In this document: piece after piece, positions 1 through 64,000 of the stretch
Numbering within the stretch: the first letter of the stretch is position 1
Layout of the letters: each line of letters opens with the position of its first letter
NCBI GenBank assembly: GCA_021324395.1
Contig: JAJPJG010000011.1
Location: forward strand, 62,001 to 126,000
From: Spartobacteria bacterium
GTDB lineage: Bacteria > Verrucomicrobiota > Verrucomicrobiia > Chthoniobacterales > Chthoniobacteraceae
Length of the DNA stretch: 64,000 nucleotides
Direction of reading: 5' to 3'
Notes under the pieces: model-generated
Databases searched by the model: none
Told to the model about the DNA's origin: nothing
Seen by the model: the letters and a program-made list of their open reading frames with translations, nothing else
Position numbers and translations under genes: made by a program

Positions 1-2
1 GC

Positions 3-266
3 CAGCTCGTGATCACCGCGGGCAAAGGCAACGTGATTTCGCACGACGGTTTTCCGACTACGCCAAAGGCGACTGCGGACAAAAAGCCGAAGTTCGACGT
101 TTACGTGGAGCCGCAGGTTGCACGGAACGTTCCTTCCCAATCGCCCGCACCCGGCGACACGAATGAGCAAGCGCGCCGGCGCTCTGGCGATGATCGCGGC
201 GGCAATCCCGTCGGCAACGCCGCGAAAAGCGTCGGCAGAACGATCCGCAAGTTCCTGCCGTTTTGA
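3..266 (+). CDS. C-terminal end of an unidentified protein (5' truncated)
   Basis: An open frame enters from the left edge of the window and ends at the TGA at 264-266. The 87 visible residues are polar and rich in Pro, Arg, Gly and Asp, with a basic tail ending KFLPF. I recognise no domain. A GTG at 9-11 lies in frame, but nothing marks it as the true start, so the gene most likely begins upstream of the window. Its stop overlaps the putative TTG start of the next gene (TTGA), which suggests the two are co-transcribed and translationally coupled. Confidence 0.5.
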   Translation, partial: QLVITAGKGNVISHDGFPTTPKATADKKPKFDVYVEPQVARNVPSQSPAPGDTNEQARRRSGDDRGGNPVGNAAKSVGRTIRKFLPF

Positions 267-1645
267 CCTCGCTTAAAAGCAAACTCGTCCGCCTCCTCGG
301 CGCGGACATCGTCACGGACGAAGCTGAGATTCTCGCAAAACATAGCGGCGACAAATGGTTCGCCGCGCATCCGCCGGACGTCGTCGTCTTTGCCAAAACG
401 ACGGAGCACGTCAGCCGGCTGATGAAATTTGCGAGCCGTCACAAAATCCCGGTCACACCGCGCGGCGCGGGCGTCGGCTACGTCGGCGGTTGCGTGCCAT
501 TGCGCGGTGGAATCGCGCTTTCACTTGCGCGCATGACGCGCATCAAGGAAATCAACGCCGCCGATGCGGTCGCGGTCGTCGAGCCGGGAGTGATCACGGG
601 TGTGTTACAGGCGCAAGCACGCGCACAGCGGCTCTTTTATCCGCCCGATCCGGCGAGCCTGAAGGAATGCAGCATCGGCGGAAACATTGCGACGAACGCC
701 GGCGGTCCGCGGTGCCTGAAATACGGCGTAACGCGCAACTACGTGCTCGGTCTCGAAGTCGTGCTCGCAAATGGCGACGTGCTGCGCACTGGCGGACGCA
801 CGCATAAAAACAAAACCGGCTTTGATCTGATCGGCATGTTCGTCGGCTCGGAAGGACTTCTCGGCATCGTCACCGAAGCAACGCTGCGCCTGCTCCCGCT
901 GCCGCCGGCGCGCGCGTCGTTGTCGGCGAGTTTCAGGAAATTCGCGCAAGCCGCAAATGCAGTGCAGGAGGTGTTTCACGCTGGCTTTTTACCGTCGGCC
1001 CTCGAAGTCGCGGATGCTTTTACCCTGCAATCGGCGCGCAAATTTTTAGGCAAAGCAATCGTGCCGGCAGGCGAAGGGCATTTGCTCATCGACCTCGACG
1101 GGCAGCCGGCGTCGGTGAAGTCGGAGTTGAAATCGCTCGCCGATTTGCTGAAAAAAAATGACACACAGCATTTGCAGACCGCATCGGGCGAAACCGCGTG
1201 CGAAGCGCTCTGGGAGCTGCGCCGGAAGTTTTCCGAGTCGCTGAAATCAACCGGCCTGACGAAGCTGAACGAAGACATCGTCGTGCCGCGCGGACGGCTC
1301 GTCGATCTGGCGGAATTCGCCGCGCGTTTGCGAAAAAAATACGGTTATCCCGTCGCGTGTTTCGGTCACGCGGGCGACGGAAATATTCACGTCAACATCA
1401 TGGCCGCGAATTATCACACCGACCGTGCCGTTCACGCGAAAGTCGAGCGCGCGCTCGATGAACTTTTCGCGCAAGTGCTCGCGTGGGGCGGCGTGATCAC
1501 CGGCGAACACGGCATCGGAATCGCGAAGCAACGCTGGTGGAAACAAGCGACAACGCCGGTGAGCCGCAACGTCCATGCCGCGCTGAAGCAAGCGCTCGAC
1601 CCGCACGGCATTTTGAATCCCGGGAAATTCGTGGCGGTAAAATAA
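263..1645 (+). CDS. FAD-linked oxidase, GlcD / D-lactate dehydrogenase type
   Basis: A 460-residue flavoprotein of the GlcD/D-lactate dehydrogenase family, which oxidises 2-hydroxy acids such as glycolate or D-lactate to 2-keto acids. The PCMH-type FAD domain shows PRGAGVGYVGG (66-76) and GGNIATNAGG (139-148). The C-terminal FAD-oxidase domain shows CFGHAGDGNIHVN (about 367-379) and GGVITGEHGIG (about 409-419), both hallmarks of the family. Length is normal. The TTG start at 263 overlaps the preceding stop by three bases; no ATG lies early enough to keep the N-terminal helix. The GlcE and GlcF partners are not adjacent, so the substrate cannot be fixed from context. The gene ends at a strong shared terminator facing transaldolase. 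Confidence 0.85.
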   Translation: MTSLKSKLVRLLGADIVTDEAEILAKHSGDKWFAAHPPDVVVFAKTTEHVSRLMKFASRHKIPVTPRGAGVGYVGGCVPLRGGIALSLARMTRIKEINAADAVAVVEPGVITGVLQAQARAQRLFYPPDPASLKECSIGGNIATNAGGPRCLKYGVTRNYVLGLEVVLANGDVLRTGGRTHKNKTGFDLIGMFVGSEGLLGIVTEATLRLLPLPPARASLSASFRKFAQAANAVQEVFHAGFLPSALEVADAFTLQSARKFLGKAIVPAGEGHLLIDLDGQPASVKSELKSLADLLKKNDTQHLQTASGETACEALWELRRKFSESLKSTGLTKLNEDIVVPRGRLVDLAEFAARLRKKYGYPVACFGHAGDGNIHVNIMAANYHTDRAVHAKVERALDELFAQVLAWGGVITGEHGIGIAKQRWWKQATTPVSRNVHAALKQALDPHGILNPGKFVAVK

Positions 1646-1673
1646 AAGCGAGACCGTTTCCAGCCTCGCTTTT
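1644..1673. terminator. Bidirectional intrinsic terminator
   Basis: A perfect 9-bp stem, AAAAGCGAG (1644-1652) with CTCGCTTTT (1665-1673), and a 12-base loop. A T-rich run follows on the plus strand, and the A-run at the other end gives a T-run on the minus strand. It sits between the converging glcD-like and tal genes and can serve both. Confidence 0.8.
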
Positions 1674-1696
1674 AATTGTTCGCGGTTCGCGCGGAT

Positions 1697-2683
1697 TTAG
1701 ATTTTCGACGCGATCAGCTTTTCGAGCTTCACGATGTCAGCGCCAAATTTACGGATGCCTTCGGCGGTTTTTTCCGTCGCCATCGCGTCTTCGTTGAGCA
1801 GCCAGCGGAACGTTTTTTCATCGAGCGGCAGACATTCGATGTCGCTGTTCTTCGCGGCTTCGGCGTCGAGTTTTTTCGTGAGCGGCTCGTTCGACTCGGC
1901 GAGCTTCGCGAGGAGGTCGGGGCTGATCGTGAGCAGGTCGCAGCCGGCGAGCTCGATGATCTGGCTGATATTGCGGAAGCTCGCGCCCATGACTTCAGTG
2001 TTGTGGCCGAATTTTTTGTAGTAGTTGAAAATCGTCGTCACCGATTGCACGCCCGGATCCTCTGCGCCGGTGTAATCGCGCTTGTTTGCGTTTTTATACC
2101 AGTCGTAAATGCGGCCAACGAATGGCGAAATAAGTTTTACCTTTGCTTCCGCACACGCGACCGCCTGCGGCAGCGAAAAGAGAAGCGTGAGGTTGCAATT
2201 GATGCCTTCCTTTTGCAGCAACTCCGCCGCGCGAATGCCTTCCCATGTCGACGCAACTTTAATCAAGATGCGCTCGCGTGAAATGCCCGCTTCCTCGTAA
2301 AGCGCGATGATCTGATGCGCTTTTTGTTTCGTGCCTTCCTTGTTGAACGAAAGGCGCGCATCAACTTCGGTCGAAACGCGGCCGGGCACGATTTTCAAGA
2401 TTTCCTGCCCGAACGCGACGAGCAGGTCATCAATGACATGGTCGATTTTCGCAGCGCCAGCAAGATGCAGGTTTTTGTTGTCGGCGATGACTTTATCTAA
2501 CAGATATCCGTATTCCGGTTTTTGTGTCGCCTGCAGGATCAGGCTCGGGTTTGTGGTCGCGTCCTGCGGTTTGAACTCGCGCATCGATTCAAAGTCACCC
2601 GTATCGGCGACGACCTTGGTGAATTGCTTGAGTTGATCGAGTTGATTGAGTTTCGTGGCGGGTTCGGCTGTTGCTGTGCTCAT
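1697..2683 (-). CDS. tal: Transaldolase (TalB type)
   Basis: A 328-residue class I transaldolase of the non-oxidative pentose phosphate pathway. It moves dihydroxyacetone units between sedoheptulose-7-phosphate and glyceraldehyde-3-phosphate. The signature DATTNPSLI starts at residue 41, and the Schiff-base lysine is K142 in [26 protein letters not shown], also conserved, binds the phosphate end. Length matches the TalB subfamily rather than the short TalC/FSA type. The ATG start is clear. It lies 46 bases downstream of lpd on the same strand and the two may be co-transcribed, although their functions are not directly linked. Confidence 0.95.
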
Positions 2684-2729
2684 GGTTTGAAAAGTTACGC
2701 CCGTGTTTCAGTGCGGGCAAAGGTTGTTT

Positions 2730-4106
2730 TTAGATGTGAATCGCTGCGCCAAATGCAGCTTCGGTCGCTTCTTTCACGGCTTCGCTCAAGGTCGGGTGGG
2801 CGTGGATCGTCGCTTCGATTTCCTCGTGCGTGGCTTCGAGTGTGATCGCGAGTCCCAGCTCTGCGATCAACTCCGTCGCTTCCGCGCCGATGATGTGCGC
2901 GCCGAGGATTTCGCCGTGCGGCTCGCCGATGATGAGTTTCACAAAACCGTCACTCTCGCCGACGGCGAGCGCTTTGCCGCTGGCCATGAATGGGAATTTG
3001 CCGACTTTGAATTTCAGCCCTTTTTCCTTCGCCGCGCGCTCAGTGAGCCCGACGCTTGCGACTTGTGGCTGGCAATACGTGCAACCGGGAAACGTCGTCA
3101 CTTTTTTCGGCGCGTGCTTGCCGAACATTCCGTCAACCGCCTGCACTGCCTCGTAGCTCGCGACGTGTGCGAGCCATGGCGGTCCGATGATGTCGCCCGC
3201 GGCGTAAACGCCCGGAACGCTCGTCTCGTATTTATCGTTCGTTTTGATGTAACCGCGCTCGGTCAGGTCGAGCTTCAATCCGCCCGGCAGCAGCGGCGCG
3301 ACACCGATCGCGACGAGGCAGACATCGGCTTCAATCGTCTCCGATGTTTTGCCCTCGACGGAAATTTTCACCCCGCTATCGGTCGCCTCAGTCTTCGTTG
3401 TTTTCGTGTTTGTTAAAATCTTGATGCCGGCTTTCGTCAGCGATTTTTCCAGCGCGACGCTCACCTCGGTGTCTTCGACCGGCAGAATGTTCGGCATCAT
3501 TTCCACGACGGTTACTTTCGTTCCGAACGCATTGTAAAAATAGGCGAACTCGATGCCGATCGCGCCGGCGCCGATGATGACCATCGACTTCGGCTGCGGA
3601 TCGAGCACCATCGCCTCGCGACTGCCGATAACGGTTTTGCCGTTGAAATCGAGACCGGGCAATTGGCGCGTAACCACGCCGGTGCAGACGAGAATTTTCG
3701 GCGCGCTGAGCGTTTGCTCCTTGCCGTCCTTGTCTTTGACAATGACCTCGCCGGCTTTTTTGATCGAAGCCTCGCCGCGCACGTATTCGATCTTGTTTTT
3801 CTTGAACAAAAACTCGATGCCGCCCGCGAGCTTGTCGGCGACCGTGCGGCTGCGCTTGATGATTTTGCTCCACTCGAAACTGAGGTTGTCGAATTTGAAT
3901 CCGAAGTCCGCCGCACGATGGCTCATCAAATGGTAAAGCTCGGCGTTGCGCAGCAGCGACTTGGTCGGGATGCAGCCCCAGTTGAGGCAGGTGCCGCCTG
4001 CGCGCTCTTTTTCGACGCAGGCGACTTTTTTTCCGAGTTGCGCCGCGCGAATCGCGCCGACATAGCCGGCCGGCCCGCCACCAATGACGATGAGATCGTA
4101 ATTCAT
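2730..4106 (-). CDS. lpdA: Dihydrolipoyl dehydrogenase (E3)
   Basis: A 458-residue pyridine nucleotide-disulphide oxidoreductase that reoxidises dihydrolipoamide of 2-oxoacid dehydrogenase complexes or the glycine cleavage system, using FAD and NAD. The N-terminal FAD site is GGGPAG (9-14). The redox disulphide is C40 and C45 in GGTCLNWGC. A second Rossmann motif (IIGAGAIGIEFA) binds NAD. The C-terminal dimer domain carries the catalytic H437-P438 and E442 in HAHPTLSE. Full length. No E1 or E2 gene is nearby, so which complex it serves is open. Confidence 0.93.
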   Translation of the reverse strand: MNYDLIVIGGGPAGYVGAIRAAQLGKKVACVEKERAGGTCLNWGCIPTKSLLRNAELYHLMSHRAADFGFKFDNLSFEWSKIIKRSRTVADKLAGGIEFLFKKNKIEYVRGEASIKKAGEVIVKDKDGKEQTLSAPKILVCTGVVTRQLPGLDFNGKTVIGSREAMVLDPQPKSMVIIGAGAIGIEFAYFYNAFGTKVTVVEMMPNILPVEDTEVSVALEKSLTKAGIKILTNTKTTKTEATDSGVKISVEGKTSETIEADVCLVAIGVAPLLPGGLKLDLTERGYIKTNDKYETSVPGVYAAGDIIGPPWLAHVASYEAVQAVDGMFGKHAPKKVTTFPGCTYCQPQVASVGLTERAAKEKGLKFKVGKFPFMASGKALAVGESDGFVKLIIGEPHGEILGAHIIGAEATELIAELGLAITLEATHEEIEATIHAHPTLSEAVKEATEAAFGAAIHI

Positions 4107-4160
4107 AGAGCCGCTAAAGATGCGTGCCAGCGCACCGCGGCGTCAATTTTTAAACCGCGC

Positions 4161-4703
4161 CTAGTTCCACTCCGTTAAAACGCTGCGTTTTTGCTGGAAG
4201 CGATCGTTGTAAAACACCTGGCGATGCCTGCAGCCGTATTCGTGGAGCAGCTTCGTCACCTTCACGTCGAAACAGCAATATTCCGCGATGTCGAGCACGC
4301 GGCCTTCGCGCCACCATTTGATTGCGTCGATGCCGTCCGCGGTTTTGCCGGTGCCGAGCGTGGCGGTCGCGAGCGCGTCGAGGGCGAGCCGATGGCCGAG
4401 GCGTTGCTCGATATCGAGCAAAATGTCGAAGCTGCGCAGCTGATGCTTGAGATCGAGAATGGTGTAGCCCATCAGCACTTCGTAATCGAAATTCACCGTG
4501 TTGAAACCGACGACGAGGTCGGCGCGCACAAGCTGGTCGATCAAATCGTTCACGCGTTTTTCATCATAAATCCGATACTCGCCGGTGCGCGTGCTGTAGG
4601 TCACGCCGATGCTCATGCCCATGTCGCGCTTCTTGTCCCAGCCGCCCGCGTCATTGGCGGTGCGTTGCGTTTCGAGATCAAAATAAACGACGTCGCGCGA
4701 CAT
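4161..4703 (-). CDS. RNase H-fold DEDDy-type 3'-5' exonuclease-like protein
   Basis: A 180-residue protein resembling the stand-alone RNase H-like domain seen in YprB and in some DEAD-helicase-linked nucleases. Visible acidic residues fit a DEDDy nuclease: D9 and E11 in YFDLET, D73 in FNTVNFD, and Y142 with D146 in EYCCFDVK. The fold and motif order point to metal-dependent hydrolysis of RNA or DNA ends; the substrate is unknown. The frame extends 12 residues upstream to 4739, but I chose the ATG at 4703 because the DxE strand normally begins right at the N-terminus. No convincing ribosome binding site is seen for either start. Confidence 0.7.
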   Translation of the reverse strand: MSRDVVYFDLETQRTANDAGGWDKKRDMGMSIGVTYSTRTGEYRIYDEKRVNDLIDQLVRADLVVGFNTVNFDYEVLMGYTILDLKHQLRSFDILLDIEQRLGHRLALDALATATLGTGKTADGIDAIKWWREGRVLDIAEYCCFDVKVTKLLHEYGCRHRQVFYNDRFQQKRSVLTEWN

Positions 4704-4766
4704 GCGCGTGGTTGTAAAAGCTTGCCGCCGGCTAGGCAAGCCCGCGCACTGTTTCCGCGTGATTTT

Positions 4767-5375
4767 TTAGATCGTCGCGTTGAATGAAATCACGATTCGC
4801 AATGCATCGGAATCCTCGCTCTGGCACGGCTCGACGAAATGCATGAGCCACGACGGGAACACGAGAATTTCACCCGCCTCGGGCGTAACGCTGATGCTGG
4901 TGTTTGCCCATGGTGGCTGGATGCCGAGCCTGCGCATGTTTTCAGTGTAATGCGCATTGAGGTTTAGCCGGGGATCCTGGAAAACGATCGCGCCGCCGCG
5001 CATGCCGGGCGGAACCGCAATATAAAGCGCGCCGCTGAGGAGGTTCGATGCGTGATTGTGCGGGACGTTGTAATCGCCCGCGCGATTGATGACAGCCCAG
5101 CCGGTGAGCGCGAGCGCGATCTCGCCGCGATAGCCGAACGCCTCGCCGATGTAAGCAAAGAGCGCGCGTGTGATGACATCGCGCAGAAATGGAAACTGCC
5201 GGTGCTCGTCCTCGAAAAGATTGCCCTGCGAATGCCAGCCGCCGCGATTGGATTTTGCGTCGCTTGGATTTTGCTCGCGCACGCCAATGAGATAATCGCG
5301 AATCTCGCCAAGCTGTTCGCCGGTGAGGCCGCTTTTTGCGCGCCACACGGGCGTGGCAAAGACGTGGTTCAGCAT
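4767..5375 (-). CDS. Putative 2-oxoglutarate/Fe(II) oxygenase (TIGR02466-like)
   Basis: A 202-residue cupin-fold protein resembling the TIGR02466 family of putative 2OG-Fe(II) oxygenases, some of which are phage-encoded. Likely iron ligands are H106 or H108 in PHNHASNLLSGALY and H179 in FPSWLMHFVEP. R193 in ALRIVISFN is the expected 2-oxoglutarate anchor. The pattern of a first His followed by SGALYI is characteristic. The target (protein, nucleic acid or small molecule) is unknown. The gene begins five bases after the stop of the upstream surface-protein gene on the same strand, so the two are probably co-transcribed. Confidence 0.7.
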   Translation of the reverse strand: MLNHVFATPVWRAKSGLTGEQLGEIRDYLIGVREQNPSDAKSNRGGWHSQGNLFEDEHRQFPFLRDVITRALFAYIGEAFGYRGEIALALTGWAVINRAGDYNVPHNHASNLLSGALYIAVPPGMRGGAIVFQDPRLNLNAHYTENMRRLGIQPPWANTSISVTPEAGEILVFPSWLMHFVEPCQSEDSDALRIVISFNATI

Positions 5376-5380
5376 CGTGT

Positions 5381-7414
5381 CTACGAAACTTCGCGCAATG
5401 TCACGTCCCCGGTGACGCCGAGTGCTTGCACGTCGTTGCTCGTGCCGGCGATCAGCCCGAGCTGGGCGCCGCCAACTTTGAAGCTGACAATTGTTTGTGA
5501 CACAAACCCAAACGCGTCGCTGCCACCGACGGTCCCCGCGATTTGGCCGGTGATGACCACGCTGCCGATCTGCGATGCCGCAGCCGGATCGTCTGAGCCG
5601 TCGGTGATCTTCACATCATCCACAGTGCCGAATTTCGTATCAGCGCCCGCGACGGTGCCGGCGATGAGATTGCTCGCGATCCAGTCACCGCCTACCTGGA
5701 CGCTGCCAATCTGCGCGTCGGCATCGATGGCTTCATTGGCGAACGTCGGCGGCCGATCTTTCCAGCCGGCGAGGATAGTCGCGAAACGGACATCGTGGCC
5801 GACGGTGATTTTGCCGACGGCAGTGTGGTCGGTGCCGGGCGCGCTGTTGTCGCCTAAAAATGCGAACTGCGCGGAGCGCGAGGCCAGGCCGACGATGCTG
5901 CCACCGACATGGAATTCACCAAGTTTGCCATCGACAACGACCTCACCAGCCTCGGCAACCGCTCCACCAAAAATGGAGCCGCCCACGGAGATGAGTTTCG
6001 GATCGCCGGTGACTTTGATGAAGCCGGCGGCGTTCGCCGAGCCGGCGCGAAGGTCGTCGCCAATGTGTAAAGTTTTCATGCTTTTGTCCATCAGCACGGA
6101 CCCGCTCATCGTGCCCCCCGCGCCGATGACGGAGCCTTGAATCGTGAGCGAAGTCACGCCGTCATGATTTGCTTCGACTTGGCCGGAATTCGGTCCCCCG
6201 CCGCCACGCACATCACCACGAATGATGACGGTGGCGGTGGTCGCGTTTTCGCTGCCCATCGTCAAATGCCCGCTCGTGTCGCCGACGCCACCAACGATGG
6301 AGCCGGCGATGACGACATTTCCGACAGCACTTTGGCCGAAGTCGGCGGTGCCGCTGCCCTGTCCATCGCCGCCGAGAATGGAGCCCGCGAGATTCAGCCC
6401 GGCAAAGCCGTTGCTGCTGATGACGCCGCTGTTTTTCCCGGCTCCACCGCGCACATCGCCGCGAATCACAACCTTCCCGGCGGGGTCGTTGATATCCACC
6501 ACTCCGGAGCCGTCTTCGTCGCTGCCGACGATGCTGCCGTTGATGACGAGCGAGGTGACCCCGCCGCCGATATTCGCGCGTCCCGCATCCACGCCGCTGC
6601 CGCCGATGACACTGCCGATGCGGAGCGACTTGACGTTGTTGTCGGTAACAAGCTGGCCGCTGTCGCTATCGGGCCCGCCAACGATGGAGCCGTTGATGGC
6701 GATCGAAGTGGCATTGCCAACGACATGAAAGATGCCCGTGTCGCCGCCGTTTGCGCCGCGAATGTCGCCTTTGATGAGAATCGCGCCCGCAGTGCCGCCG
6801 ATCGTCACCTGGCCGTTCGTCTCCGCATCGGTGGCAATGAGCGAACCGCCGAGGGTAAAGTTTTGCACATTGCCGCTGGTTCCAAAACTGCCGCCGACGA
6901 TGTTTCCGCGGATGCTGATGCTTTTCACGTTGCCCGTAATTGTGCTGCTTTCGATTGTTCCAACAATCGTGCTGGCGCCAAGCTCGCCCATCGAGCCGAG
7001 CTTGAGTTGATTGATCGCGAGACCGGCACCATTGCCCGCGTTGATTTTTCGCAAATCGCCATTCACGGAAACCAAACCAAGATTGATGCCGCCACCGCCG
7101 GAAGCGTCGATGAAACCAACATTCGCGAGACCATCGCCGTGCTTGATGCCGCCGATCGTTTGCGGCTTTGCAGTGACGGTGATGTTTGCGCCGTCGAAGT
7201 GGTGGTTTCCGTTTAGATCAATGGTTTGGAGTTGAAACCCGCCGAGCGTGCCCGCCGATGCCGTCGTGAATGTCGCATCACCGGTGTTACCTTTGGAAAT
7301 TTTAACGCTGACGAGATCGCCGTCGACGTCAGTGTAAGTAAAAAGAATCGCCGGTGCGATGCGCGCTTCAAGCGGCTCGATCAAAGCGCAATCAAAAAAG
7401 CGGACTTCCGGCAT
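5381..7414 (-). CDS. Secreted repeat protein with LEPLEARIAPA-type leader
   Basis: A 677-residue, Gly/Ser/Val-rich protein. After MPEVRFFDCALI comes EPLEARIAPAILF, a leader very common on exported proteins of Chthoniobacter-like Verrucomicrobia, where it stands in for a classical signal peptide. The rest consists of many degenerate units of roughly 30-40 residues. They are built around G(S/D)(I/V)xGG turns, such as GGSIVGG, RGDVRGG and GSILGG, separated by short beta strands. This pattern suggests a parallel beta-helix or beta-roll surface or matrix protein. No catalytic motif is visible. The C-terminus has no obvious anchor. It is followed after five bases by the 2OG oxygenase gene. A long antisense frame across this gene (6137-7216) is a base-composition artefact. 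Confidence 0.65.
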   Translation of the reverse strand: MPEVRFFDCALIEPLEARIAPAILFTYTDVDGDLVSVKISKGNTGDATFTTASAGTLGGFQLQTIDLNGNHHFDGANITVTAKPQTIGGIKHGDGLANVGFIDASGGGGINLGLVSVNGDLRKINAGNGAGLAINQLKLGSMGELGASTIVGTIESSTITGNVKSISIRGNIVGGSFGTSGNVQNFTLGGSLIATDAETNGQVTIGGTAGAILIKGDIRGANGGDTGIFHVVGNATSIAINGSIVGGPDSDSGQLVTDNNVKSLRIGSVIGGSGVDAGRANIGGGVTSLVINGSIVGSDEDGSGVVDINDPAGKVVIRGDVRGGAGKNSGVISSNGFAGLNLAGSILGGDGQGSGTADFGQSAVGNVVIAGSIVGGVGDTSGHLTMGSENATTATVIIRGDVRGGGGPNSGQVEANHDGVTSLTIQGSVIGAGGTMSGSVLMDKSMKTLHIGDDLRAGSANAAGFIKVTGDPKLISVGGSIFGGAVAEAGEVVVDGKLGEFHVGGSIVGLASRSAQFAFLGDNSAPGTDHTAVGKITVGHDVRFATILAGWKDRPPTFANEAIDADAQIGSVQVGGDWIASNLIAGTVAGADTKFGTVDDVKITDGSDDPAAASQIGSVVITGQIAGTVGGSDAFGFVSQTIVSFKVGGAQLGLIAGTSNDVQALGVTGDVTLREVS

Positions 7415-7476
7415 GGCTCAAGGGGAGACTACGAGCCGAGAATGGCAGAAATTTTCCGAGGCGGCGAGCGAACTCT

Positions 7477-8718
7477 TTAGACCAGTTCGCAGGATTGATC
7501 GAGCGGCGCGGGCTCCGTCCGAAACAGCGAGAGCAGCAGAACAAACACAACAACGAGCAAAATGCCGGCGACGACAAACGGCGTCACTCCGTAATTCGGT
7601 CCCGGTTTTCCGCCGACAAAATCGAACACCGCAAGCCAGCCCGCAAACGCGGGGCCGACGGCGCGCCCGAGGCTGCCGGAGCTTTGCAGCAAGCCGAGCG
7701 CGCGGCCCTGCCAGCGTTTGTCCACACTGCGCGAGAGCAGGCCGTTCAGGGTTGGCGTTAAAAAGCTGTTACCGATGGCAATGCCGCCGCTGGCGACGAG
7801 CAGGAACGTCATCGTGCGGCTAAACGGCAGCGCGAACAAACTGGCTGCGAGCACTACGGCGCCAAAAGCCGCCAGTTTCCGTTCGCCGTATTTCGGAACC
7901 ATGCGCCGGATCATGCCGCCCTGGATCAGCACGCCGATGATGCCGATGTAGGCAAAAATGTAACCGGTGTGTTTTGCGTCGAGTCCGAAGCGATGATCCA
8001 TGAACAACGCGTAAAGCGCGGTCATGATCGAAAAGCCGGTAATGAGGAAAAAGTAAACCGCAATGGTCGTCACGAGGATCTGGCGATTCGAGTGCTGGAG
8101 CACGTCGCGGAAAGGCTGGCGGTGCGCCGGATGCGCGCGATGCTCCGCGTCGAGACTTTCCGGCAGGCGCAAGGCGATGAACAATGCGTTGACCACTGCC
8201 AGACCAGCGGCAAAATAAAACGGCGCGCGGAAATTGTAGAATCCGCTGAGCACACCGCCGATTGCCGGCCCGACAATGAAGCCGAGGCCAAATGCGGCCC
8301 CGATCAAACCCATCGCGCCGGAGCGTTCTTCGGGCGTCGTAATGTCGGCGACGTAAGCCTGCGCGGTCGAGATGTTGCCACCGGTGATTCCGGCTGTGAT
8401 GCGGGCGATGAAAAGCCACATGAGTGAGCCGGCCGCGCCCATGATCCAGTAGCCGATCGCAGTCCCGATCACGCTATAAATCAGCACCGGGCGCCGCCCG
8501 AGCCGGTCGGAAATTTTTCCCATAATCGGCGAGAAGATGAATTGCACCGCCGAATAAATGCCGACGAGAAAACCATTCGCGATGGATGATGCGCCGAAAT
8601 GTTGCGCATAGAGCGGCAGCACGGGAATGACGATGCCGAAGCCGATCATGTCGATGAAAATCGTCAGCAGGATGATGCCGAGATGGGATTTTTTGTTGTT
8701 CGCCGCTTTCACAATCAT
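7477..8718 (-). CDS. MFS transporter, DHA1/TetA-like
   Basis: A 413-residue major facilitator with about 12 hydrophobic segments. The motif A loop GKISDRLGRRPVL follows the second membrane segment, and a glycine/proline-rich motif C-like helix follows TPEERSGAMGLIGAAFGLGF. Overall similarity is to drug:H+ antiporters such as TetA and Bmr. The tail after the last helix is short and polar. It ends about 60 bases beyond the surface-protein gene start and begins nine bases from the FmdB-like gene stop, so the latter two may share a transcript. The substrate cannot be told from sequence. Confidence 0.85.
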   Translation of the reverse strand: MIVKAANNKKSHLGIILLTIFIDMIGFGIVIPVLPLYAQHFGASSIANGFLVGIYSAVQFIFSPIMGKISDRLGRRPVLIYSVIGTAIGYWIMGAAGSLMWLFIARITAGITGGNISTAQAYVADITTPEERSGAMGLIGAAFGLGFIVGPAIGGVLSGFYNFRAPFYFAAGLAVVNALFIALRLPESLDAEHRAHPAHRQPFRDVLQHSNRQILVTTIAVYFFLITGFSIMTALYALFMDHRFGLDAKHTGYIFAYIGIIGVLIQGGMIRRMVPKYGERKLAAFGAVVLAASLFALPFSRTMTFLLVASGGIAIGNSFLTPTLNGLLSRSVDKRWQGRALGLLQSSGSLGRAVGPAFAGWLAVFDFVGGKPGPNYGVTPFVVAGILLVVVFVLLLSLFRTEPAPLDQSCELV

Positions 8719-8727
8719 CCGAAAAAT

Positions 8728-8937
8728 TTAATGGCACCCGCAGCCGCCGGAGCCGCATGAATGCTGGGTTGGCGCGCTTTTGCCACCTTTTTGCATGAGG
8801 CCGTAGCCGCCGCTGATAACGCGCTGCACGGGTTCGCCGGTCTCGGGATCGTGTGTGAGTGGCGCGTCGTTCATGCTTTGCTTGATCTCGAAACGGCGCT
8901 TCTTTTTTCCAGTCGTCTCGTAAACGTAAATTGGCAT
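8728..8937 (-). CDS. FmdB-family-like small protein lacking the zinc-ribbon cysteines
   Basis: A 69-residue protein that follows the FmdB/putative regulatory protein pattern: MPIYVYET at the start and GEPVQRVISGGYG in the middle. In typical FmdB proteins two CxxC pairs form a zinc ribbon. Here the first pair is replaced by TTGKKK and the second by HDPETG, so no ribbon can form. The only cysteines are in a C-terminal tail, SCGSGGCGCH, which could itself bind metal. The role of the family is poorly defined. The gene lies upstream of and close to the MFS transporter. Confidence 0.65.
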   Translation of the reverse strand: MPIYVYETTGKKKRRFEIKQSMNDAPLTHDPETGEPVQRVISGGYGLMQKGGKSAPTQHSCGSGGCGCH

Positions 8938-9013
8938 CGCCGGAAACTAAACAATGCGCGCGGCGTGTCAAAGCTGCTTGCGTCGCGCGGGTATTTCCGC
9001 ACACTGGCGCGCC

Positions 9014-9373
9014 ATGGAAATCGTTACCACAAAAGAAGAACGCACCTGGTCGATGGTCGCGCATTTGAGTGCGTTCATCGGACACTTCATTCCGTTCGGC
9101 CACATCATCGGGCCGCTGGTCATCTGGATTTTGAAAAAAGACCAGATGCCGCTGGTCGATGACCAAGGAAAGGAAGCGCTCAATTTCCAGATCGCCGTGA
9201 CGATCTACGCCGCGATCCTGATTGCGCTTTGCTTTACGATCGTGGGCATCGTCCTCGCAATTCCGCTCGGGTTCGTGCTTTGGTTTTTTGACATCATCGT
9301 GGTGATCATAGCGGCGGTGAAAGCGAACGAAGGCGTGCGGTATCGCTATCCGATGAGCATTCGGTTCATCTAA
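9014..9373 (+). CDS. DUF4870 membrane protein
   Basis: A 119-residue protein with about three hydrophobic segments (HLSAFIGHFIPFGHIIGPLVIW, the AVTIYAAILIALCFTIVGIV region and LGFVLWFFDIIVVIIAAVKA). It has the DUF4870 hallmarks KKDQMPLVDDQGKEALNFQ and the terminal segment NEGVRYRYPMSIRFI. I chose the ATG at 9014, which gives the usual family N-terminus EERTWSMVAHLSA; the upstream in-frame ATG at 8954 would add an unlikely Arg/Cys-rich leader. The function of the family is unknown. It is divergently arranged to the FmdB-like gene with a 76-base spacer that probably holds both promoters. Confidence 0.8.
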   Translation: MEIVTTKEERTWSMVAHLSAFIGHFIPFGHIIGPLVIWILKKDQMPLVDDQGKEALNFQIAVTIYAAILIALCFTIVGIVLAIPLGFVLWFFDIIVVIIAAVKANEGVRYRYPMSIRFI

Positions 9374-9376
9374 ATC

Positions 9377-9413
9377 GTCGAAAAACCGGCCTGGCCGGCT
9401 TGAACGGTTCGAC
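9377..9413 (+). terminator. Hairpin cluster after the DUF4870 gene
   Basis: Outer arms GTCGAA (9377-9382) and TTCGAC (9408-9413) enclose a second short stem, CCGGC (9386-9390) with GCCGG (9394-9398). There is no clear T-run, so this is a weak terminator candidate. It lies just downstream of the DUF4870 stop. Confidence 0.3.
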
Positions 9414-9458
9414 TATTGCGGTTCGCCGTTTGTTGCAGGTCTGGTAAATTGGGGCTCG

Positions 9459-12400
9459 ATGTCCCCCCGCGTCCATCGCGCATGCATCCTTTTGCTCGCG
9501 CTCCTTTTCGCTGTCGCCAACGCGCGCGCGCTGGATGCGACGAGCACGGTTTTCATCATCCTTTTTGAAAACCACACGTGGGCCGACATCAAGGGCAGCG
9601 CTGACGCGCCTTACATCAACAACACACTGCTGCCGATCTGTTCGTATGCGGAGCAGTATTACAATCCGAACGCGCTGCATCCGAGCGAGCCGAATTATCT
9701 CTGGCTCGAGAGCGGCACCAACTTCGGCGTTTTGAACGACAACGCGCCGTCGTCGAATCACCAAAGCTCGACGAATCATTTCGTCACGAAATTGCGCGCG
9801 GCAAACATCTCGTGGAAGACGTATCAGGAAAATATCAGCGGCAGCAATGTGCCGACGACGGACAGTTATCCCTACGCGGTGCGGCACAATCCGTTCGTCT
9901 TTTTCGATGACGTAACGTCGGACTCGAGCTACGCGATCGCACACATCCGGCCATTCACCGAGCTGGCGACCGACCTCGCGAACAACACGCTCGCGCGCTA
10001 CAATTTCATCACGCCAAACGTGTATGACGACATGCACGACGCGAACACGTCGGGGCTCAACAACACGGTGAAGCAGGGCGACGCGTGGCTTTCGCAAAAC
10101 CTGCCCGCGATCTTGAATTCGCAGGCGTATCAAAACGGCGGGCTCGTCATAATCGCGTTCGACGAAGCGGAGGGCGGTGGCGACGGGCCGATTCCATTTT
10201 TGCTGTTGTCGCCGCAGGCGCGCGGCGGTGGTTATCACAATGCGATCCGCTACACGCACAGCTCGACGCTGCGGACGCTGCAGAAAATTTTCGGCATCAC
10301 GCCGTATCTCGCCGATGCGACAAACGCGAATGATCTCGGCGATTTATTTGTGAACGGCGCGATTCCAAACGCGGATGCCGCTCCGGCGATTTCCGCCGCT
10401 TACGCGACAACGATCACGAGCGGCAGTTCGACTCTGACAGCAAACGTAAATCCGAATGGCGACGCGACGAGCGTCTGGTTCGAATACGGCACGAGTGCGA
10501 GCTACGGCAGCAACACGAAAACGAGCGCGGCGGATGATGCGGAGAGTTATTCCGGCTGGGCTTACGGCAACAACGGCGGCAGCGGATTCGGCGCGGCGCA
10601 TTATCTCGAAGGCACCGGCGGCGGCTTGTTCCTCGCGAACTCGGGAAATGGAAATCGCCAGATCGATGGCGCGAAATCGTTCGGCGTTTTCGCGGGCGGC
10701 GGAACCAACAACACACAGGCGATGGATCGGCAAATTCTCAACGCACAACCGGCGGCCACGCTGACGCTGTCGATGCGCTTCGATGTCACCAACACGGTTG
10801 CGTTTTCCGGCTTCAATTTGAAAAGCGCGGAGGGGACGACCTTCGGCACGAGCGAACTGATTTCCGTCGGCATTCGCCCCGGCAACGGCAACAACAGCAT
10901 CGCGGTGAACGGCGGCGCGCAGACGATCAATCTCGGCTCGGACATTCGCGGCGCGGTCATCGATTTCAACCTGACGTATGACTGCGTTGCCGGCACCTAC
11001 ACGCTCGGCGCGAAGTTCCGCGCGAGCACGAGCTACACGACGGTAAGCGGGCCGCTGAAAATCGTCGGCCAGACCGCGGCGTATCTCGGCTTCGGCAATT
11101 TCAACACCGGAAACAACCAAAACCTGATCGCTGACAGCATCTCGCTCACGACCACGGCATCGGCTGGAAACGGCTCCAGCACTGCATCGGCGAGCATGAA
11201 CATCAGCGGACTCGCCGCGAACACCACGTATCATTTCCGCGCAGTCGCGCAAAACAGTCGCGGCACCACATTCGGCGCGGACCAGACATTTGGTTACGCG
11301 CTCACACCCGCGGCGAACGCGCCGTTTGATTCGTTTTCGTCGGGAAATTTCCAGGCGCGCATTTTTGACGACACCGGCCACATCGCGATCGCCGAACCGG
11401 ATCTCAGTGGCAACGCGCTCGCGAATATCATCACGTTCGCGCCGCCCGCGGTGAAGATCGGCGGCGCGAGTTACGATCTCGGTCGCGTCATTTCGAGCGG
11501 CACCATCGCGAATGGATTGCAGCTCGTGCAATCGCTCGCCGGCACAAATGTAACCACGCAGGTTACATTTCCGAGCGACGGCGTGATGCATTACGAAGTC
11601 GTGAACTGGAACGGGCTCGCGCCGACGGAAACCGACATCAGCGCGGCATCCGACAGCAGCGAACATTTCTTCGGCTTCGGCGAAAAATTCAACGCGCTCG
11701 ATCAAGCCGGAAACAAAGTTCACATGCTCACGCTCGACAATCCGGGCACGAAAGGCGACGCGAGCTACAAGCCGGTGCCGTGGTTCATCAGCACGCGCGG
11801 GTATGGATTCCATCTAGATTCGACGGCGGAGAGCTACTTCGACATGCGCAACGGCGCGTCCGACCGCTACACCGTTCAGAATCTGCTCGGCACGCTAAAG
11901 TTTAACATCGTGTCGGGACCGAAGCTCACCGACGTGCTCACGCGCTATACCGGCTACACGGGCCGGCCGTATCTGCCGCCGCAATGGGTTTTCGGCACAT
12001 GGATTTCATCGGACATCTGGCGCACCGGCGGCGAAGTGCGCTACGCCGTGACGAAACATCTCGCGCAGGGCATTCCCGCGAGCGTGTTCGTTTTCGATTC
12101 GCCGTGGGAAACAGGCTACAACGATTTCAACTGGAACATGACGCAGTTCGGCAACGGCGGCACTTACGAGGGCGTGAATTACAGCGGCTTCACGTCGGTG
12201 AGCGACATGATGAATTTCTTCCGCGCAAACGGATTGAAAGTCATCTGCTGGATGACGCCTTTCATCAACACGAGCTCCGTCAGCGATGGCGTCGGCGGGC
12301 AAAACACGGGACAGGCGAGCAATTACGCTGCGGGCAGCGCGAACAATTATTTTGTGCGTAGCTCCGTGAACGGCTCGCCGCTCGTCGTGAACTGGTGGAA

Positions 12401-14102
12401 AGGCACGGGCAGTCCCGTCGATTTCACCAACGTCGCGGCAAAGACGTGGTTCACATCGCAACTGCAATCGCTCGTCACGCAAAGCAACGTCACCACGCTC
12501 AACGGCACGAGCGAACCGGCGATCGGCGGATTCAAGACCGACGACGGTGAGACGACGAACGGCACGAATACTTACATCCCGACGACTGCGGTTTACGCCG
12601 ACGGACGCACCGGCGTGGAAATGCGCAACGGCTTTTGCATCGAATATCACAAGACCGTCTCGAGCGTGCTCGGCAGCAGCGGCGTGCTTTTTGCGCGCAG
12701 CGGATTCACCGGCACGCAGCAATATCCCGGCGGCTGGGCCGGCGACAACGAGCCGAATTTCGACAAAAGCGGCAACGGCATGAATAGCGTGATGATCGCC
12801 GGGCAGAGCGCCGCAATGAGCGGTTACGCGATGTGGGCGCATGACATCGGTGGTTACCAAAACACGAATTTCGAAAGCAACACCGCGGACCTTTTCATGC
12901 GCTGGGCGCAATTCGGCGCATTCTCGCCAATCATGCAGATGCACCGGCAGGTCGATCCGAACAACCTGCAGCAATATCCGTGGGGCTACGGCGCGACCGC
13001 GCTCGCGAATTACGTCACCTACTCGAAACTGCACTCGCAGCTTTTCCCCTACATCTACAGCTACGCGAAAGAAGCGAGCATAGACGGGCTGCCGATCATC
13101 CGTCCGCTCGTGCTGTTGAATCAGGCTGACGCGAACACCTACGGCGTGAAGCACGCGTTTTATTTTGGAAACGAATTGCTCGTTGCTCCGATGAACGCGC
13201 CGGCGTCCACTTCGCGCGGTGTCTATCTGCCTGCGGGCGCGTGGTATGACTGGTGGACGAACACGCGCTACACGGGCGGGCAGACGATCGCGTGGTCAAA
13301 CGCCGACTCGACGAAGATGCCGCTCTTCGTGCGCGAAGGTTCCATCGTCCCGATGTTAGCAAACGTGCCGCAGACGTTAAACAGCGCCAATTACGTCAAC
13401 AACGCCGGCATCACCACGATGGACAGCGCGCTGCAGTTCCTCGTCTATCCCGGCGCGAGCGCGGCGAGCTTCAACGTGCACGACGGCACCAGCGTCACCT
13501 GCACGACCAATGGCACGGTCAAAACGCTTGCGCTCAGCGGCAGCGCGCGTCCGGTGATTTTCAAAGTGCTCACGACCGCACCCGCGGGGGTCGAGCGCGA
13601 CGGCGTCCGATTGCCTGCGCTCGCATCACAGGCGGCATTCGATGGCGCGAGCCTCGGCTGGTATCACGACGGCACGTTTTTGCTGGTGAAATTCGCGCAC
13701 GCCGGCGGCAGCGCGGCGGTGACGTTTGGGCCGGATTCGATCGGCGACGGCGTGCCGGACTCGTGGCGGCAGTTTTACGGCATCAGCGATGACAACGCGG
13801 ACGCCGACGGCGACGGTTTCACAAACGCGCAGGAATATCGCGCCGGCACAAACCCGAACAGCGCGCAGAGCAAGCTCGCCGTGCAGAGCGTCGCGCCGCA
13901 ACCGGGCGGCACGGTCGTGTCGTGGCAAGCGCAGCCGGGCATCGTCTATCGCATCCAATGGCGAAACGATCTCGCGAACGGCACGTGGCAAAACATTTCA
14001 CCGGACATCACCGGCGACGGCACAGTCGCAAGTTGGACGGACGACGGCTCGCAAACCGGCGGCGTTTCCGCGAAGCGCTTCTATCGCATCGTCGTCCCCT
14101 AG
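9459..14102 (+). CDS. Secreted phosphoesterase / GH31 alpha-glycosidase fusion
   Basis: A 1547-residue exoprotein with a signal peptide (about 1-25, hydrophobic ILLLALLFAVANARA). Residues 29-285 resemble the phosphoesterase/acid-phosphatase family (FENHTWADI, HPSEPNYLWLESG, DEAEGGGDGP). An Fn3-like domain begins near 309, is interrupted near 355 by a beta-rich domain of about 210 residues, and resumes near 570 (NTTYHFRAVAQNSRGTTFG). Residues 620-1370 form a GH31 alpha-glucosidase/xylosidase, with nucleophile D1028 in KTDDGE and acid/base D1096 in GWAGDNEPNF. It ends with a calcium-binding repeat (DADGDGFTNAQEYRAGTNP) and a C-terminal domain typical of verrucomicrobial exoproteins. The GH31 active site is intact; the phosphoesterase substrate is unknown. 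Confidence 0.85.
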   Translation: MSPRVHRACILLLALLFAVANARALDATSTVFIILFENHTWADIKGSADAPYINNTLLPICSYAEQYYNPNALHPSEPNYLWLESGTNFGVLNDNAPSSNHQSSTNHFVTKLRAANISWKTYQENISGSNVPTTDSYPYAVRHNPFVFFDDVTSDSSYAIAHIRPFTELATDLANNTLARYNFITPNVYDDMHDANTSGLNNTVKQGDAWLSQNLPAILNSQAYQNGGLVIIAFDEAEGGGDGPIPFLLLSPQARGGGYHNAIRYTHSSTLRTLQKIFGITPYLADATNANDLGDLFVNGAIPNADAAPAISAAYATTITSGSSTLTANVNPNGDATSVWFEYGTSASYGSNTKTSAADDAESYSGWAYGNNGGSGFGAAHYLEGTGGGLFLANSGNGNRQIDGAKSFGVFAGGGTNNTQAMDRQILNAQPAATLTLSMRFDVTNTVAFSGFNLKSAEGTTFGTSELISVGIRPGNGNNSIAVNGGAQTINLGSDIRGAVIDFNLTYDCVAGTYTLGAKFRASTSYTTVSGPLKIVGQTAAYLGFGNFNTGNNQNLIADSISLTTTASAGNGSSTASASMNISGLAANTTYHFRAVAQNSRGTTFGADQTFGYALTPAANAPFDSFSSGNFQARIFDDTGHIAIAEPDLSGNALANIITFAPPAVKIGGASYDLGRVISSGTIANGLQLVQSLAGTNVTTQVTFPSDGVMHYEVVNWNGLAPTETDISAASDSSEHFFGFGEKFNALDQAGNKVHMLTLDNPGTKGDASYKPVPWFISTRGYGFHLDSTAESYFDMRNGASDRYTVQNLLGTLKFNIVSGPKLTDVLTRYTGYTGRPYLPPQWVFGTWISSDIWRTGGEVRYAVTKHLAQGIPASVFVFDSPWETGYNDFNWNMTQFGNGGTYEGVNYSGFTSVSDMMNFFRANGLKVICWMTPFINTSSVSDGVGGQNTGQASNYAAGSANNYFVRSSVNGSPLVVNWWKGTGSPVDFTNVAAKTWFTSQLQSLVTQSNVTTLNGTSEPAIGGFKTDDGETTNGTNTYIPTTAVYADGRTGVEMRNGFCIEYHKTVSSVLGSSGVLFARSGFTGTQQYPGGWAGDNEPNFDKSGNGMNSVMIAGQSAAMSGYAMWAHDIGGYQNTNFESNTADLFMRWAQFGAFSPIMQMHRQVDPNNLQQYPWGYGATALANYVTYSKLHSQLFPYIYSYAKEASIDGLPIIRPLVLLNQADANTYGVKHAFYFGNELLVAPMNAPASTSRGVYLPAGAWYDWWTNTRYTGGQTIAWSNADSTKMPLFVREGSIVPMLANVPQTLNSANYVNNAGITTMDSALQFLVYPGASAASFNVHDGTSVTCTTNGTVKTLALSGSARPVIFKVLTTAPAGVERDGVRLPALASQAAFDGASLGWYHDGTFLLVKFAHAGGSAAVTFGPDSIGDGVPDSWRQFYGISDDNADADGDGFTNAQEYRAGTNPNSAQSKLAVQSVAPQPGGTVVSWQAQPGIVYRIQWRNDLANGTWQNISPDITGDGTVASWTDDGSQTGGVSAKRFYRIVVP

Positions 14103-14136
14103 CCTTGTCGCGGCGGGCGCAGCTACAGAAAATGAA

Positions 14137-14169
14137 AACGGACCCGCACGCGAGTGCGACGGGTCCGTT
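14137..14169. terminator. Terminator between converging genes
   Basis: Perfect 10-bp stem AACGGACCCG (14137-14146) with CGGGTCCGTT (14160-14169), and a small inner GCAC/GTGC hairpin. On the minus strand it is followed by CGTTTTCATTTTC, a good U-rich tail for the DUF4142 gene. The plus-strand tail is weaker but could still serve the GH31 gene. Confidence 0.75.
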
Positions 14170-14190
14170 CTCTACCCCTAACCCAACAAT

Positions 14191-14763
14191 CTATTGATTC
14201 GATTTATGTGTGCGATTTGCGTGTTTCATCGGCGCTTCGCCCACAGCCGCAGGGGTGCTCTTCTCGGCCATCGCGAGGTGCGACTTCAAGCCGGGGAGCA
14301 TCTTTTCCGCATACGCCTTGATATCGGCGTCCTTGCTCTCCTTGGCGGTCTTTTCAAAAAGCGCGATCGCTTTCTTGTGACCCTTTAGCTGCGAATCGAG
14401 AAAGTCCTTGTCGAACTTCTCGCCCTCCTTTTTCTCCAGCAGCGCCAGCGAGGCTTTCTGCGTCAGGCTCGGCTCCTTCGGCAACTCGACGCTTTTGCTT
14501 TGCGCGAGTTTCTCGAGGTCCGCCTGTGCTTCCTGGTGATCCTTGATGATGTGCTCAGCCATCATCTTGGCTTCCGATCCGACCGCTTTTTGCTGGGCGG
14601 CTTCGCCTTCCTTGATCTCGCCGAGGTTAATCTCCGCGGCATCTTTCAGGAATGCCTTGTCGCTGTGCGATAGCCCTTCATCGGCTGCCAGCGCGGCGGC
14701 TCCCCACAGGCCGATGCCTCCCGATAGCACTGTGGTTAGCAGTAGTTTGTTAATGCGTTTCAT
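14191..14763 (-). CDS. DUF4142 periplasmic protein
   Basis: A 190-residue exported protein. The signal peptide is about MKRINKLLLTTVLSGGIGLWGAAALA (1-26). The mature part matches DUF4142: SDKAFLKDAAEINLGEIKEG, then a helical segment with MAEHIIKDHQEAQADLEKLA, and a four-helix ferritin-like arrangement (HKKAIALFEKTAKESKDADI). The chosen ATG at 14763 has a strong ribosome binding site, AAAGGAG, seven bases upstream. The longer frame to 14808 lacks one. The function is unknown; the family is common in soil bacteria and often stress-associated. The final 25 residues are basic and rich in His, Lys and Asn. Confidence 0.85.
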   Translation of the reverse strand: MKRINKLLLTTVLSGGIGLWGAAALAADEGLSHSDKAFLKDAAEINLGEIKEGEAAQQKAVGSEAKMMAEHIIKDHQEAQADLEKLAQSKSVELPKEPSLTQKASLALLEKKEGEKFDKDFLDSQLKGHKKAIALFEKTAKESKDADIKAYAEKMLPGLKSHLAMAEKSTPAAVGEAPMKHANRTHKSNQ

Positions 14764-14860
14764 GTTTGCTCCTTTCTTTATGCAAATGGGGCGCGCCACG
14801 TGGATCACGCCTCTTTTTGGTTACGAACGCGCCCGCGCTCACGGATGTTCAATCAGCGCA

Positions 14861-14919
14861 GATTTCAGATTGATGATTGCGGATTGGATGTGCAGAACGA
14901 CAGTCTGCAATCTGAAATC
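14861..14919 (+). repeat. Inverted repeat in the leuS leader; copy of a dispersed repeat
   Basis: GATTTCAGATTG (14861-14872) and its perfect complement CAATCTGAAATC (14908-14919) flank 35 bases and end five bases before the leuS ATG. The left arm with its following bases (GATTTCAGATTG, two bases, GATTGCGGA) recurs at 63363-63385 with only the two middle bases changed. It could fold in the leuS mRNA leader and hide the start region, or simply be a dispersed intergenic repeat. Confidence 0.6.
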
Positions 14920-14924
14920 GACCA

Positions 14925-17792
<2,868 letters not shown>

Positions 17793-17835
17793 CGTTTGCG
17801 ACCACGCCCAGTGCAGCGCGCGATTGGATGATGAG

Positions 17836-17979
17836 ATGCAATTCCACGTCGTCCACATTGGCCCGCTTGTGGCGCTCATCGCGGGCATCCTGATCCTGAT
17901 CGCGCCGCGTTTGCTAAACTACATCGTCGCGATTTACCTGATCATCGTCGGCCTGCTCGGCCTCGCGATACTGCGCTGA
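17836..17979 (+). CDS. DUF3096 small membrane protein
   Basis: A 47-residue hydrophobic peptide, starting MQFHVVHIGPLVALIAGIL and ending GLLGLAILR, with two membrane segments separated by PRLLNYIVAIYLI. That central motif is diagnostic of DUF3096. The ATG at 17836 gives the family N-terminus; nearby ATGs at 17828 and 17831 are in another frame. It starts 43 bases after leuS on the same strand and ends two bases from the converging aminotransferase stop. Function unknown. Confidence 0.8.
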   Translation: MQFHVVHIGPLVALIAGILILIAPRLLNYIVAIYLIIVGLLGLAILR

Positions 17980-17981
17980 CT

Positions 17982-19145
17982 TTACACCGAGCGGCAGAAC
18001 TCCTCGAACCGGTCGAGGCCTGTCTTGATAATGTCGATGCTCGTGGCGTAGCTGAAACGCACCGTGCGGTCATCGCCAAAGGCGATGCCGGGAACGACTG
18101 CGACGTTGGCCTTGCTCAACAGGCGATCGGCGAAGTTCTGCGACGTAAGCGAGAAGCGGCTGATGTTTGCGAGGATGTAGAATGCGCCGAGCGGCTTCAC
18201 GGCGGTGACGTTCGGGATCTTCGAGAGACGGTCGAACATGTAATCGCGGCGGAGATTGAACTCGTCGCGCATGTCGGAGACCGGCTGCTGGTCGCCCTTG
18301 AGCGCGGCGAGCGCGCCTTTTTGCGCAAAGGAATTCGGGTTCGACGTGCTGTGGCTCTGGATGGAATCGATGGCTTTCGCAATCGAATCCGGCGCGCCGA
18401 GATAGCCGAGGCGCCATCCGGTCATCGCGTAAGCTTTGCTGAAGCCATTGACGGTGATGGTGAGATTGTAAGCTTCCGGCGAAAGCGATGCGACGCTGAC
18501 GTGCTCCGCGTCATCATAGGTGAGCTTTTCGTAAATCTCGTCGGAGAGAATGAGGATGTCTTCCTCGGCTGCGACCTCGACGATTTTCTCGAGCTCTTCG
18601 CGGGTGTAAACGGCGCCGGTCGGATTGCCGGGCGAATTGAGGATGACCATCTTCGTGCGCGGAGTCATCGCGTTTTCAAAATCCTCCGCGCTCATTTTCC
18701 AGCCGCTCTGCTCGGTCGTCGGCACGAACACCGGCTCGGCTCCGGCGAGGCGGACCATTTCCGGATAGCTCAGCCAATACGGCGCCGGAATGATGACTTC
18801 GTCGCCCGGCTCGCAGGTCGCGAGGATGGCGTTGTAGCACGATTGCTTTGCGCCGTTGCTGACGATGATCTGGTGCGCCTTGTAGTCGAGTTTGTTGTCC
18901 GTGGAAAACTTCTCGCTAATCGCGGTGCGCAACTCGGGGATGCCGGAGCTGGGCGTGTATTTGGTAAAACCACTGTTGATCGCCTCGATGCACGCGGCCT
19001 TGATGTGATCGGGCGTGTCGAAGTCGGGCTCGCCCGCGGCGAAACCGCAGATATCGATGCCTTCGGCTTTCATCGCCTTGGCTTTGCTGTCGATGGAAAG
19101 CGTGAGGGACGGGGTGAGACTATTGGCGCGTGATGAGATGGACAT
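17982..19145 (-). CDS. aspC: Aspartate aminotransferase (class I PLP, Ib subgroup)
   Basis: A 387-residue fold-type I aminotransferase, probably aspartate:2-oxoglutarate aminotransferase, possibly also using aromatic or prephenate substrates like other Ib enzymes. PLP lysine is K237 in NGFSKAYAMTGWRLGY. Other conserved positions are N174 (NPTG), D202 and Y205 in SDEIYEKL, and R245 in the WRLGY motif. Length and N-terminal SLTPSLTLSIDSKAKAM fit the family. The ATG start is followed by a clean N-terminus. It lies 30 bases downstream of the nucleoside-diphosphate kinase gene on the same strand. Confidence 0.92.
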   Translation of the reverse strand: MSISSRANSLTPSLTLSIDSKAKAMKAEGIDICGFAAGEPDFDTPDHIKAACIEAINSGFTKYTPSSGIPELRTAISEKFSTDNKLDYKAHQIIVSNGAKQSCYNAILATCEPGDEVIIPAPYWLSYPEMVRLAGAEPVFVPTTEQSGWKMSAEDFENAMTPRTKMVILNSPGNPTGAVYTREELEKIVEVAAEEDILILSDEIYEKLTYDDAEHVSVASLSPEAYNLTITVNGFSKAYAMTGWRLGYLGAPDSIAKAIDSIQSHSTSNPNSFAQKGALAALKGDQQPVSDMRDEFNLRRDYMFDRLSKIPNVTAVKPLGAFYILANISRFSLTSQNFADRLLSKANVAVVPGIAFGDDRTVRFSYATSIDIIKTGLDRFEEFCRSV

Positions 19146-19175
19146 GGGATTAGGATTTAGGATTTAGAGGATTGG

Positions 19176-20339
19176 TTACGCAAATTGCACGTCGATCAGC
19201 GGCTTGAAATTGTTCTCGTCGATCTGGACGATTTTCATTTCCCGTTCGGCGTTCTCGGCGGAGTCGGATGCGTGCGCGGCGTTGACCATGATCGTCTGGC
19301 CAAACTCGCGGCGGATCGAGCCGGGCGGCGCTTTCGAGGGATCGGTCGGGCCGAGCACCTCGCGGATTTTGCGGACGGCGTCGATGCCCTGGTAAACAAG
19401 GGCGATGCACTTTTCCGAACCGGGATCACTGCGGCGATCAGCGGGACAATCGCTCGGGCGCATGCCGGCCATGAATTGCACGATCGATTCCCAGTTGTTG
19501 CGGCCGGCAATCGGCCCAAGCAAATCGCCGAGCTTGCGCTGCACGTCGTCATTCAGCGGACAGCCGAGTTCGTCCTCGACCAAAAGCCGGACACGCGCGC
19601 CGGTCGGATCTTTGAGTTTATCCATGAGCACATCGAGCACGGGACGGTAAAATTCCTCGGCCTGCGCGACGCTCATGCGGTGAACTTTGAAGCCGATGAT
19701 GTAAAGACCGGTGCGCGAGAAAACGTCGATGACGCCGCCGGGACGCGCGTTCGGGAAACGGAAATTGTCGGGCTTGATGAGCACGAGCGTCTTTTGGACA
19801 TTCACGCTTGCGGGGAATTGCACCGCATCGTCGAGCAATCCGCCATCGCTATCCGAATAATGTGCCCAAAGCTGCAAGTCACGCTCGGCGGCCTGCGCAT
19901 CCGGCGGCGCGATGACCGCCGGCTCAAAGTAAGTCACGTTGCCGTCTTTGTCCGTGATGTAATCGCCGAAAGTATCGCGGATCGTCTCACCGCTTGTCCG
20001 TTCGTTAACAATATGGCCAACGACGTTTCGGATTTTCGCAATCGCTCCGTCGCCGCGAAACACGAGCAGCAGCACACGCGGACGATAGCCGGTGCCGTCC
20101 GGCTGGAAGTTCTTCAAAATGTAATTGCCGAGCAACTCCTGCGTCTTGCGATGGCGCGGATCGGGATCGGTGACGACCTGGTCGGCGAACTTTTCCGTCA
20201 GCTCCTTGCCCGGCGCGAAGATGCGACCGCGCACGAGATCGAGCCCGGTGCGCGAAATGAGCCGGGCGATGATTCCGCCCGTGCGTGATTTGCGCATCGA
20301 ATAAGGCGTGACGATGACGTAGCTGAGTTCTTCTGCCAT
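19176..20339 (-). CDS. ndk: Tandem-domain nucleoside-diphosphate kinase
   Basis: A 387-residue protein made of two NDK-like halves; normal NDK is about 140 residues. The C-terminal half starts near residue 170 (KTLVLIKPDNFRFPN). It carries GIDAVRKIREVLGPTDPSKA and NAAHASDS, which corresponds to the active-site NxxHGSDS, so its phosphohistidine is present. The N-terminal half begins SYVIVTPYSMRKSRTGG and keeps the GDGAIAKIRNVVGH equivalent. At the place of the catalytic histidine it has TYFEPAVIAPPDA, so it is probably inactive. The reaction is gamma-phosphate transfer from ATP to other NDPs. The ATG at 20339 gives the expected N-terminal strand; an upstream in-frame start at 20357 is less likely. 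Confidence 0.85.
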   Translation of the reverse strand: MAEELSYVIVTPYSMRKSRTGGIIARLISRTGLDLVRGRIFAPGKELTEKFADQVVTDPDPRHRKTQELLGNYILKNFQPDGTGYRPRVLLLVFRGDGAIAKIRNVVGHIVNERTSGETIRDTFGDYITDKDGNVTYFEPAVIAPPDAQAAERDLQLWAHYSDSDGGLLDDAVQFPASVNVQKTLVLIKPDNFRFPNARPGGVIDVFSRTGLYIIGFKVHRMSVAQAEEFYRPVLDVLMDKLKDPTGARVRLLVEDELGCPLNDDVQRKLGDLLGPIAGRNNWESIVQFMAGMRPSDCPADRRSDPGSEKCIALVYQGIDAVRKIREVLGPTDPSKAPPGSIRREFGQTIMVNAAHASDSAENAEREMKIVQIDENNFKPLIDVQFA

Positions 20340-20534
20340 GAGGAAAAGGGCAGGCAAATTAGCGGGGCGCGCACGAGGGCGTCAATGGAATTTGCGCATG
20401 ATTTCCGCTTGATCGTGCTGGCCATGCAAAGGATTGGGAACAAGATCAAATCGAGATCGCGATCAGGAGCGCCGACAAGCAGCGGTTAAAAAATAGCAAA
20501 ATTCCACAAGACACGCTTGACGCGCATGCTATTG

Positions 20535-20551
20535 TTGCAACCGAGTCTCAA
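20535..20551. promoter_or_regulatory. Candidate iron-responsive operator before feoA
   Basis: The imperfect palindrome TTGCAACCGAGTCTCAA (half-site pattern TTGnnAC / GTnnCAA) ends five bases before the first feoA ATG. Its outline resembles some Fur boxes of non-enteric bacteria. Its closeness to the start codon means either a nearly leaderless transcript or a coincidence; no ribosome binding site is visible. Confidence 0.3.
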
Positions 20552-20556
20552 TAAAG

Positions 20557-20796
20557 ATGTCCGCCATTCTCGAACAACCAATCAGTCTCAAGCAAGCCCG
20601 CTGCGGCGAGCCGCTCCGCATTTTGTCCGTGCGCAACGAATGCCCGGCTTCGCAGCGCCTGCGTGAACTCGGTTTTTGCGAGGAAGCCGTCGTCAGCAAA
20701 CTCGCAGACGGCAGCGCGATGATCTGCCGTCTCTGCGGTATCCGCGTTGCGATCGCGCGCGATCTCGGCGAGCGGATTTTGGTCGAGCGGCTGTGA
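20557..20796 (+). CDS. feoA: FeoA domain protein, first copy (cysteine-containing)
   Basis: A 79-residue SH3-like FeoA protein. FeoA assists FeoB-dependent ferrous iron uptake at the cytoplasmic face. The pattern ISLKQARCGEPLRILSV, LRELGFCEEA and GIRVAIARDLGERILVERL covers the whole domain. Five cysteines (in ARCG, NECP, GFCE and ICRLCG) are unusual for FeoA and could bind a metal or form disulphides. Its TGA overlaps the GTG start of the second feoA (GTGA), so the two are translationally coupled. Confidence 0.8.
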   Translation: MSAILEQPISLKQARCGEPLRILSVRNECPASQRLRELGFCEEAVVSKLADGSAMICRLCGIRVAIARDLGERILVERL

Positions 20797-21026
20797 GCGG
20801 CGAAGTCCTCAGCTCGCTGGCGGCCGGCGAACGCGGACGCGTCGTCGGCTTCGATCTGCCTCCGGAACAGCAACAGCGCTTGTTGGAAATGGGTTTAACA
20901 ACGGGCGTCGAGTTCCAAATCATCCGCTACGCGCCGCTTGGCGATCCGCTCGACCTCAAGGTGCGCGGCTATCATCTTTCGATCCGCAAACGCGAAGCCA
21001 GCTGCATCCGCGTCGCACGGCTGTAA
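20793..21026 (+). CDS. feoA: FeoA domain protein, second copy
   Basis: A 77-residue FeoA protein read from the GTG at 20793, which overlaps the stop of the first copy. It shows the usual motifs LSSLAAGERGRVVGFDL, RLLEMGLTTGVEFQIIRYAPLGDP and YHLSIRKREASCIRV. This copy is closer to the canonical FeoA than the first. The feoB ATG follows after three bases. Tandem feoA genes before feoB are known in several phyla. Confidence 0.85.
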   Translation: MSGEVLSSLAAGERGRVVGFDLPPEQQQRLLEMGLTTGVEFQIIRYAPLGDPLDLKVRGYHLSIRKREASCIRVARL

Positions 21027-21029
21027 GCA

Positions 21030-23117
21030 ATGACAACATTGGTCCAACAAGCGGAAACCGTCCGTCAAGTCGCCATCGCCGGCAATCCGAACTGCGGCAA
21101 GAGCACGATTTTTAATGCGTTAACGGGAATGCGACAAAAGGTCGGCAACTATCCGGGCGTGACGGTCGAGAAAAAAACCGGCCGCTTTTTCGGCAGTCAC
21201 GGCGAGACGATGTCGCTGCTCGACTTGCCCGGCAGCTACAGCCTGCAAGTCCGTTCGCCCGATGAGGCGGTCGCGCGCGACGTGTTGCTCGGCCGGCTGC
21301 CCGATACGCCGCGGCCCGATGTGATCATCGCGGTCGTTGATGCGTCGAATCTCGAGCGCAATTTGTATCTCGTCGCGCAACTGCTCGACCTGCAACTGCC
21401 CGTCGTCGTCGCGTTAAATATGGTCGATTTGGCCGAACAAAACGGCTGCGTCATCGATGTCGCTGCGCTGCGCGAAAAACTCGGAGTGCCCGTGATCCCG
21501 ATGATCGCGACAAAGGGCGTTGGTTTCATCGAGTTAAAACAAGCGCTTTCCTGTGATCCGCTGCCGAAACCCGCCGTGTGCGTGCCGATGCCGGAAGTGA
21601 TCGAAACCGAGGCGCGCGCTCTTGCCGAAAAACTCGATATTTCATCCGACATTGCTTTTCCCGAGGCGCTGCTGCTCCTCGCGCTGCACGACCGCGCGCT
21701 GGCAGAACTCGCGCACGAACGCGAAATCATTGATGCGACGCTCGCCGCGCAGCGCCGCATTCGCGACGTCGATCTCGACCCGATGTCCGCGCAGGTCGAT
21801 GCACGCTACGCGTGGATCCAAAAGGTCTGCCACGCCGCTGTCAGCAAGCCCGGCGATCACAGCGTGTCGATTTCAGACCGTATTGACGGGGTGTTAACGC
21901 ATCGCTTTTTGGGCTGGGCTGCATTTCTCGGCGCAATGGCACTGATGTTTTTCTGCATCTTCACCGTCGCGCAATATCCGATGGACTGGCTCGACGGCGC
22001 ATGCACCGGCCTCGCAAATTGGGTCGGCAGCAAGCTGCCCGCGAGCGATCTGCGCAGCCTGCTCACCGACGGTGCAATCGCCGGTGTCGGGCGCGTCGTC
22101 GTCTTTTTGCCGCAAATTTTGATCCTCTATTTTTTCCTCGGAGTGCTCGAGGACAGCGGCTACATGGCGCGCGCCGCGTTCATCATGGACCGGCTGATGT
22201 CGCGCGTCGGCCTGCACGGGAAATCGTTCATCCCGCTGCTCAGTTCGTTCGCATGTGCGATTCCCGGCGTGATGGCGACGCGCACGATCGAGAACCGCAA
22301 AGATCGCCTCGTGACGATCCTCGTCGCGCCGCTCATGAGTTGCTCGGCGCGACTGCCTGTTTACGCATTGATGATTGCCGTCCTGATCCCCGCCGCGAAC
22401 GCACTGCAAAAAGCCGGTATCATGCTTTGCATGTATCTGCTCGGCATCATCGCAGCTTTCGTCATGGCGTGGCTGTTTAAGCGCACGCTGCTGAAAAGTG
22501 AAACACCGATGCTGCTGCTTGAATTGCCGCCGTATCGTATGCCGTCACTGCAAACCGTCGCGCTCCGCATGTGGGAACGCTCCGGAATTTTCCTTCGTCG
22601 CGCCGGCACGGTCATTCTGGCGCTCTCGATTTTATTGTGGGCGCTCGCCACTTATCCAAAACCGTCCGACCCCAACGCGTCGCCCGCCGATGCGCTTGCA
22701 CACAGCATCGCCGGCAAAATGGGGCACGCGCTCGAACCCGCGATTCGCCCGCTCGGTTTCGATTGGAAAATAGGCATCGGCCTCATCGGCTCGTTCGCGG
22801 CGCGCGAGGTTTTTGTCAGCACGATGTCGATTGTTTATAACGTCGAAAGCAGCGACAAAGAGAACATCGAGCCGCTCCGCGACACGATGCGCAACGAACT
22901 TCGCGCCGACGGCAGGCAGGTCTTCACACCGCTCGTCTGCATCGGGTTGATGGTCTTTTACGTGCTCGCGATGCAATGCATCAGCACCGTCGCGGTCGTC
23001 CGACGCGAGACCAACTCGTGGACCTGGCCGCTGTTCCAAATCGGCTACATGACCGCGCTCGCCTGGCTCGGCGCATTTGCCGTTTTCCAAGGCGGGCGCC
23101 TGCTCGGTTTCCAATGA
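21030..23117 (+). CDS. feoB: Ferrous iron transporter FeoB
   Basis: A 695-residue inner-membrane Fe(II) transporter with an N-terminal G domain: G1 GNPNCGKST (18-26), G2 region NYPGVTVEKKTG, G3 DLPG (65-68), G4 NMVD (130-133). A helical guanine-dissociation-inhibitor-like segment follows, then the membrane part with two Gate-type repeats (FLPQILILYFFLGVLEDSGYMARAAF, EVFVSTMSIVYNV). Full length, although shorter than E. coli FeoB. It is the third gene of a four-gene operon and overlaps the next start by four bases (ATGA). Confidence 0.95.
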   Translation: MTTLVQQAETVRQVAIAGNPNCGKSTIFNALTGMRQKVGNYPGVTVEKKTGRFFGSHGETMSLLDLPGSYSLQVRSPDEAVARDVLLGRLPDTPRPDVIIAVVDASNLERNLYLVAQLLDLQLPVVVALNMVDLAEQNGCVIDVAALREKLGVPVIPMIATKGVGFIELKQALSCDPLPKPAVCVPMPEVIETEARALAEKLDISSDIAFPEALLLLALHDRALAELAHEREIIDATLAAQRRIRDVDLDPMSAQVDARYAWIQKVCHAAVSKPGDHSVSISDRIDGVLTHRFLGWAAFLGAMALMFFCIFTVAQYPMDWLDGACTGLANWVGSKLPASDLRSLLTDGAIAGVGRVVVFLPQILILYFFLGVLEDSGYMARAAFIMDRLMSRVGLHGKSFIPLLSSFACAIPGVMATRTIENRKDRLVTILVAPLMSCSARLPVYALMIAVLIPAANALQKAGIMLCMYLLGIIAAFVMAWLFKRTLLKSETPMLLLELPPYRMPSLQTVALRMWERSGIFLRRAGTVILALSILLWALATYPKPSDPNASPADALAHSIAGKMGHALEPAIRPLGFDWKIGIGLIGSFAAREVFVSTMSIVYNVESSDKENIEPLRDTMRNELRADGRQVFTPLVCIGLMVFYVLAMQCISTVAVVRRETNSWTWPLFQIGYMTALAWLGAFAVFQGGRLLGFQ

Positions 23118-23254
23118 GTCCGCTCGTCGATCACATCCTCGTCGCGCTGCTCATCGTTGGTGCGCTCGCATTTTTCGCACGCCGATTTTTCAGCAAAAAA
23201 AAATCGTGCGGCAGCGGTTGCTGCGACGTGGGCAAACCGAAGATCGGACGCTAG
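23114..23254 (+). CDS. FeoB-associated Cys-rich membrane peptide
   Basis: A 46-residue peptide that starts within the feoB stop (ATGA overlap). It has one hydrophobic segment (about 8-22, ILVALLIVGALAFFA), a basic stretch RRFFSKKK, and a cysteine cluster SCGSGCCDVGK with C32, C36 and C37. This matches the FeoB-associated Cys-rich membrane protein family, which often replaces FeoC. It probably contacts FeoB or binds iron at the cytoplasmic face. Its stop overlaps tail-to-tail with that of the next gene. Confidence 0.85.
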   Translation: MSPLVDHILVALLIVGALAFFARRFFSKKKSCGSGCCDVGKPKIGR

Positions 23255-24357
23255 GAAACACGCGAAACTTCGACCGACGAAATCGGCGGCAGGTTGTCGG
23301 CGAGCACCTGCCACGAGTCGCCCTCGTCACTTGACGCAAAAATTTTGCCGGTGTTCGTCGCGAAATAAATTCCAGCCGGATCGGCGTCGTCCACGGCCAT
23401 GCCTTCGCGCAACACGCCCGCAAAAACTTTTTCCTCCGGCAGACCCTTCGCGAGCGGCTGCCACGTTTTCCCGCCATCGCGACTGCGAAACACGCGCAAC
23501 TGCCCGTCCGGCGGGCAGCGAAACTCCGCGCCTTGCAGCGGCAGCACGTAAATCGTCTCCGGCTCACGCGGATGAACTCCGAGCGGAAAACCAAAATCCG
23601 ACGGCAGCCCCGCGGTGATTTCCTCCCACGTGTCGCCCGCATCCGCGCTGCGATAAACGCCGCAGTGATTTTGTTGAAACAGCAAACCGGAGTCGCCGGC
23701 CGAGATCAGCAGCTTGTGAACGCACTGCCCGAACTCCGGATATTTCTCCGGCATGAACTCCGCGCGCGTGCCGCGGTTCTTTGTGTGCCATGTTTGACAC
23801 CCGTCGTCGCTGCGAAACACGCCGACTGCCGAGATGCCGACGAACATCCGCTGCGGATTTTTGTGATCGAGCTGGATCGAGTGCAGGCAAAGACCGCCCG
23901 CACCCGGATGCCAAAACGGCCGCGTCGGATGCGTGCTCAACGTCGTGACTTCGGTCCACGTCTCGCCGGCATCTTCGCTGCGAAACAGCGCGGCGGGCGC
24001 CACGCCGGCAAACAGCACGCCCGGCTCGTTCGCGCGACCCGGCTCGATATGCCAGATGCGCTCGAGTTTCAGCCCGGATTTTTCGTCAAAGGCAGGACCG
24101 CGTTTCGCGCTCGTCCACGTCTGCCCGAGATCGTCGCTATAAACAATCTCGCAGCCGAACCACGCATCGTTCGCCGTGGCAAAAATCCTTCCGCTGCGCG
24201 GATCCCGCACCGCGTGGTTGATTTCCTTTCCCTTCAAGAATGCACCGTGCATTTCCCATCGCTTCCGATCGCTGCTCGAAAAAATGAAGAGACCTTTTTT
24301 CGTTCCGGCCAGCAGTTGCATTTGCATGGCGCGGATTTTTTTCCGCGCGCGTCGCAA
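23251..24357 (-). CDS. Asp-box (BNR) beta-propeller protein
   Basis: Up to 368 residues with at least six Asp-box motifs (SxDxGxxW): SDDLGQTW, SEDAGETW, SDDGCQTW, SADAGDTW, SRDGGKTW and SSDEGDSW. They predict a WD40/YVTN/BNR-type propeller similar to exo-sialidase-like or photosystem-stability-like proteins. No sialidase catalytic Arg triad or FRIP motif can be recognised, so enzymatic activity is unproven. There is no signal peptide. The frame starts at 24357, but the start may be the ATG at 24327 or 24321, just before QLLAGTKKGLFIF, the first propeller strand. Its stop shares three bases with that of the Feo peptide on the other strand. Confidence 0.7.
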   Translation of the reverse strand: MRRARKKIRAMQMQLLAGTKKGLFIFSSSDRKRWEMHGAFLKGKEINHAVRDPRSGRIFATANDAWFGCEIVYSDDLGQTWTSAKRGPAFDEKSGLKLERIWHIEPGRANEPGVLFAGVAPAALFRSEDAGETWTEVTTLSTHPTRPFWHPGAGGLCLHSIQLDHKNPQRMFVGISAVGVFRSDDGCQTWHTKNRGTRAEFMPEKYPEFGQCVHKLLISAGDSGLLFQQNHCGVYRSADAGDTWEEITAGLPSDFGFPLGVHPREPETIYVLPLQGAEFRCPPDGQLRVFRSRDGGKTWQPLAKGLPEEKVFAGVLREGMAVDDADPAGIYFATNTGKIFASSDEGDSWQVLADNLPPISSVEVSRVS

Positions 24358-24383
24358 ATGGCGAGTCTAAATCGCGCGAAAGA

Positions 24384-24467
24384 TGCCGGCGGAGGGGGTC
24401 GAACCCACACGCCCTTGCGGGCACTGGATTTTGAGTCCAGCGCGTCTGCCAATTCCGCCACGCCGGC
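24384..24467 (-). tRNA. tRNA-Leu (CAA)
   Basis: Read on the minus strand, it starts GCCGGCG and ends CGCCGGC plus discriminator A, a perfect seven-base acceptor stem. The anticodon loop CTCAAAA gives anticodon CAA (codon UUG). The T arm contains GGGTTCGACCCC. A long variable arm (GCCCGCAAGGGC) identifies a class II tRNA, as expected for leucine. No CCA is encoded. Length 84 bases. Confidence 0.95.
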
Positions 24468-24491
24468 AAAAGCGTGCGACGAAGGTAGCCG

Positions 24492-25091
24492 CTAAAAATT
24501 CGTTTGCAAGCCCTCCTGCAAAGCGCGCGGCGGGCCGAGAATTTCGCGCAAAATCATCGCGTCGCGCAGCGTTGCGGGCGATTGCAGCAGCGCGCGAAAG
24601 CTCGCGCGCGGCGCGGTTGGTTGCGCGGTTTTTCCCTCGATGAATTCCGGCACAACTTCCGGCGCGATTTGTGTGGTGACCGGAATCGATTCTACTTTCG
24701 GCTCTGGAAAATATGCGGGCGCGGGTTGCGGCGTTTGCAGGATTTCCGGCTCTGGCTCGCGAATCACCTCGCGCTTTTTCGGCTTAAAAACAGTCGGCGG
24801 AAACGCAACCGGACGCGGCGCGATAATCGGCGGAACCGGCTTCACGCGCGGCACGCGCTGCTGCTCGATGACTTCGCGACGCGAAAGTTGCCTGCGCTGC
24901 GGGCGCGGCGGCGGCGAATCCTTCGGCACACCGAGCGCCTCCATGAAGCGCCGCATCCGCTCTTCTTCACTCGTCTCGTCGCGCGGCGAGCGCGGCGCGT
25001 CGTCATCATTGGAGCTCCCGCCTTTGTCGCTGATGAGCCATTTCATCAACGCGAGCGCGCCGATGATGATGAAGACGAAAAGCTGTTCCAT
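24492..25091 (-). CDS. Pro-rich single-pass membrane protein next to FloA
   Basis: A 199-residue protein with one N-terminal membrane segment (about 4-19, LFVFIIIGALALMKWL). An acidic/basic linker follows (DETSEEERMRRFMEALG), then a long Pro/Arg/Val-rich region, and a conserved-looking C-terminal helix, TLRDAMILREILGPPRAL. Similar C-termini occur on hypothetical proteins of Planctomycetes and Verrucomicrobia. It begins six bases after the floA stop, so it is almost certainly co-expressed with floA and may act in the same membrane domain. No enzymatic motif. Confidence 0.6.
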   Translation of the reverse strand: MEQLFVFIIIGALALMKWLISDKGGSSNDDDAPRSPRDETSEEERMRRFMEALGVPKDSPPPRPQRRQLSRREVIEQQRVPRVKPVPPIIAPRPVAFPPTVFKPKKREVIREPEPEILQTPQPAPAYFPEPKVESIPVTTQIAPEVVPEFIEGKTAQPTAPRASFRALLQSPATLRDAMILREILGPPRALQEGLQTNF

Positions 25092-25097
25092 CGCGAA

Positions 25098-26129
25098 TTA
25101 CTTCGCTTCTTCGCGCGGCTTGTCCGTGCCGGCAATCGACTCGCGCATGTTCGTATCGGACTGCACGTTTTTCATGCGGTAGTAATCCATGATGCCGAGA
25201 TTGCCGGCGCGAAATGCCTCGGCCATTGCCTGCGGCACGAGCGCCTCGGCCTCGACGACTTTTGCGCGCTGTTCCTGCGTCTTCGCGCGCATCTCCTGCT
25301 CGACGGCGACCGCCGCGGCGCGGCGCACTTCCGCTTTCGCTTGTGCGACACGTTTGTCCGCGTCCGCCTGCTCGGCTTGCAGCTTCGCGCCGATGTTTTC
25401 ACCTACATCCACGTCGGCAATATCGATGGAAACGATTTCGAACGCCGTTCCGCTGTCGAGTCCCTTCACGAGGACTGTCTTGGAAATTCGATCGGGATTC
25501 TCGAGCACTTCCTTGTAGGAATCGGCGGAGCCGATTGCCGTTACGATGCCTTCGCCGACGCGCGCGATGATCGTTTCCTCGGTTGCGCCGCCGACGAAAC
25601 GGTCGAGATGCGAACGCACGGTGACACGCGCTTTGACTTTCACGCCGATACCGTCCTTCGCCACGCCGTCAATGGTGCTGCGGCCCATCGCCGCGTTCGG
25701 ACAGTCGATTACTTTCGGGTTGATGCTCGTGCGCACCGCTTCGAGAACTGTTTTGCCCGTGCCTTTCGTCGCGAGATCGATTGCGCAGGCGCGGTTGTAA
25801 TCGAGCGCGATTCCCGCTTTGTCCGCAGCGATCAACGCGAGCACCACCTGGCCCACATCGCCACCCGCGAGGTAATGCGCTTCCAGCAAATCGGACGGAA
25901 TGTCGATGCCCGCTTTCATCGCCGTGATGCGTGTGTCGACGATCACGCCGACCGGCACGCGCCGCAGCCGCATCGCGACCATCGTGAACAACCCGACCGG
26001 CGCATTTGCGATGCGGGCGCGGATCCAGATGCCGATGAAGTTAAACATCACCACGACAAAAATCAGGACGAACAACGCCGCGATGCCGACGATCGCGAGC
26101 AGAAAGAGACTTCCGAAACTTGGATTCAT
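25098..26129 (-). CDS. floA: Flotillin-like protein FloA
   Basis: A 343-residue bacterial flotillin of the UPF0365/YqfA type, a scaffold of functional membrane microdomains. An N-terminal hydrophobic hairpin (about 8-35) is followed by the SPFH-like domain with [19 protein letters not shown] and [20 protein letters not shown] long Ala/Glu/Arg-rich coiled coil ([23 protein letters not shown]) precedes the C-terminal segment. Length and motif order match Bacillus FloA. It is divergently transcribed from the ClpX-like ATPase gene with about 108 bases between them. Confidence 0.92.
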
Positions 26130-26237
26130 GTGCTGCGCTTAACCGTTTTTTGAAAAGCCATCAATGTTTAACATTTCCGCGTCGTCACAATTGTGCGCTG
26201 CATTGTGCATTTGTGCTGCCATGTTAGCTTTTCCTAA

Positions 26238-27821
26238 ATGAGTGAGCCGAAATTTCCGACGCCCGAGGAACTGCAGCAAAAGATTTCCGAATTTATGAAG
26301 ACACAGTTCGGCGGCAACGTTTCCGTCTCCACGCACGTCGCGACGGAACCGGACGGCGCGCCGACCTATGATTTCGAAATGGACGACGATTTTTTCGAGT
26401 TCGACTATCTGCCGCGCGACATCAAGGCGTATCTCGACCGATTCGTCATCAAGCAGGATGAGGCGAAGAAGGTGCTCTCGATCGCCGTCTGCGATCACTA
26501 CAATAACGTGAATTACATGCATCGGCTCAAAAAGGAGAGCGCGCAGAAGGCGTATGAAACCGAATACGCGAAGCAAAACGTGATTCTCATCGGACCCACC
26601 GGCGTCGGAAAAACCTATCTCATCAAACACATCGCCGACCTGATCGGCGTCCCTTTTGCAAAAGCGGACGCGACGAAATTCAGCGAGACCGGCTACGTCG
26701 GCGGCGATGTCGATGACCTCGTGCGCGAGCTTCTTCGCCAGGCCGACGGCGATATAGCGATCGCGCAATATGGCATCATTTACATCGACGAGATCGACAA
26801 AATCGCGGCGATGCAAAACCCGACGGGGCGCGATGTCAGCGGACGCGGCGTGCAGACGGCGCTGCTGAAATTGATGGAGGAAACCGACGTGCCGGTGCGC
26901 AATCCGATGGACCTGCAGGGTCAGCTCCAGGCCGCGCTCGAGTTTCAAAAATCGGGCGGAAGACCGCAGCCCCAGACCATCAACACGCGGCATATTCTGT
27001 TCATCGTCAGCGGCGCATTCGACAAACTCAAGGGCGTCATCCTGCAACGCGTGAAACAGTCGCGCATCGGCTTCGCAGCGGAGCCCGCAGGCTCGCTTGA
27101 CGACGCCGGCCTGTTCCGCCGGGCCACGACGCGCGATTTCATCGACTTCGGTTTCGAGCCGGAATTCATCGGCCGCCTGCCCGTCCGCGTCGTCTGCGAG
27201 GAACTCAACGTCGCCGACCTTTTCGAAATCATGAAGCGCTCCGAAGGCAGCATCATCCGGCAATACGAGCGCGCGTTTCAGGCTTACGGCATCGAGGTTG
27301 CCTTCGAGGACGAAGCGCTGCGGCGCATCGCACAGCTCGCCGCCGAGGAGAAAACCGGGGCGCGCGGTTTGTTAACCGTCTGCGAGCGCATCCTCCGCCA
27401 GTTCAAATACGAGCTGCCCGGCTCCGGCGTCACACGATTCAACGTCGATGCCGACCTCATCGAACAGCCCGACGCGACGCTGCAAAAACTGCTCGCACTC
27501 GGCCACGCGGAAAAAACGAAAGCGCACGCCGCGGTCGCGCGCGATTTCGCGCGGCAGTTCACGGAAAAACACGACGTCCGCATCAAGTTCAGCGACGACG
27601 CCATCGCGCGCCTCGTCGCCGTCGCCGATTCGGAAAATGTGGAAATGCTCGATCTCTGCGAGCGACTTTTCAAAGACTACGAATTCGGCCTAAAGCTGGC
27701 CCGCGGCAGCGGCAAAACACTCATCCTCACCGCCGACGCCATCGACAGCCCCGACAAATTCTTAAGCGACTGGCTCGTAAAAACCTTCCGCGGCACCCCG
27801 CCCGAAGACACACCTGCATAG
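26238..27821 (+). CDS. ClpX-like AAA+ ATPase without zinc domain
   Basis: A 527-residue AAA+ protein of the ClpX/HslU group. Walker A GPTGVGKT is at 119-126, Walker B IYIDEIDK at 181-188, sensor/arginine-finger region EFIGRLPVRVV near 308, and a C-terminal AAA lid (TGARGLLTVCERILRQFKYE). It lacks the N-terminal four-cysteine zinc domain of true ClpX. Instead it has an acidic leader (TYDFEMDDDFFEFDYLPRD) and about 100 extra C-terminal residues. It has no obvious IGF/LGF ClpP-docking loop that I can point to. It is probably an unfoldase paralogue rather than the housekeeping ClpX. Confidence 0.8.
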   Translation: MSEPKFPTPEELQQKISEFMKTQFGGNVSVSTHVATEPDGAPTYDFEMDDDFFEFDYLPRDIKAYLDRFVIKQDEAKKVLSIAVCDHYNNVNYMHRLKKESAQKAYETEYAKQNVILIGPTGVGKTYLIKHIADLIGVPFAKADATKFSETGYVGGDVDDLVRELLRQADGDIAIAQYGIIYIDEIDKIAAMQNPTGRDVSGRGVQTALLKLMEETDVPVRNPMDLQGQLQAALEFQKSGGRPQPQTINTRHILFIVSGAFDKLKGVILQRVKQSRIGFAAEPAGSLDDAGLFRRATTRDFIDFGFEPEFIGRLPVRVVCEELNVADLFEIMKRSEGSIIRQYERAFQAYGIEVAFEDEALRRIAQLAAEEKTGARGLLTVCERILRQFKYELPGSGVTRFNVDADLIEQPDATLQKLLALGHAEKTKAHAAVARDFARQFTEKHDVRIKFSDDAIARLVAVADSENVEMLDLCERLFKDYEFGLKLARGSGKTLILTADAIDSPDKFLSDWLVKTFRGTPPEDTPA

Positions 27822-27924
27822 CCGAGGCCGCCGGGGCGACACTCCATCCAGCCTCACCGCGGCTTCCACCGGAGTGATCGAGCTATAGTAGCTTTACCTG
27901 TTGGTCGCTGCTCTCAGCCTTCGC

Positions 27925-28020
27925 TTTCTGGAAGTTCAAATCCGGCGCGTGGTCATCGCCACCATCTGCCGAGAAAAAGGACACGACATCGACGCCGCCT
28001 GCGGGCAGTTGCGGCTATAG
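27925..28020 (+). pseudogene. Remnant of the rlmN 3' end
   Basis: A frame ending in TAG at 28018-28020 reads RRVVIATICREKGHDIDAACGQLRL. GHDIDAACGQLR is the characteristic C-terminus of RlmN, the 23S rRNA A2503 / tRNA A37 methyltransferase. Only about 30 residues are recognisable; an in-frame stop lies upstream at 27889-27891, and the radical-SAM core is absent. It sits at the junction between GC-rich core genes and the AT-richer block that follows, so it may be a scar of rearrangement or insertion. Confidence 0.6.
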
Positions 28021-28053
28021 ACGCAAAGGGAGATGCAGACGGCTTAAACATTG

Positions 28054-28069
28054 AAGATAGTTCTATCTT
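28054..28069 (-). terminator. Hairpin after the 4-TM protein gene
   Basis: AAGATA (28054-28059) pairs with TATCTT (28064-28069) around a four-base loop, directly abutting the stop of the minus-strand gene. No U-run follows on the minus strand, so termination is only a possibility. Confidence 0.3.
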
Positions 28070-28948
28070 TTACTTTAAGAGTTTTTCGTATTCGATGAGC
28101 ATCCGTTTAACCCCATCCCGGTATTCGTCGATTTTACGTATAATTCCACCTATCAAAAAAAGTGCCACTACGCTAATTGTTAGCACAATCCAGACATAGT
28201 AATTTTCAGTGGGGTGTTTTAGAGAGAAGCCAGGAGGACGAAATGGCGAATACCCCCACTGCAAAAAACAAAACTGCACGATGCCGCTAAAGGCGATTGT
28301 TGCTACAGGTAAAAGACCGAGCCCTTTGTAAGCAACTCTTATAAAAGGGAAAGCATGTCCTTTATTACTTTCGTCATAGTTGAAACTGCTATAGGCCGTA
28401 TCATCGTCCGTCAAATGAGTAAAAACTAGGTTTCCAGCGATCCCGTGAAAAACAAAACGTATTGTTGCTTTATCACAAGATGCAGTATCTCGGAGTAAAG
28501 AGTGCACACTGTGGTTCTCACGCCGAGAACACCAAAAGAACCAGATCATAGTAATCGTGAGGGCACAGCTCGCGAGCAATGTCGCATCACTGGTGCTAAC
28601 TCTCACACCTAGTAAACTTGAAGAGATTTGCTGGTTCTGCACCCATTGATCCAGCCAACGCTGCTGTAAGTATGAAGTGATTGGATAACTTTCTGCTAGG
28701 CTTCGCTCAGCTGTGTAGTTAATCGGATAGCCATTTCTATCTTTCACATCTTGATTAAGGATTGATGAATTCCAGAAGCGGTATCTGCCAAAATCCCGAT
28801 CCCAAGAAAAATAAGCATTAACGATTCCGAGAATAATGGACACCGAAATTACCGTCGCGACAAAAAAGGCAATCCGGGATCGTGTAAGACAGTCTTTAAT
28901 ACCATCCAGCCGAATCTGCAGTGTAGCTTTTAGATCAATTGTTTCCAT
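28070..28948 (-). CDS. Four-TM protein of unknown function
   Basis: A 292-residue protein with about four hydrophobic segments: near 26-48 (FFVATVISVSIILGIVNAYF), 125-143, 215-235 and 250-272. A soluble loop of about 75 residues lies between the first two segments (FGRYRFWNSSILNQDVKDRN onward). The C-terminus is a charged helix, KIDEYRDGVKRMLIEYEKLL. I recognise no family. The coding DNA is AT-rich for this window (22 G+C in the 60 bases 28141-28200), which suggests different ancestry from the flanking core genes. It is the last gene of the minus-strand accessory block, separated by 117 bases from the chitosanase-like gene. Confidence 0.6.
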   Translation of the reverse strand: METIDLKATLQIRLDGIKDCLTRSRIAFFVATVISVSIILGIVNAYFSWDRDFGRYRFWNSSILNQDVKDRNGYPINYTAERSLAESYPITSYLQQRWLDQWVQNQQISSSLLGVRVSTSDATLLASCALTITMIWFFWCSRRENHSVHSLLRDTASCDKATIRFVFHGIAGNLVFTHLTDDDTAYSSFNYDESNKGHAFPFIRVAYKGLGLLPVATIAFSGIVQFCFLQWGYSPFRPPGFSLKHPTENYYVWIVLTISVVALFLIGGIIRKIDEYRDGVKRMLIEYEKLLK

Positions 28949-29065
28949 GCTCGCATTCTTACAGCTTTTACTACAATCGGGTTGAGTTTTTACGCAGTCT
29001 AGCGATCCTTATTGCATCCACTCAACTGGCATTGTATTCGATCGCTATAGATAGTGGCATGCCTA

Positions 29066-29974
29066 TTAAGCTATCGCTAGCGATTGCACAGTTTCAGGTT
29101 CCAGTCCAGCAAGTAACTTTTCGGTCCGCCCACTGATACCTTCGAACGAAGCAGGAAACACTCCATCTCGCGAATTTGGAAACACGATATAGCGAATATA
29201 GGCTTTCTCCGTTCCGCCGTTGCGCGGACTGCAATGGTCATTCCCAAGCAACTCACGCGCTGTTGCAATCGAAGCTTCGCCGATTTTGTGTTTCGGTCCC
29301 GCATCTGCAACAATTGCAGCGATACGTTTACCCGTGCGAGTGTTAATTACTATCGCATAATCTCCCAAGCTGGCATTACCGAGGTGTCCACCAGGAAGAA
29401 CGATGTAGGGAATCGACTCGGCATCCACGTAACGCCGCGGATCCGTTTTCGGACGCGTTAAATCCTGAAGCGACGTTGTTGAAATGTAATAACCCGGTGC
29501 AGGATCACCATCCTTTTGCTCGATTGGTTTTCCATTTCCATCGGTCAACACTCCGACCCAGTTGCCATTTTGATCCTTCCCGTTCTGATCATAATCCAAT
29601 CCATCATTACCATCTTTGTAAGCACGGAAAGCCCCATCGGCATCGATTTCCATACCAGCCGTATAATAAATCACTCTTCCATCTGCTGTTTGAAAAATTG
29701 TAGAGTCGCCGATGTGGTCAAGGGCTCCATCCCCCATTGGAGGCACATCTTCTGGAATCGCAAAACTGAACTTACCCGCCGCAGCATAGGTATTTGGTCC
29801 GACAACACCGTCGTCTCCAAGCCCTTCACGACGTTGAAACTGAATGGTTGCCTGTTGTGTCCCGAGCTCAAAATCGCCGTCAACGGGACCAGGATTAAAA
29901 CCCTGTTCGCTTAAGAATTGTTGCCATGCGGCAACATCACCGCCCTTTGTTCCGATAGTTAGGATTCTGCTCAT
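29066..29974 (-). CDS. Peptidoglycan-binding GH75 chitosanase-like protein
   Basis: A 302-residue protein. Residues 5-66 form a PG_binding_1 domain (DVAAWQQFLSEQGFNPGPVD, DDGVVGPNTYAAA). A linker IPEDVP (73-78) leads into a GH75 chitosanase-like domain (about 86-285). That domain shows GMEIDADGAFRAYKD, LDYDQNGKD, GYYISTTSL, RYVDAESIPYIVLPG, LGDYAIVINTRTGK and VADAGPKHKIGEASI. GH75 enzymes cut chitosan; with the peptidoglycan-binding domain the target could also be a de-acetylated cell wall. No signal peptide is visible, which is odd for such an enzyme. The ATG start at 29974 gives the complete first domain. Confidence 0.8.
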   Translation of the reverse strand: MSRILTIGTKGGDVAAWQQFLSEQGFNPGPVDGDFELGTQQATIQFQRREGLGDDGVVGPNTYAAAGKFSFAIPEDVPPMGDGALDHIGDSTIFQTADGRVIYYTAGMEIDADGAFRAYKDGNDGLDYDQNGKDQNGNWVGVLTDGNGKPIEQKDGDPAPGYYISTTSLQDLTRPKTDPRRYVDAESIPYIVLPGGHLGNASLGDYAIVINTRTGKRIAAIVADAGPKHKIGEASIATARELLGNDHCSPRNGGTEKAYIRYIVFPNSRDGVFPASFEGISGRTEKLLAGLEPETVQSLAIA

Positions 29975-30033
29975 AGTTTATAGTGATTTTGTTTAATGTG
30001 TTTTGTGTTAAGATTGCATTTGCAATATTATGC

Positions 30034-31173
30034 CTAGTTGGTTTTTTCCGGGACCTTAAAACCGATATAGGTTCCACCGCTAATACCCATGAGTCCCAAC
30101 ATTGTCGCCGAGATTTCAGGCATGGCCAATGAATGATATACGCTATGCACGAATATTATCCCAACAATCAGGGTCCACGCCGCGATTTGGAATCGGTGAA
30201 AGCTGATACCACCACCATCACTAACCAAGTCCCACAAAAATCCACGGCTTGCCGATGGTTGAAGTAATTCATTTAGTCGCGCTATTTCCTCGTTTGCTTC
30301 CTCAAGCTTCGCTTGCTCCTCTGGAGTCCGATTATTACTTGCGTTCAAGGTTTTGCTTATTCTTGTAAATTCGTCCCTTTTGAGTCTAGCACCGGTGTTC
30401 TTAGCCGCATCCACCATGACGGCGGCAAAGCCCGTTGCGGCACTAATCCCTATCAAACCCAATACAGACTCCGTGACTGTATCTGTATCTCCGGTGACCA
30501 TGAAAATGAAAAGGTAGGCTGCAATGGTAATAAACAGCCAAAATGCCATTTGCGTGCGAGCCAAGCTAAAAGGTTTGTTTCCTTCAGGCAGACAGGCGCC
30601 ATCGTCCCTCAGTAAATCCGTTTTCCATCCCATCAAAAACAATAATATTGCAAGGGCTATCATTGACCAAAACCACCCCCATAACCATCCGCGGTAGATA
30701 ACGCGCATCTCCAATTTTACATTGGTAATTAGTGGTAGCTCCCCTTTACGGCCAAGTGTAACATCCACTTTGGGCCAGTCTTTCCCGAGAAACTGAAGCG
30801 TTGGGCACAATACTCGGTTCCACGCATCCCGACTATCCGCTTTGGTCGAATCTCTTGAAAGGATTACGCTAATCCAATCATCCGCAAGCTTGCTTAGGAT
30901 GATTTCAGCATCTGGTATCAATATCCCGCCAACATACACCTGCAATTCCTTTTGAGGATTTTGTTGCTGCCATTCCTTCAACCCTTTGCCGTGAAGTGTA
31001 ATCATTCGATCGAGGCCAATGAAGCCTTCGCCTTCCGTAATTACCGGTGGAGCTAATGGCTGTTTTTGATCTTCGGCCATCCCCATTAGGGACCAGGCCA
31101 GCAGCAAGGTTACAACAATAACGAGCCTTGGTCTTTTTTGAGACAACGTGGCCGTGATGAAATGTGCGAGCAT
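30034..31173 (-). CDS. Membrane protein with two matching transmembrane repeats
   Basis: A 379-residue protein. A signal-like hydrophobic N-terminus (about 15-31) precedes an extracytoplasmic domain with beta character (33-160). Then comes a membrane part containing an internal duplication. Residues 202-250 (FSLARTQMAFW to LGLIGISAATGF) align with 324-371 (SFHRFQIAAW to LGLMGISGGTYIG) at a constant offset of 121, keeping R206/R327, Q208/Q329, A210/A331, W212/W333 and LGLxGIS. A charged coiled-coil helix (about 285-304) separates the two repeats. I have seen similar RTQMAFW-type repeats in uncharacterised proteins of soil bacteria but know no function. Confidence 0.65.
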   Translation of the reverse strand: MLAHFITATLSQKRPRLVIVVTLLLAWSLMGMAEDQKQPLAPPVITEGEGFIGLDRMITLHGKGLKEWQQQNPQKELQVYVGGILIPDAEIILSKLADDWISVILSRDSTKADSRDAWNRVLCPTLQFLGKDWPKVDVTLGRKGELPLITNVKLEMRVIYRGWLWGWFWSMIALAILLFLMGWKTDLLRDDGACLPEGNKPFSLARTQMAFWLFITIAAYLFIFMVTGDTDTVTESVLGLIGISAATGFAAVMVDAAKNTGARLKRDEFTRISKTLNASNNRTPEEQAKLEEANEEIARLNELLQPSASRGFLWDLVSDGGGISFHRFQIAAWTLIVGIIFVHSVYHSLAMPEISATMLGLMGISGGTYIGFKVPEKTN

Positions 31174-31180
31174 AGCTTTC

Positions 31181-31921
31181 TTACTGATACGGGACAGAAA
31201 TTGACTTTTGATAACGTAAGGGTTGAAGAATCGGAAAGCTCGTCGCGGCGCTTGCCCAAGGCCACCAGCTTCGTTCCTTCACCGGCCAGCAAGAAGGCGC
31301 AGAGTAACCTTTATCTTTTAATCGTGAAATGAGATAGTCACTAATGTCGACCACTGCAGTGCAGCTTACCGGCTTCTTTCCCAAAAGCTGGCTGGTAAAT
31401 CGTATCGTGAGCTTCCGATTCCGTTGGATTCCCCCGATAAAGGTATCCCATGACAGGTAATTCCGTCCCGGGTCCTCCCGCGTCGTGCGAGCCGCAAAGT
31501 AGGTGCTATGACTGGTTTCGCTCCCTCCGTTCACCGCAAAAGGGGCGGCATCGACGGCGTCATGTGCCGTTAACGCACCTTCGAATGTAGTAAAGGTGAC
31601 AAACTCCTGCCACTTGTGCTCATAGCTCCTGCCGTTGCAATCAAAGCACAATGCCTCACTCGTGATCACTGCATTGTAGCCGGGTTGACCATCGTTCACA
31701 TAAGACATACTTGTCGAAAACCGCGGCGAATTGCTGTCCTTATCCCGAATAATCAGCACTTGCTCCGGTGGAAACATCGTCACGTGCGCGCCCCTGACAA
31801 AACTCCAGACCGAACATGCAATACCGACGACTGACAAAAGAAATGCCGCCAAGGCCAGAACGTCCGCCTCCGGCTTGATCGTAAACTTCCACCGCAGGTT
31901 CTTTGGGAGATCGTCACTCAT
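31181..31921 (-). CDS. Membrane-anchored protein of unknown function
   Basis: A 246-residue protein with one N-terminal membrane anchor (about 20-43, DVLALAAFLLSVVGIACSVW) followed by a soluble, probably beta-rich domain (MFPPEQVLIIRDKD, FSTSMSYVNDGQPGYN, KLTIRFTSQLLGKKPVSC). Four cysteines occur in the outer domain. No family recognised. It starts inside the stop of the small lipoprotein gene (ATGA overlap) and ends seven bases before the next gene, so it is part of a tight operon. Confidence 0.6.
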   Translation of the reverse strand: MSDDLPKNLRWKFTIKPEADVLALAAFLLSVVGIACSVWSFVRGAHVTMFPPEQVLIIRDKDSNSPRFSTSMSYVNDGQPGYNAVITSEALCFDCNGRSYEHKWQEFVTFTTFEGALTAHDAVDAAPFAVNGGSETSHSTYFAARTTREDPGRNYLSWDTFIGGIQRNRKLTIRFTSQLLGKKPVSCTAVVDISDYLISRLKDKGYSAPSCWPVKERSWWPWASAATSFPILQPLRYQKSISVPYQ

Positions 31922-32247
31922 TGAATTGCAGGTCTTGGGACATCCTCCGGAATCGCAGATGGCGGTGGATCCGCCGGAACAGCACCTACAGGCGGAATAT
32001 CCTCCGAGACGGATGCCGGAGCGCGGCCCATCGGTTTGGCCATCATTTGCATTTTATACGGTCCTTCTCGCGAAGTTTCTTCAATCGGCCGATGCCTGTA
32101 ACGTGGCTCGGCATAATAAGAGCCATTCGACCTGCTGCTTGCACTTTCTTCATACGTCCCGCATCCCGTCAGCCCGAGCATTATCACCAGAAAAAGGATA
32201 AAATGTGTCTGGTTGGTGATTCGAACATCTGAAGATTGGTTAGCCAT
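31918..32247 (-). CDS. Small Pro-rich lipoprotein
   Basis: A 109-residue protein with a hydrophobic segment and lipobox LTGC (C29), so it is likely lipid-anchored. After a Ser/Tyr/Arg stretch, the C-terminal third is Pro-rich and contains EDIPPVGAVPADPPP and IPEDVP. The IPEDVP hexamer also occurs as the linker of the GH75-like protein two genes downstream. Its stop overlaps the next start (ATGA). No known family. Confidence 0.6.
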   Translation of the reverse strand: MANQSSDVRITNQTHFILFLVIMLGLTGCGTYEESASSRSNGSYYAEPRYRHRPIEETSREGPYKMQMMAKPMGRAPASVSEDIPPVGAVPADPPPSAIPEDVPRPAIQ

Positions 32248-32263
32248 AAATCTTAGTCAGCTT

Positions 32264-33190
32264 CTATCCGAGCGTTACACTCACCGCCGCGCTGCGCGCG
32301 CTTTCGCCGGCGGCGTTGTAGGCGGTGACTTGGAAATGGACGGTGGCCTTTGCCGGAAGGTTCTCCAGCAGCACCTGGGTCTCGGTCGTGAGATCGAGCG
32401 GCGCGAAATCCGAGTCCACGCCTTCGACTTTCTTGAAAGGCCGATACTTCTCCGCGCGCGGACTTGCAGCCCAGCCGAACGCGATCGCATTCGCGCCGAC
32501 CTGATGGCCGCTCACCCCATCCGGCACCCCGGGCGCGGAACTGCCCGCGGGCGGCACGAGGCCAAAGTAGTAATAGAACGCGCTTTCATCGGGCAGGATG
32601 GAGTAAAGCTCGTTGATGAGCCCGCTCATCGCGTTGCGCAGATCGGCGATGGCGAAATCGCGCGCAGCCTTTGCCTGCACCCGCGCCGCCACCATCCCAT
32701 TGAGCGCGGTGCGCGCGCCATCGAGCGCGTCGTAGAGTTCGCCCGCGTGGGCGGAGGTAAAGGCGAGGTCATCGTTGGTGAACTGCTTGCCGAGATTCGC
32801 CGTGAGATAATCGCGAATGCCGGCGAGCACCTGCGCGCGATCCTCCGGCGAATCGGGCATCGCGGTCGTGCCCGGCTTGTAGCCGATGGCTTCCCAGTCC
32901 TTCGACGGAGCGCTGCCGAACGCTTTGACGAAAATGCTCTTTACCGACGCGATGAAGCCTTTCGCATTCGAGTTGGCAATGTTACGCGCAGTCGTGCCAT
33001 CGCGCTCCCCCTTTTGCGCCGCGTCATAGGTGCTCTGCGCCGTAAAGGCCGCGCCGAACTTCGCCTCCATCACATCCTTCGTCCATTGCTTCACACCGAT
33101 GGCGACGCCTTTCTTATCGAGGCCATCGATCATGTCCTCGCAGAGGGAAAAGAGTTTGTCGTTGGGATCAGGGAGGCGATTGCCGGTCAT
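32264..33190 (-). CDS. Helical protein with C-terminal Fn3 domain
   Basis: A 308-residue protein. The first about 210 residues are predicted largely helical (NRLPDPNDKLFSLCEDMIDG, AQVLAGIRDYLTANLGKQF, LYDALDGARTALNGMVAARV). The last about 85 form an Fn3-like domain ending FQVTAYNAAGESARSAAVSV. There is no signal peptide or membrane segment. GC content is high again here. The ATG start overlaps the stop of the upstream 14-residue-repeat gene (ATGA), coupling the two. Similar helical-Fn3 proteins occur in Verrucomicrobia without assigned function. Confidence 0.65.
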   Translation of the reverse strand: MTGNRLPDPNDKLFSLCEDMIDGLDKKGVAIGVKQWTKDVMEAKFGAAFTAQSTYDAAQKGERDGTTARNIANSNAKGFIASVKSIFVKAFGSAPSKDWEAIGYKPGTTAMPDSPEDRAQVLAGIRDYLTANLGKQFTNDDLAFTSAHAGELYDALDGARTALNGMVAARVQAKAARDFAIADLRNAMSGLINELYSILPDESAFYYYFGLVPPAGSSAPGVPDGVSGHQVGANAIAFGWAASPRAEKYRPFKKVEGVDSDFAPLDLTTETQVLLENLPAKATVHFQVTAYNAAGESARSAAVSVTLG

Positions 33191-33657
33191 AGCGGTTTTT
33201 CGGGTTTCGAGTTTTGGTTTTTCATAAAAAGGAAGGTCGTCTGGAGATCACTCACCTTGTCTTGAGATGCGTCGGAGTCGGTTTGGGCGATGTGCAAAAC
33301 GCCGGACACGACGCGGCTGTCGCTTTTTAGACAGGCAAAATCGGCGGACACGGCGTCGGAATCGCTTTTGGACATGCCGAAATCCTCAGCCACGGCGGAG
33401 AAACCACTTTTCGGGATGTCAAAAAGCCCGGACACAGCCGTGGCGACACTTTTGCCGATGTGCTTTTTCGCCGACACACGCGTGGCCGCAGTTTTCGGGA
33501 TATGCTTTTGGGCAGCAACCGCGGTTTGCACAGTTTTCGGCATCTGCTTTTCGGCGGACACGGCGCCGGTCGCACTTTTCGACATCACCGAAATCGCCGC
33601 CACGGCCTTCGTTCGGCGATTTACTCTGGTGAAAGGAGTCCGGGCATCAGTGCGCAT
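33187..33657 (-). CDS. Protein built of eight 14-residue repeats
   Basis: A 156-residue protein whose centre is eight consecutive degenerate 14-residue units: MSKSATGAVSAEKQ, MPKTVQTAVAAQKH, IPKTAATRVSAKKH, IGKSVATAVSGLFD, IPKSGFSAVAEDFG, MSKSDSDAVSADFA, CLKSDSRVVSGVLH and IAQTDSDASQDKVS. The consensus is (M/I)xK(S/T)xxxxVSxxxx. A regular hydrophobic spacing suggests a stacked or amphipathic fibre. No known family. The antisense strand is also open, but the ATGA overlap with the downstream gene and the strand of all neighbours favour this strand. No ribosome binding site is obvious. Confidence 0.6.
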   Translation of the reverse strand: MRTDARTPFTRVNRRTKAVAAISVMSKSATGAVSAEKQMPKTVQTAVAAQKHIPKTAATRVSAKKHIGKSVATAVSGLFDIPKSGFSAVAEDFGMSKSDSDAVSADFACLKSDSRVVSGVLHIAQTDSDASQDKVSDLQTTFLFMKNQNSKPEKPL

Positions 33658-33755
33658 CGAGTTAGAGCAGTGTTTCTGGCGGGAACATCCCCGCCGCCAG
33701 ATTGGCAGGCATGGCTGGAAAAGGCTGGGTCATTGAAGGGAACTGGTGCGTGCGA

Positions 33756-34346
33756 TTACCAAAGGCCCACGGCAGCGGGAAAGACGATGTCGTTGCCATC
33801 CCAGCTATTGTTAATCGCCGGAAGCTGCACGATCCCGGCATTGGGTTTGAACTGCTGGTATTCCGCAAAACCGGTGGATTGGGCGAGCCAGCCGGTCTGG
33901 GCGAGGCCCTTGGACGTCAAAATCCGGCAGGTGCGACCGGAACCGTAAACGCTGGACACATAACCAGCCGGCTGAATCGCGGCCTGAAATGCCATCATGT
34001 AATCTGAAATGCGTCCGTTGATCGTAGGGCCGGTGGCGTCGGAGTCGTCCGGATCGTAATCCACGGTGGCATAAATTTGCGTGCCGGCTGGCTGGCCTAG
34101 TGACTGGGCATATGCGGCGGCGGCGTGGCCGTCCACAGTGCCCTGGTTAACCGTGAAATAGTCATCGCGGATCGGATAGCCCTTTTCGTAGATGGACCAG
34201 ACCTGAAGGGTGGCGTTGCGGAGTTCCGCGATCATCGCAGCGTCGCAACGATCCGGCCTGAGGTAAATGCCAACGGCGATGTAGCCGGCATTGGCAAGAT
34301 GCTGAGCCTGCCCTGTAGTCTTGGAAGAGGAGTCGAGTGCTTTCAT
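33756..34346 (-). CDS. DUF1906 (glycoside hydrolase-like) protein
   Basis: A 196-residue protein matching DUF1906, a TIM-barrel domain related to GH25-type lysozymes and found in mycobacterial Rv2525c. Typical features are the start MKALDSSSKT with an early Asp (D5), GYIAVGIYLRP, VWSIYEKGYP, IYATVDYDPDD, and the later WLAQSTGF and VQLPAINNSWDGN. The domain makes up the whole protein, and no signal peptide is present. By analogy it may bind or cut cell-wall glycans, but catalysis has not been established for the family. Codons here are of intermediate GC. Confidence 0.75.
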   Translation of the reverse strand: MKALDSSSKTTGQAQHLANAGYIAVGIYLRPDRCDAAMIAELRNATLQVWSIYEKGYPIRDDYFTVNQGTVDGHAAAAYAQSLGQPAGTQIYATVDYDPDDSDATGPTINGRISDYMMAFQAAIQPAGYVSSVYGSGRTCRILTSKGLAQTGWLAQSTGFAEYQQFKPNAGIVQLPAINNSWDGNDIVFPAAVGLW

Positions 34347-34421
34347 AGTTATGGGTGTGTAGCGATGGCTTGTGAAGGTTATGAACGGTGCCTTGCAACT
34401 CGGTGGGTGAGATTCAAGCCG

Positions 34422-34580
34422 TCATGGTTTTTGGAAAATGACGACGACATCACCTGTGCTGGTCTCAAAGGCCGCAGCAAGCGCATAACCTGCGTGTGCG
34501 GGATCCCCAAGGAAGGTGTTGATCTTGGCTTCGATTTGGCCGGAATCGGCGGCATTGATGCGTTTCACGATGACATTCAT
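34422..34580 (-). CDS. 52-residue protein coupled to the lipoprotein gene
   Basis: A short frame from ATG (34578-34580) to TGA (34422-34424). It begins MNVIVKRINAADSGQIEAK and ends GDVVVIFQKP. The gap to the upstream lipoprotein stop is five bases, and strand and spacing fit the operon. The sequence is a plausible small alpha/beta fold (strand-helix-helix-strand) with no membrane segment. No family recognised; no clear ribosome binding site, so translation probably depends on coupling. Confidence 0.5.
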   Translation of the reverse strand: MNVIVKRINAADSGQIEAKINTFLGDPAHAGYALAAAFETSTGDVVVIFQKP

Positions 34581-34585
34581 AGAAG

Positions 34586-35326
34586 TTATAACGCTGGCAG
34601 CGTGCTTAATTGTTCATTGGTGGCTTTGGCCTTTTGTTTTGCTTCGGCATTGGCTTTGTCTTTGCCGGACTCCTTGGAAAGGTTGGCCAGACCGCTGGTA
34701 AGCGTTCCAGCGTCGTAGTAACGAATGATGTCGCGCAGCCCCGCCTCAAGAGGATACTCCGTGGTGCCTTGCTCCTTCATCTTTTTGATCATCTCCGTAG
34801 CTATATCGGCTCGAGCGGCATCCATCTGGAGGCGAACGGCCTGGATAGTATTGCCAAGGAGAACGTTGGAATCGATCGATTTACTGACTCCTTGCGCCGC
34901 CGTGGAGATGGCCGAAAGAACTGTCTTGAGTTCCTTTGCGCCAGCTGCTGTCGAAGCCAAGCTCGTGCCTAACCCTAAAGTATCGGTAAAGATATTCTTC
35001 CCCGAGATATCTGCGCGTAGCTCAAAGGTATAGCGATAATAGTAGTCATCCACCATACCCATCAACTCATAGAGAATGCGATTGCGAACGGAGTTGGAGT
35101 AACCTGATCCAGCATACGCAGCTTTGAAAAATGGCTGGGCAGGCGTGCTCTGGGCTGGATCATAGCTGTAAGTGAGCACTTTTTCTGGATGCGGATTGCT
35201 ATGCATCTTGCGATAGGTAAAAGCTTGGTGTGCGCCGGCGGTCGAACATCCAGTCGAGAAGGCGGCACACGAAATCATCGCGACGGCAATTAAGAGTGAT
35301 TTTATTTCAGGTAGGGACGTGGTCAT
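34586..35326 (-). CDS. Lipoprotein of unknown function
   Basis: A 246-residue protein with signal sequence and lipobox FSTGC (C27). The mature domain shows YRKMHSNPHPEKVLTYSYDP, VRNRILYELMGMVDDYYYRYT and a helical stretch ending KESGKDKANAEAKQKAKATN. It resembles no family I can name; the central YELMGMVDDYYxxYxxxL pattern could serve as a search seed. The ATG is directly preceded by five AACC units (on the coding strand). The nearest Shine-Dalgarno-like AGAGG lies upstream of those repeats. Confidence 0.65.
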   Translation of the reverse strand: MTTSLPEIKSLLIAVAMISCAAFSTGCSTAGAHQAFTYRKMHSNPHPEKVLTYSYDPAQSTPAQPFFKAAYAGSGYSNSVRNRILYELMGMVDDYYYRYTFELRADISGKNIFTDTLGLGTSLASTAAGAKELKTVLSAISTAAQGVSKSIDSNVLLGNTIQAVRLQMDAARADIATEMIKKMKEQGTTEYPLEAGLRDIIRYYDAGTLTSGLANLSKESGKDKANAEAKQKAKATNEQLSTLPAL

Positions 35327-35346
35327 GGTTGGTTGGTTGGTTGGTT
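35327..35346 (-). repeat. Five GGTT/AACC tetranucleotide repeats abutting a start codon
   Basis: Five perfect GGTT units on the plus strand (AACC on the coding strand) lie immediately before the lipoprotein ATG at 35326. An AGAGG ribosome-binding-like sequence sits on the far side, so a change in unit number would change the spacing to the start codon. Confidence 0.85.
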
Positions 35347-35364
35347 AGATGAGTCCTCTAAGAG

Positions 35365-36330
35365 CTATGGTTTCTGCATCGCATTCAGCACTTCCAGGAT
35401 GACTTCGGTAAAATGGGCGACGACCTTGCCGAAGCCACCTACACTGGGATGAAGTTCATTAGCCCAGTCCGCGGTGTTTTGTTGCAGGATGCCGCGGCAG
35501 TCGATGTGGTAAACAATACCGGGATTGGCTTTGGCCAAGTTTTCAATGGTCTCGTTGAGCATATTGATAAGTGCCCGGATGACCTTGTAGCGTTCGATGT
35601 CGGGCCAAATGCGGTTACGCGCGAAGGCTGGCAAAAGCCAGGGACCTATAAAATGGAATCCCAGCGGCGCACGAAGAACCGCCCGACCATCGGGCATAGC
35701 GTAGTCGTAACCGTGGATGAATATCTTGATGTCCGGCTTTGCTCCTTTGACAGCGTCGATAATGGTCTGCATCGCCTTCGAGCAGTAGTTCTGGAACGTA
35801 TCCAAGGCGCGCGCGGTTCTAAGCGGCGCTTCTCCGGATGAGGCATGATTGAGGAAGAACTCCAGCTCCACGCCATCGCTACCAGCCATGTCATTACCGC
35901 CCGCGGAGAGCAGGAAGAAATCGGGCCGGTGTTGCCGGATGGCATCGAGCGTGGTGAGGAGCTGGCAGGGCACCGGTTGTGCATTCGGGCCCAGGTCGGT
36001 TCCATAGGCCATGTTTTCCAGAGTGTCGCCGGCCTTAGCTAAATTGAAGATATGGAACTTACCGGTTTGATGGAGCTGAGCGAGTAGATCGCCTTTGAAA
36101 GGGTCTTCCAAAAAGGCGGGAAGATAATCGAACCATGAATCTCCCTCCGAGACTCCGACCCAAGCCTGCTCGTCCCATGACTTCGCTGCCTCGGCGTCGA
36201 TTCTCTTTTCAAAGGTAGCGTTGCCGGTTTGATACATTGTCTCCCGTGCTTCAGGAGTAAGATCAGCCAGGATGGTCTTTACTCGCGAAAAGGGTTGCTG
36301 CGGAACTAGGAAACTAGGCGAAAAGGACAT
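35365..36330 (-). CDS. SGNH/GDSL-family hydrolase
   Basis: A 321-residue protein with the SGNH blocks: block I GDS (63-65, nucleophile S65) in EGDSWFDYL, block III GGND (144-147), and a late ELHPS (292-296) in the position of the catalytic DxxH, with H294. Family members are esterases, lipases or carbohydrate deacetylases. No signal peptide is visible. The ATG at 36330 was chosen: the frame stays open far upstream, but that part is Arg/Pro-rich nonsense overlapping the protease gene. The start lies five bases from the protease stop, so the two are in one operon. Confidence 0.8.
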   Translation of the reverse strand: MSFSPSFLVPQQPFSRVKTILADLTPEARETMYQTGNATFEKRIDAEAAKSWDEQAWVGVSEGDSWFDYLPAFLEDPFKGDLLAQLHQTGKFHIFNLAKAGDTLENMAYGTDLGPNAQPVPCQLLTTLDAIRQHRPDFFLLSAGGNDMAGSDGVELEFFLNHASSGEAPLRTARALDTFQNYCSKAMQTIIDAVKGAKPDIKIFIHGYDYAMPDGRAVLRAPLGFHFIGPWLLPAFARNRIWPDIERYKVIRALINMLNETIENLAKANPGIVYHIDCRGILQQNTADWANELHPSVGGFGKVVAHFTEVILEVLNAMQKP

Positions 36331-36335
36331 AATGA

Positions 36336-37172
36336 TTACTCCACCACGCGGATGGTCCAGAAGTCGTCGCTGAGGCCTGCGTCCAGGAGGTAGGCGTAGG
36401 GCATGGTGAAGTAGCCTTTTTTGCCCCAGCCGTGGCCCCAGCTGTTGCGGACGATGAAGCGTTGCTCGGTGTCGTCGTAGCCTACGGCCATGACGGCGTG
36501 GCCGCCTTCGTAGGCTTCGTTGGGTGCGGGCATGTTTAGGATGCCGGTCTGGCGGACTGTCTGGCTCATGAAGCCGGCGTAGACGGTGAAGCCGAGGACG
36601 AAGGGGTAGCCGTCGGCGATGCAGCCTTTCATCTGGCCGAGGTCGCGGTTGACGCGCTGGTAGCTGACGAGCTGGAATTTCAGGGCGTCGCGGTAGCAGG
36701 TTTTCGATGGCTGCTGCGCGGGTTTCGCGCCGGCGGGCCAAAGGTCGCTGGCGGGATCGGCCGGGGTGTCGTCGTAAGGCCACTCGGTCTCGGGGCAGAC
36801 GCCTTGCTTGGCGACGGTCTTGATGCCGTCGCGGATTTGAGCGCCGGCGTCGCTGGCGATGGTGTGCTCGATGGCGCGTTCGTTATAGTAGATGAAGAGG
36901 CGGGAGGGGACGAAGTCGTCGAGCTGCTGCTTCTTGCGGTCGAACTCGATGGCGGCTGCGATGGCATTGGCGGTGCAGGAACCGATGCGGCCCTGGGTGT
37001 AAACGGGCGGGCAATGTTTGCGCAGGTTCCACTTTGCGGGGAGCGGTTCCTTGGCGGTGAGCCTGGCGAGCGGCGCGGCGTAGACGTGGTCGCGGTGATC
37101 GGGGACATCGGGGATCCAGCCGAGTGCGGTGGAGATGCTGTTCTGTTTTTTCGAGGGGCGTTTGGCCGGCAT
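36336..37172 (-). CDS. Papain-family (C1) cysteine peptidase
   Basis: A 278-residue peptidase with the papain active site: Q60 and nucleophile C66 in TQGRIGSCTANA, H225 in GGHAVMAVGYDD, and N243 in VRNSWGHGWG. A short N-terminal part (LGWIPDVPDHRDHVY) replaces the long inhibitory propeptide of eukaryotic relatives, as is usual for bacterial members. No signal peptide. It is the first gene of the minus-strand accessory operon and faces the regulator gene across a region with three GGGAAAACCCT-type sites. Confidence 0.9.
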   Translation of the reverse strand: MPAKRPSKKQNSISTALGWIPDVPDHRDHVYAAPLARLTAKEPLPAKWNLRKHCPPVYTQGRIGSCTANAIAAAIEFDRKKQQLDDFVPSRLFIYYNERAIEHTIASDAGAQIRDGIKTVAKQGVCPETEWPYDDTPADPASDLWPAGAKPAQQPSKTCYRDALKFQLVSYQRVNRDLGQMKGCIADGYPFVLGFTVYAGFMSQTVRQTGILNMPAPNEAYEGGHAVMAVGYDDTEQRFIVRNSWGHGWGKKGYFTMPYAYLLDAGLSDDFWTIRVVE

Positions 37173-37208
37173 GCGTGAATTGCTAGCCTGGCGCGAAAAC
37201 GGCGGTAG

Positions 37209-37275
37209 TAGGGAAAACCCTATTTTGTCAAAGTGAAAACCCTGTATTTATCATTGCACCCTAGGGGAAAACCCT
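37209..37275. promoter_or_regulatory. Three phased GGGAAAACCCT-type sites
   Basis: Copies of G(G/T)GAAAACCCT begin at 37211, 37233 and 37265. Copies 1 and 3 are inverted repeats with a four-A centre (TAGGGAAAACCCTA and AGGGGAAAACCCTTT); copy 2 keeps only one arm. Start-to-start distances of 22 and 32 bases are close to two and three helical turns, placing all on one DNA face. They lie between the divergent protease operon and the response regulator, so they are likely binding sites. Confidence 0.6.
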
Positions 37276-37379
37276 TTAAACACGAATTTAACGTGCTGGA
37301 TAAGCTGTCTTTTCGGTGCGTTTTTTTTGGAGACAGCATTGTGAGTCACACTTTTTAAATCGAATGAAAGGTGCAGCAG

Positions 37380-38006
37380 ATGAGCAAACGCGTGATCATC
37401 GCCGATACGCATACGGCGGTGCGGGAGATTTTTTCCTCAATCCTCACGAATGAGTTTGGCCTGAAGATCATTGCCCAAACGGATTCGGGACTGGAGGCGC
37501 TGAAACTCTGCCGGGCGCATCGGCCCGACTTGTTGATCATCGACGCGCAGTTGCCGGGATTCACGGGCGCGGATGTGGTGGTGCGGGTGCGGAGGGAATT
37601 GCGCGGGGTGCGCGTGCTGGTGTTTGCGAGCAGCTGCGAGCCGGGTGTGATTACCGATGTCTTGAAAGCAAAGCCGCACGGGTTCGTCTCGAAATGCGAT
37701 TCGCTGCAGACTGTGCGCGATGCCGTGGGCGCGGTGTTGCGCGGGTGCAGTTATTTTACGCCGTTTGCCTCGCAGCTTTTGTTCGAGCCCGAGAGCAAGC
37801 GCCGCAACACGGAGTTGTCGCGACGCGAGCGTTCGGTTTTGCAATTGATCGCCGAGGGATTGAGCACAAAGGAAATGTCGGATCGTCTCGATATTTCGAT
37901 CAAGACCATCGAGGCCGTGCGGGCGAACATCAAAACCAAGCTGCGCTTGAATACGACCGCTGCGTTGACGCGCTACGCGGTGCGCGCGGGGCTGGTCGAC
38001 AGCTAA
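37380..38006 (+). CDS. NarL/FixJ-type response regulator
   Basis: A 208-residue two-component regulator. Receiver domain: D9 in the acidic pocket (VIIADTHT), phosphoacceptor D55 in LLIIDAQLPG, S84 in the switch position, K105 in GFVSKCD. LuxR-type HTH at about 146-205 (LSRRERSVLQLIAEGLSTKE, ISIKTIEAVRANIKTKL). I chose the ATG at 37380, which has AAAGG eight bases upstream, over the GTG at 37371. No histidine kinase is adjacent. The divergent position next to phased palindromes makes it the best candidate regulator of the accessory operon. Confidence 0.88.
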   Translation: MSKRVIIADTHTAVREIFSSILTNEFGLKIIAQTDSGLEALKLCRAHRPDLLIIDAQLPGFTGADVVVRVRRELRGVRVLVFASSCEPGVITDVLKAKPHGFVSKCDSLQTVRDAVGAVLRGCSYFTPFASQLLFEPESKRRNTELSRRERSVLQLIAEGLSTKEMSDRLDISIKTIEAVRANIKTKLRLNTTAALTRYAVRAGLVDS

Positions 38007-38069
38007 CGTTTTTCACGCGGACGAAAAGGGGCGTGCGAATCGGTAGCGTCCACACTGGACAGGGAGCGG

Positions 38070-39815
38070 ATGAAAATTGAGACTCACCGGTTACACGACT
38101 GCATGAATCTCTCACCCGAAAAACGCATTGCCGGTTTGCTCGCGCCGCTCTTTGCGATCCGCACCGAAGACGATCTCGGCGTCGGCGATGTCGGCAGCCT
38201 GCGGCAGCTCATCGACTGGGCGGCGGAGAGCGGGTTTCGTCTCGTGCAGCTTCTCCCAATCAACGAAACCGGCGCGGACAACAGCCCGTATATGGCCGTA
38301 AGTTCGGTGGCGCTGGATCCGACGACGATTTTCATTTCGCCGGAGTCGATCGAGGATTTGTCGCGCGAGGATTACGACGCGGAACTGGCAAAGGTGGATT
38401 TGAAAACGCTGCGGAGCGGTCCGGTGAATTACCGCGTCGTAAAACAACTAAAGCATTCGCTTTTGCAGCGCGCCTTCGAGCATTTCTCGAAAAACGAGCT
38501 GGGCCGCAACAGTCATCGCGCGCGAAAATTCCGCACGTTCGTCCATTTCCAGGCGAGCTGGATCGAGGGCTACGCGCTGTTCCGCGTGCTCATGGAGCAG
38601 CACGACACCGAGCGCTGGGATGTGTGGCCGCAGGAACACCAGACGATCGCCGCCGCGCAGAAATGGCTGGCGGGTTTGACAACCAGCAAGCGGAAGGAGT
38701 TCGAGCGGCGGATGCGCTTTTTTAAATACGTGCAGTGGATCGCGTTCACACAATGGTGCGCGGCGAAGGACTACGCGGAGTCGCGCGGAGTCGCGCTGAT
38801 GGGCGATGTGCCGTTCGGCATCAGCTACTACAGCGCGGATGTGTTCGCCGAGCCGGAGCTGTTCGATTTGAAATGGAGCGGCGGCGCGCCGCCCGAGCCG
38901 TATTTCAAGGACGATCTCTTCACGCAGAAATGGGGGCAGAACTGGGGCGTGCCGCTTTATCGATGGGACGCGATGCGGCGCGATAACTTTGCGTGGTGGC
39001 GGCGGCGCGTTCACAACGTGCGCGAGATGTTCCACCTCTTTCGCATCGACCACGTGCTCGGTTTTTATCGCATTTACTGCTTCCCGTGGCGGCCGCAGCG
39101 GAATGGGGAGTTTTTGCCGCTCGACGAGAAGCAGGCGCGCGAGAAGACCGGCGGCGAGCTGCCGCGTTTCATCGAGCGCGACGACAACACACCGGAACAT
39201 CGCGAGCAGAATCGCCGGCAGGGCGAGGAATTTCTCAAGGTGCTGCTCGAGGAAACGGGCGCGCATCGCTTGATCGGCGAAGACCTCGGCACGGTGCCGG
39301 AATATGTGCGGCCGAATCTCACGTCGCTCGGCATCGCCGGATTCAAGATTCCGATGTGGGAGAAAAAGCACGACGGCTGGTTGATCGACGGCGGCGATTA
39401 TCAGCGGCTGTCGGTGGTGACGTTCGCGACGCACGATCACGAGCCGCTGAAAGCGCGCTGGGACCGGCTTTACCAGATCGTTAAACAACACAAAGCCGAC
39501 GCCGCCGCGGCGTGGGACGAGATGGTGAAGTTCAGCGCATTCGCACACCTGCACATGCGCGAGCCGGAGCCGTGGAGCGACGAGCTGCACGAGAAATTTC
39601 TGCGGGCGCTTTTCCGCAGCAACTCGTGGATCGCCGCGCTGATGATCACCGATCTTTTCGCGACCGGGCAGCGCTTCAACGTCCCCGGCGCAATCACCGA
39701 GTCGAACTGGAGCGAGCGCCTCCCGCACACGATTTCACAATGGCGCAAAGACCCGCACATCAAAGCCAAGATGCGGCGCGTGTCGGACATTTTACGCGAA
39801 GCGGGAAGAGCGTAA
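38070..39815 (+). CDS. malQ: 4-alpha-glucanotransferase (amylomaltase, GH77)
   Basis: A 581-residue GH77 enzyme that transfers alpha-1,4-glucan segments between oligosaccharides in maltodextrin/glycogen metabolism. Recognisable parts: LLPINETGADNSPYMAVSS near the N-terminus, GDVPFGISYYSADVFAEP, nucleophile Asp in LFRIDHVLGF, acid/base Glu in LIGEDLGTVPEYV, and transition-state Asp in ATHDHEPL. Full length for the family. The ATG at 38070 has AGGGAG a few bases upstream; a second ATG at 38103 is possible. A glycogen-debranching enzyme gene lies further right, but not in an operon with it. Confidence 0.92.
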   Translation: MKIETHRLHDCMNLSPEKRIAGLLAPLFAIRTEDDLGVGDVGSLRQLIDWAAESGFRLVQLLPINETGADNSPYMAVSSVALDPTTIFISPESIEDLSREDYDAELAKVDLKTLRSGPVNYRVVKQLKHSLLQRAFEHFSKNELGRNSHRARKFRTFVHFQASWIEGYALFRVLMEQHDTERWDVWPQEHQTIAAAQKWLAGLTTSKRKEFERRMRFFKYVQWIAFTQWCAAKDYAESRGVALMGDVPFGISYYSADVFAEPELFDLKWSGGAPPEPYFKDDLFTQKWGQNWGVPLYRWDAMRRDNFAWWRRRVHNVREMFHLFRIDHVLGFYRIYCFPWRPQRNGEFLPLDEKQAREKTGGELPRFIERDDNTPEHREQNRRQGEEFLKVLLEETGAHRLIGEDLGTVPEYVRPNLTSLGIAGFKIPMWEKKHDGWLIDGGDYQRLSVVTFATHDHEPLKARWDRLYQIVKQHKADAAAAWDEMVKFSAFAHLHMREPEPWSDELHEKFLRALFRSNSWIAALMITDLFATGQRFNVPGAITESNWSERLPHTISQWRKDPHIKAKMRRVSDILREAGRA

Positions 39816-39875
39816 GCCAAGGATAAACACGGAAAGCCAACGAAATTTTGAAAACGGAAACGACCGCATTTTGCT

Positions 39876-39911
39876 TTTCATCCGTGTCATCTCTGTTCAT
39901 GCGTGGCTGAA
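39876..39911 (+). repeat. CATCCGTGTCATC-type intergenic repeat
   Basis: The sequence between malQ and mdh contains staggered near-copies of TCATCCGTG / TCATCTCTG / TCATGCGTGG with about ten-base spacing, together with ACACGGAAAG upstream. Similar stretches are familiar to me from intergenic regions of Verrucomicrobia. Function unknown. Confidence 0.4.
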
Positions 39912-39919
39912 CTAAATTT

Positions 39920-40903
39920 ATGAAAACACCCATCAAAGTCGCAGTCACCGGCGCCGCCGGACAAATCGGTTACCAGCTCGTTTTTCGCATCGCCTCCGGC
40001 GGAATGTTCGGGCCGGATCAGCCGGTCGTTTTGCATCTCATCGAAATCCCGCAGGCGCTCGAAATGCTCAACGGCGTCGTGATGGAACTGCACGACTGCG
40101 CGTTTCCGCTGCTCAAGGGAATCGTCGCGACGAGCGATCTCGATGAAGGTTTTCGCGGCGTGAACTGGGCGTTGCTCGTCGGCAGCGTGCCGCGCAAGGC
40201 CGGCATGGAGCGCAAGGATTTGCTCGGCATCAACGGCAAGATTTTCATCGGCCAGGGACAGGCGATCCAGCGCAACGCCGCGCAGGACGTGCGCATTTTG
40301 GTCGTCGGAAATCCGTGCAATACGAATTGCCTCATCGCGATGAATAACGCGAAGGACATTCCCGGCGACCGCTGGTTTGCGATGACGCGCCTCGATGAAA
40401 ATCGCGCGAAATCGCAGCTCGCGTTGCGCGCCGGGGTTGACATCACGCGTGTGAGCAACGTCGCGATCTGGGGCAACCACTCCGCCACGCAGTATCCCGA
40501 TTTTTACAACGCGAAGATCGACGGCAAACCGGCGCTCGAGGTGATCGGCGACGAGAATTGGCTGAAAGACACCTTCATTCCCATCGTGCAACAACGCGGC
40601 GCGGCGATCATCAAGGCGCGCGGCGCATCGAGCGCGGCGTCGGCGGCGAATGCAATCATCGACAGCGTCAAAAGCATCGTCATCCCGACCGCGGAAGGCG
40701 ACTGGCACAGCGTGGCGATCTGCTCGACCGGCGAATACGACGTCGACGCCGGACTGATTTCATCGTTCCCGATTCGCAGCGACGGCTCGAAACTCGAGAT
40801 CGCGAAATGGGTAAACATCCCGGAATTTGCGCGCTGGAAAATCGACAACAGCATCACCGAGCTGCGCGAAGAGCGCGAGCTCGTGAAGGATTTGCTCGGC
40901 TGA
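39920..40903 (+). CDS. mdh: Malate dehydrogenase
   Basis: A 327-residue NAD-dependent malate dehydrogenase of the TCA cycle, of the group sharing the [18 protein letters not shown]-terminus with cytosolic eukaryotic and actinobacterial enzymes. NAD site at GAAGQIG, substrate arginines in [13 protein letters not shown] and [14 protein letters not shown], catalytic His in [13 protein letters not shown]. Full length with a clear ATG. A seven-base-pair hairpin follows 52 bases downstream. Confidence 0.95.
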
Positions 40904-40955
40904 CCGAGCTTTGACATCCATGCAGGCAACGCGCAAAAAATCTCGCTGCCGTTGT

Positions 40956-40975
40956 GGTTGCTCTTTGTAGCAACC
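40956..40975 (+). terminator. Hairpin downstream of mdh
   Basis: GGTTGCT (40956-40962) pairs with AGCAACC (40969-40975) around a six-base loop, 52 bases after the mdh stop. No T-run follows, so it is a weak terminator or an mRNA-stabilising hairpin. Confidence 0.35.
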
Positions 40976-41054
40976 CCTCGCGCGTCTGCACTAAATGGAT
41001 CCCGTGTTTGTTCGCATCACCTTCGTTTGGTTTTTCAAGCGCAAGATATGGTGA

Positions 41055-41068
41055 ATTGTTAACACAAT
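41055..41068. promoter_or_regulatory. ATTGT-N4-ACAAT palindrome before the azurin gene
   Basis: A perfect five-base inverted repeat with a four-base spacer, 13 bases before the azurin start and just upstream of AAGGTGG. The geometry recalls FNR/Dnr-type sites, though the half-site is ATTGT, not TTGAT. It may be an operator of the azurin/haem-barrel pair. Confidence 0.3.
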
Positions 41069-41081
41069 ATAAGGTGGACAG

Positions 41082-41567
41082 GTGGATTCAGGGGGTCAGA
41101 CTCCTTTTGTGAAAATCAAACATATTTTTTTGGCCTCGCTTCTCTCGCTGGGCATTACCGCGGGTCTGAGAGCCGAAACACCAGGCGCGATGACGGTCGC
41201 AATTTCTGGCAATGACACCATGAAATACAGCGTGACTAAAATCGAGGCACATCCTGGCCAGAAAATCACTGTTGTGCTCACGAATGAAGGCAATTTACCG
41301 AAGGAAACAATGGGACACAATTGGGTGCTGCTGAATGCCGGCGCTAACCCGGTGGCCTATGCGAACCTGGCAGCATCTGCAAAAGCGGATAACTACCAGC
41401 CAAAGGCCTTCGCTTCTCATGTCATCGCTTCCATTCCAACGCTTGGACCGAAAGAAACCGGCAAGGTCATTTTCACTGCTCCTTCGGCTCCCGGCTCTTA
41501 TCCCTACCTTTGCTCTTTTCCTGCCCATTGCGCGTCCGGGATGAAGGGCGTTTTGATTGTCAAGTAA
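41082..41567 (+). CDS. Azurin (type 1 copper protein)
   Basis: A 161-residue exported blue-copper protein. Copper ligands are H79 in MGHNWVLL, then C144, H149 and M154 in YLCSFPAHCASGMKGVL. Azurin carries electrons in the periplasm between redox enzymes. The signal peptide is KIKHIFLASLLSLGITAGLRA. The GTG at 41082 has AAGGTGG seven bases upstream; an alternative GTG at 41109 would start directly at the signal peptide but lacks a well-placed ribosome binding site. The next gene follows after 26 bases and encodes a haem-bearing barrel protein. Confidence 0.85.
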   Translation: MDSGGQTPFVKIKHIFLASLLSLGITAGLRAETPGAMTVAISGNDTMKYSVTKIEAHPGQKITVVLTNEGNLPKETMGHNWVLLNAGANPVAYANLAASAKADNYQPKAFASHVIASIPTLGPKETGKVIFTAPSAPGSYPYLCSFPAHCASGMKGVLIVK

Positions 41568-41593
41568 GTCCAAGTCAATACTGAAGACCCCCC

Positions 41594-42958
41594 ATGAACA
41601 AAAAAAAATCCTCCCATGCTGTCCGCCTGGCCGTCGCCTTCGCGACTGCACTTTTCATTCCCCAGATAGTCCAGGCAGTTCCCAGCTTTGCAAGGCAGAC
41701 AGGTATGTCGTGCATCGCGTGTCACACCGAGTATCCCATCCTTACGGAATATGGCCGTCAGTTCAAACTCAGCGGCTATACCTTGAGTTCTGAGCAGACC
41801 GAGCTTCCGCCGCTCGCGGTCATGTTTCAGCCCTCCTTCACCCAGACAAACAAAAGCCAGCCTGGTGGAGCGGCTCCTCACTTTGCTCCGAACTCGAATG
41901 TGGCTCTTAGCCAGGCCAGCCTCTTTTATAGCGGACGATTGTTTGGCCCCTATGCCAAAGGCATGTTCGGTGACACCGTAGGCAATTTACTCAACCATAT
42001 CGGCGTCTTTAGTCAGATGACTTATGACGGCGTCGGGCAGCGCTTGAGTTGGGATAATGTTGAAATAAGGATTGCGAACACCGGAGTCATTTTTGGCCAG
42101 CCGATTACCTACGGCATTTTCGCAAACAACAACCCCGGCATGCAGGATGTTTGGAACAGCACGCCGGTTTGGGGCTTTCCATTTAGTAGTTCGGGCCTGG
42201 CTCCCACACCGGCAGCCGCTACGCTCATAGAAGGGGGCTTGGCGCAGGAAGTCCTCGGATTCGGAGGTTATATGATGCTTTCGAATTCCATCTATGTCGA
42301 TATAGCTGGATACCACACGCCGGACACTCATTTTCAGGAAGCAATGGGAGTCGATCCCGGTGGTGAAACGCAGGTCCCGGATATCGCGCCCTACTGGAAA
42401 GTAGCCTACACACAAGCTTCCGGGAATCACTCCCTCGAGGTCGCTGTCTTCGGCCTTCAGGCTGACACCTACCCCGGCCGCGTGAATACCGCGGGCAAAG
42501 ATCACATCCTGGACGTGGGCTTCGACGCGCAATATCAGCTTTCGCTTGGCAAAAACGATTTCACCGGCCTCTTCTCCGCAATTCATGAATGGCAAAACTG
42601 GGATGCCAGCTTCGAACTCGGCAATACCTCTAACCTGCGCGATAACCTCTGGTCATTGAAGGCAACAATTGACTACCTCTACGACAAAACCTATGGCGCG
42701 GCGATCAGCTACTTCCTGGTTAATGGAAAGTCCGATCCATTGCTGTATCCCGACAGTGCGACCGGTTCCCCGGTGAGCGATGGCTTCGTGCTACAACTCA
42801 ATTGGCTGCCGCTGAACAAATCAGGCGGCCCACCGTTTTGGCCCAAGAGCAACGTGAAGTTTTCCATCCAATACGTCATCTACAGCCAATTCAACGGCAC
42901 CTCCAAAGGCGCAAGCGATAACAACACACTTTACGTGGAGTCTTGGGTAGCCTTTTAG
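41594..42958 (+). CDS. Outer-membrane barrel protein with one c-type haem site
   Basis: A 454-residue exported protein. A signal peptide (about 1-28) is followed at once by SFARQTGMSCIACHTEYPIL, with a single CxxCH (C40, C43, H44) for covalent haem. The remaining about 380 residues alternate aromatic and polar residues in the way of a porin-like beta-barrel and end in the outer-membrane-type VESWVAF. The family is usually annotated cytochrome c, but the combination suggests a haem plug or periplasmic cap on a barrel. Together with the upstream azurin it may move electrons at or across the outer membrane. GC is lower than in neighbouring core genes. Confidence 0.75.
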   Translation: MNKKKSSHAVRLAVAFATALFIPQIVQAVPSFARQTGMSCIACHTEYPILTEYGRQFKLSGYTLSSEQTELPPLAVMFQPSFTQTNKSQPGGAAPHFAPNSNVALSQASLFYSGRLFGPYAKGMFGDTVGNLLNHIGVFSQMTYDGVGQRLSWDNVEIRIANTGVIFGQPITYGIFANNNPGMQDVWNSTPVWGFPFSSSGLAPTPAAATLIEGGLAQEVLGFGGYMMLSNSIYVDIAGYHTPDTHFQEAMGVDPGGETQVPDIAPYWKVAYTQASGNHSLEVAVFGLQADTYPGRVNTAGKDHILDVGFDAQYQLSLGKNDFTGLFSAIHEWQNWDASFELGNTSNLRDNLWSLKATIDYLYDKTYGAAISYFLVNGKSDPLLYPDSATGSPVSDGFVLQLNWLPLNKSGGPPFWPKSNVKFSIQYVIYSQFNGTSKGASDNNTLYVESWVAF

Positions 42959-42987
42959 ACGATACAAAAGATTCGTCATTCTCCTCG

Positions 42988-43008
42988 TTCCGAAACTCCA
43001 TTTCGGAA
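42988..43008. terminator. Hairpin between converging genes
   Basis: Perfect 8-bp stem TTCCGAAA (42988-42995) with TTTCGGAA (43001-43008), loop of five. No strong T-run. It lies between the barrel-protein stop and the oxidoreductase stop and probably ends both transcripts. Confidence 0.55.
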
Positions 43009-43020
43009 TAACGGGCGTGC

Positions 43021-44178
43021 TTACGCCTTCAGCTCGGGCAGCTCGACCCAGCAGCGTTTCTCCCAGCTTTCCAGTCCTTTTTCGGCGAGCTGCACGCCTT
43101 TCGCGCCTTCGAGCAGCGTCCACGGGAACGGATCGTCGAGCACGACGTGGCGGAGGAAAAGCTCCCACTGGATTTTGAATGCGTTGTCGAAAATCTGGTA
43201 ATTCGGCACGCGTGTCCAGTTGTCGAAAAAGTTGATCGGACTGTCGATGTCCGGGTTCCACGTCGGGCGCGGTGTGGCGCTGGAATGTTGCGCGACGCAA
43301 TCACGCAGACCGGCGACGGCGCTGCCTTTCGTGCCGTCGACTTGCAGCGTCAGCAGATCGTCGCGTCGGACACGCACGGTCCACGAACTGTTAAAATGAC
43401 AAATAACGCCGTTTTCGCACTCGAAAGTCGCGTAGGCGCTGTCGTCGGCGGTGCATTTGTAGGGTTTGCCCTGCTCGTCCCAACGCTTTTTGATGTGCGT
43501 CGCGCCGAGGCAACTCACGCTTTTGACTTTGCCGAAAAGATTGTCTATGACGTAGCGCCAGTGGCAGAGCATGTCGATGATCATGCCGCCGTCGTCTTCC
43601 TTGCGGTAATTCCAGCTCGGGCGCTGCGGCGTGATGACGTCGCCCTCAAAAACCCAGTAGCCGAACTCGCCGCGGACGCTGAGGATTTCACCGAAGAAGC
43701 CGGTGTCGCGAAGTTGTGCGAGCTTCACCATCCCTGGCAGCCAAAGTTTGTCCTGCACAACGCCGTTTTTAACGCCGGCTTTTTTCGCGACTTTGTAAAG
43801 TTCATACGCGGCCTCGGTGGAAACAGCCGTGGGCTTTTCGCAATAGACGTGCTTGCCGGCGGCGATCGCTTTTTTCACCGCGTCGGCGCGGCGCCCGGTG
43901 GTTTGCGCGTCGAAGTAGATGATGTTTTCCGGGTCGGCCAGCGCATCATCGAGGTCAACCGTGTAGCGAATTCCCTCGCCCATCGCAGCGAGTTTTAAAA
44001 GCTTCGCTTCATTGCGGCCGACGAGGATCGGGCGCGGCATGATCGTTTCCGTTTCGCTGATGCGCACGCCGCCTTGTTTCATGATCGCGAGGATCGAGCG
44101 GATGAAATGCTGGTTCGTGCCCATGCGCCCGGTGACGCCGTTCATGATGATGCCGATGTTGTGAATGGTAGTGTCCAT
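43021..44178 (-). CDS. Gfo/Idh/MocA-family oxidoreductase
   Basis: A 385-residue NAD(P)-dependent sugar or sugar-acid dehydrogenase. N-terminal Rossmann part begins [17 protein letters not shown] (variant nucleotide motif), and the family motif EKP is in [14 protein letters not shown]. The C-terminal domain shows [30 protein letters not shown] (substrate-site His) and the dimer sheet. It is the last gene of a minus-strand group SDR - GH88 - cupin - Gfo/Idh, 36 bases after the cupin gene. Its substrate is probably a product of the GH88 enzyme, which is inference. Confidence 0.82.
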
Positions 44179-44214
44179 GTTTTTTAAGAATGAAGGTTGA
44201 GGGATGATGGAAAA

Positions 44215-44667
44215 TTATGCGTCGGCGGGTTTGTCGGTGCATTGCGGCCAGGCGCCTTCCGGGAGCGACGGCGCCTCGACTCCGGCTTTCGGCAGCGTGC
44301 CCGCGAGTTCCTGCCGCCAATGCGCGACATCGCCGCTCGGTCCGTAGCAATAAATCATGCGCAGCGGCGTTTCGCCGATGTTCGTGAGCTGGTGAAACAC
44401 GCCCGACGGAATGTAAACAGCCTGTCCGCCGCTAACGACCTGGCGTTCCTCGCCAAGGCACATTTCGCCGGTGCCCTCGACGATGAAATAGACTTCCTCC
44501 TGCTCCTGATTATGCCACGGCACCTGGCCGCCTTTGGGATCGAGCGTAACATTGCCCAACGCGAAATTCGTCGTCTGAATCGGCGCAACGCCGCCGACGA
44601 TATTTTGTGTGCGTCGTTTTGCCGGATAGCGACGGCCTTCGATTTTGCTGAGATCTGAAATGGTCAT
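44215..44667 (-). CDS. Cupin-domain protein
   Basis: A 150-residue single-cupin protein. Motif 1 is PWHNQEQEEVYFIVEGTGEM with metal-binding His, Gln and Glu; motif 2 is IPSGVFHQLTN with a second His. The gene starts directly after the GH88 stop with no gap, so they are coupled. A cupin (KdgF) linearises unsaturated uronates in pectin and alginate breakdown; this protein could play that role, but it is longer than KdgF and the assignment is a hypothesis. Confidence 0.7.
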   Translation of the reverse strand: MTISDLSKIEGRRYPAKRRTQNIVGGVAPIQTTNFALGNVTLDPKGGQVPWHNQEQEEVYFIVEGTGEMCLGEERQVVSGGQAVYIPSGVFHQLTNIGETPLRMIYCYGPSGDVAHWRQELAGTLPKAGVEAPSLPEGAWPQCTDKPADA

Positions 44668-46050
44668 TTATTTGGCTCCGAAAAAGGTGAGATACGATTT
44701 GTATTCAGCGATGCGTTTCACGTAGAGCGCGACTTCTCGTGCGTGATAATCGCCCCACATGCTTGATTCACCGCACGGCACTTTTTGTCCCGGCGGAATG
44801 TAGTCCCAGCCGTTCGGCCGGTGATACACCGAGTGCAGCAGCAAGCCTTGGTGATTTGCATTGCCGCTCAAATACGGCTCATCAAACAAAGTATTCAGCA
44901 CGGTCAAACCCGCCTGCCAGTAACGTGTGCCGTCGCCGGTCTTGCCGCGCGATTTTAAATAATGGCCGAGCCGCAGCAGACCTTGCGCGGCAATCGCGGC
45001 GGCGGAGCTATCCACCGGTTCATGCTCGTTGAACGGCTCGGCGGCGCGATCGAGATAATTGCCAAGCTTGTGCAAATCGGGCGCGCCGGTATCCCAATAT
45101 GGAATGCCGCAAACCGGCGTGTTCTCGATGTAAAAATCGCATGTCGCCATCGCGGCTTTCAGCATCATCTCCTCAATCGCCGATCGCCCGCCGAGCGGCT
45201 CCAGTTCTTGATCCGCGACTGTTTCGAGAAATTCGAGCTGCTCCGGATAACCGCACATGATCCACGCGAGGCCGCGCGTCCACGTGGTGAACGGCGCGAA
45301 GCCCTGCTGCGAATTCGGGCAGCGGTAGTTGCCGTCATTCACGTTGAAAATCGACTCGTGCGCCGTGCGTCCGCGCACATCGTAAAAATCGCGTCCTTCG
45401 CCATAGTAAACCGCGTATTGCGCCGTCGTTTTCGCGTGTTCCACCAGCCGTTTCAGCAGCGAAATGCGCACATCTTTCTCGCCCATGAGCACGTGGCCGA
45501 ACTGGTGCGAAACCGCAAGCGCGCGCAGCGAGCGAATCGTGTCGGCGAAGAGCGAGTGCGGACCGTTGAACGAGTAAATGTAACCTTCGCCATTCGCGAT
45601 GTAAGTCCAGCGGCTCGCCTGCACCGCACCGGAGCATTTTAGCGCCAGTTCGTAAAAATCGCGCTCGTGCTCGTTCGCAGGGATGCGCCCTTCGCCCATG
45701 AGCCGCCACAAGTTTCCGTAGGTCGATACGTTATTGAACCCGTGATCGTGCACGCCGACATGCGTGATGTGGTGCGCCATGCGCGAAAAAGTCTTGTCGC
45801 GACCGAGCTGCAAAAAGCTCTCATCGCCCGTCGCGTCGAACTGCAAAATCGCCGATCCGTAAACAAAACCCTGCGTCCATTCCGTCCAGCCGCGCGCGGT
45901 GTATTTGCCTTTGACCGTGTAAACCGGCGTCGCATTTCCGGGCACGTCGTCCTTGTCGATCGACAGGATTTTCGGCGCGGAAAACTCGAACACGCGCTCG
46001 ATTTTTTTCGCGAGGTCGGAGGGCTGGAGATCGTGATTGATTTTGATCAT
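44668..46050 (-). CDS. GH88-like unsaturated glucuronyl hydrolase
   Basis: A 460-residue alpha/alpha-barrel protein similar to GH88 hydrolases, which remove 4,5-unsaturated uronic acid from the ends of lyase-generated oligosaccharides. Family features: GWTEWTQGFVYGSAILQF, GVHDHGFNNVSTYGN with a likely catalytic Asp, TTWTRGLAWIMCGY, DSSAAAIAAQGLLRLG, and ESSMWGDYHAREVAL at the C-terminus. No signal peptide, so it acts on imported oligosaccharides. It lies three bases after the SDR stop and directly before the cupin gene. Confidence 0.82.
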   Translation of the reverse strand: MIKINHDLQPSDLAKKIERVFEFSAPKILSIDKDDVPGNATPVYTVKGKYTARGWTEWTQGFVYGSAILQFDATGDESFLQLGRDKTFSRMAHHITHVGVHDHGFNNVSTYGNLWRLMGEGRIPANEHERDFYELALKCSGAVQASRWTYIANGEGYIYSFNGPHSLFADTIRSLRALAVSHQFGHVLMGEKDVRISLLKRLVEHAKTTAQYAVYYGEGRDFYDVRGRTAHESIFNVNDGNYRCPNSQQGFAPFTTWTRGLAWIMCGYPEQLEFLETVADQELEPLGGRSAIEEMMLKAAMATCDFYIENTPVCGIPYWDTGAPDLHKLGNYLDRAAEPFNEHEPVDSSAAAIAAQGLLRLGHYLKSRGKTGDGTRYWQAGLTVLNTLFDEPYLSGNANHQGLLLHSVYHRPNGWDYIPPGQKVPCGESSMWGDYHAREVALYVKRIAEYKSYLTFFGAK

Positions 46051-46053
46051 CGT

Positions 46054-46836
46054 TTAAATCGTGTGCAGGTGGAAACCGCCGTCGACATTGAATACCTGAC
46101 CGGTTGAGTAGGGAAAATGTCCGTGTGCAACCGCGATCACACTTTTGCCGATGTCGGATGGTTTGCCCCAGCGATTGATCGGCGTCAGTCCTTCGGCAAA
46201 AAGTTTGTCGTATTTTTCCTTCACCGGCCCGGTCATGTCGGTCTCGATCACGCCCGGCTGGATTTCAAAAACATTGATGCCGTGCTCTGCGAGGCGCACC
46301 GCGTAAAGTTTGGTCATCATCGCGAGCCCTGCTTTCGCGACGCAGTAATCGCCGCGATTTGTCGAAACGGTGTAAGCCGAGATGCTCGTGACGTTCACGA
46401 TCGCTTTCTGAAAATCGGCGAGCGTCGGCGATTCGATCATCAATTTCGCCGCGGCCTGCGTAAGAAAATACGGGCCTTTGAGATTGATGCTGATGAGACG
46501 GTCAAAGCTCTCCTCGCCCGCATCCAGCAAATCCGCGCGCACATTCGGCGCGACGCCGGCGTTGTTCACGAGCAGGTCGAGCCGGCCGAACGTCTGTTTT
46601 ACAAAATCGATCATCCGCGCGCGGTCGGCGGCGATGGAAACATCCGCCTGCACGATCTCGACGCGCACTTTTCCATCGCTCGCTTTTTCGCAAAGCTCCT
46701 TGCATTCACGCGCGGCGGCTTCGTTGCCGGCGTAGTTGATGACGAAATCGTGCGTCGCGGCTCGCGCGAGTTCGAGCGCGATGCCGCGGCCGATGCCGCG
46801 CGATGCGCCGGTGATGAGTGCAACGGGGGAAGTCAC
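46054..46836 (-). CDS. SDR-family 3-ketoacyl-ACP-reductase-like dehydrogenase
   Basis: A 260-residue classical short-chain dehydrogenase: cofactor motif TGASRGIG (9-16), NNAG (91-94), catalytic S151/S153, Y164 and K168 in YCVAKAG. It looks like FabG, but in this context it more likely reduces or oxidises a sugar or uronate intermediate. First gene of the SDR - GH88 - cupin - Gfo/Idh operon; the divergent DegT gene starts 147 bases upstream. Confidence 0.8.
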
Positions 46837-46982
46837 GATGCACTTAGTAAACGAAATGCAAAGCGCGCGCTAGCACCGAGTCGGCTTTCATTAGCACAAA
46901 ATCACCAGCCGCCCCGCAGCTCCGAAACGCCGCGCGCGTAAGTCTTGAACGAAAAACGCGCAGCCACAATTATCAACACACC

Positions 46983-48134
46983 ATGCAAGTCCCGCTGCTC
47001 GATCTTCAGCTCCAATACAAAAAGCTTAAGCCGAAAATCATTGCTGAAATCGAGACGATCGCCGACTCGCAGCACTTCATTCTCGGACCGAAAGTCGAAT
47101 CGTTCGAGCGCGCGATCTGCGAATACACAGGCGCGAATCACGCCATCGGCGTCACGTCGGGAACCGACGCGCTGCTGGTGATTTTAATGGCGCTAGGCAT
47201 CGGACCGGGCGACGCCGTCGTGACGACGCCTTACACATTTTTTGCGACTGCAGGAGGCATCGCGCGCGTCGGCGCGAAACCGATTTTTGCCGACATCGAT
47301 CCGGTTACTTTCAACATCTCCGTCGAATCCCTGCGCGCAACGCTGGAAAAGCATCGCGACGAAAACATCAAGGCGATCATGCCGGTGCATCTTTTTGGTT
47401 TGAGCGCGGCGATGGATGATATTCACGAGCTCGCAGCGGAGTTCGGCGTGCCGGTCATCGAGGACGCAGCGCAGGCGCTCGGCGCGGTTTATCTGTCGCA
47501 GCAGGGCGTTAAACATTGCGGGGCGATCAGCGAATTCGGTTACTACTCGTTTTTCCCGTCCAAAAATTTGGGCGCATTCGGCGACGCCGGCATGGTGGTT
47601 TGCCGCGACGAAGCAATGGCTGTAAAAATGCGCGCGTTGCGCAATCACGGAATGGAAAACCGTTATTTTCACAAAATGATCGGCGGCAATTTCCGCATCG
47701 ACGCTTTGCAAGCCGCGGTGCTGCAAATCAAGCTCCCGCATTTGGACGAATGGTCGGGCGCACGTCAGCGCAACGCCGATTTTTACCGCAGCGAATTCGC
47801 CAAAGCCGGACTCGTCGGCAAACTCACGATGCCCGCCGAAGGACCATCGCGCGACGTGCTGAAGTTCGGGCACATTTACAACCAATTCGTCATCCGCGCG
47901 CCGCGTCGCGACGAGCTCTGCGCGTATCTGGCGAAAAACCAGATCGGCCACGCGATTTACTATCCGGTGCCACTGCACCTGCAGGAATGCTTTGCGTATC
48001 TCGGCTACCGCGAAGGCGATTTTCCTGAGTCTGAGCGCGCCGCCCGCGAAACGATCGCGCTTCCGATTTTTCCCGAGCTTACGCGCGAACAGCAGCGTTA
48101 CGTCGTCGAGACGATCGCCGCGTTTTACCGCTGA
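46983..48134 (+). CDS. DegT/DnrJ/EryC1/StrS-family aminotransferase
   Basis: A 383-residue PLP enzyme of the sugar aminotransferase family, which aminates keto-sugar nucleotides for surface polysaccharides or natural products. Conserved: GVTSGTDALLVILMALGIGP, DAAQALGA with D161, and PLP lysine K194 in SFFPSKNLGAFGDAGM. Full length. It stands alone, with no sugar-nucleotide synthesis genes beside it, so the product is unknown. A tRNA-Ala gene follows after about 50 bases. Confidence 0.88.
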   Translation: MQVPLLDLQLQYKKLKPKIIAEIETIADSQHFILGPKVESFERAICEYTGANHAIGVTSGTDALLVILMALGIGPGDAVVTTPYTFFATAGGIARVGAKPIFADIDPVTFNISVESLRATLEKHRDENIKAIMPVHLFGLSAAMDDIHELAAEFGVPVIEDAAQALGAVYLSQQGVKHCGAISEFGYYSFFPSKNLGAFGDAGMVVCRDEAMAVKMRALRNHGMENRYFHKMIGGNFRIDALQAAVLQIKLPHLDEWSGARQRNADFYRSEFAKAGLVGKLTMPAEGPSRDVLKFGHIYNQFVIRAPRRDELCAYLAKNQIGHAIYYPVPLHLQECFAYLGYREGDFPESERAARETIALPIFPELTREQQRYVVETIAAFYR

Positions 48135-48187
48135 ACGCAAAGTTTTTGACAGCGGTGCGGAAATCCCGCAGATTGCCCGCTCGCACC

Positions 48188-48260
48188 GGGGTCTTAGCTC
48201 AGTTGGTAGAGCGCCTCAATGGCATTGAGGAGGTCAGGGGTTCGAATCCCCTAGGCTCCA
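48188..48260 (+). tRNA. tRNA-Ala (GGC)
   Basis: 73 bases: GGGGTCT acceptor start, D arm AGCTCAGTTGGTAGAGC, anticodon stem CCTCA/TGAGG with loop ATGGCAT giving anticodon GGC (codon GCC), T arm AGGGGTTCGAATCCCCT, and end AGGCTCC plus discriminator A. The G3-U70 pair that marks alanine tRNAs is present. No encoded CCA tail. Confidence 0.97.
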
Positions 48261-48304
48261 TTTATTCGCACTGTCGATGGCGGAAACCGCCGCAAATGCG
48301 CAGG

Positions 48305-48601
48305 TTAATTGCCGCCCAATGGATTCGCTTGCAGTTTAGGGGCGGCAGCCGCTACGCCCCGATATTTTTTGCCGTTTTTCTTTACCTTGCCCAAAGAGAC
48401 TAGGTTCTGAAGCTTCTCATAAGCGCGCAGCCGCAGCATTTCCTCACCGCCATTCGCAGAATTGCGGGCGCGAAGATTGGCGTGGAGTAATTCAAAGATG
48501 GGCTTGAATTCCAAGGTAGTTTTCCCCGAAAGCACCGTGATCAGTTCCTCTGTTACAATGTCCGGGCCGCGACGTGAAAAGCTACCGTAAGATTTGTTCA
48601 T
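48305..48601 (-). CDS. Small basic hypothetical protein, possibly winged-helix
   Basis: A 98-residue basic protein. It starts MNKSYGSFSRRGPDIVTEEL, then has a helix-rich part (FKPIFELLHANLRARNS, EEMLRLRAYEKLQNLVSLG) and a KKNGKKYRG wing-like turn near the end. The layout is compatible with a winged-helix DNA-binding fold, but I recognise no family. I chose the ATG at 48601; a GTG two codons earlier is an alternative. It is flanked by tRNA-Ala and the GH130 gene. Confidence 0.5.
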   Translation of the reverse strand: MNKSYGSFSRRGPDIVTEELITVLSGKTTLEFKPIFELLHANLRARNSANGGEEMLRLRAYEKLQNLVSLGKVKKNGKKYRGVAAAAPKLQANPLGGN

Positions 48602-48688
48602 CCGCACTTATCGCACAGGCTCGCGAAAATGCGAGAGCGTAAACTGGATACAAGCCGGATTTATGTCAGTCGGAATATCGTCGGTTGT

Positions 48689-50140
48689 CTAAAGCAAAGC
48701 CAGCAAGCCGTCGAGATTCACGGTCAAGATCGTGGCGAACGTGTCACTAGCGCCATACGGCAAAATCAACCGACCACGGTGAAGTAATGCGCCGCAGGTA
48801 TAAACTACATTCGGGACATAGCCCTCCCTCTCATTGCCCTGCGGAGTTAAGAGCGGCTCTTCGAGCCGGCCGAGAACTTTTGACGGGTCGTTGAGATCGA
48901 GCAGCATTGCTCCGACGCAGTATTTGCGCATCGGACCGACGCCATGTGTGATGACCAGCCAGCCGGCATCGGTTTCAATCGGTGAGCCGCAATTGCCGAT
49001 TTTCACGGCTTCCCATGACTGCCCCGGCTTGCACAGCAACTTCGGATCGCTCCAAAAATGTGGATTGTCGGAGAACATGATGAAAAGGTTCTCGTCGTCC
49101 TGCCGCGAGATCATCGCATAACGCCCGTCAATGCGGCGCGGGAAAAAAGCCATGCCTTTGTTTTGCACGGCGCGTCCGTTCAGCGTCAAGGCGCGGAAGT
49201 GCAGAAAATCGGTAGTCTCGAGGAGCTGCGGCAGAATGGCGCGGCCATTATATGCGGTGTAAGTCGCATAGTAGATCACGCTGCCATCGTCTTCGACAAA
49301 ACGGACGAAACGCGCGTCCTCCATGCCGTTGCTTTCATTTGAAGAGACCGGAAAAATGATTCGCTCGGACACGGCGACGGATGAGTTGAAGATAACTTCG
49401 TAGTTGGACTCTGCCAGCCACCGCACGCACTCCGTTGTCCGCTGCTCTTCGCGAGATAACGGCCGATTTCCACGTGCAGCGCGCTGCATCGACTTTTCCA
49501 ACTCCTCGAGCGTGAACGCGTCTCCAAGCGATTCCATAACCAGGGCGGACCAATCATTCTCAAAGCCCATCTCCATGAGCTTGTGGAGAAAGATGGATCT
49601 TCGATAAGTCGGATTCGGATTAATCGCGGGTGCAGTGACGAGAGACGATGGCTTTTCCATCCGGATGGAATGATCGGCGCCTAAAATGCCGGTGCGAAAT
49701 TCAATCGAAGAGATGTGGCCTTCGCCAGTAGCACGCAGGCTAAGAATGAAGCGCAGTTCGCCATCTGCGAGATTGGTTTGATCCGGATGCGCTACGATGG
49801 ATGGGTTGAAAAGAGCTGCCGATTCAAGCGCATACTCGCCCGAGAAAAGCGCACCGATGTAGAGTTGGCGCTCCTCGGACAACGGCCGGCTGCTAAAGAC
49901 GTGCGCCTTTACCCGATTAAAATGCAGACGCCAAATCGCGCGGATTTCTGCATGGCGGTTGTTAAACTCCGCCGTGACCGCGGCGAGTTGCTCCTTGGTT
50001 TCGGCTTCGCTGAGTGCGAGCGCTCGACCGATGATGTTCACGATGCGTGCCGGGTCCGATGGTATGAACGGGCGGATTAGCACCCGTGAGCTATCCGGCT
50101 TAAAGGTGACCCCCGTCGGTTGAATATCTAAGCTGCGCAT
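48689..50140 (-). CDS. GH130-family glycoside phosphorylase/hydrolase
   Basis: A 483-residue five-bladed propeller enzyme of GH130 (beta-1,2- or beta-1,4-mannoside phosphorylases and related). Typical elements are NGMEDARFVRFVEDDG, YTAYNGRAILPQLLETTDF, NKGMAFFPRRIDGRYAM, SWEAVKIGNCGSPIETDAGWLVITHG and a late GYVPNVVYTCGALLHRGR. Its start lies 13 bases inside the 3' end of the glycosyltransferase gene, so the two are translationally coupled. GH130 next to a GT4 is a recurring pair in several phyla; the glycan is not known. Confidence 0.83.
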   Translation of the reverse strand: MRSLDIQPTGVTFKPDSSRVLIRPFIPSDPARIVNIIGRALALSEAETKEQLAAVTAEFNNRHAEIRAIWRLHFNRVKAHVFSSRPLSEERQLYIGALFSGEYALESAALFNPSIVAHPDQTNLADGELRFILSLRATGEGHISSIEFRTGILGADHSIRMEKPSSLVTAPAINPNPTYRRSIFLHKLMEMGFENDWSALVMESLGDAFTLEELEKSMQRAARGNRPLSREEQRTTECVRWLAESNYEVIFNSSVAVSERIIFPVSSNESNGMEDARFVRFVEDDGSVIYYATYTAYNGRAILPQLLETTDFLHFRALTLNGRAVQNKGMAFFPRRIDGRYAMISRQDDENLFIMFSDNPHFWSDPKLLCKPGQSWEAVKIGNCGSPIETDAGWLVITHGVGPMRKYCVGAMLLDLNDPSKVLGRLEEPLLTPQGNEREGYVPNVVYTCGALLHRGRLILPYGASDTFATILTVNLDGLLALL

Positions 50141-52410
50141 GGCTGCAAGACCGCGATTTCCGCTCCTTCGACGCGAATAAGTTCCGCAAAGGATAAGTAA
50201 AAGGCCAGGCTCGATTCCGCGCCTTGATTTTGGTTGAGATGGTCTCTTAGGAGAGCATCACGACAACCACCGGTCGTGGGATCGTAGAGCGGCCGGCCTA
50301 GATCATTTCGCCCGAGAAACCAGTCGAAACAACGACGCGCTGCCTTCCGCCAAAAATCATCGCGAGTCACCGCGAACGCTTCCAGACACGCCGAAACCAT
50401 CGCGTGAGCTTCGAGTGGTTGCTGGTCGAAGCGCGCGCGTTCACCGCCGCGCGCCCAAAAGCCATGACAGCCAATTGGTGAAAAATGTCCCGCCTCCGCC
50501 GTCTGCGCATCGAGTAACCAGCGCAACGAACTTAGACCTATATCGAGAATCTCAGCCTGCGAAGTCCATTGACCGCTCAATATCATCGCATGGGAAAGCT
50601 TTGCGTTATCGTAGGTCGCGATCCGCTCGAACCATTGCCAGTCCGGTGTGGAGTTCGCACGGAACAAATCCGCGAGCATATTCGTTAAGACATCACGCAT
50701 CTGGCTGACCACGCGGTCGCCGGAAAAAGTCCGCAGATACTCGTGAATCGCTATGATTGCAAAAGCCCAGGCGCGAGGTGAACTAAAGCGCCCCACTGGC
50801 GACAACCCTCGTTGAAAGAGAAGCCCGCATAGATTGCAATGACCTTCATTTTGCGAGCGTCCCAGTGCGGTGCCGACCGCCCACAACGCGCGCGCATGGC
50901 TATCTTCCGAGCCATGTAGTTCAAGCCACTTCCGCTCGTGACTCATGAAGTTACGGAAGCGACAGGTATTCGCATCGAAGGCATACCAAAGAAATGCGAG
51001 ATAAGTGCTGGCCAGTCGATCCAACTCCGGCTGCGAGCGGCCCATCTCTTGCATGAGCACTGTGAAGATGAAGGCGCGCGCATTATCATCGGTGCAATAC
51101 GCTTCATGATAGTTTGGCACGTTATAGATGGCGTGTTGAAAGATGCCGGTGTGATCGCTCATCTTGAAAAGATGATCGAGTTTGAGCGACGGAATCGGAT
51201 AGTTCGCGTGCTCAATCTGCCGCGCCGCGGCTGTCTCAATGGAAGGAACGCTCAAGCTTGCCCGCGCGCGCTCGAAGCTTTCCATGTAACGCCGCGCGAC
51301 AACCGGCCAGATCATCTCGCGGCCGGCTTTCCAGGCGCGTTTGCGCATCGCGGTCATCAGTGTCGGATTTGAAAGAAAATGGTTCACGCCGTCCGCGATT
51401 GCTTTGGAATTGCGAAATGGCACAAGGATGCCCCGCTCTTCCGCGAGTAACTCCTGTGCGTGCCAATACGGTGTCGAGATAAGCGCCTTTCCAGCCCCGA
51501 ATGTGTAAGCCAGCGTGCCGGAAGTGATCTGCGCTTCGTTAAGATAGGGAGTGATGTAGATATCCGCCGCGCCGATGAATTCCTTCAGTTCCTCCAGTGC
51601 CACAAAGCGATTGTAAAAAATAACCTGGTCACTTACTCCGCGTTCGCTTGCGATCCGCTCGAGCTTGAGCCGGTAAGCCTCACCTTCCGCCGCGAGTAAG
51701 TTCGGATGCGTTGCTCCGAGCACGATATAGACGACGTTAGGATGTTGCTCGAGAATCGCCGGCATCGCCTCGATGACGTTCTCGATTCCTTTGTTCGGCG
51801 AGAGCAATCCGAAGGTCAGCAGCACCGTCTTGCCTTCGACTTGAAAAAGATCCTTGTAGAAGTTCGAGTCAATGAAAGGCATGTCAATGACGCCATGCGG
51901 GATCAGGTCTATCTTCTCCGGCGCGATGTGATAGATCGTCTCCAGAAAATCCCGCCCACGCTCAGCCATCACGATGAAACGATCCGAGAGCGTATCGAGC
52001 TGCTGCATCACCGCGCGTTGATCGTCGTTTGGCTCACGGAGCACTGTGTGCAGAGTCGTTACCACAGGCATCCGCACCTCGCGCAAAAAGGCTAGTAAAT
52101 GGCTGCCCGCCGCGCCGCCGTAGATGCCAAACTCGTGCTGCACCGAGACGACTTCCACGTTGTTGATGTTCAGAAACTCCGCGGCGCGCCGATACGAATC
52201 CAGCTCCTTTTCTGCAATCTCGAAACGCACCCGCGCCGGATACTCGTAGCCTTCCGCGCGATCATTTACCGATCCGACGATGCATTCTGCTTCCGGAAAT
52301 TCCGCCGCGATGGCTTCGCAGATGTCTGCGGTGAAAGTGGCAATGCCGCAACGCCGCGGCACGTAGTCGCCAAGAAATGCGATGTGATTGGTGTTAAGGG
52401 TTTTTGCCAT
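50128..52410 (-). CDS. GT4 glycosyltransferase with C-terminal helical domain
   Basis: A 760-residue protein. The N-terminal about 390 residues are a GT-B glycosyltransferase family 4: AFLGDYVPRRCGIATFTADI, SVQHEFGIYGGAAGSHLLAF, LTFGLLSPNKGIENVIEAMP, and the sugar-nucleotide site near EAQITSGTLAYTFGAGKALI. The C-terminal about 360 residues are helical with repeating Trp/Arg patterns (RWLLDAQTAEAGHFSPIG, FDWFLGRNDLGRPLYDPTTG), resembling an alpha/alpha toroid. The domain pair and coupling to GH130 suggest synthesis and turnover of the same mannose-type glycan, which is inference. Confidence 0.8.
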   Translation of the reverse strand: MAKTLNTNHIAFLGDYVPRRCGIATFTADICEAIAAEFPEAECIVGSVNDRAEGYEYPARVRFEIAEKELDSYRRAAEFLNINNVEVVSVQHEFGIYGGAAGSHLLAFLREVRMPVVTTLHTVLREPNDDQRAVMQQLDTLSDRFIVMAERGRDFLETIYHIAPEKIDLIPHGVIDMPFIDSNFYKDLFQVEGKTVLLTFGLLSPNKGIENVIEAMPAILEQHPNVVYIVLGATHPNLLAAEGEAYRLKLERIASERGVSDQVIFYNRFVALEELKEFIGAADIYITPYLNEAQITSGTLAYTFGAGKALISTPYWHAQELLAEERGILVPFRNSKAIADGVNHFLSNPTLMTAMRKRAWKAGREMIWPVVARRYMESFERARASLSVPSIETAAARQIEHANYPIPSLKLDHLFKMSDHTGIFQHAIYNVPNYHEAYCTDDNARAFIFTVLMQEMGRSQPELDRLASTYLAFLWYAFDANTCRFRNFMSHERKWLELHGSEDSHARALWAVGTALGRSQNEGHCNLCGLLFQRGLSPVGRFSSPRAWAFAIIAIHEYLRTFSGDRVVSQMRDVLTNMLADLFRANSTPDWQWFERIATYDNAKLSHAMILSGQWTSQAEILDIGLSSLRWLLDAQTAEAGHFSPIGCHGFWARGGERARFDQQPLEAHAMVSACLEAFAVTRDDFWRKAARRCFDWFLGRNDLGRPLYDPTTGGCRDALLRDHLNQNQGAESSLAFYLSFAELIRVEGAEIAVLQPCAA

Positions 52411-52487
52411 ATGCGTCGAGATCGAGTGATTTCGAGCGCCTCACGATGGCAGCGACATGTGCTTCGCCTACAATTGACGATAAGTCC

Positions 52488-52514
52488 TGAACGAAAACAT
52501 GGTAATTTCGTTCA
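52488..52514 (-). terminator. Hairpin downstream of the helicase gene
   Basis: Perfect 9-bp stem TGAACGAAA (52488-52496) with TTTCGTTCA (52506-52514), loop of nine. It lies between the helicase stop and the GT4 start. The U-tract is poor, so it is a candidate only. Confidence 0.45.
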
Positions 52515-52592
52515 CGACTGCCCTTCGGTCAACCCTCTAATTCCAGATCAATCCCATCCCAGCCACACCACGTGCCGTTCAAAGCCCGAAAC

Positions 52593-53852
52593 TTAGCGGC
52601 GCCATCTGCGTCCCTGGCCACGAGGCTTTTGACCTGCGGGAACATTGCCGCGGCTCTCAGCGCGCGGAGAATTGCGCTGGTGTGGACGCGGCGCGGTATT
52701 CTCTTGCGGTTTTGCCTGATAGTCGAATCCCTCGGCACGCTTGCGCACGATGCCGCGTCCGATGAAGCGCTCCAGCGAGCGCAGCGACCCGTGATCTTCC
52801 GGAGTAATGAAGGAGATCGCATCACCAATCGCCTGCGCGCGCCCGGTGCGTCCGATGCGATGCACGTAATCCTCCGGGTGCATGGGAAAATCGTAGTTGA
52901 TTACATGCGAGATTCCTTCGACGTCGATACCGCGCGCCGCGATGTCAGTAGCCACAAGCACGCGCACCTCACCCGACTTAAAAGCGGCCAGGGCGCGCAA
53001 GCGCTGGTTCTGCGAGCGATTGGAGTGGAGCGTGCCAGTGCGGATGCCGCTCACCTCCAGCTTGCGCGCGATACGGTCCGCGCCGTGTTTAGTGCGGGCA
53101 AAGATGAGCACACTATCAAAGCTCGGGTCGCGCAGCAGATGCATGAGCAGCGCAGGTTTGAGGCTCTGCGACACTTCGTAAACAAACTGCGTCACCGTCT
53201 CCGCTGGATTTGCCCGCCGTCCGATCTGGATCGTTTTTGGCGAGCGCTGAAACTCTTTTGTGAGCATCTCGATCTCCCGCGAAAGCGTGGCGGAAAAAAG
53301 CAGCGTCTGGCGTTTTTGCGGCAGCGCACGGACAATTTGCCGGATTTGCGGGAGAAAACCCATGTCGAGCATCCGGTCGGCCTCATCGAGCACCAGAAAG
53401 CCGATCCGGGAAAAATCCGTGTGCCGCTGACCCATCAAGTCGAGCAGCCGGCCCGGTGTCGCGATAACCAGATCGACTCCGGAGCGCAGAGCCTGGATCT
53501 GCGGCCGCTCGCTCAAGCCTCCAACAATGGTCGCCATGCGCAACGGCAGATGCTTTGCATAAGCGCGCACATTCTCCTCGATCTGCACCACGAGCTCGCG
53601 CGTCGGCGCGACAATAAGAGCGCGCGTAGCCTGACGGTTGCCGCCATCACTCGTCATCCCGGAGAGCCGGGCAAGAATCGGCAGCACAAAGGCTGCGGTT
53701 TTGCCGGTGCCGGTCTGGGCAATGCCGATAAGATCATGGCCGGCGAGGATTTCTGGAATGGCGGCAGCCTGGATCGGAGTTGGCTCCGTATAGCCCGCTT
53801 CCTGAATGGCTTTAAGAATGCGGTCGCCGAGATTAAGAGAAACAAAAGGCAT
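52593..53852 (-). CDS. DEAD-box RNA helicase, RhlE-like
   Basis: An ATP-dependent RNA helicase of about 419 residues. Q motif PTPIQ, motif I AQTGTGKT (45-52), Ia PTRELVVQ, Ib TPGRLLDL, II DEAD, III SATL, and VI HRIGRTGRA are all present. A short basic tail ending GQGRRWRR should bind RNA. The open frame extends to 53975, but those 41 residues are unlike the family. The ATG at 53852 gives the usual start MPFVSLNLGDRILKAI. A GC-neutral spacer of about 200 bases separates it from the upstream gene. Confidence 0.9.
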   Translation of the reverse strand: MPFVSLNLGDRILKAIQEAGYTEPTPIQAAAIPEILAGHDLIGIAQTGTGKTAAFVLPILARLSGMTSDGGNRQATRALIVAPTRELVVQIEENVRAYAKHLPLRMATIVGGLSERPQIQALRSGVDLVIATPGRLLDLMGQRHTDFSRIGFLVLDEADRMLDMGFLPQIRQIVRALPQKRQTLLFSATLSREIEMLTKEFQRSPKTIQIGRRANPAETVTQFVYEVSQSLKPALLMHLLRDPSFDSVLIFARTKHGADRIARKLEVSGIRTGTLHSNRSQNQRLRALAAFKSGEVRVLVATDIAARGIDVEGISHVINYDFPMHPEDYVHRIGRTGRAQAIGDAISFITPEDHGSLRSLERFIGRGIVRKRAEGFDYQAKPQENTAPRPHQRNSPRAESRGNVPAGQKPRGQGRRWRR

Positions 53853-54061
53853 CAAAGCTCTGACCATGGAGTCTGCACGCCAGGAGAGCACGCCAATTCC
53901 ATCGCACTGACGGCACCGAGAGGACAAACTTGTCGTGGAAGCAAGAGGGTTTTCAGAAAGACGATAGTTAACCATAATGTCCCATCATTTTCCTCGCGGT
54001 GATCACTCCAGCGAATCCGCCGCCCGGGTGCTACTGCCGCGGTATTTCAGAAATCAGCGGA

Positions 54062-55357
54062 CTACCCCGGCAGCGGCCAGCCACCGCACGCATAGGTCGC
54101 GTTTTTCTGCACGGCAATCACGTCGAAATCCGCGAGCGTTTGCGGATTGAGCGGGACGTAACTTCGATTTTTCGCGCTGCCCGTGCGGATCGGAAGCGAT
54201 GCAATTTCGGCAGCGGGAACGCCGCGATGCGTGGGAATGAACAACGTATCGTGCGCAGCGGTGAGGCGCGCTTCGAGCGTGGCGGGTTCGGGCTCTGCGA
54301 TTCCGTTTTGCTCCGAAACCGCAACGGCGCTGCCGATCACAGCGTAGCGGTCGCCGAATATCTCAGCGAGCTGGGCGCCGGCGGGCCACCACTCGGGCAC
54401 ACCCATCGGGCCGAAGTCGGCCCTCGCCTTGCCGCGCTGCAGATGGGCGTTGTGCGCAAACACAAGCACGCGCCCCGGTTCGCGCGCGGCAATGTAAGCG
54501 AGGTTGTCCGCCATGATGACATCGCGAATCGCGAGCTGCCGTCCGGTGCGGTCGGTGCCATCGCGCGCCATCGCCGCATGGAAAATCAAAAACTGCCGCG
54601 CGACAAACGCGTGCTGGAGCGCCTCGGCAAATTGCTCGCGGCTGGTTTTTGCCGAAAGCTCGGGACGGCGCGTTTGCAGTTCCATGATCAAGTCCTCGGT
54701 CGTGATGCGCAACGCGTTCGCATTGGGCGAAAGGCCGATCGATTTCGTCGGGTCCATGTAAGCGGCGGGATTGACCCAATCGGCATCCGGGCCGAGCAGC
54801 GATTCGATTTTCGCGCGGCGCTCATTCGCCGCGTTATCCAGCGGGCAAAGGTAATCGAGCACAAACTCGAGCACACCACGCGGACTCGTGATTCCCGGCG
54901 TCGTAGCGGCCGGCATATCGAAGCCGTAAAAGTGCAGCTTCGCGGAATGCGCGGCATTGTATTTGCGCATCCATTCGACGAGCTCGCGATTCGCTTCCAG
55001 CGCGCCAAAGCCTTGCCCGAAGCCTTCGGTTTTCACGTCGTCGTATGATGCCGCACCGCGACCGGCGATGTATTCGTTCACCAATCGCCCGCGCGGAAAA
55101 CTGCTCTCTAGCGCAATCGCGCTGAAGCCGTGCTTTTCGACCAGCCTTTGAAAAAGCCGATTGCGCAGCACGAGATTTTCCTCCGCGCTGTGCAGCGGCT
55201 CGCCGAAGCCGAGCAGTAAAACGCGCTCGCCGAGCGATCCGAAGACGCGATCGATTGCGACGTTTAATGTTTCAGCCGAATCGAGCGAAAACGGAATGGC
55301 GTCGGCGCGGATCCAGTCCTCGATTGTCGGGTGCATCGGAGAAACGACATTGGTCAT
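54062..55357 (-). CDS. Erythromycin-esterase family protein
   Basis: A 431-residue protein of the EreA/EreB-like family. Landmarks: LLLGFGEPLHSAEE (47-60) with the family Glu/His pair, IALESSFPRG, FYGFDMPAATT, and FAHNAHLQRGKA with the late conserved His. True macrolide esterases are a minority of this family; many members act on unknown cyclic esters. It begins three bases after the polX stop, so the two genes are co-transcribed. Confidence 0.8.
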   Translation of the reverse strand: MTNVVSPMHPTIEDWIRADAIPFSLDSAETLNVAIDRVFGSLGERVLLLGFGEPLHSAEENLVLRNRLFQRLVEKHGFSAIALESSFPRGRLVNEYIAGRGAASYDDVKTEGFGQGFGALEANRELVEWMRKYNAAHSAKLHFYGFDMPAATTPGITSPRGVLEFVLDYLCPLDNAANERRAKIESLLGPDADWVNPAAYMDPTKSIGLSPNANALRITTEDLIMELQTRRPELSAKTSREQFAEALQHAFVARQFLIFHAAMARDGTDRTGRQLAIRDVIMADNLAYIAAREPGRVLVFAHNAHLQRGKARADFGPMGVPEWWPAGAQLAEIFGDRYAVIGSAVAVSEQNGIAEPEPATLEARLTAAHDTLFIPTHRGVPAAEIASLPIRTGSAKNRSYVPLNPQTLADFDVIAVQKNATYACGGWPLPG

Positions 55358-55360
55358 CGT

Positions 55361-57115
55361 TCATTTTCTTTTCGCTTCGATCTGCTTCTCGATTTTCCCA
55401 AGCGGCAAACAATTCACCACGTCCTTCCGCGTCAGCCAGCCTTTGCGCGCGGCGGCGATGCCGAACCACAGATTTTGCAATGCGGACGTGTGATGCGCAT
55501 CGGGATTGATCGAGCATTTGACGCCGCGCTCCTTCGCGAGCTGCCACCAGCGCCAATCCATGTCGAGCCGGCGCGGATTCGCATTGAGCTCGATGATGGT
55601 TTTCGTTTTCGCGGCAGCTTCGATGATCGCAGGCGCATCGACAGCGTAGCCTTCGCGCAGCAGCAGAAGACGGCCGGTCAAATGGCCGAGCATCGTGACG
55701 TAACGATTCGAGATCGCGCGGATGACGCGCTTCGTCATTTCGGCTTCGCTGATGTTGAAAGCGCCGTGCACCGACGCGACGACGTAATCGAGCTGCGACA
55801 AAATCTCGTCGGAAAAATCGAGGCTGCCGTCTTTCAAAATATCGCACTCGACTCCGGCAAAAAGACGGAAGCCGTCGAACGTCTCGTTGAGCTTTCTGAT
55901 TTCGGCGACCTGCGCGAGCAGCCGCTTCTCATCGAGACCGTGCGCGTATTGCGAGCTTTTGCTGTGATCGGCGATGCCGAGATATTGCAAACCGAGATCC
56001 TGCGCGGCGTGCGCCATTTCCTCCAGTGTGCAGCGGCCGTCGCTTGCGTTGGTATGGCAATGAAAAGTGCCGCGCAAATTTTCCAGCTCGATCAAATCGG
56101 GCAGCTCGTGCTTTTCCGCCGCGTCGAATTCGCCGCGATCTTCGCGCAGCTCCGGCTCGATGAAGTCGAGTTGAAACGCGCGATACAAATCGCGCTCATC
56201 GCGAATTTCCGGCAGCGGCTCCGGCTTTTTCTTTGCGTTCTCGACGGGCGCGAGCCGGTATTCGTTGAGCGTCCATCCTTTTTTCAAGGCGCGTCCGCGC
56301 AAGACGACGTTGTGCTCCTTGCTGCCGGTGAAATAGGCGAGCGCGAATGGATACTCGTTGTTCTTCACCACACGAAGATCGGCCTGGATGCCCGATTTCA
56401 GCCGCACGCTCGATTTCGTCGGGCCTTGCGCCTGCACGCTCTCAACCATCGGATGCGTGACGAAATACTCGGTGACCTCCGCGGGATTTTTCGTCGAGAC
56501 GATGAAATCGAGATCGTGCACGACTTCCTTTCGCCGGCGGTAACTTCCCGCGACCGCGACCTGGATCACATCCGGATGCTCGCGCAAATCGCTCACCATC
56601 TGCTCCGCGTTCGCCGCGATGTCGCCGAGGCGAAACTCGCCCGTATGCTTGCGGCGATCCTCAATCGCTTTGCAAATGTTCGCCGCCGTTTTTTCACCGA
56701 AACCAGCCAGCGCCGCGACGCGTCCGTCGTGACACGCTTTTTCCAGCGTCTCGATGGAAACAACGCCGAGCTTTTCGTAAAGCGTTTTGATTTTTTTCGC
56801 GCCGACGCCTTGCAGTTCGAACAACGCAAAAAGCCCCTCGGGAAATTGCGCCTGCAGTTCGCGAAAATACGGCAGGTCGCCCGTCAGGACCAGTTCCTTC
56901 ACCTTCTCCGCAATCGCGCTGCCGACGCCGGGAATCTCGCCCAGCTTCTCCTCCCGCGCCGCCGCCGCGAGGTCGCCGGTGTAGCCCTGGATCGCGCGCG
57001 CCGCGTTATTGTAAGCGCGCACCTTGAACGGATTCTCGCCTTTCAGCTCGAGCAACTGCGCAATCGACTCGAGCACATCGGCAATATCGTCTTTGGTGAG
57101 CGGCGTCTTTTTCAC
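55361..57115 (-). CDS. polX: PolX-type DNA polymerase / 3'-5' exonuclease
   Basis: A 584-residue family X polymerase with a C-terminal PHP domain. The N-terminal HhH/8-kDa part (GEIPGVGSAIAEKVKEL, LQGVGAKKIKTLYEKLG) precedes the catalytic palm with AGSYRRRKEVVHDLDFIV. The PHP domain starts at GTFHCHTNASDGRCTLEEM and includes IADHSKSSQYAHG, IELNANPRRLDMDW and NPDAHHTS metal ligands. It repairs short gaps in base excision repair. Full length. Confidence 0.95.
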   Translation of the reverse strand: MKKTPLTKDDIADVLESIAQLLELKGENPFKVRAYNNAARAIQGYTGDLAAAAREEKLGEIPGVGSAIAEKVKELVLTGDLPYFRELQAQFPEGLFALFELQGVGAKKIKTLYEKLGVVSIETLEKACHDGRVAALAGFGEKTAANICKAIEDRRKHTGEFRLGDIAANAEQMVSDLREHPDVIQVAVAGSYRRRKEVVHDLDFIVSTKNPAEVTEYFVTHPMVESVQAQGPTKSSVRLKSGIQADLRVVKNNEYPFALAYFTGSKEHNVVLRGRALKKGWTLNEYRLAPVENAKKKPEPLPEIRDERDLYRAFQLDFIEPELREDRGEFDAAEKHELPDLIELENLRGTFHCHTNASDGRCTLEEMAHAAQDLGLQYLGIADHSKSSQYAHGLDEKRLLAQVAEIRKLNETFDGFRLFAGVECDILKDGSLDFSDEILSQLDYVVASVHGAFNISEAEMTKRVIRAISNRYVTMLGHLTGRLLLLREGYAVDAPAIIEAAAKTKTIIELNANPRRLDMDWRWWQLAKERGVKCSINPDAHHTSALQNLWFGIAAARKGWLTRKDVVNCLPLGKIEKQIEAKRK

Positions 57116-57165
57116 TGTGGAAAACTAACGGCGCACCGCGATGCGCGGCAAATGTTTTGGTCGCG

Positions 57166-58893
57166 TTAAAACTCCAGCACCTTCACCCGCCGCATCGCCA
57201 AAAACATCGGCGCGATCAAGATCACGGCGCTTAACGCGACTGCGAGGCAGAGCGAAACGCCATCGCCGACCAGGAAGCGAAGGTGCGTGACACGACGCAG
57301 CCCTGGCACCGCGAGAAGCGCGACGAAACCGGCGATGTAGATGAACGACACGACGAGGCAGAGCGTGCCGCCGAATCCGGAAACGATCTTGGAGGGATTG
57401 TCCTCCTTGAAGTTTGGAAACAGTGCGCCGAGCGCCACGGCAAGCCCGCACAAGGTCGCGCTCATTACCGCGATCGAGCAGGCGAAGAAAAGGACGCGCA
57501 GCGGCGGGAGGTGCAGCATCAGGCTCGATGCGGTCATGAGCGTCACGGTCACGCACATCGAGGCCGCGCAGCTCAGCCAGAATTTTTGCAGCAGCACTTT
57601 GCCCAGGCCGATGGGCGCGAGGCCGATGATCCAGAGCCGCCGGCCTTCGAGCGAAAACTGCGGAAAAACGAAGCGCGTGGTCAGCGTGGAGAGCGTCAGC
57701 GAGGAGGCGGCGAGGTTCAGATACGAGATCATGGTTTCCCAAAACTCGTTGCGGAAATCGAACGCGACGTTTCGCAAATTCAGCACGTAAATGCAGAGCA
57801 GCCCGAAAAAAATCATGAACTGCGTCCACTGCGCCGGATCGCGCCAGAACAGGCGCGTGTCCTTGATCGCGAGAGCGCGCACCGGTCGCGAGAAGGGCAG
57901 GAAATCGGCGAGCCATTCGATGAACGGGCGGCGCTGCACTTTGCGCCGCTTCGCATCGGCCTGGAGCTGCATCCGCTCCGCGCGCGAGCTGAGTGCGGCG
58001 CTCCAGCTTCCGTAGAAAAACCGGCCGACGACCTCGAACCCGATCAGCAGTCCCATGAGCGCATTGCTCAGCAGCACGAAGAAAAAGAAGGCGCCTTTTT
58101 GCGGCAGGCCTTCGCTCCAGGAGAGCACCGACTGCGCGAGCCACGAGCTCGGGAGCAGCGGGTTCAAACTCACGCGCGTGTGCCGCAGCAGCGCGTCAAA
58201 CGAGAGCACGTCCTCGCTGTGCGCGGCCTGGATGTCGGTGATCGGTTTTACATAAAAGACGAGCGATAAAAGCGTGCCGAGCGCGATGCCGAGCAGCACG
58301 CGCTTCGCCCATCGCTGCGAAAACACGCGGACGAGCAGCACGATGCCCCAGGAACCGGCAAGCGCCGGCAGCACGATGAACGGCACGTAGGCGGCGAAAA
58401 CTTTCGCGTAAAACAGCGGAGGCACATTGTGGACCCGGCCGTAAGCGGCCATCATCGGCGCGCTCAGGAACACCAGCGCCCAGCTCGACACGATGAGCGA
58501 CTCGACAAATTTCCAGCGGTAAACGCTGCGGTGCGAAATCGGCAGCGTCAGCAGCCAGCTCGTCTCGCGGCTTTTGAACAGGCTCGAGTAGCCGATGATC
58601 GCGTTGGAAAAAATCAGCATCGCGAAGAAAAATCCGAAAATCAGAAACAGCACGCGCTGCGAGATCAGGCTGCCGATGATGGGAAAATTCTGGAGGTAAT
58701 CGAGCCCGGAGTAAAACAGCCAGTAACCGACGATGAGATACCCCACGACGAACGCGCCGAGGACGAAAATCATCAGCCGCGATTGCCGGCGGAGCAGCCG
58801 CAACCGCGCAAGCAACGAGCGCCAGTGCACCCAGAATAGCAGCCGAAAAAGGTGCGCGGTTTTTGCGCCGGGGGAATTGGTGGACGCATCCAT
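57166..58893 (-). CDS. ABC-exporter-type permease
   Basis: A 575-residue integral membrane protein with at least ten hydrophobic segments. It matches the putative ABC exporter group: FSNAIIGYSSLFKSRETSWL, LTLPISHRSVYRWKFVESLI and EGRRLWIIGLAPIGLGKVLL are typical of large ABC-2 permeases. No ATPase gene lies on either side, so it must pair with a subunit encoded elsewhere. The gene begins 17 bases after the YfhO-like stop and may share its transcript. Confidence 0.75.
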   Translation of the reverse strand: MDASTNSPGAKTAHLFRLLFWVHWRSLLARLRLLRRQSRLMIFVLGAFVVGYLIVGYWLFYSGLDYLQNFPIIGSLISQRVLFLIFGFFFAMLIFSNAIIGYSSLFKSRETSWLLTLPISHRSVYRWKFVESLIVSSWALVFLSAPMMAAYGRVHNVPPLFYAKVFAAYVPFIVLPALAGSWGIVLLVRVFSQRWAKRVLLGIALGTLLSLVFYVKPITDIQAAHSEDVLSFDALLRHTRVSLNPLLPSSWLAQSVLSWSEGLPQKGAFFFFVLLSNALMGLLIGFEVVGRFFYGSWSAALSSRAERMQLQADAKRRKVQRRPFIEWLADFLPFSRPVRALAIKDTRLFWRDPAQWTQFMIFFGLLCIYVLNLRNVAFDFRNEFWETMISYLNLAASSLTLSTLTTRFVFPQFSLEGRRLWIIGLAPIGLGKVLLQKFWLSCAASMCVTVTLMTASSLMLHLPPLRVLFFACSIAVMSATLCGLAVALGALFPNFKEDNPSKIVSGFGGTLCLVVSFIYIAGFVALLAVPGLRRVTHLRFLVGDGVSLCLAVALSAVILIAPMFLAMRRVKVLEF

Positions 58894-58910
58894 CCGAGCG
58901 TCAAGTTAGG

Positions 58911-61226
58911 TCACGCCGCCGATTTGTAAAATCGCGATCGCGCGCAAAACGCCGCAGCTGCAAGGAACGCGACGCTCGCAAAAATCGAAATCCATTTCCC
59001 GACAAAAAATGCGCGTGGCGCGTATTCGACGCGGAGCTTGTGATGACCGGCGGAAAGCGGAATCGCGCGTAGAAAATAATCGGCGGGCAACACGTCGTAG
59101 TGCGATTGCGCGCTGCCCGACAAAGCAACCGCGCGCCACGCCGGAGTCCACACATCGGTAATCAGCAAGAGCGCCGGTTGCGGCGCATCGGCCTCGATCG
59201 TGAGCGCGTCGGTCGTTTGGGAAATCAGTGTTGCGGTGCCGGCGTTGTCGCTTTGCGCAGGCTTCGGCTGCGGCTCATTTTCGAGCACGATCTCGTGTTG
59301 CGGATCGAAGCTTTCCGCGCGCAGTGTGCTGAAAATCGCGTTGCGGTTTTGCACGACGCGGTATTTGGAAATGAGCTGCACGTGCGGCATCGGCGGCGTC
59401 GGCGTTTCGGCGATTTGCACTCCGTTTTGCGTGGGAATAAATGCACAGCGCAGCCGCATCAGCGCGTAGAGCGGATCGAATTTTGCGGAGTTCACATATT
59501 GCGTCGCCTTGTCGGGATCGATGCCCTGCGTCCACGCGACGAACTCGGCGTAGCGCCGCACCACGCCGGGATCTCCGCCCCAGATGTCGCCCGTGCCGAC
59601 GAGCATCGCGCTGTTTGGATTCAGCGGATTCAGAATGCGATAATCGCCCGGATGCTCGGCGAGAAAACGCTTTTCGTCCGCGGGAACGACATTCGCGCTG
59701 TCGAAAGTGGGCCGCGTGTTTAGCGCAAAAACGAAGACTTCCAAAATCCCGAGTCCCGCAATCGCGTAAAGCACGCGTCGGTCGCTCTGCAAAAAGAGGA
59801 GCAGCCCGCCGAAAAGCGCAGACGTTATCGCGGCGAAAAAAAGCGAGCGACCGGCGATGTTTTGCGTCTGCGCAGCGAACGCTCCGCTCGTGAATGCTTG
59901 CGGCGGGAGATAGGACTCCTTCGTCGATTTTACTGCGTTTAACAACGCGTGCCACGAACCGGTGGACATCGTCCAGAGCGCAAAAACGAAAAGCAGCCCG
60001 GCCAAACCGAACACGGCGATGATGAAGTTTCGCCCGGTTTTCTTTTTGTCGAAAAGCTGTTGAAGACCCATCGCGGCGAGCAGCACGAGAAAGAGCGACG
60101 CGGGAAAAATGAATTTCGAGATGCCGCGGAATTTATTGAAGCCGGGCGCAAATGAATAAAGCAGCGCGAACAACGGCGTATGCACGCCAAGCGCGAGCAG
60201 CAGCGCGACTCCGAGCATGGTCAGCGGAATCCACTTTGTTTTTCTTTCGCAAAAAACCGCGGCGTGAACCGCGAGCAAAAATCCCGTGACCCCGATGAAC
60301 AGCGACATTTCCCAGAGATAGCAGCGTCCCCAGTAGTTCGACATTTCCCCGAAAAAATTCGGCGCAATGAGCGTGAGAAAATTCTCCGGCGGAAACGCAA
60401 ACATCGCCGCGAATTCAAACGGCACGGGCATGTTTCGGATGGTTTCATTCGTCGCCTGCGCACCGGTCAGCAACTGCACCGCCGCGAGCGCCGCGCCGCC
60501 AAAATAGATGCTCAACAAGCCGGCGGCGGTGCGCCAATTCCACGCAACGACGAGTTTCAGCGCGCTGTAAATTCCCGCGATGATCGCGGTGTAAAAAACA
60601 TACTGCGGATGCCCGGCGAATATTTGCATCGCGACGGCGAACATGCCGAGCAGACACCAACCGGCTTTGCGTTTTTCAAGGAATCCATCGATCGCGCAAA
60701 AGATCAGCGGCGCCCAAACCATCGCGCAGAGATTCGGGAGATGCCCGGCGTAGACGTGCAGAAAATGCGCGCCGCAAAACATCATCAACGCGCCGCCGAA
60801 AAACGCGCACGTCGCGTTGAGTCCCCGCACCCGCAACCATGCAAACATCAGCGCGCCGAGCAGAAAAACGTGCAACGCAATGCTCCAGTTGATCGCGGTC
60901 GCCAGCGACAGAATGAGAAAAATCCAGTTCGGCGGATACAAAAGCGCGGCCTGCATTCCGCCGAAATACGGCGCGCCGCAATAGATGTGCGGATTCCAGA
61001 GCGCGAGATTTCCTTCGCGCAATTGCCGGAAACCAAAGTCGCGCCACGGCACAAACTGCGAATACAAATCAGTCCCTTCCATTCCGACCACGCGCGTTCC
61101 GCCGGCAAAAAGCACATCGCCGAACATCGCGAGCGTCAGGAGCGCGAGCCCGGCGATCGGCAGCCACGCGGGCGCCGGCGGCGCAGCGGGTGGCGAGGCC
61201 GGCGAACGGCGTTTCGTTTTCGACAT
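58911..61226 (-). CDS. YfhO-like large membrane protein
   Basis: A 771-residue protein with about 12-13 membrane segments and a C-terminal extracytoplasmic domain. It resembles the YfhO/bacterial membrane protein family, related to glycosyltransferases that use lipid-linked donors. N-terminal landmarks are GTDLYSQFVPWRDFGFRQLR and LWNPHIYCGAPYFGGMQ, whose acidic and aromatic residues are typical. The C-terminal part ends in a membrane anchor (ISIFASVAFLAAAAFCA). I chose the ATG at 61226 (MSKTKRRSPAS); the open frame to 61358 adds a Cys/Arg-rich stretch that does not look coding. Confidence 0.75.
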   Translation of the reverse strand: MSKTKRRSPASPPAAPPAPAWLPIAGLALLTLAMFGDVLFAGGTRVVGMEGTDLYSQFVPWRDFGFRQLREGNLALWNPHIYCGAPYFGGMQAALLYPPNWIFLILSLATAINWSIALHVFLLGALMFAWLRVRGLNATCAFFGGALMMFCGAHFLHVYAGHLPNLCAMVWAPLIFCAIDGFLEKRKAGWCLLGMFAVAMQIFAGHPQYVFYTAIIAGIYSALKLVVAWNWRTAAGLLSIYFGGAALAAVQLLTGAQATNETIRNMPVPFEFAAMFAFPPENFLTLIAPNFFGEMSNYWGRCYLWEMSLFIGVTGFLLAVHAAVFCERKTKWIPLTMLGVALLLALGVHTPLFALLYSFAPGFNKFRGISKFIFPASLFLVLLAAMGLQQLFDKKKTGRNFIIAVFGLAGLLFVFALWTMSTGSWHALLNAVKSTKESYLPPQAFTSGAFAAQTQNIAGRSLFFAAITSALFGGLLLFLQSDRRVLYAIAGLGILEVFVFALNTRPTFDSANVVPADEKRFLAEHPGDYRILNPLNPNSAMLVGTGDIWGGDPGVVRRYAEFVAWTQGIDPDKATQYVNSAKFDPLYALMRLRCAFIPTQNGVQIAETPTPPMPHVQLISKYRVVQNRNAIFSTLRAESFDPQHEIVLENEPQPKPAQSDNAGTATLISQTTDALTIEADAPQPALLLITDVWTPAWRAVALSGSAQSHYDVLPADYFLRAIPLSAGHHKLRVEYAPRAFFVGKWISIFASVAFLAAAAFCARSRFYKSAA

Positions 61227-61317
61227 GCGTTGAGGAAAACGGCAGCGCGCGCGGCAAGTCACGCAAAACCTTTCCCCGCACGCAACCGATGCCTGCGAGC
61301 GACGCGAAACATTCTCG

Positions 61318-63354
61318 ATGCTTGAATCGCGCATCATGCAGTGGAATGGCGACCACATCTCGCGTGAAAAATTGCTGACGCGCGAGTGGATCGTTACGAA
61401 CGGTCTCGGCGGTTACGCGTCCGGCACGGTTTCGGGCGCGATCACGCGGCGTTACCACGGACTGCTCGTCGCCGCATTGCCGGCGGCGCTCGGGCGCATG
61501 GTGATGTTCAGCCACGTGTCGGAGCATTTGCGGTTTGGTGACGAAGATGTCGTTTCGCTCGGCGGCGAGGAGCGTTCTGGCGGACAACTCGATTTGCACG
61601 GCGCGGATTATTTGCGCGAGTTCCGGCTCGAGTGGGGACTGCCGGTGTGGATTTACAAAGTGCGCGATCTTGTTTTGGAAAAGCGCATCATTTTGCCGCA
61701 CGCGCAGAACACCGTTCACATCACCTATCGCGTGCTCGAGGGCGGGAAAATTCCGCGTCTCGAGTTGCGTCCGGCGTTTCATTTTCGGCATCACGAGATG
61801 GCCGTGAACGAAGGTCATCCCGAGCCTTACAAAGTCAGCGCGGTGGAAAATCGCTACGAGATCAGCTCGGCGAATGCGCATTTGCCGCCGGTGCGGATGC
61901 GGCTTTGCGACACGATTTCGCGCTTTACCATTTGTGCGACGAACATTCACCACGTCGTGTATCGCATTGAAGAGGAGCGCGGCTACAACTCGGTGGGCGA
62001 TTTGTGGAGCCCGGGATTTTTTCACATGGACATGAGCGAGCACGGAAACGCGACGCTGATCGCATCGACCGAAAGCTGGGAATCCATCGACGCGCTCACG
62101 CCTGCGGAGGCGCAGGAAGTCGAGCACCAGCGCCGCAAACGCCTGCTCGATGACTCCGCGCCCAATGGCTGCGAAGGCGTCGCGGCCGAGCTCGTGTTCG
62201 CCGCGGACCAATTCATCATCACGCCCGCGGGCCGTGCCGAGGAAGCCGCGCGGGCGCATGCGGCGGGCGATGAAGTGCGCACGGTGATTGCCGGTTATCA
62301 TTGGTTCACCGACTGGGGCCGCGATACGATGATTTCGCTCGAAGGCCTGACGCTTTGCACCGGACGGCATCGCGAGGCGGGCTACATTTTGCGCACGTTC
62401 GCGCACTATGTTCGCGACGGATTGATCCCGAACATGTTTCCGGATGGCGAAAAGGAGGGGCTTTATCACACCGCTGACGCAACGCTTTGGTTCTTCCATG
62501 CGCTGCAAAGTTACCTGCACCACACGAATGACCGCGCCACGCTGCGGTTGCTGCTGCCGACGATGCGCGACATCGTAGAGCACCATTTGCGCGGCACACA
62601 TTTTAACATTCACGTCGATCCCGCCGACGGATTGCTTTACCAGGGCCAGGAGGGCTACCAGCTCACGTGGATGGACGCAAAAATGGGCGATTGGGTTGTG
62701 ACGCCGCGCCGGGGAAAAGCAGTCGAAATCAACGCGCTTTGGTTCAATGCGCTCATGCTGCTCGCCGGCTGGCTGCGCGAGGAAAACGAAACGTCCGCCG
62801 CGGACTGCTATGTTCAGCATGCGCAAAAGGCCATGCGGTCGTTTAACGAGCGGTTTTGGATCGGCGACGCCGGATATTTGTTCGACGTCATCGATTGCCC
62901 CGACGGCAACAACGATCCGGCGTGCCGCCCGAATCAAGTCTTCGCCATTTCACTCGATCATCCGGTGCTGGCGCGCGAGCGCTGGGAGTCGGTGCTAAAC
63001 GTCGTGAAAAACCAATTGCTGACACCGTTCGGGCTGCGCTCCCTTTCGCGCGAGCATCCCGATTACAAACCGAATTACCATGGCGATCTCCGCACGCGCG
63101 ACGCGGCTTATCACCAGGGCACGGTCTGGGCGTGGCTGATCGGCCCGTTCATCGACGCGTGGCTGAAGCTGCATCCCGACGACAAAAAAGGCGCGCGCAT
63201 TTTTCTCGAGGATTTTCCGCGGCATCTCGGCGAAGCCGGCATCGGCACGATCAGCGAAGTGTTCGACGCGGAAAGCCCGTTCACCGCGCGCGGCTGCATT
63301 GCGCAGGCATGGAGCGTTGCAGAAGTGCTGCGGTGCTGGATCAAGACGGCTTAA
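61318..63354 (+). CDS. Glycogen-debranching enzyme (amylo-alpha-1,6-glucosidase)
   Basis: A 678-residue protein of the bacterial/archaeal debranching type. The N-terminal domain (REWIVTNGLGGYASGTVSGA, TRRYHGLLVAALP) is the diagnostic GDE_N. The C-terminal (alpha/alpha)6 barrel holds YHWFTDWGRDTMISLEGL with a catalytic Asp, PNMFPDGEKEGLYHTADATL and YHQGTVWAWLIGPF. It removes alpha-1,6 branches from glycogen. Full length. It is divergent from the YfhO-like gene. With malQ it suggests active glycogen turnover. Confidence 0.92.
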   Translation: MLESRIMQWNGDHISREKLLTREWIVTNGLGGYASGTVSGAITRRYHGLLVAALPAALGRMVMFSHVSEHLRFGDEDVVSLGGEERSGGQLDLHGADYLREFRLEWGLPVWIYKVRDLVLEKRIILPHAQNTVHITYRVLEGGKIPRLELRPAFHFRHHEMAVNEGHPEPYKVSAVENRYEISSANAHLPPVRMRLCDTISRFTICATNIHHVVYRIEEERGYNSVGDLWSPGFFHMDMSEHGNATLIASTESWESIDALTPAEAQEVEHQRRKRLLDDSAPNGCEGVAAELVFAADQFIITPAGRAEEAARAHAAGDEVRTVIAGYHWFTDWGRDTMISLEGLTLCTGRHREAGYILRTFAHYVRDGLIPNMFPDGEKEGLYHTADATLWFFHALQSYLHHTNDRATLRLLLPTMRDIVEHHLRGTHFNIHVDPADGLLYQGQEGYQLTWMDAKMGDWVVTPRRGKAVEINALWFNALMLLAGWLREENETSAADCYVQHAQKAMRSFNERFWIGDAGYLFDVIDCPDGNNDPACRPNQVFAISLDHPVLARERWESVLNVVKNQLLTPFGLRSLSREHPDYKPNYHGDLRTRDAAYHQGTVWAWLIGPFIDAWLKLHPDDKKGARIFLEDFPRHLGEAGIGTISEVFDAESPFTARGCIAQAWSVAEVLRCWIKTA

Positions 63355-63362
63355 CCCTTGCA

Positions 63363-63385
63363 GATTTCAGATTGCAGATTGCGGA
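63363..63385 (+). repeat. Second copy of the GATTTCAGATTG intergenic repeat
   Basis: GATTTCAGATTGCAGATTGCGGA matches 14861-14883 except for two central bases. It lies just after the debranching-enzyme stop. Confidence 0.6.
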
Positions 63386-63428
63386 CGGTTGAGGCATAGT
63401 CCGCGCCCACTTTTTAAATCTCCATTTT

Positions 63429-63584
63429 ATGTCTCAACATCGCAGTCTCAAAGGCGCCAGCACCATCGCGGCAAAACGCAACGTCCTCAAACGCTTCGAG
63501 CGCGTCGAGTTGCTCAAGAAGCGCGGCCAGTTCAAGGAGGGCGATAAAGTGATCGGCCTGCGCAAGACCAAGCCGGACGCCTAA
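63429..63584 (+). CDS. PVC small basic protein (TIGR04137-like)
   Basis: A 51-residue very basic protein, MSQHRSLKGASTIAAKRN at the start and GDKVIGLRKTKPDA at the end, with RNVLKRFERVELLKKRGQF between. It matches the small basic protein specific to Chlamydiae, Verrucomicrobia and Planctomycetes, a phylogenetic marker thought to be ribosome-associated. It is complete, has a clear ATG, and is followed by a hairpin. Confidence 0.85.
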   Translation: MSQHRSLKGASTIAAKRNVLKRFERVELLKKRGQFKEGDKVIGLRKTKPDA

Positions 63585-63597
63585 GCGCGCCAATTAA

Positions 63598-63614
63598 GCC
63601 GTCCGCACGACGGC
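63598..63614 (+). terminator. Hairpin after the small basic protein
   Basis: GCCGTC (63598-63603) pairs with GACGGC (63609-63614) around a five-base loop, 13 bases after the stop and followed by CTTACTT. A modest terminator candidate. Confidence 0.45.
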
Positions 63615-63645
63615 CTTACTTCGCGTGTCCATCGAATCGTATTTG

Positions 63646-64000
63646 ATGGACACAACACCCTATTGGTTCGACACCGCGCCGATCCGGGAATTTCCGAAAC
63701 TGGAGCGCGATCTGGAAGTGGATGTGGCGGTGATCGGCGGCGGGATCACAGGCATCACTGCGGCTTATCTGCTGCAGCAAAGCGGCGCTTCGGTGGCGCT
63801 GCTGGAGCGCGAGCAATTCGTCTCGCGCGACACGGGCCATACCACGGCGCATTTAACTTATGTGACCGACGTGCGACTGTCGGAACTCGTGCGCAATTTC
63901 GGCGAAAATCACGCGCAGGCGGCATGGGATGCGGGTTTGGCGGCGATTCAGCAGATTCAGGAGAACGTCAAAACGGAAGCCATCGCCTGCGAACTCGTAT
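63646..64000 (+). CDS. FAD-dependent oxidoreductase, DAO family (3' truncated by window)
   Basis: The first 118 residues of a protein that runs off the right edge. The start MDTTPYWFDTAPIREFPKLE leads into a Rossmann FAD motif, VAVIGGGITGITAAYLLQQS, then LLEREQFVSRDTGHTTAHLT, as in glycine oxidase/DadA-like enzymes and the Rieske-tailed FAD oxidoreductases. The TGHTTAHLTYVTD stretch is typical of the latter group, but the C-terminal part needed to decide is outside the window. ATG chosen at 63646. Confidence 0.8.
   Translation, partial: MDTTPYWFDTAPIREFPKLERDLEVDVAVIGGGITGITAAYLLQQSGASVALLEREQFVSRDTGHTTAHLTYVTDVRLSELVRNFGENHAQAAWDAGLAAIQQIQENVKTEAIACELV

Follow-up and report, generated by a model that had tools for sequence, protein, structure and literature searches.

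In T6SS, Tli immunity lipoproteins are encoded beside Tle lipases, and the lipoprotein genes in several of the gene cassettes described here likewise adjoin lipase genes. The papain-type protease of the present locus resembles xylellain (PDB 3ois) in sequence, but stands in a multi-enzyme cassette. Rv2525c-like barrels, also represented in this locus, have been noted together with wall and lipid enzymes in the lipocone paper (PMC12419801). The locus (Table 1) lies within a stretch of 64,000 nucleotides from a Spartobacteria bacterium (GenBank GCA_021324395.1, contig JAJPJG010000011.1), hereafter the window. Comparison of its predicted genes with those of relatives identifies this block as one version of a cassette family in Spartobacteria-type Verrucomicrobia that is mosaic, uncatalogued and horizontally shuffled, and of which we found no description in the literature searched.

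Table 1. Features of the block and its borders (positions in the window)
Feature	Coordinates	Strand	Description
rlmN 3'-end remnant	27925..28038	+	left border of block
g12	28070..28948	-	4-TM protein (hydropathy), AT-rich, 43% GC
g11	29066..29974	-	peptidoglycan-binding domain and GH75-type hydrolase, 302 aa, no signal peptide
g10 (mem2)	30034..31173	-	N-terminal signal/TM, extracytoplasmic part, further TM segments
g09	31181..31921	-	one N-terminal TM segment (hydropathy), 246 aa
g08	31918..32247	-	Pro-rich lipoprotein, 109 aa, lipobox LTGC
g07 (hFn3)	32264..33190	-	helical bundle and C-terminal Fn3, 308 aa
g06	33187..33657	-	14-residue-repeat protein
g05	33756..34346	-	DUF1906/Rv2525c-like TIM-barrel lysozyme-like protein, 196 aa, no signal peptide
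g04	34422..34580	-	52-aa protein, ORF
g03	34586..35326	-	lipoprotein, 246 aa: hydrophobic N-terminus then Cys
AACC repeats	35326..35345	-	five perfect copies, immediately upstream of g03 start codon
g02	35365..36330	-	SGNH/GDSL esterase, 321 aa, no signal peptide
g01	36336..37172	-	papain-type (C1) cysteine protease, xylellain-like, 278 aa, no signal peptide
LuxR-type response regulator	37371..38006	+	Pfam; divergent from g01, outside the twelve-gene block

A preliminary description of the block (28070-37172) had proposed twelve minus-strand genes of named families, some overlapping or nearly abutting. The ORFs, their common strand and their Pfam domains were borne out, the fn3 match of g07 being weak (0.0016) and under the Pfam cut-off. 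Start codons overlap as ATGA at g06/g07 and g08/g09; gaps measure 5 bp at g01/g02 and g03/g04, 7 bp at g09/g10 and 16 bp at g07/g08, with the remainder ranging from 38 to 117 bp. The true start of g02 is the ATG at 36330, as opposed to the GTG of a 472-aa open frame. Hydropathy agreed with the proposed 4-TM protein, with two lipoproteins (g03, g08) and with the lack of clear signal peptides, a hydrophobic N-terminus being absent from all block hydrolases. Of the two membrane proteins proposed, g10 bears a signal/TM and four additional TM-like segments, and g09 a single TM segment only. GC content is mosaic (43-64%). An Rfam search of positions 27000-38000 returned no matches, and scans for promoters and terminators gave hit counts not above those in shuffled sequence.

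The enzyme assignments rest on several kinds of comparison. The g01 product matches Peptidase_C1 (PF00112, 2.8e-16) and, across residues 15-277, xylellain (E=7.9e-83), retaining the catalytic Cys, His and Asn motifs QGRIGSC, GGHAV and NSWG in alignment with 3ois. That of g02 matches Lipase_GDSL_2 (PF13472, 1.1e-10) and has a relative of 41% identity in another genome (G091). The g05 product belongs to Rv2525c/DUF1906 (PF08924, 4.2e-24) and also matches a PHROG endolysin family (2.6e-19); among 97 relatives searched, this block was the sole DUF1906 hit. Finally, g11 combines PG_binding_1 (5e-13) with Glyco_hydro_75 (6.7e-9; 36.6 bits, with a curated cut-off of 27), likewise matches PHROG endolysin, and has relatives order-wide. 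Its fusion to a peptidoglycan-binding domain and its prophage relatives argue for peptidoglycan rather than chitosan as its predicted substrate. Wall attack, as previously suggested, is plausible, given the endolysin relationships of g05 and of GH75; the suggestion of chitin found no support.

The remaining genes are less readily classified. A homologue of g03 sits in another cassette (L184, 1.6e-8). The AACC array beside it is the sole perfect tetranucleotide array of at least four copies in the window and 1.03 Mb of loci, with no equivalent expected in shuffled sequence, and is possibly a slippage switch. No significant Pfam family was obtained for g04, g09 matches DUF7025 weakly, and relatives of g04, g08, g09 and g12 were not found in other cassettes; membership of g12 in the block is uncertain. 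The proposed 14-residue repeat of g06 proved real, lag-42 nucleotide identity being 0.50 versus 0.275 +/- 0.022 in codon-shuffled sequence. At a second locus (L016), a comparable repeat ORF lies ahead of the gene for a helical protein whose C-terminus is Fn3-like; the resemblance of that protein to g07 lacks significance (E 0.24), so that the order of a repeat gene followed by a helical-Fn3 gene rests on two loci only. Relatives of g07 are limited to the L063 and L064/L015 cassettes, and a scan of genome contigs with hFn3 recovered two loci only. An AlphaFold2 model of g07 has pLDDT of about 90 across most of residues 31-180 and low values in the Fn3 part. In Foldseek comparisons of the helical bundle, neither the N-terminal coiled coil of RipA (best PDB E 0.038) nor the best viral structure (E 0.0077) was a convincing match, and neither hFn3 nor mem2 has a significant relative among solved structures. 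The mem2 protein carries a two-fold repeat (RxQMAFW / HRxQxxAW), has no Pfam match and yielded an unusable AlphaFold2 model (pLDDT 47); it is the membrane component recurring most often, with cross-phylum relatives on plasmids of Rhizobium and Polymorphobacter.

At the left border, the rlmN remnant retains 82% identity across 91 bp to the rlmN region of another contig (C15; tblastn 1e-10), which marks it, judging from this alignment, as the scar of an insertion or rearrangement. At the AAA/regulator junction, the nearest relatives compared differ in downstream order, so no empty site is available. The response regulator beyond g01 shares 40.7% identity with one that diverges from the papain gene of L063. 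Such LuxR-type response regulators diverge from the first enzyme gene in five cassettes, this block and L063, L126, L168 and L184, and the earlier proposal of a regulated module is accordingly plausible; on these comparisons the adjoining regulator likely controls the block.

Across the 97 relatives, the papain, mem2 and short GH75 genes co-localise, and order-wide searches recovered about 15 further cassettes, each different from all others (those named are L017, L015, L063, L126, L124, L168, L170, L171, L182 and L184). The genomes surveyed are mostly draft MAGs, and contig ends truncate some of the cassettes. The pool of parts comprises a xylellain-like papain; an esterase or lipase (SGNH, DUF900, Lipase_3 or patatin); signal-less wall hydrolases (short GH75, DUF1906, M15, amidase); and lipoproteins, small tail-anchored and multi-TM proteins, and the helical-Fn3 protein. 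Four loci had also supplied parts to the library, and we therefore use only the figure from 20 held-out GH75 loci, none of which served to define parts. Further parts lay within about 8 kb at 11 of these 20 GH75-anchored loci, all co-directional (32/32), as against none of 20 control windows with a non-anchor part (308 kb); co-occurrence of the parts exceeds chance. Nine held-out loci lacked companions, two of them being prophage genes of this genome. The block thus behaves as the module first proposed: genes for papain, GH75, mem2, the helical-Fn3 protein and an esterase or lipase are found in company and similarly oriented at many sites, either unrelated or re-used, and their homologues are not merely scattered singly, though papain and mem2 each also occur alone, amid housekeeping genes, in many relatives, and neither therefore depends on the cassette.

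Within one family, cassettes are also exchanged at a shared chromosomal site: between ribBA/p278 and deoA/Gfo-Idh/lpxB, different cassettes occupy four genomes (G072, G518, G064 and G046). Those of G530, G079 and G534 can be assigned to the site as well, from a flank on one side. Remnants of deoA 3' ends, like that of rlmN, occur at cassette borders, and degenerate or broken parts (L015, L125, L129, L130 and L124) fit, together with the mosaic GC, a rapid turnover. These same features, one site with varying contents, border remnants and uneven GC, along with a DUF1906 hit confined to this block among the 97 relatives and the many solitary papain or mem2 genes, would be expected of accretion without common function, in which hotspots gather mobile accessory genes, phage endolysins and lipases included, and shared orientation reflects selection against head-on genes or read-through. 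We regard accretion as somewhat unlikely, although it is the strongest of the rival explanations: the same few families meet at several unrelated sites, uniformly co-directional in the held-out set; GH75-p190 and similar pairs there are spaced by only 4-12 bp; a lipoprotein gene is directly followed by the small tail-anchored gene in loci having the latter; and typical island cargo (integrase, restriction enzymes, transport) is not mixed into the cassettes.

The wall hydrolases have a phage connection. Two prophages of this genome have short GH75 as their endolysin, next to terminase and portal-like genes, and it is found also in tailed-phage contigs. The block might accordingly be a remnant of a decayed prophage's lysis region, possibly domesticated, its endolysins (g05, g11) accompanied by holin- and spanin-like proteins; lipoprotein, small TM protein and endolysin together do recall a lysis cassette. 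Among the block proteins scanned against Pfam and PHROG, however, there was no integrase, capsid, terminase or tail protein; lysis regions do not normally include a protease, esterase or lipase; and searches of holin and spanin families matched neither g09, g10 and g12 nor the small tail-anchored proteins and lipoproteins of other cassettes. Nor are the cassettes phage cargo, mem2 and hFn3 being absent from viral contigs and hFn3 from phage and plasmid records. We consider a lysis remnant quite improbable. The original judgement that a prophage is unlikely stands with one nuance: the wall hydrolases look phage-derived, even if the block itself is not a prophage. A known anti-phage defence system was also considered and rejected, ten of the block proteins having no PADLOC match even with E allowed to reach 1.

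A divergent response regulator and hydrolases covering protein, ester and glycan bonds would equally suit envelope housekeeping or nutrition, in which the set would remodel the wall, recycle it or digest the debris of neighbours, with no weapon involved. Against this are the missing signal peptides, the patchy and polymorphic distribution, the phage-endolysin relatives and the absence from the block of transporter and carbohydrate-use genes, and we hold such a role to be unlikely.

Our preferred, still tentative, explanation, to which we would assign nearly an even chance, is a regulated, polymorphic envelope-demolition cassette for biological conflict, acting by self-lysis or attack. From gene content we infer its function, export, regulation, toxicity, release route, target and means of protection as follows. 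The cytoplasm would make a protease, an esterase/lipase-type enzyme and at least one phage-type wall hydrolase, each able to damage one layer of the bacterial envelope, the same envelope in which the cassette lipoproteins and membrane proteins would be located. Transcription probably starts in the 198-bp gap between g01 and the divergent regulator, and we propose that a signal turns the kit on from there. Enzymes may escape via a lesion in the membrane or when the cell lyses, and their target may be the producer's own envelope (suicidal or altruistic lysis) or that of neighbours. Lipoproteins and inhibitors would give protection: in one relative (L171; 1.4e-19) and on a Priestia plasmid the papain gene is followed by a chagasin-type I42 inhibitor, while no I42-like motif and no recognisable inhibitor or immunity gene was found in the window. 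In a more specific version, which would make this a novel type of lysis system, interbacterial or suicidal, the response regulator would switch on protease, lipase and wall hydrolases jointly and mem2 would form or gate the enzyme exit; this we think doubtful.

Were the demolition cassette real, a soil lineage would hold a recombining kit for breaking several layers of the envelope simultaneously, under a dedicated regulator and assembled partly from phage endolysins. It would offer a new source of envelope-lytic enzymes and inhibitors, assign a function to the mem2 family, including its Rhizobium and Polymorphobacter plasmid members, and exemplify the recruitment of phage lysis genes to bacterial conflict outside T6SS, eCIS and tailocins.

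Compared with a phage lysis cassette, the block similarly sets signal-less wall hydrolases beside small membrane proteins and lipoproteins, and shares short GH75 with the prophages of its own genome; it differs in adding a protease and an esterase/lipase, in having no recognised holin or spanin and no phage structural genes, and in its divergent chromosomal-type regulator. Like effector-immunity islands of T6SS or extracellular contractile injection systems (eCIS), the cassettes mix lipase, protease and wall hydrolase, and the block could be such an island, its enzymes injected into rivals and its lipoproteins conferring immunity; the enzyme classes, their lack of signal peptides and a Tle1-like lipase near mem2 in one locus (L014) are consistent with this. 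We nevertheless reject it as very improbable: the sole contractile-injection marker searched, gp25 (PF04965), which the baseplates of T6SS, eCIS and phages have in common, is missing in 10 of 11 cassette-related genomes, this one (G000, about 92% complete) among them, no VgrG, PAAR or Hcp partner was seen in the block, and the cassettes carry many enzymes per operon-like run and have mem2 in place of spike proteins. Polymorphic toxin and conflict systems (PMC3482391) differ in that their toxin domains are C-terminal on long secreted proteins, whereas the block enzymes are short and separate, with no trafficking domain found in the block. They resemble the cassettes in having effectors that recombine, a protease paired with an inhibitor (in L171), enzymes of the patatin and alpha/beta-hydrolase kinds and, at one locus (L170), interleaving with TIR, SLATT and TPR-S genes, which are parts of predicted conflict systems.

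All twelve minus-strand ORFs proposed in the preliminary description (window 28070-37172) are present in the window, and Pfam confirmed the families assigned to them, with only a weak match for Fn3; the start of the SGNH esterase ORF has been moved to 36330. The tight packing claimed for the block is borne out by two ATGA overlaps and several gaps of 5-16 bp, and the 14-residue repeat lies far above chance. As GC content declines from 64% in the papain gene (g01) to 43% in the four-TM gene (g12), the block is a mosaic. Five perfect copies of AACC directly 5' of the start codon of lipoprotein gene g03 form the only perfect tetranucleotide array of at least four copies in the window and 1.03 Mb of retrieved loci; cassette L016 has a shorter run of AACC ahead of an exported protein's start.

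Searches of 97 relatives found homologs of the membrane protein mem2 (g10) in five genomes, of the papain in sixteen and of the SGNH esterase in two, the window genome counted in each case; no genome besides the latter matched DUF1906 (g05). Three relatives (G072, G096 and G025) bear cassettes drawn from a shared pool of parts, two of these runs being public Spartobacteria MAG contigs. Across the order, a mem2 core profile matched 18 of 213 genomes and a short-GH75 profile matched many more, most weak matches to the latter being longer, different proteins. This survey yielded further cassettes (L126, L124, L168, L170, L171, L182 and L184), among which L184 includes a g03 relative (1.6e-8); in other genera mem2 is solitary. 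At locus L015, the intact helical-Fn3 gene lies next to a duplicate of its N-terminus that has degenerated.

Co-occurrence was assessed with a part library taken from the window and early loci, applied to twenty GH75-anchored loci outside it. At least one further part occurred in 11 of the 20, all 32 such parts lying on the same strand, and non-anchor parts occurred in none of 20 control windows. This is strong support for co-occurrence but not a formal probability, since the controls, whose anchor was papain, mem2 or a housekeeping gene, were non-random and picked partly for looking solitary, and the genomes are related. That the cassette family is a real recurrent unit is well supported and very probable.

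Features and cassettes discussed in the text (Gnnn, genomes, G000 being that of the window, which spans G000:C23:62001-126000; Lnnn, loci; Cnn, contigs).
Source	Positions	Feature
Window	27925-28038	rlmN 3'-end remnant
Window	35326-35345	AACC x5
Window	37371-38006	LuxR-type response regulator, divergent from g01; 40.7% identical to L063 regulator
L015	18528-18857	helical-Fn3 N-terminus, degenerate copy
L016	15448-15459	AACC run
L087	6165-8213	mem2 relative
L126	2266-2934	regulator
L168	4937-5737	regulator
L184	13062-13886	regulator
L168	4573-4908; 9873-10166	deoA 3'-end remnants
L170	5132-6583; 9986-11389	SLATT (DUF4231), TIR, TPR-S/MAP3K_TRAF_bd genes
L165	G000:C19:1-12000	prophage region, short GH75; terminase/portal-like neighbours
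L166	G000:C39:76000-95500	prophage region, short GH75; terminase/portal-like neighbours
G072		single run: papain, short GH75, mem2, lipoprotein, DUF900 hydrolase
G096		mem2, helical-Fn3, M15 peptidase, GH75, p190, membrane patatin
G025		papain, Lipase_3, lipoprotein, small tail-anchored protein, TM411, helical-Fn3, TM354, unassigned 301-aa ORF (lysozyme-like barrel resemblance by eye only; no Pfam match)
L126		Lipase_3, lipoprotein, small, GH75, p190, mem2
L168		TM411, Lipase_3, lipoprotein, small, papain, GH75

A single stretch, from ribBA/p278 to deoA/Gfo-Idh/lpxB, is occupied in one family by cassettes that differ between genomes. The left border of the window block, opposite the regulator side, retains an rlmN remnant; intact rlmN, on contig C15, adjoins an adenylate-cyclase-like gene whose relative follows an AAA gene in G007, which points to an old rearrangement. 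Two comparable deoA remnants lie inside or beside cassette L168, and such remnants may mark how cassettes insert. In the window and in L063, L126, L168 and L184, the first enzyme gene is paired with a divergently oriented LuxR-type response regulator; as the last three loci go back to a single ancestral site, these make up three independent contexts. By eye, Gly takes the place of the usual phospho-acceptor Asp in the regulators of L126, L168 and L184.

The papain is xylellain-like with catalytic motifs kept, and both the DUF1906 protein and the GH75 protein g11 match phage endolysin families, g11 chiefly through its peptidoglycan-binding domain. Because two more short GH75 genes of the window genome reside in prophage regions, and others are carried by tailed-phage contigs, peptidoglycan is the better guess than chitosan for the GH75 substrate. 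A hydrophobic N-terminus is absent from every hydrolase examined across cassettes; the lipoproteins and membrane proteins do have one. If there is a dedicated membrane step, mem2 is the strongest candidate for it; its relatives occur on Rhizobium and Polymorphobacter plasmids; that on the conjugative plasmid pRlX4 of Rhizobium ruizarguesonis (L087; CP140872) carries a long coiled-coil-like insert and lies near M23, DUF2272 and M15 wall hydrolases. A chagasin-type inhibitor gene follows the papain gene in L171 and on a Priestia plasmid, as expected were the protease dangerous to its maker. Cassette L170 is interspersed with opposite-strand SLATT, TIR and TPR-S genes, which are parts of predicted conflict systems.

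We infer that a signal through the response regulator might induce the gene run, whose enzymes would build up in the cytoplasm until a membrane lesion or lysis released them to attack protein, ester-linked lipid and peptidoglycan of either the producer or a neighbour, lipoproteins and inhibitors perhaps serving protective or localising roles. Such a conflict or lysis function is a reasoned guess, nearly as apt to be right as wrong. Delivery by a T6SS or eCIS is unlikely, as gp25 was not found in the window genome. The individual parts are of known kinds; their assembly is uncatalogued in the libraries and papers searched.
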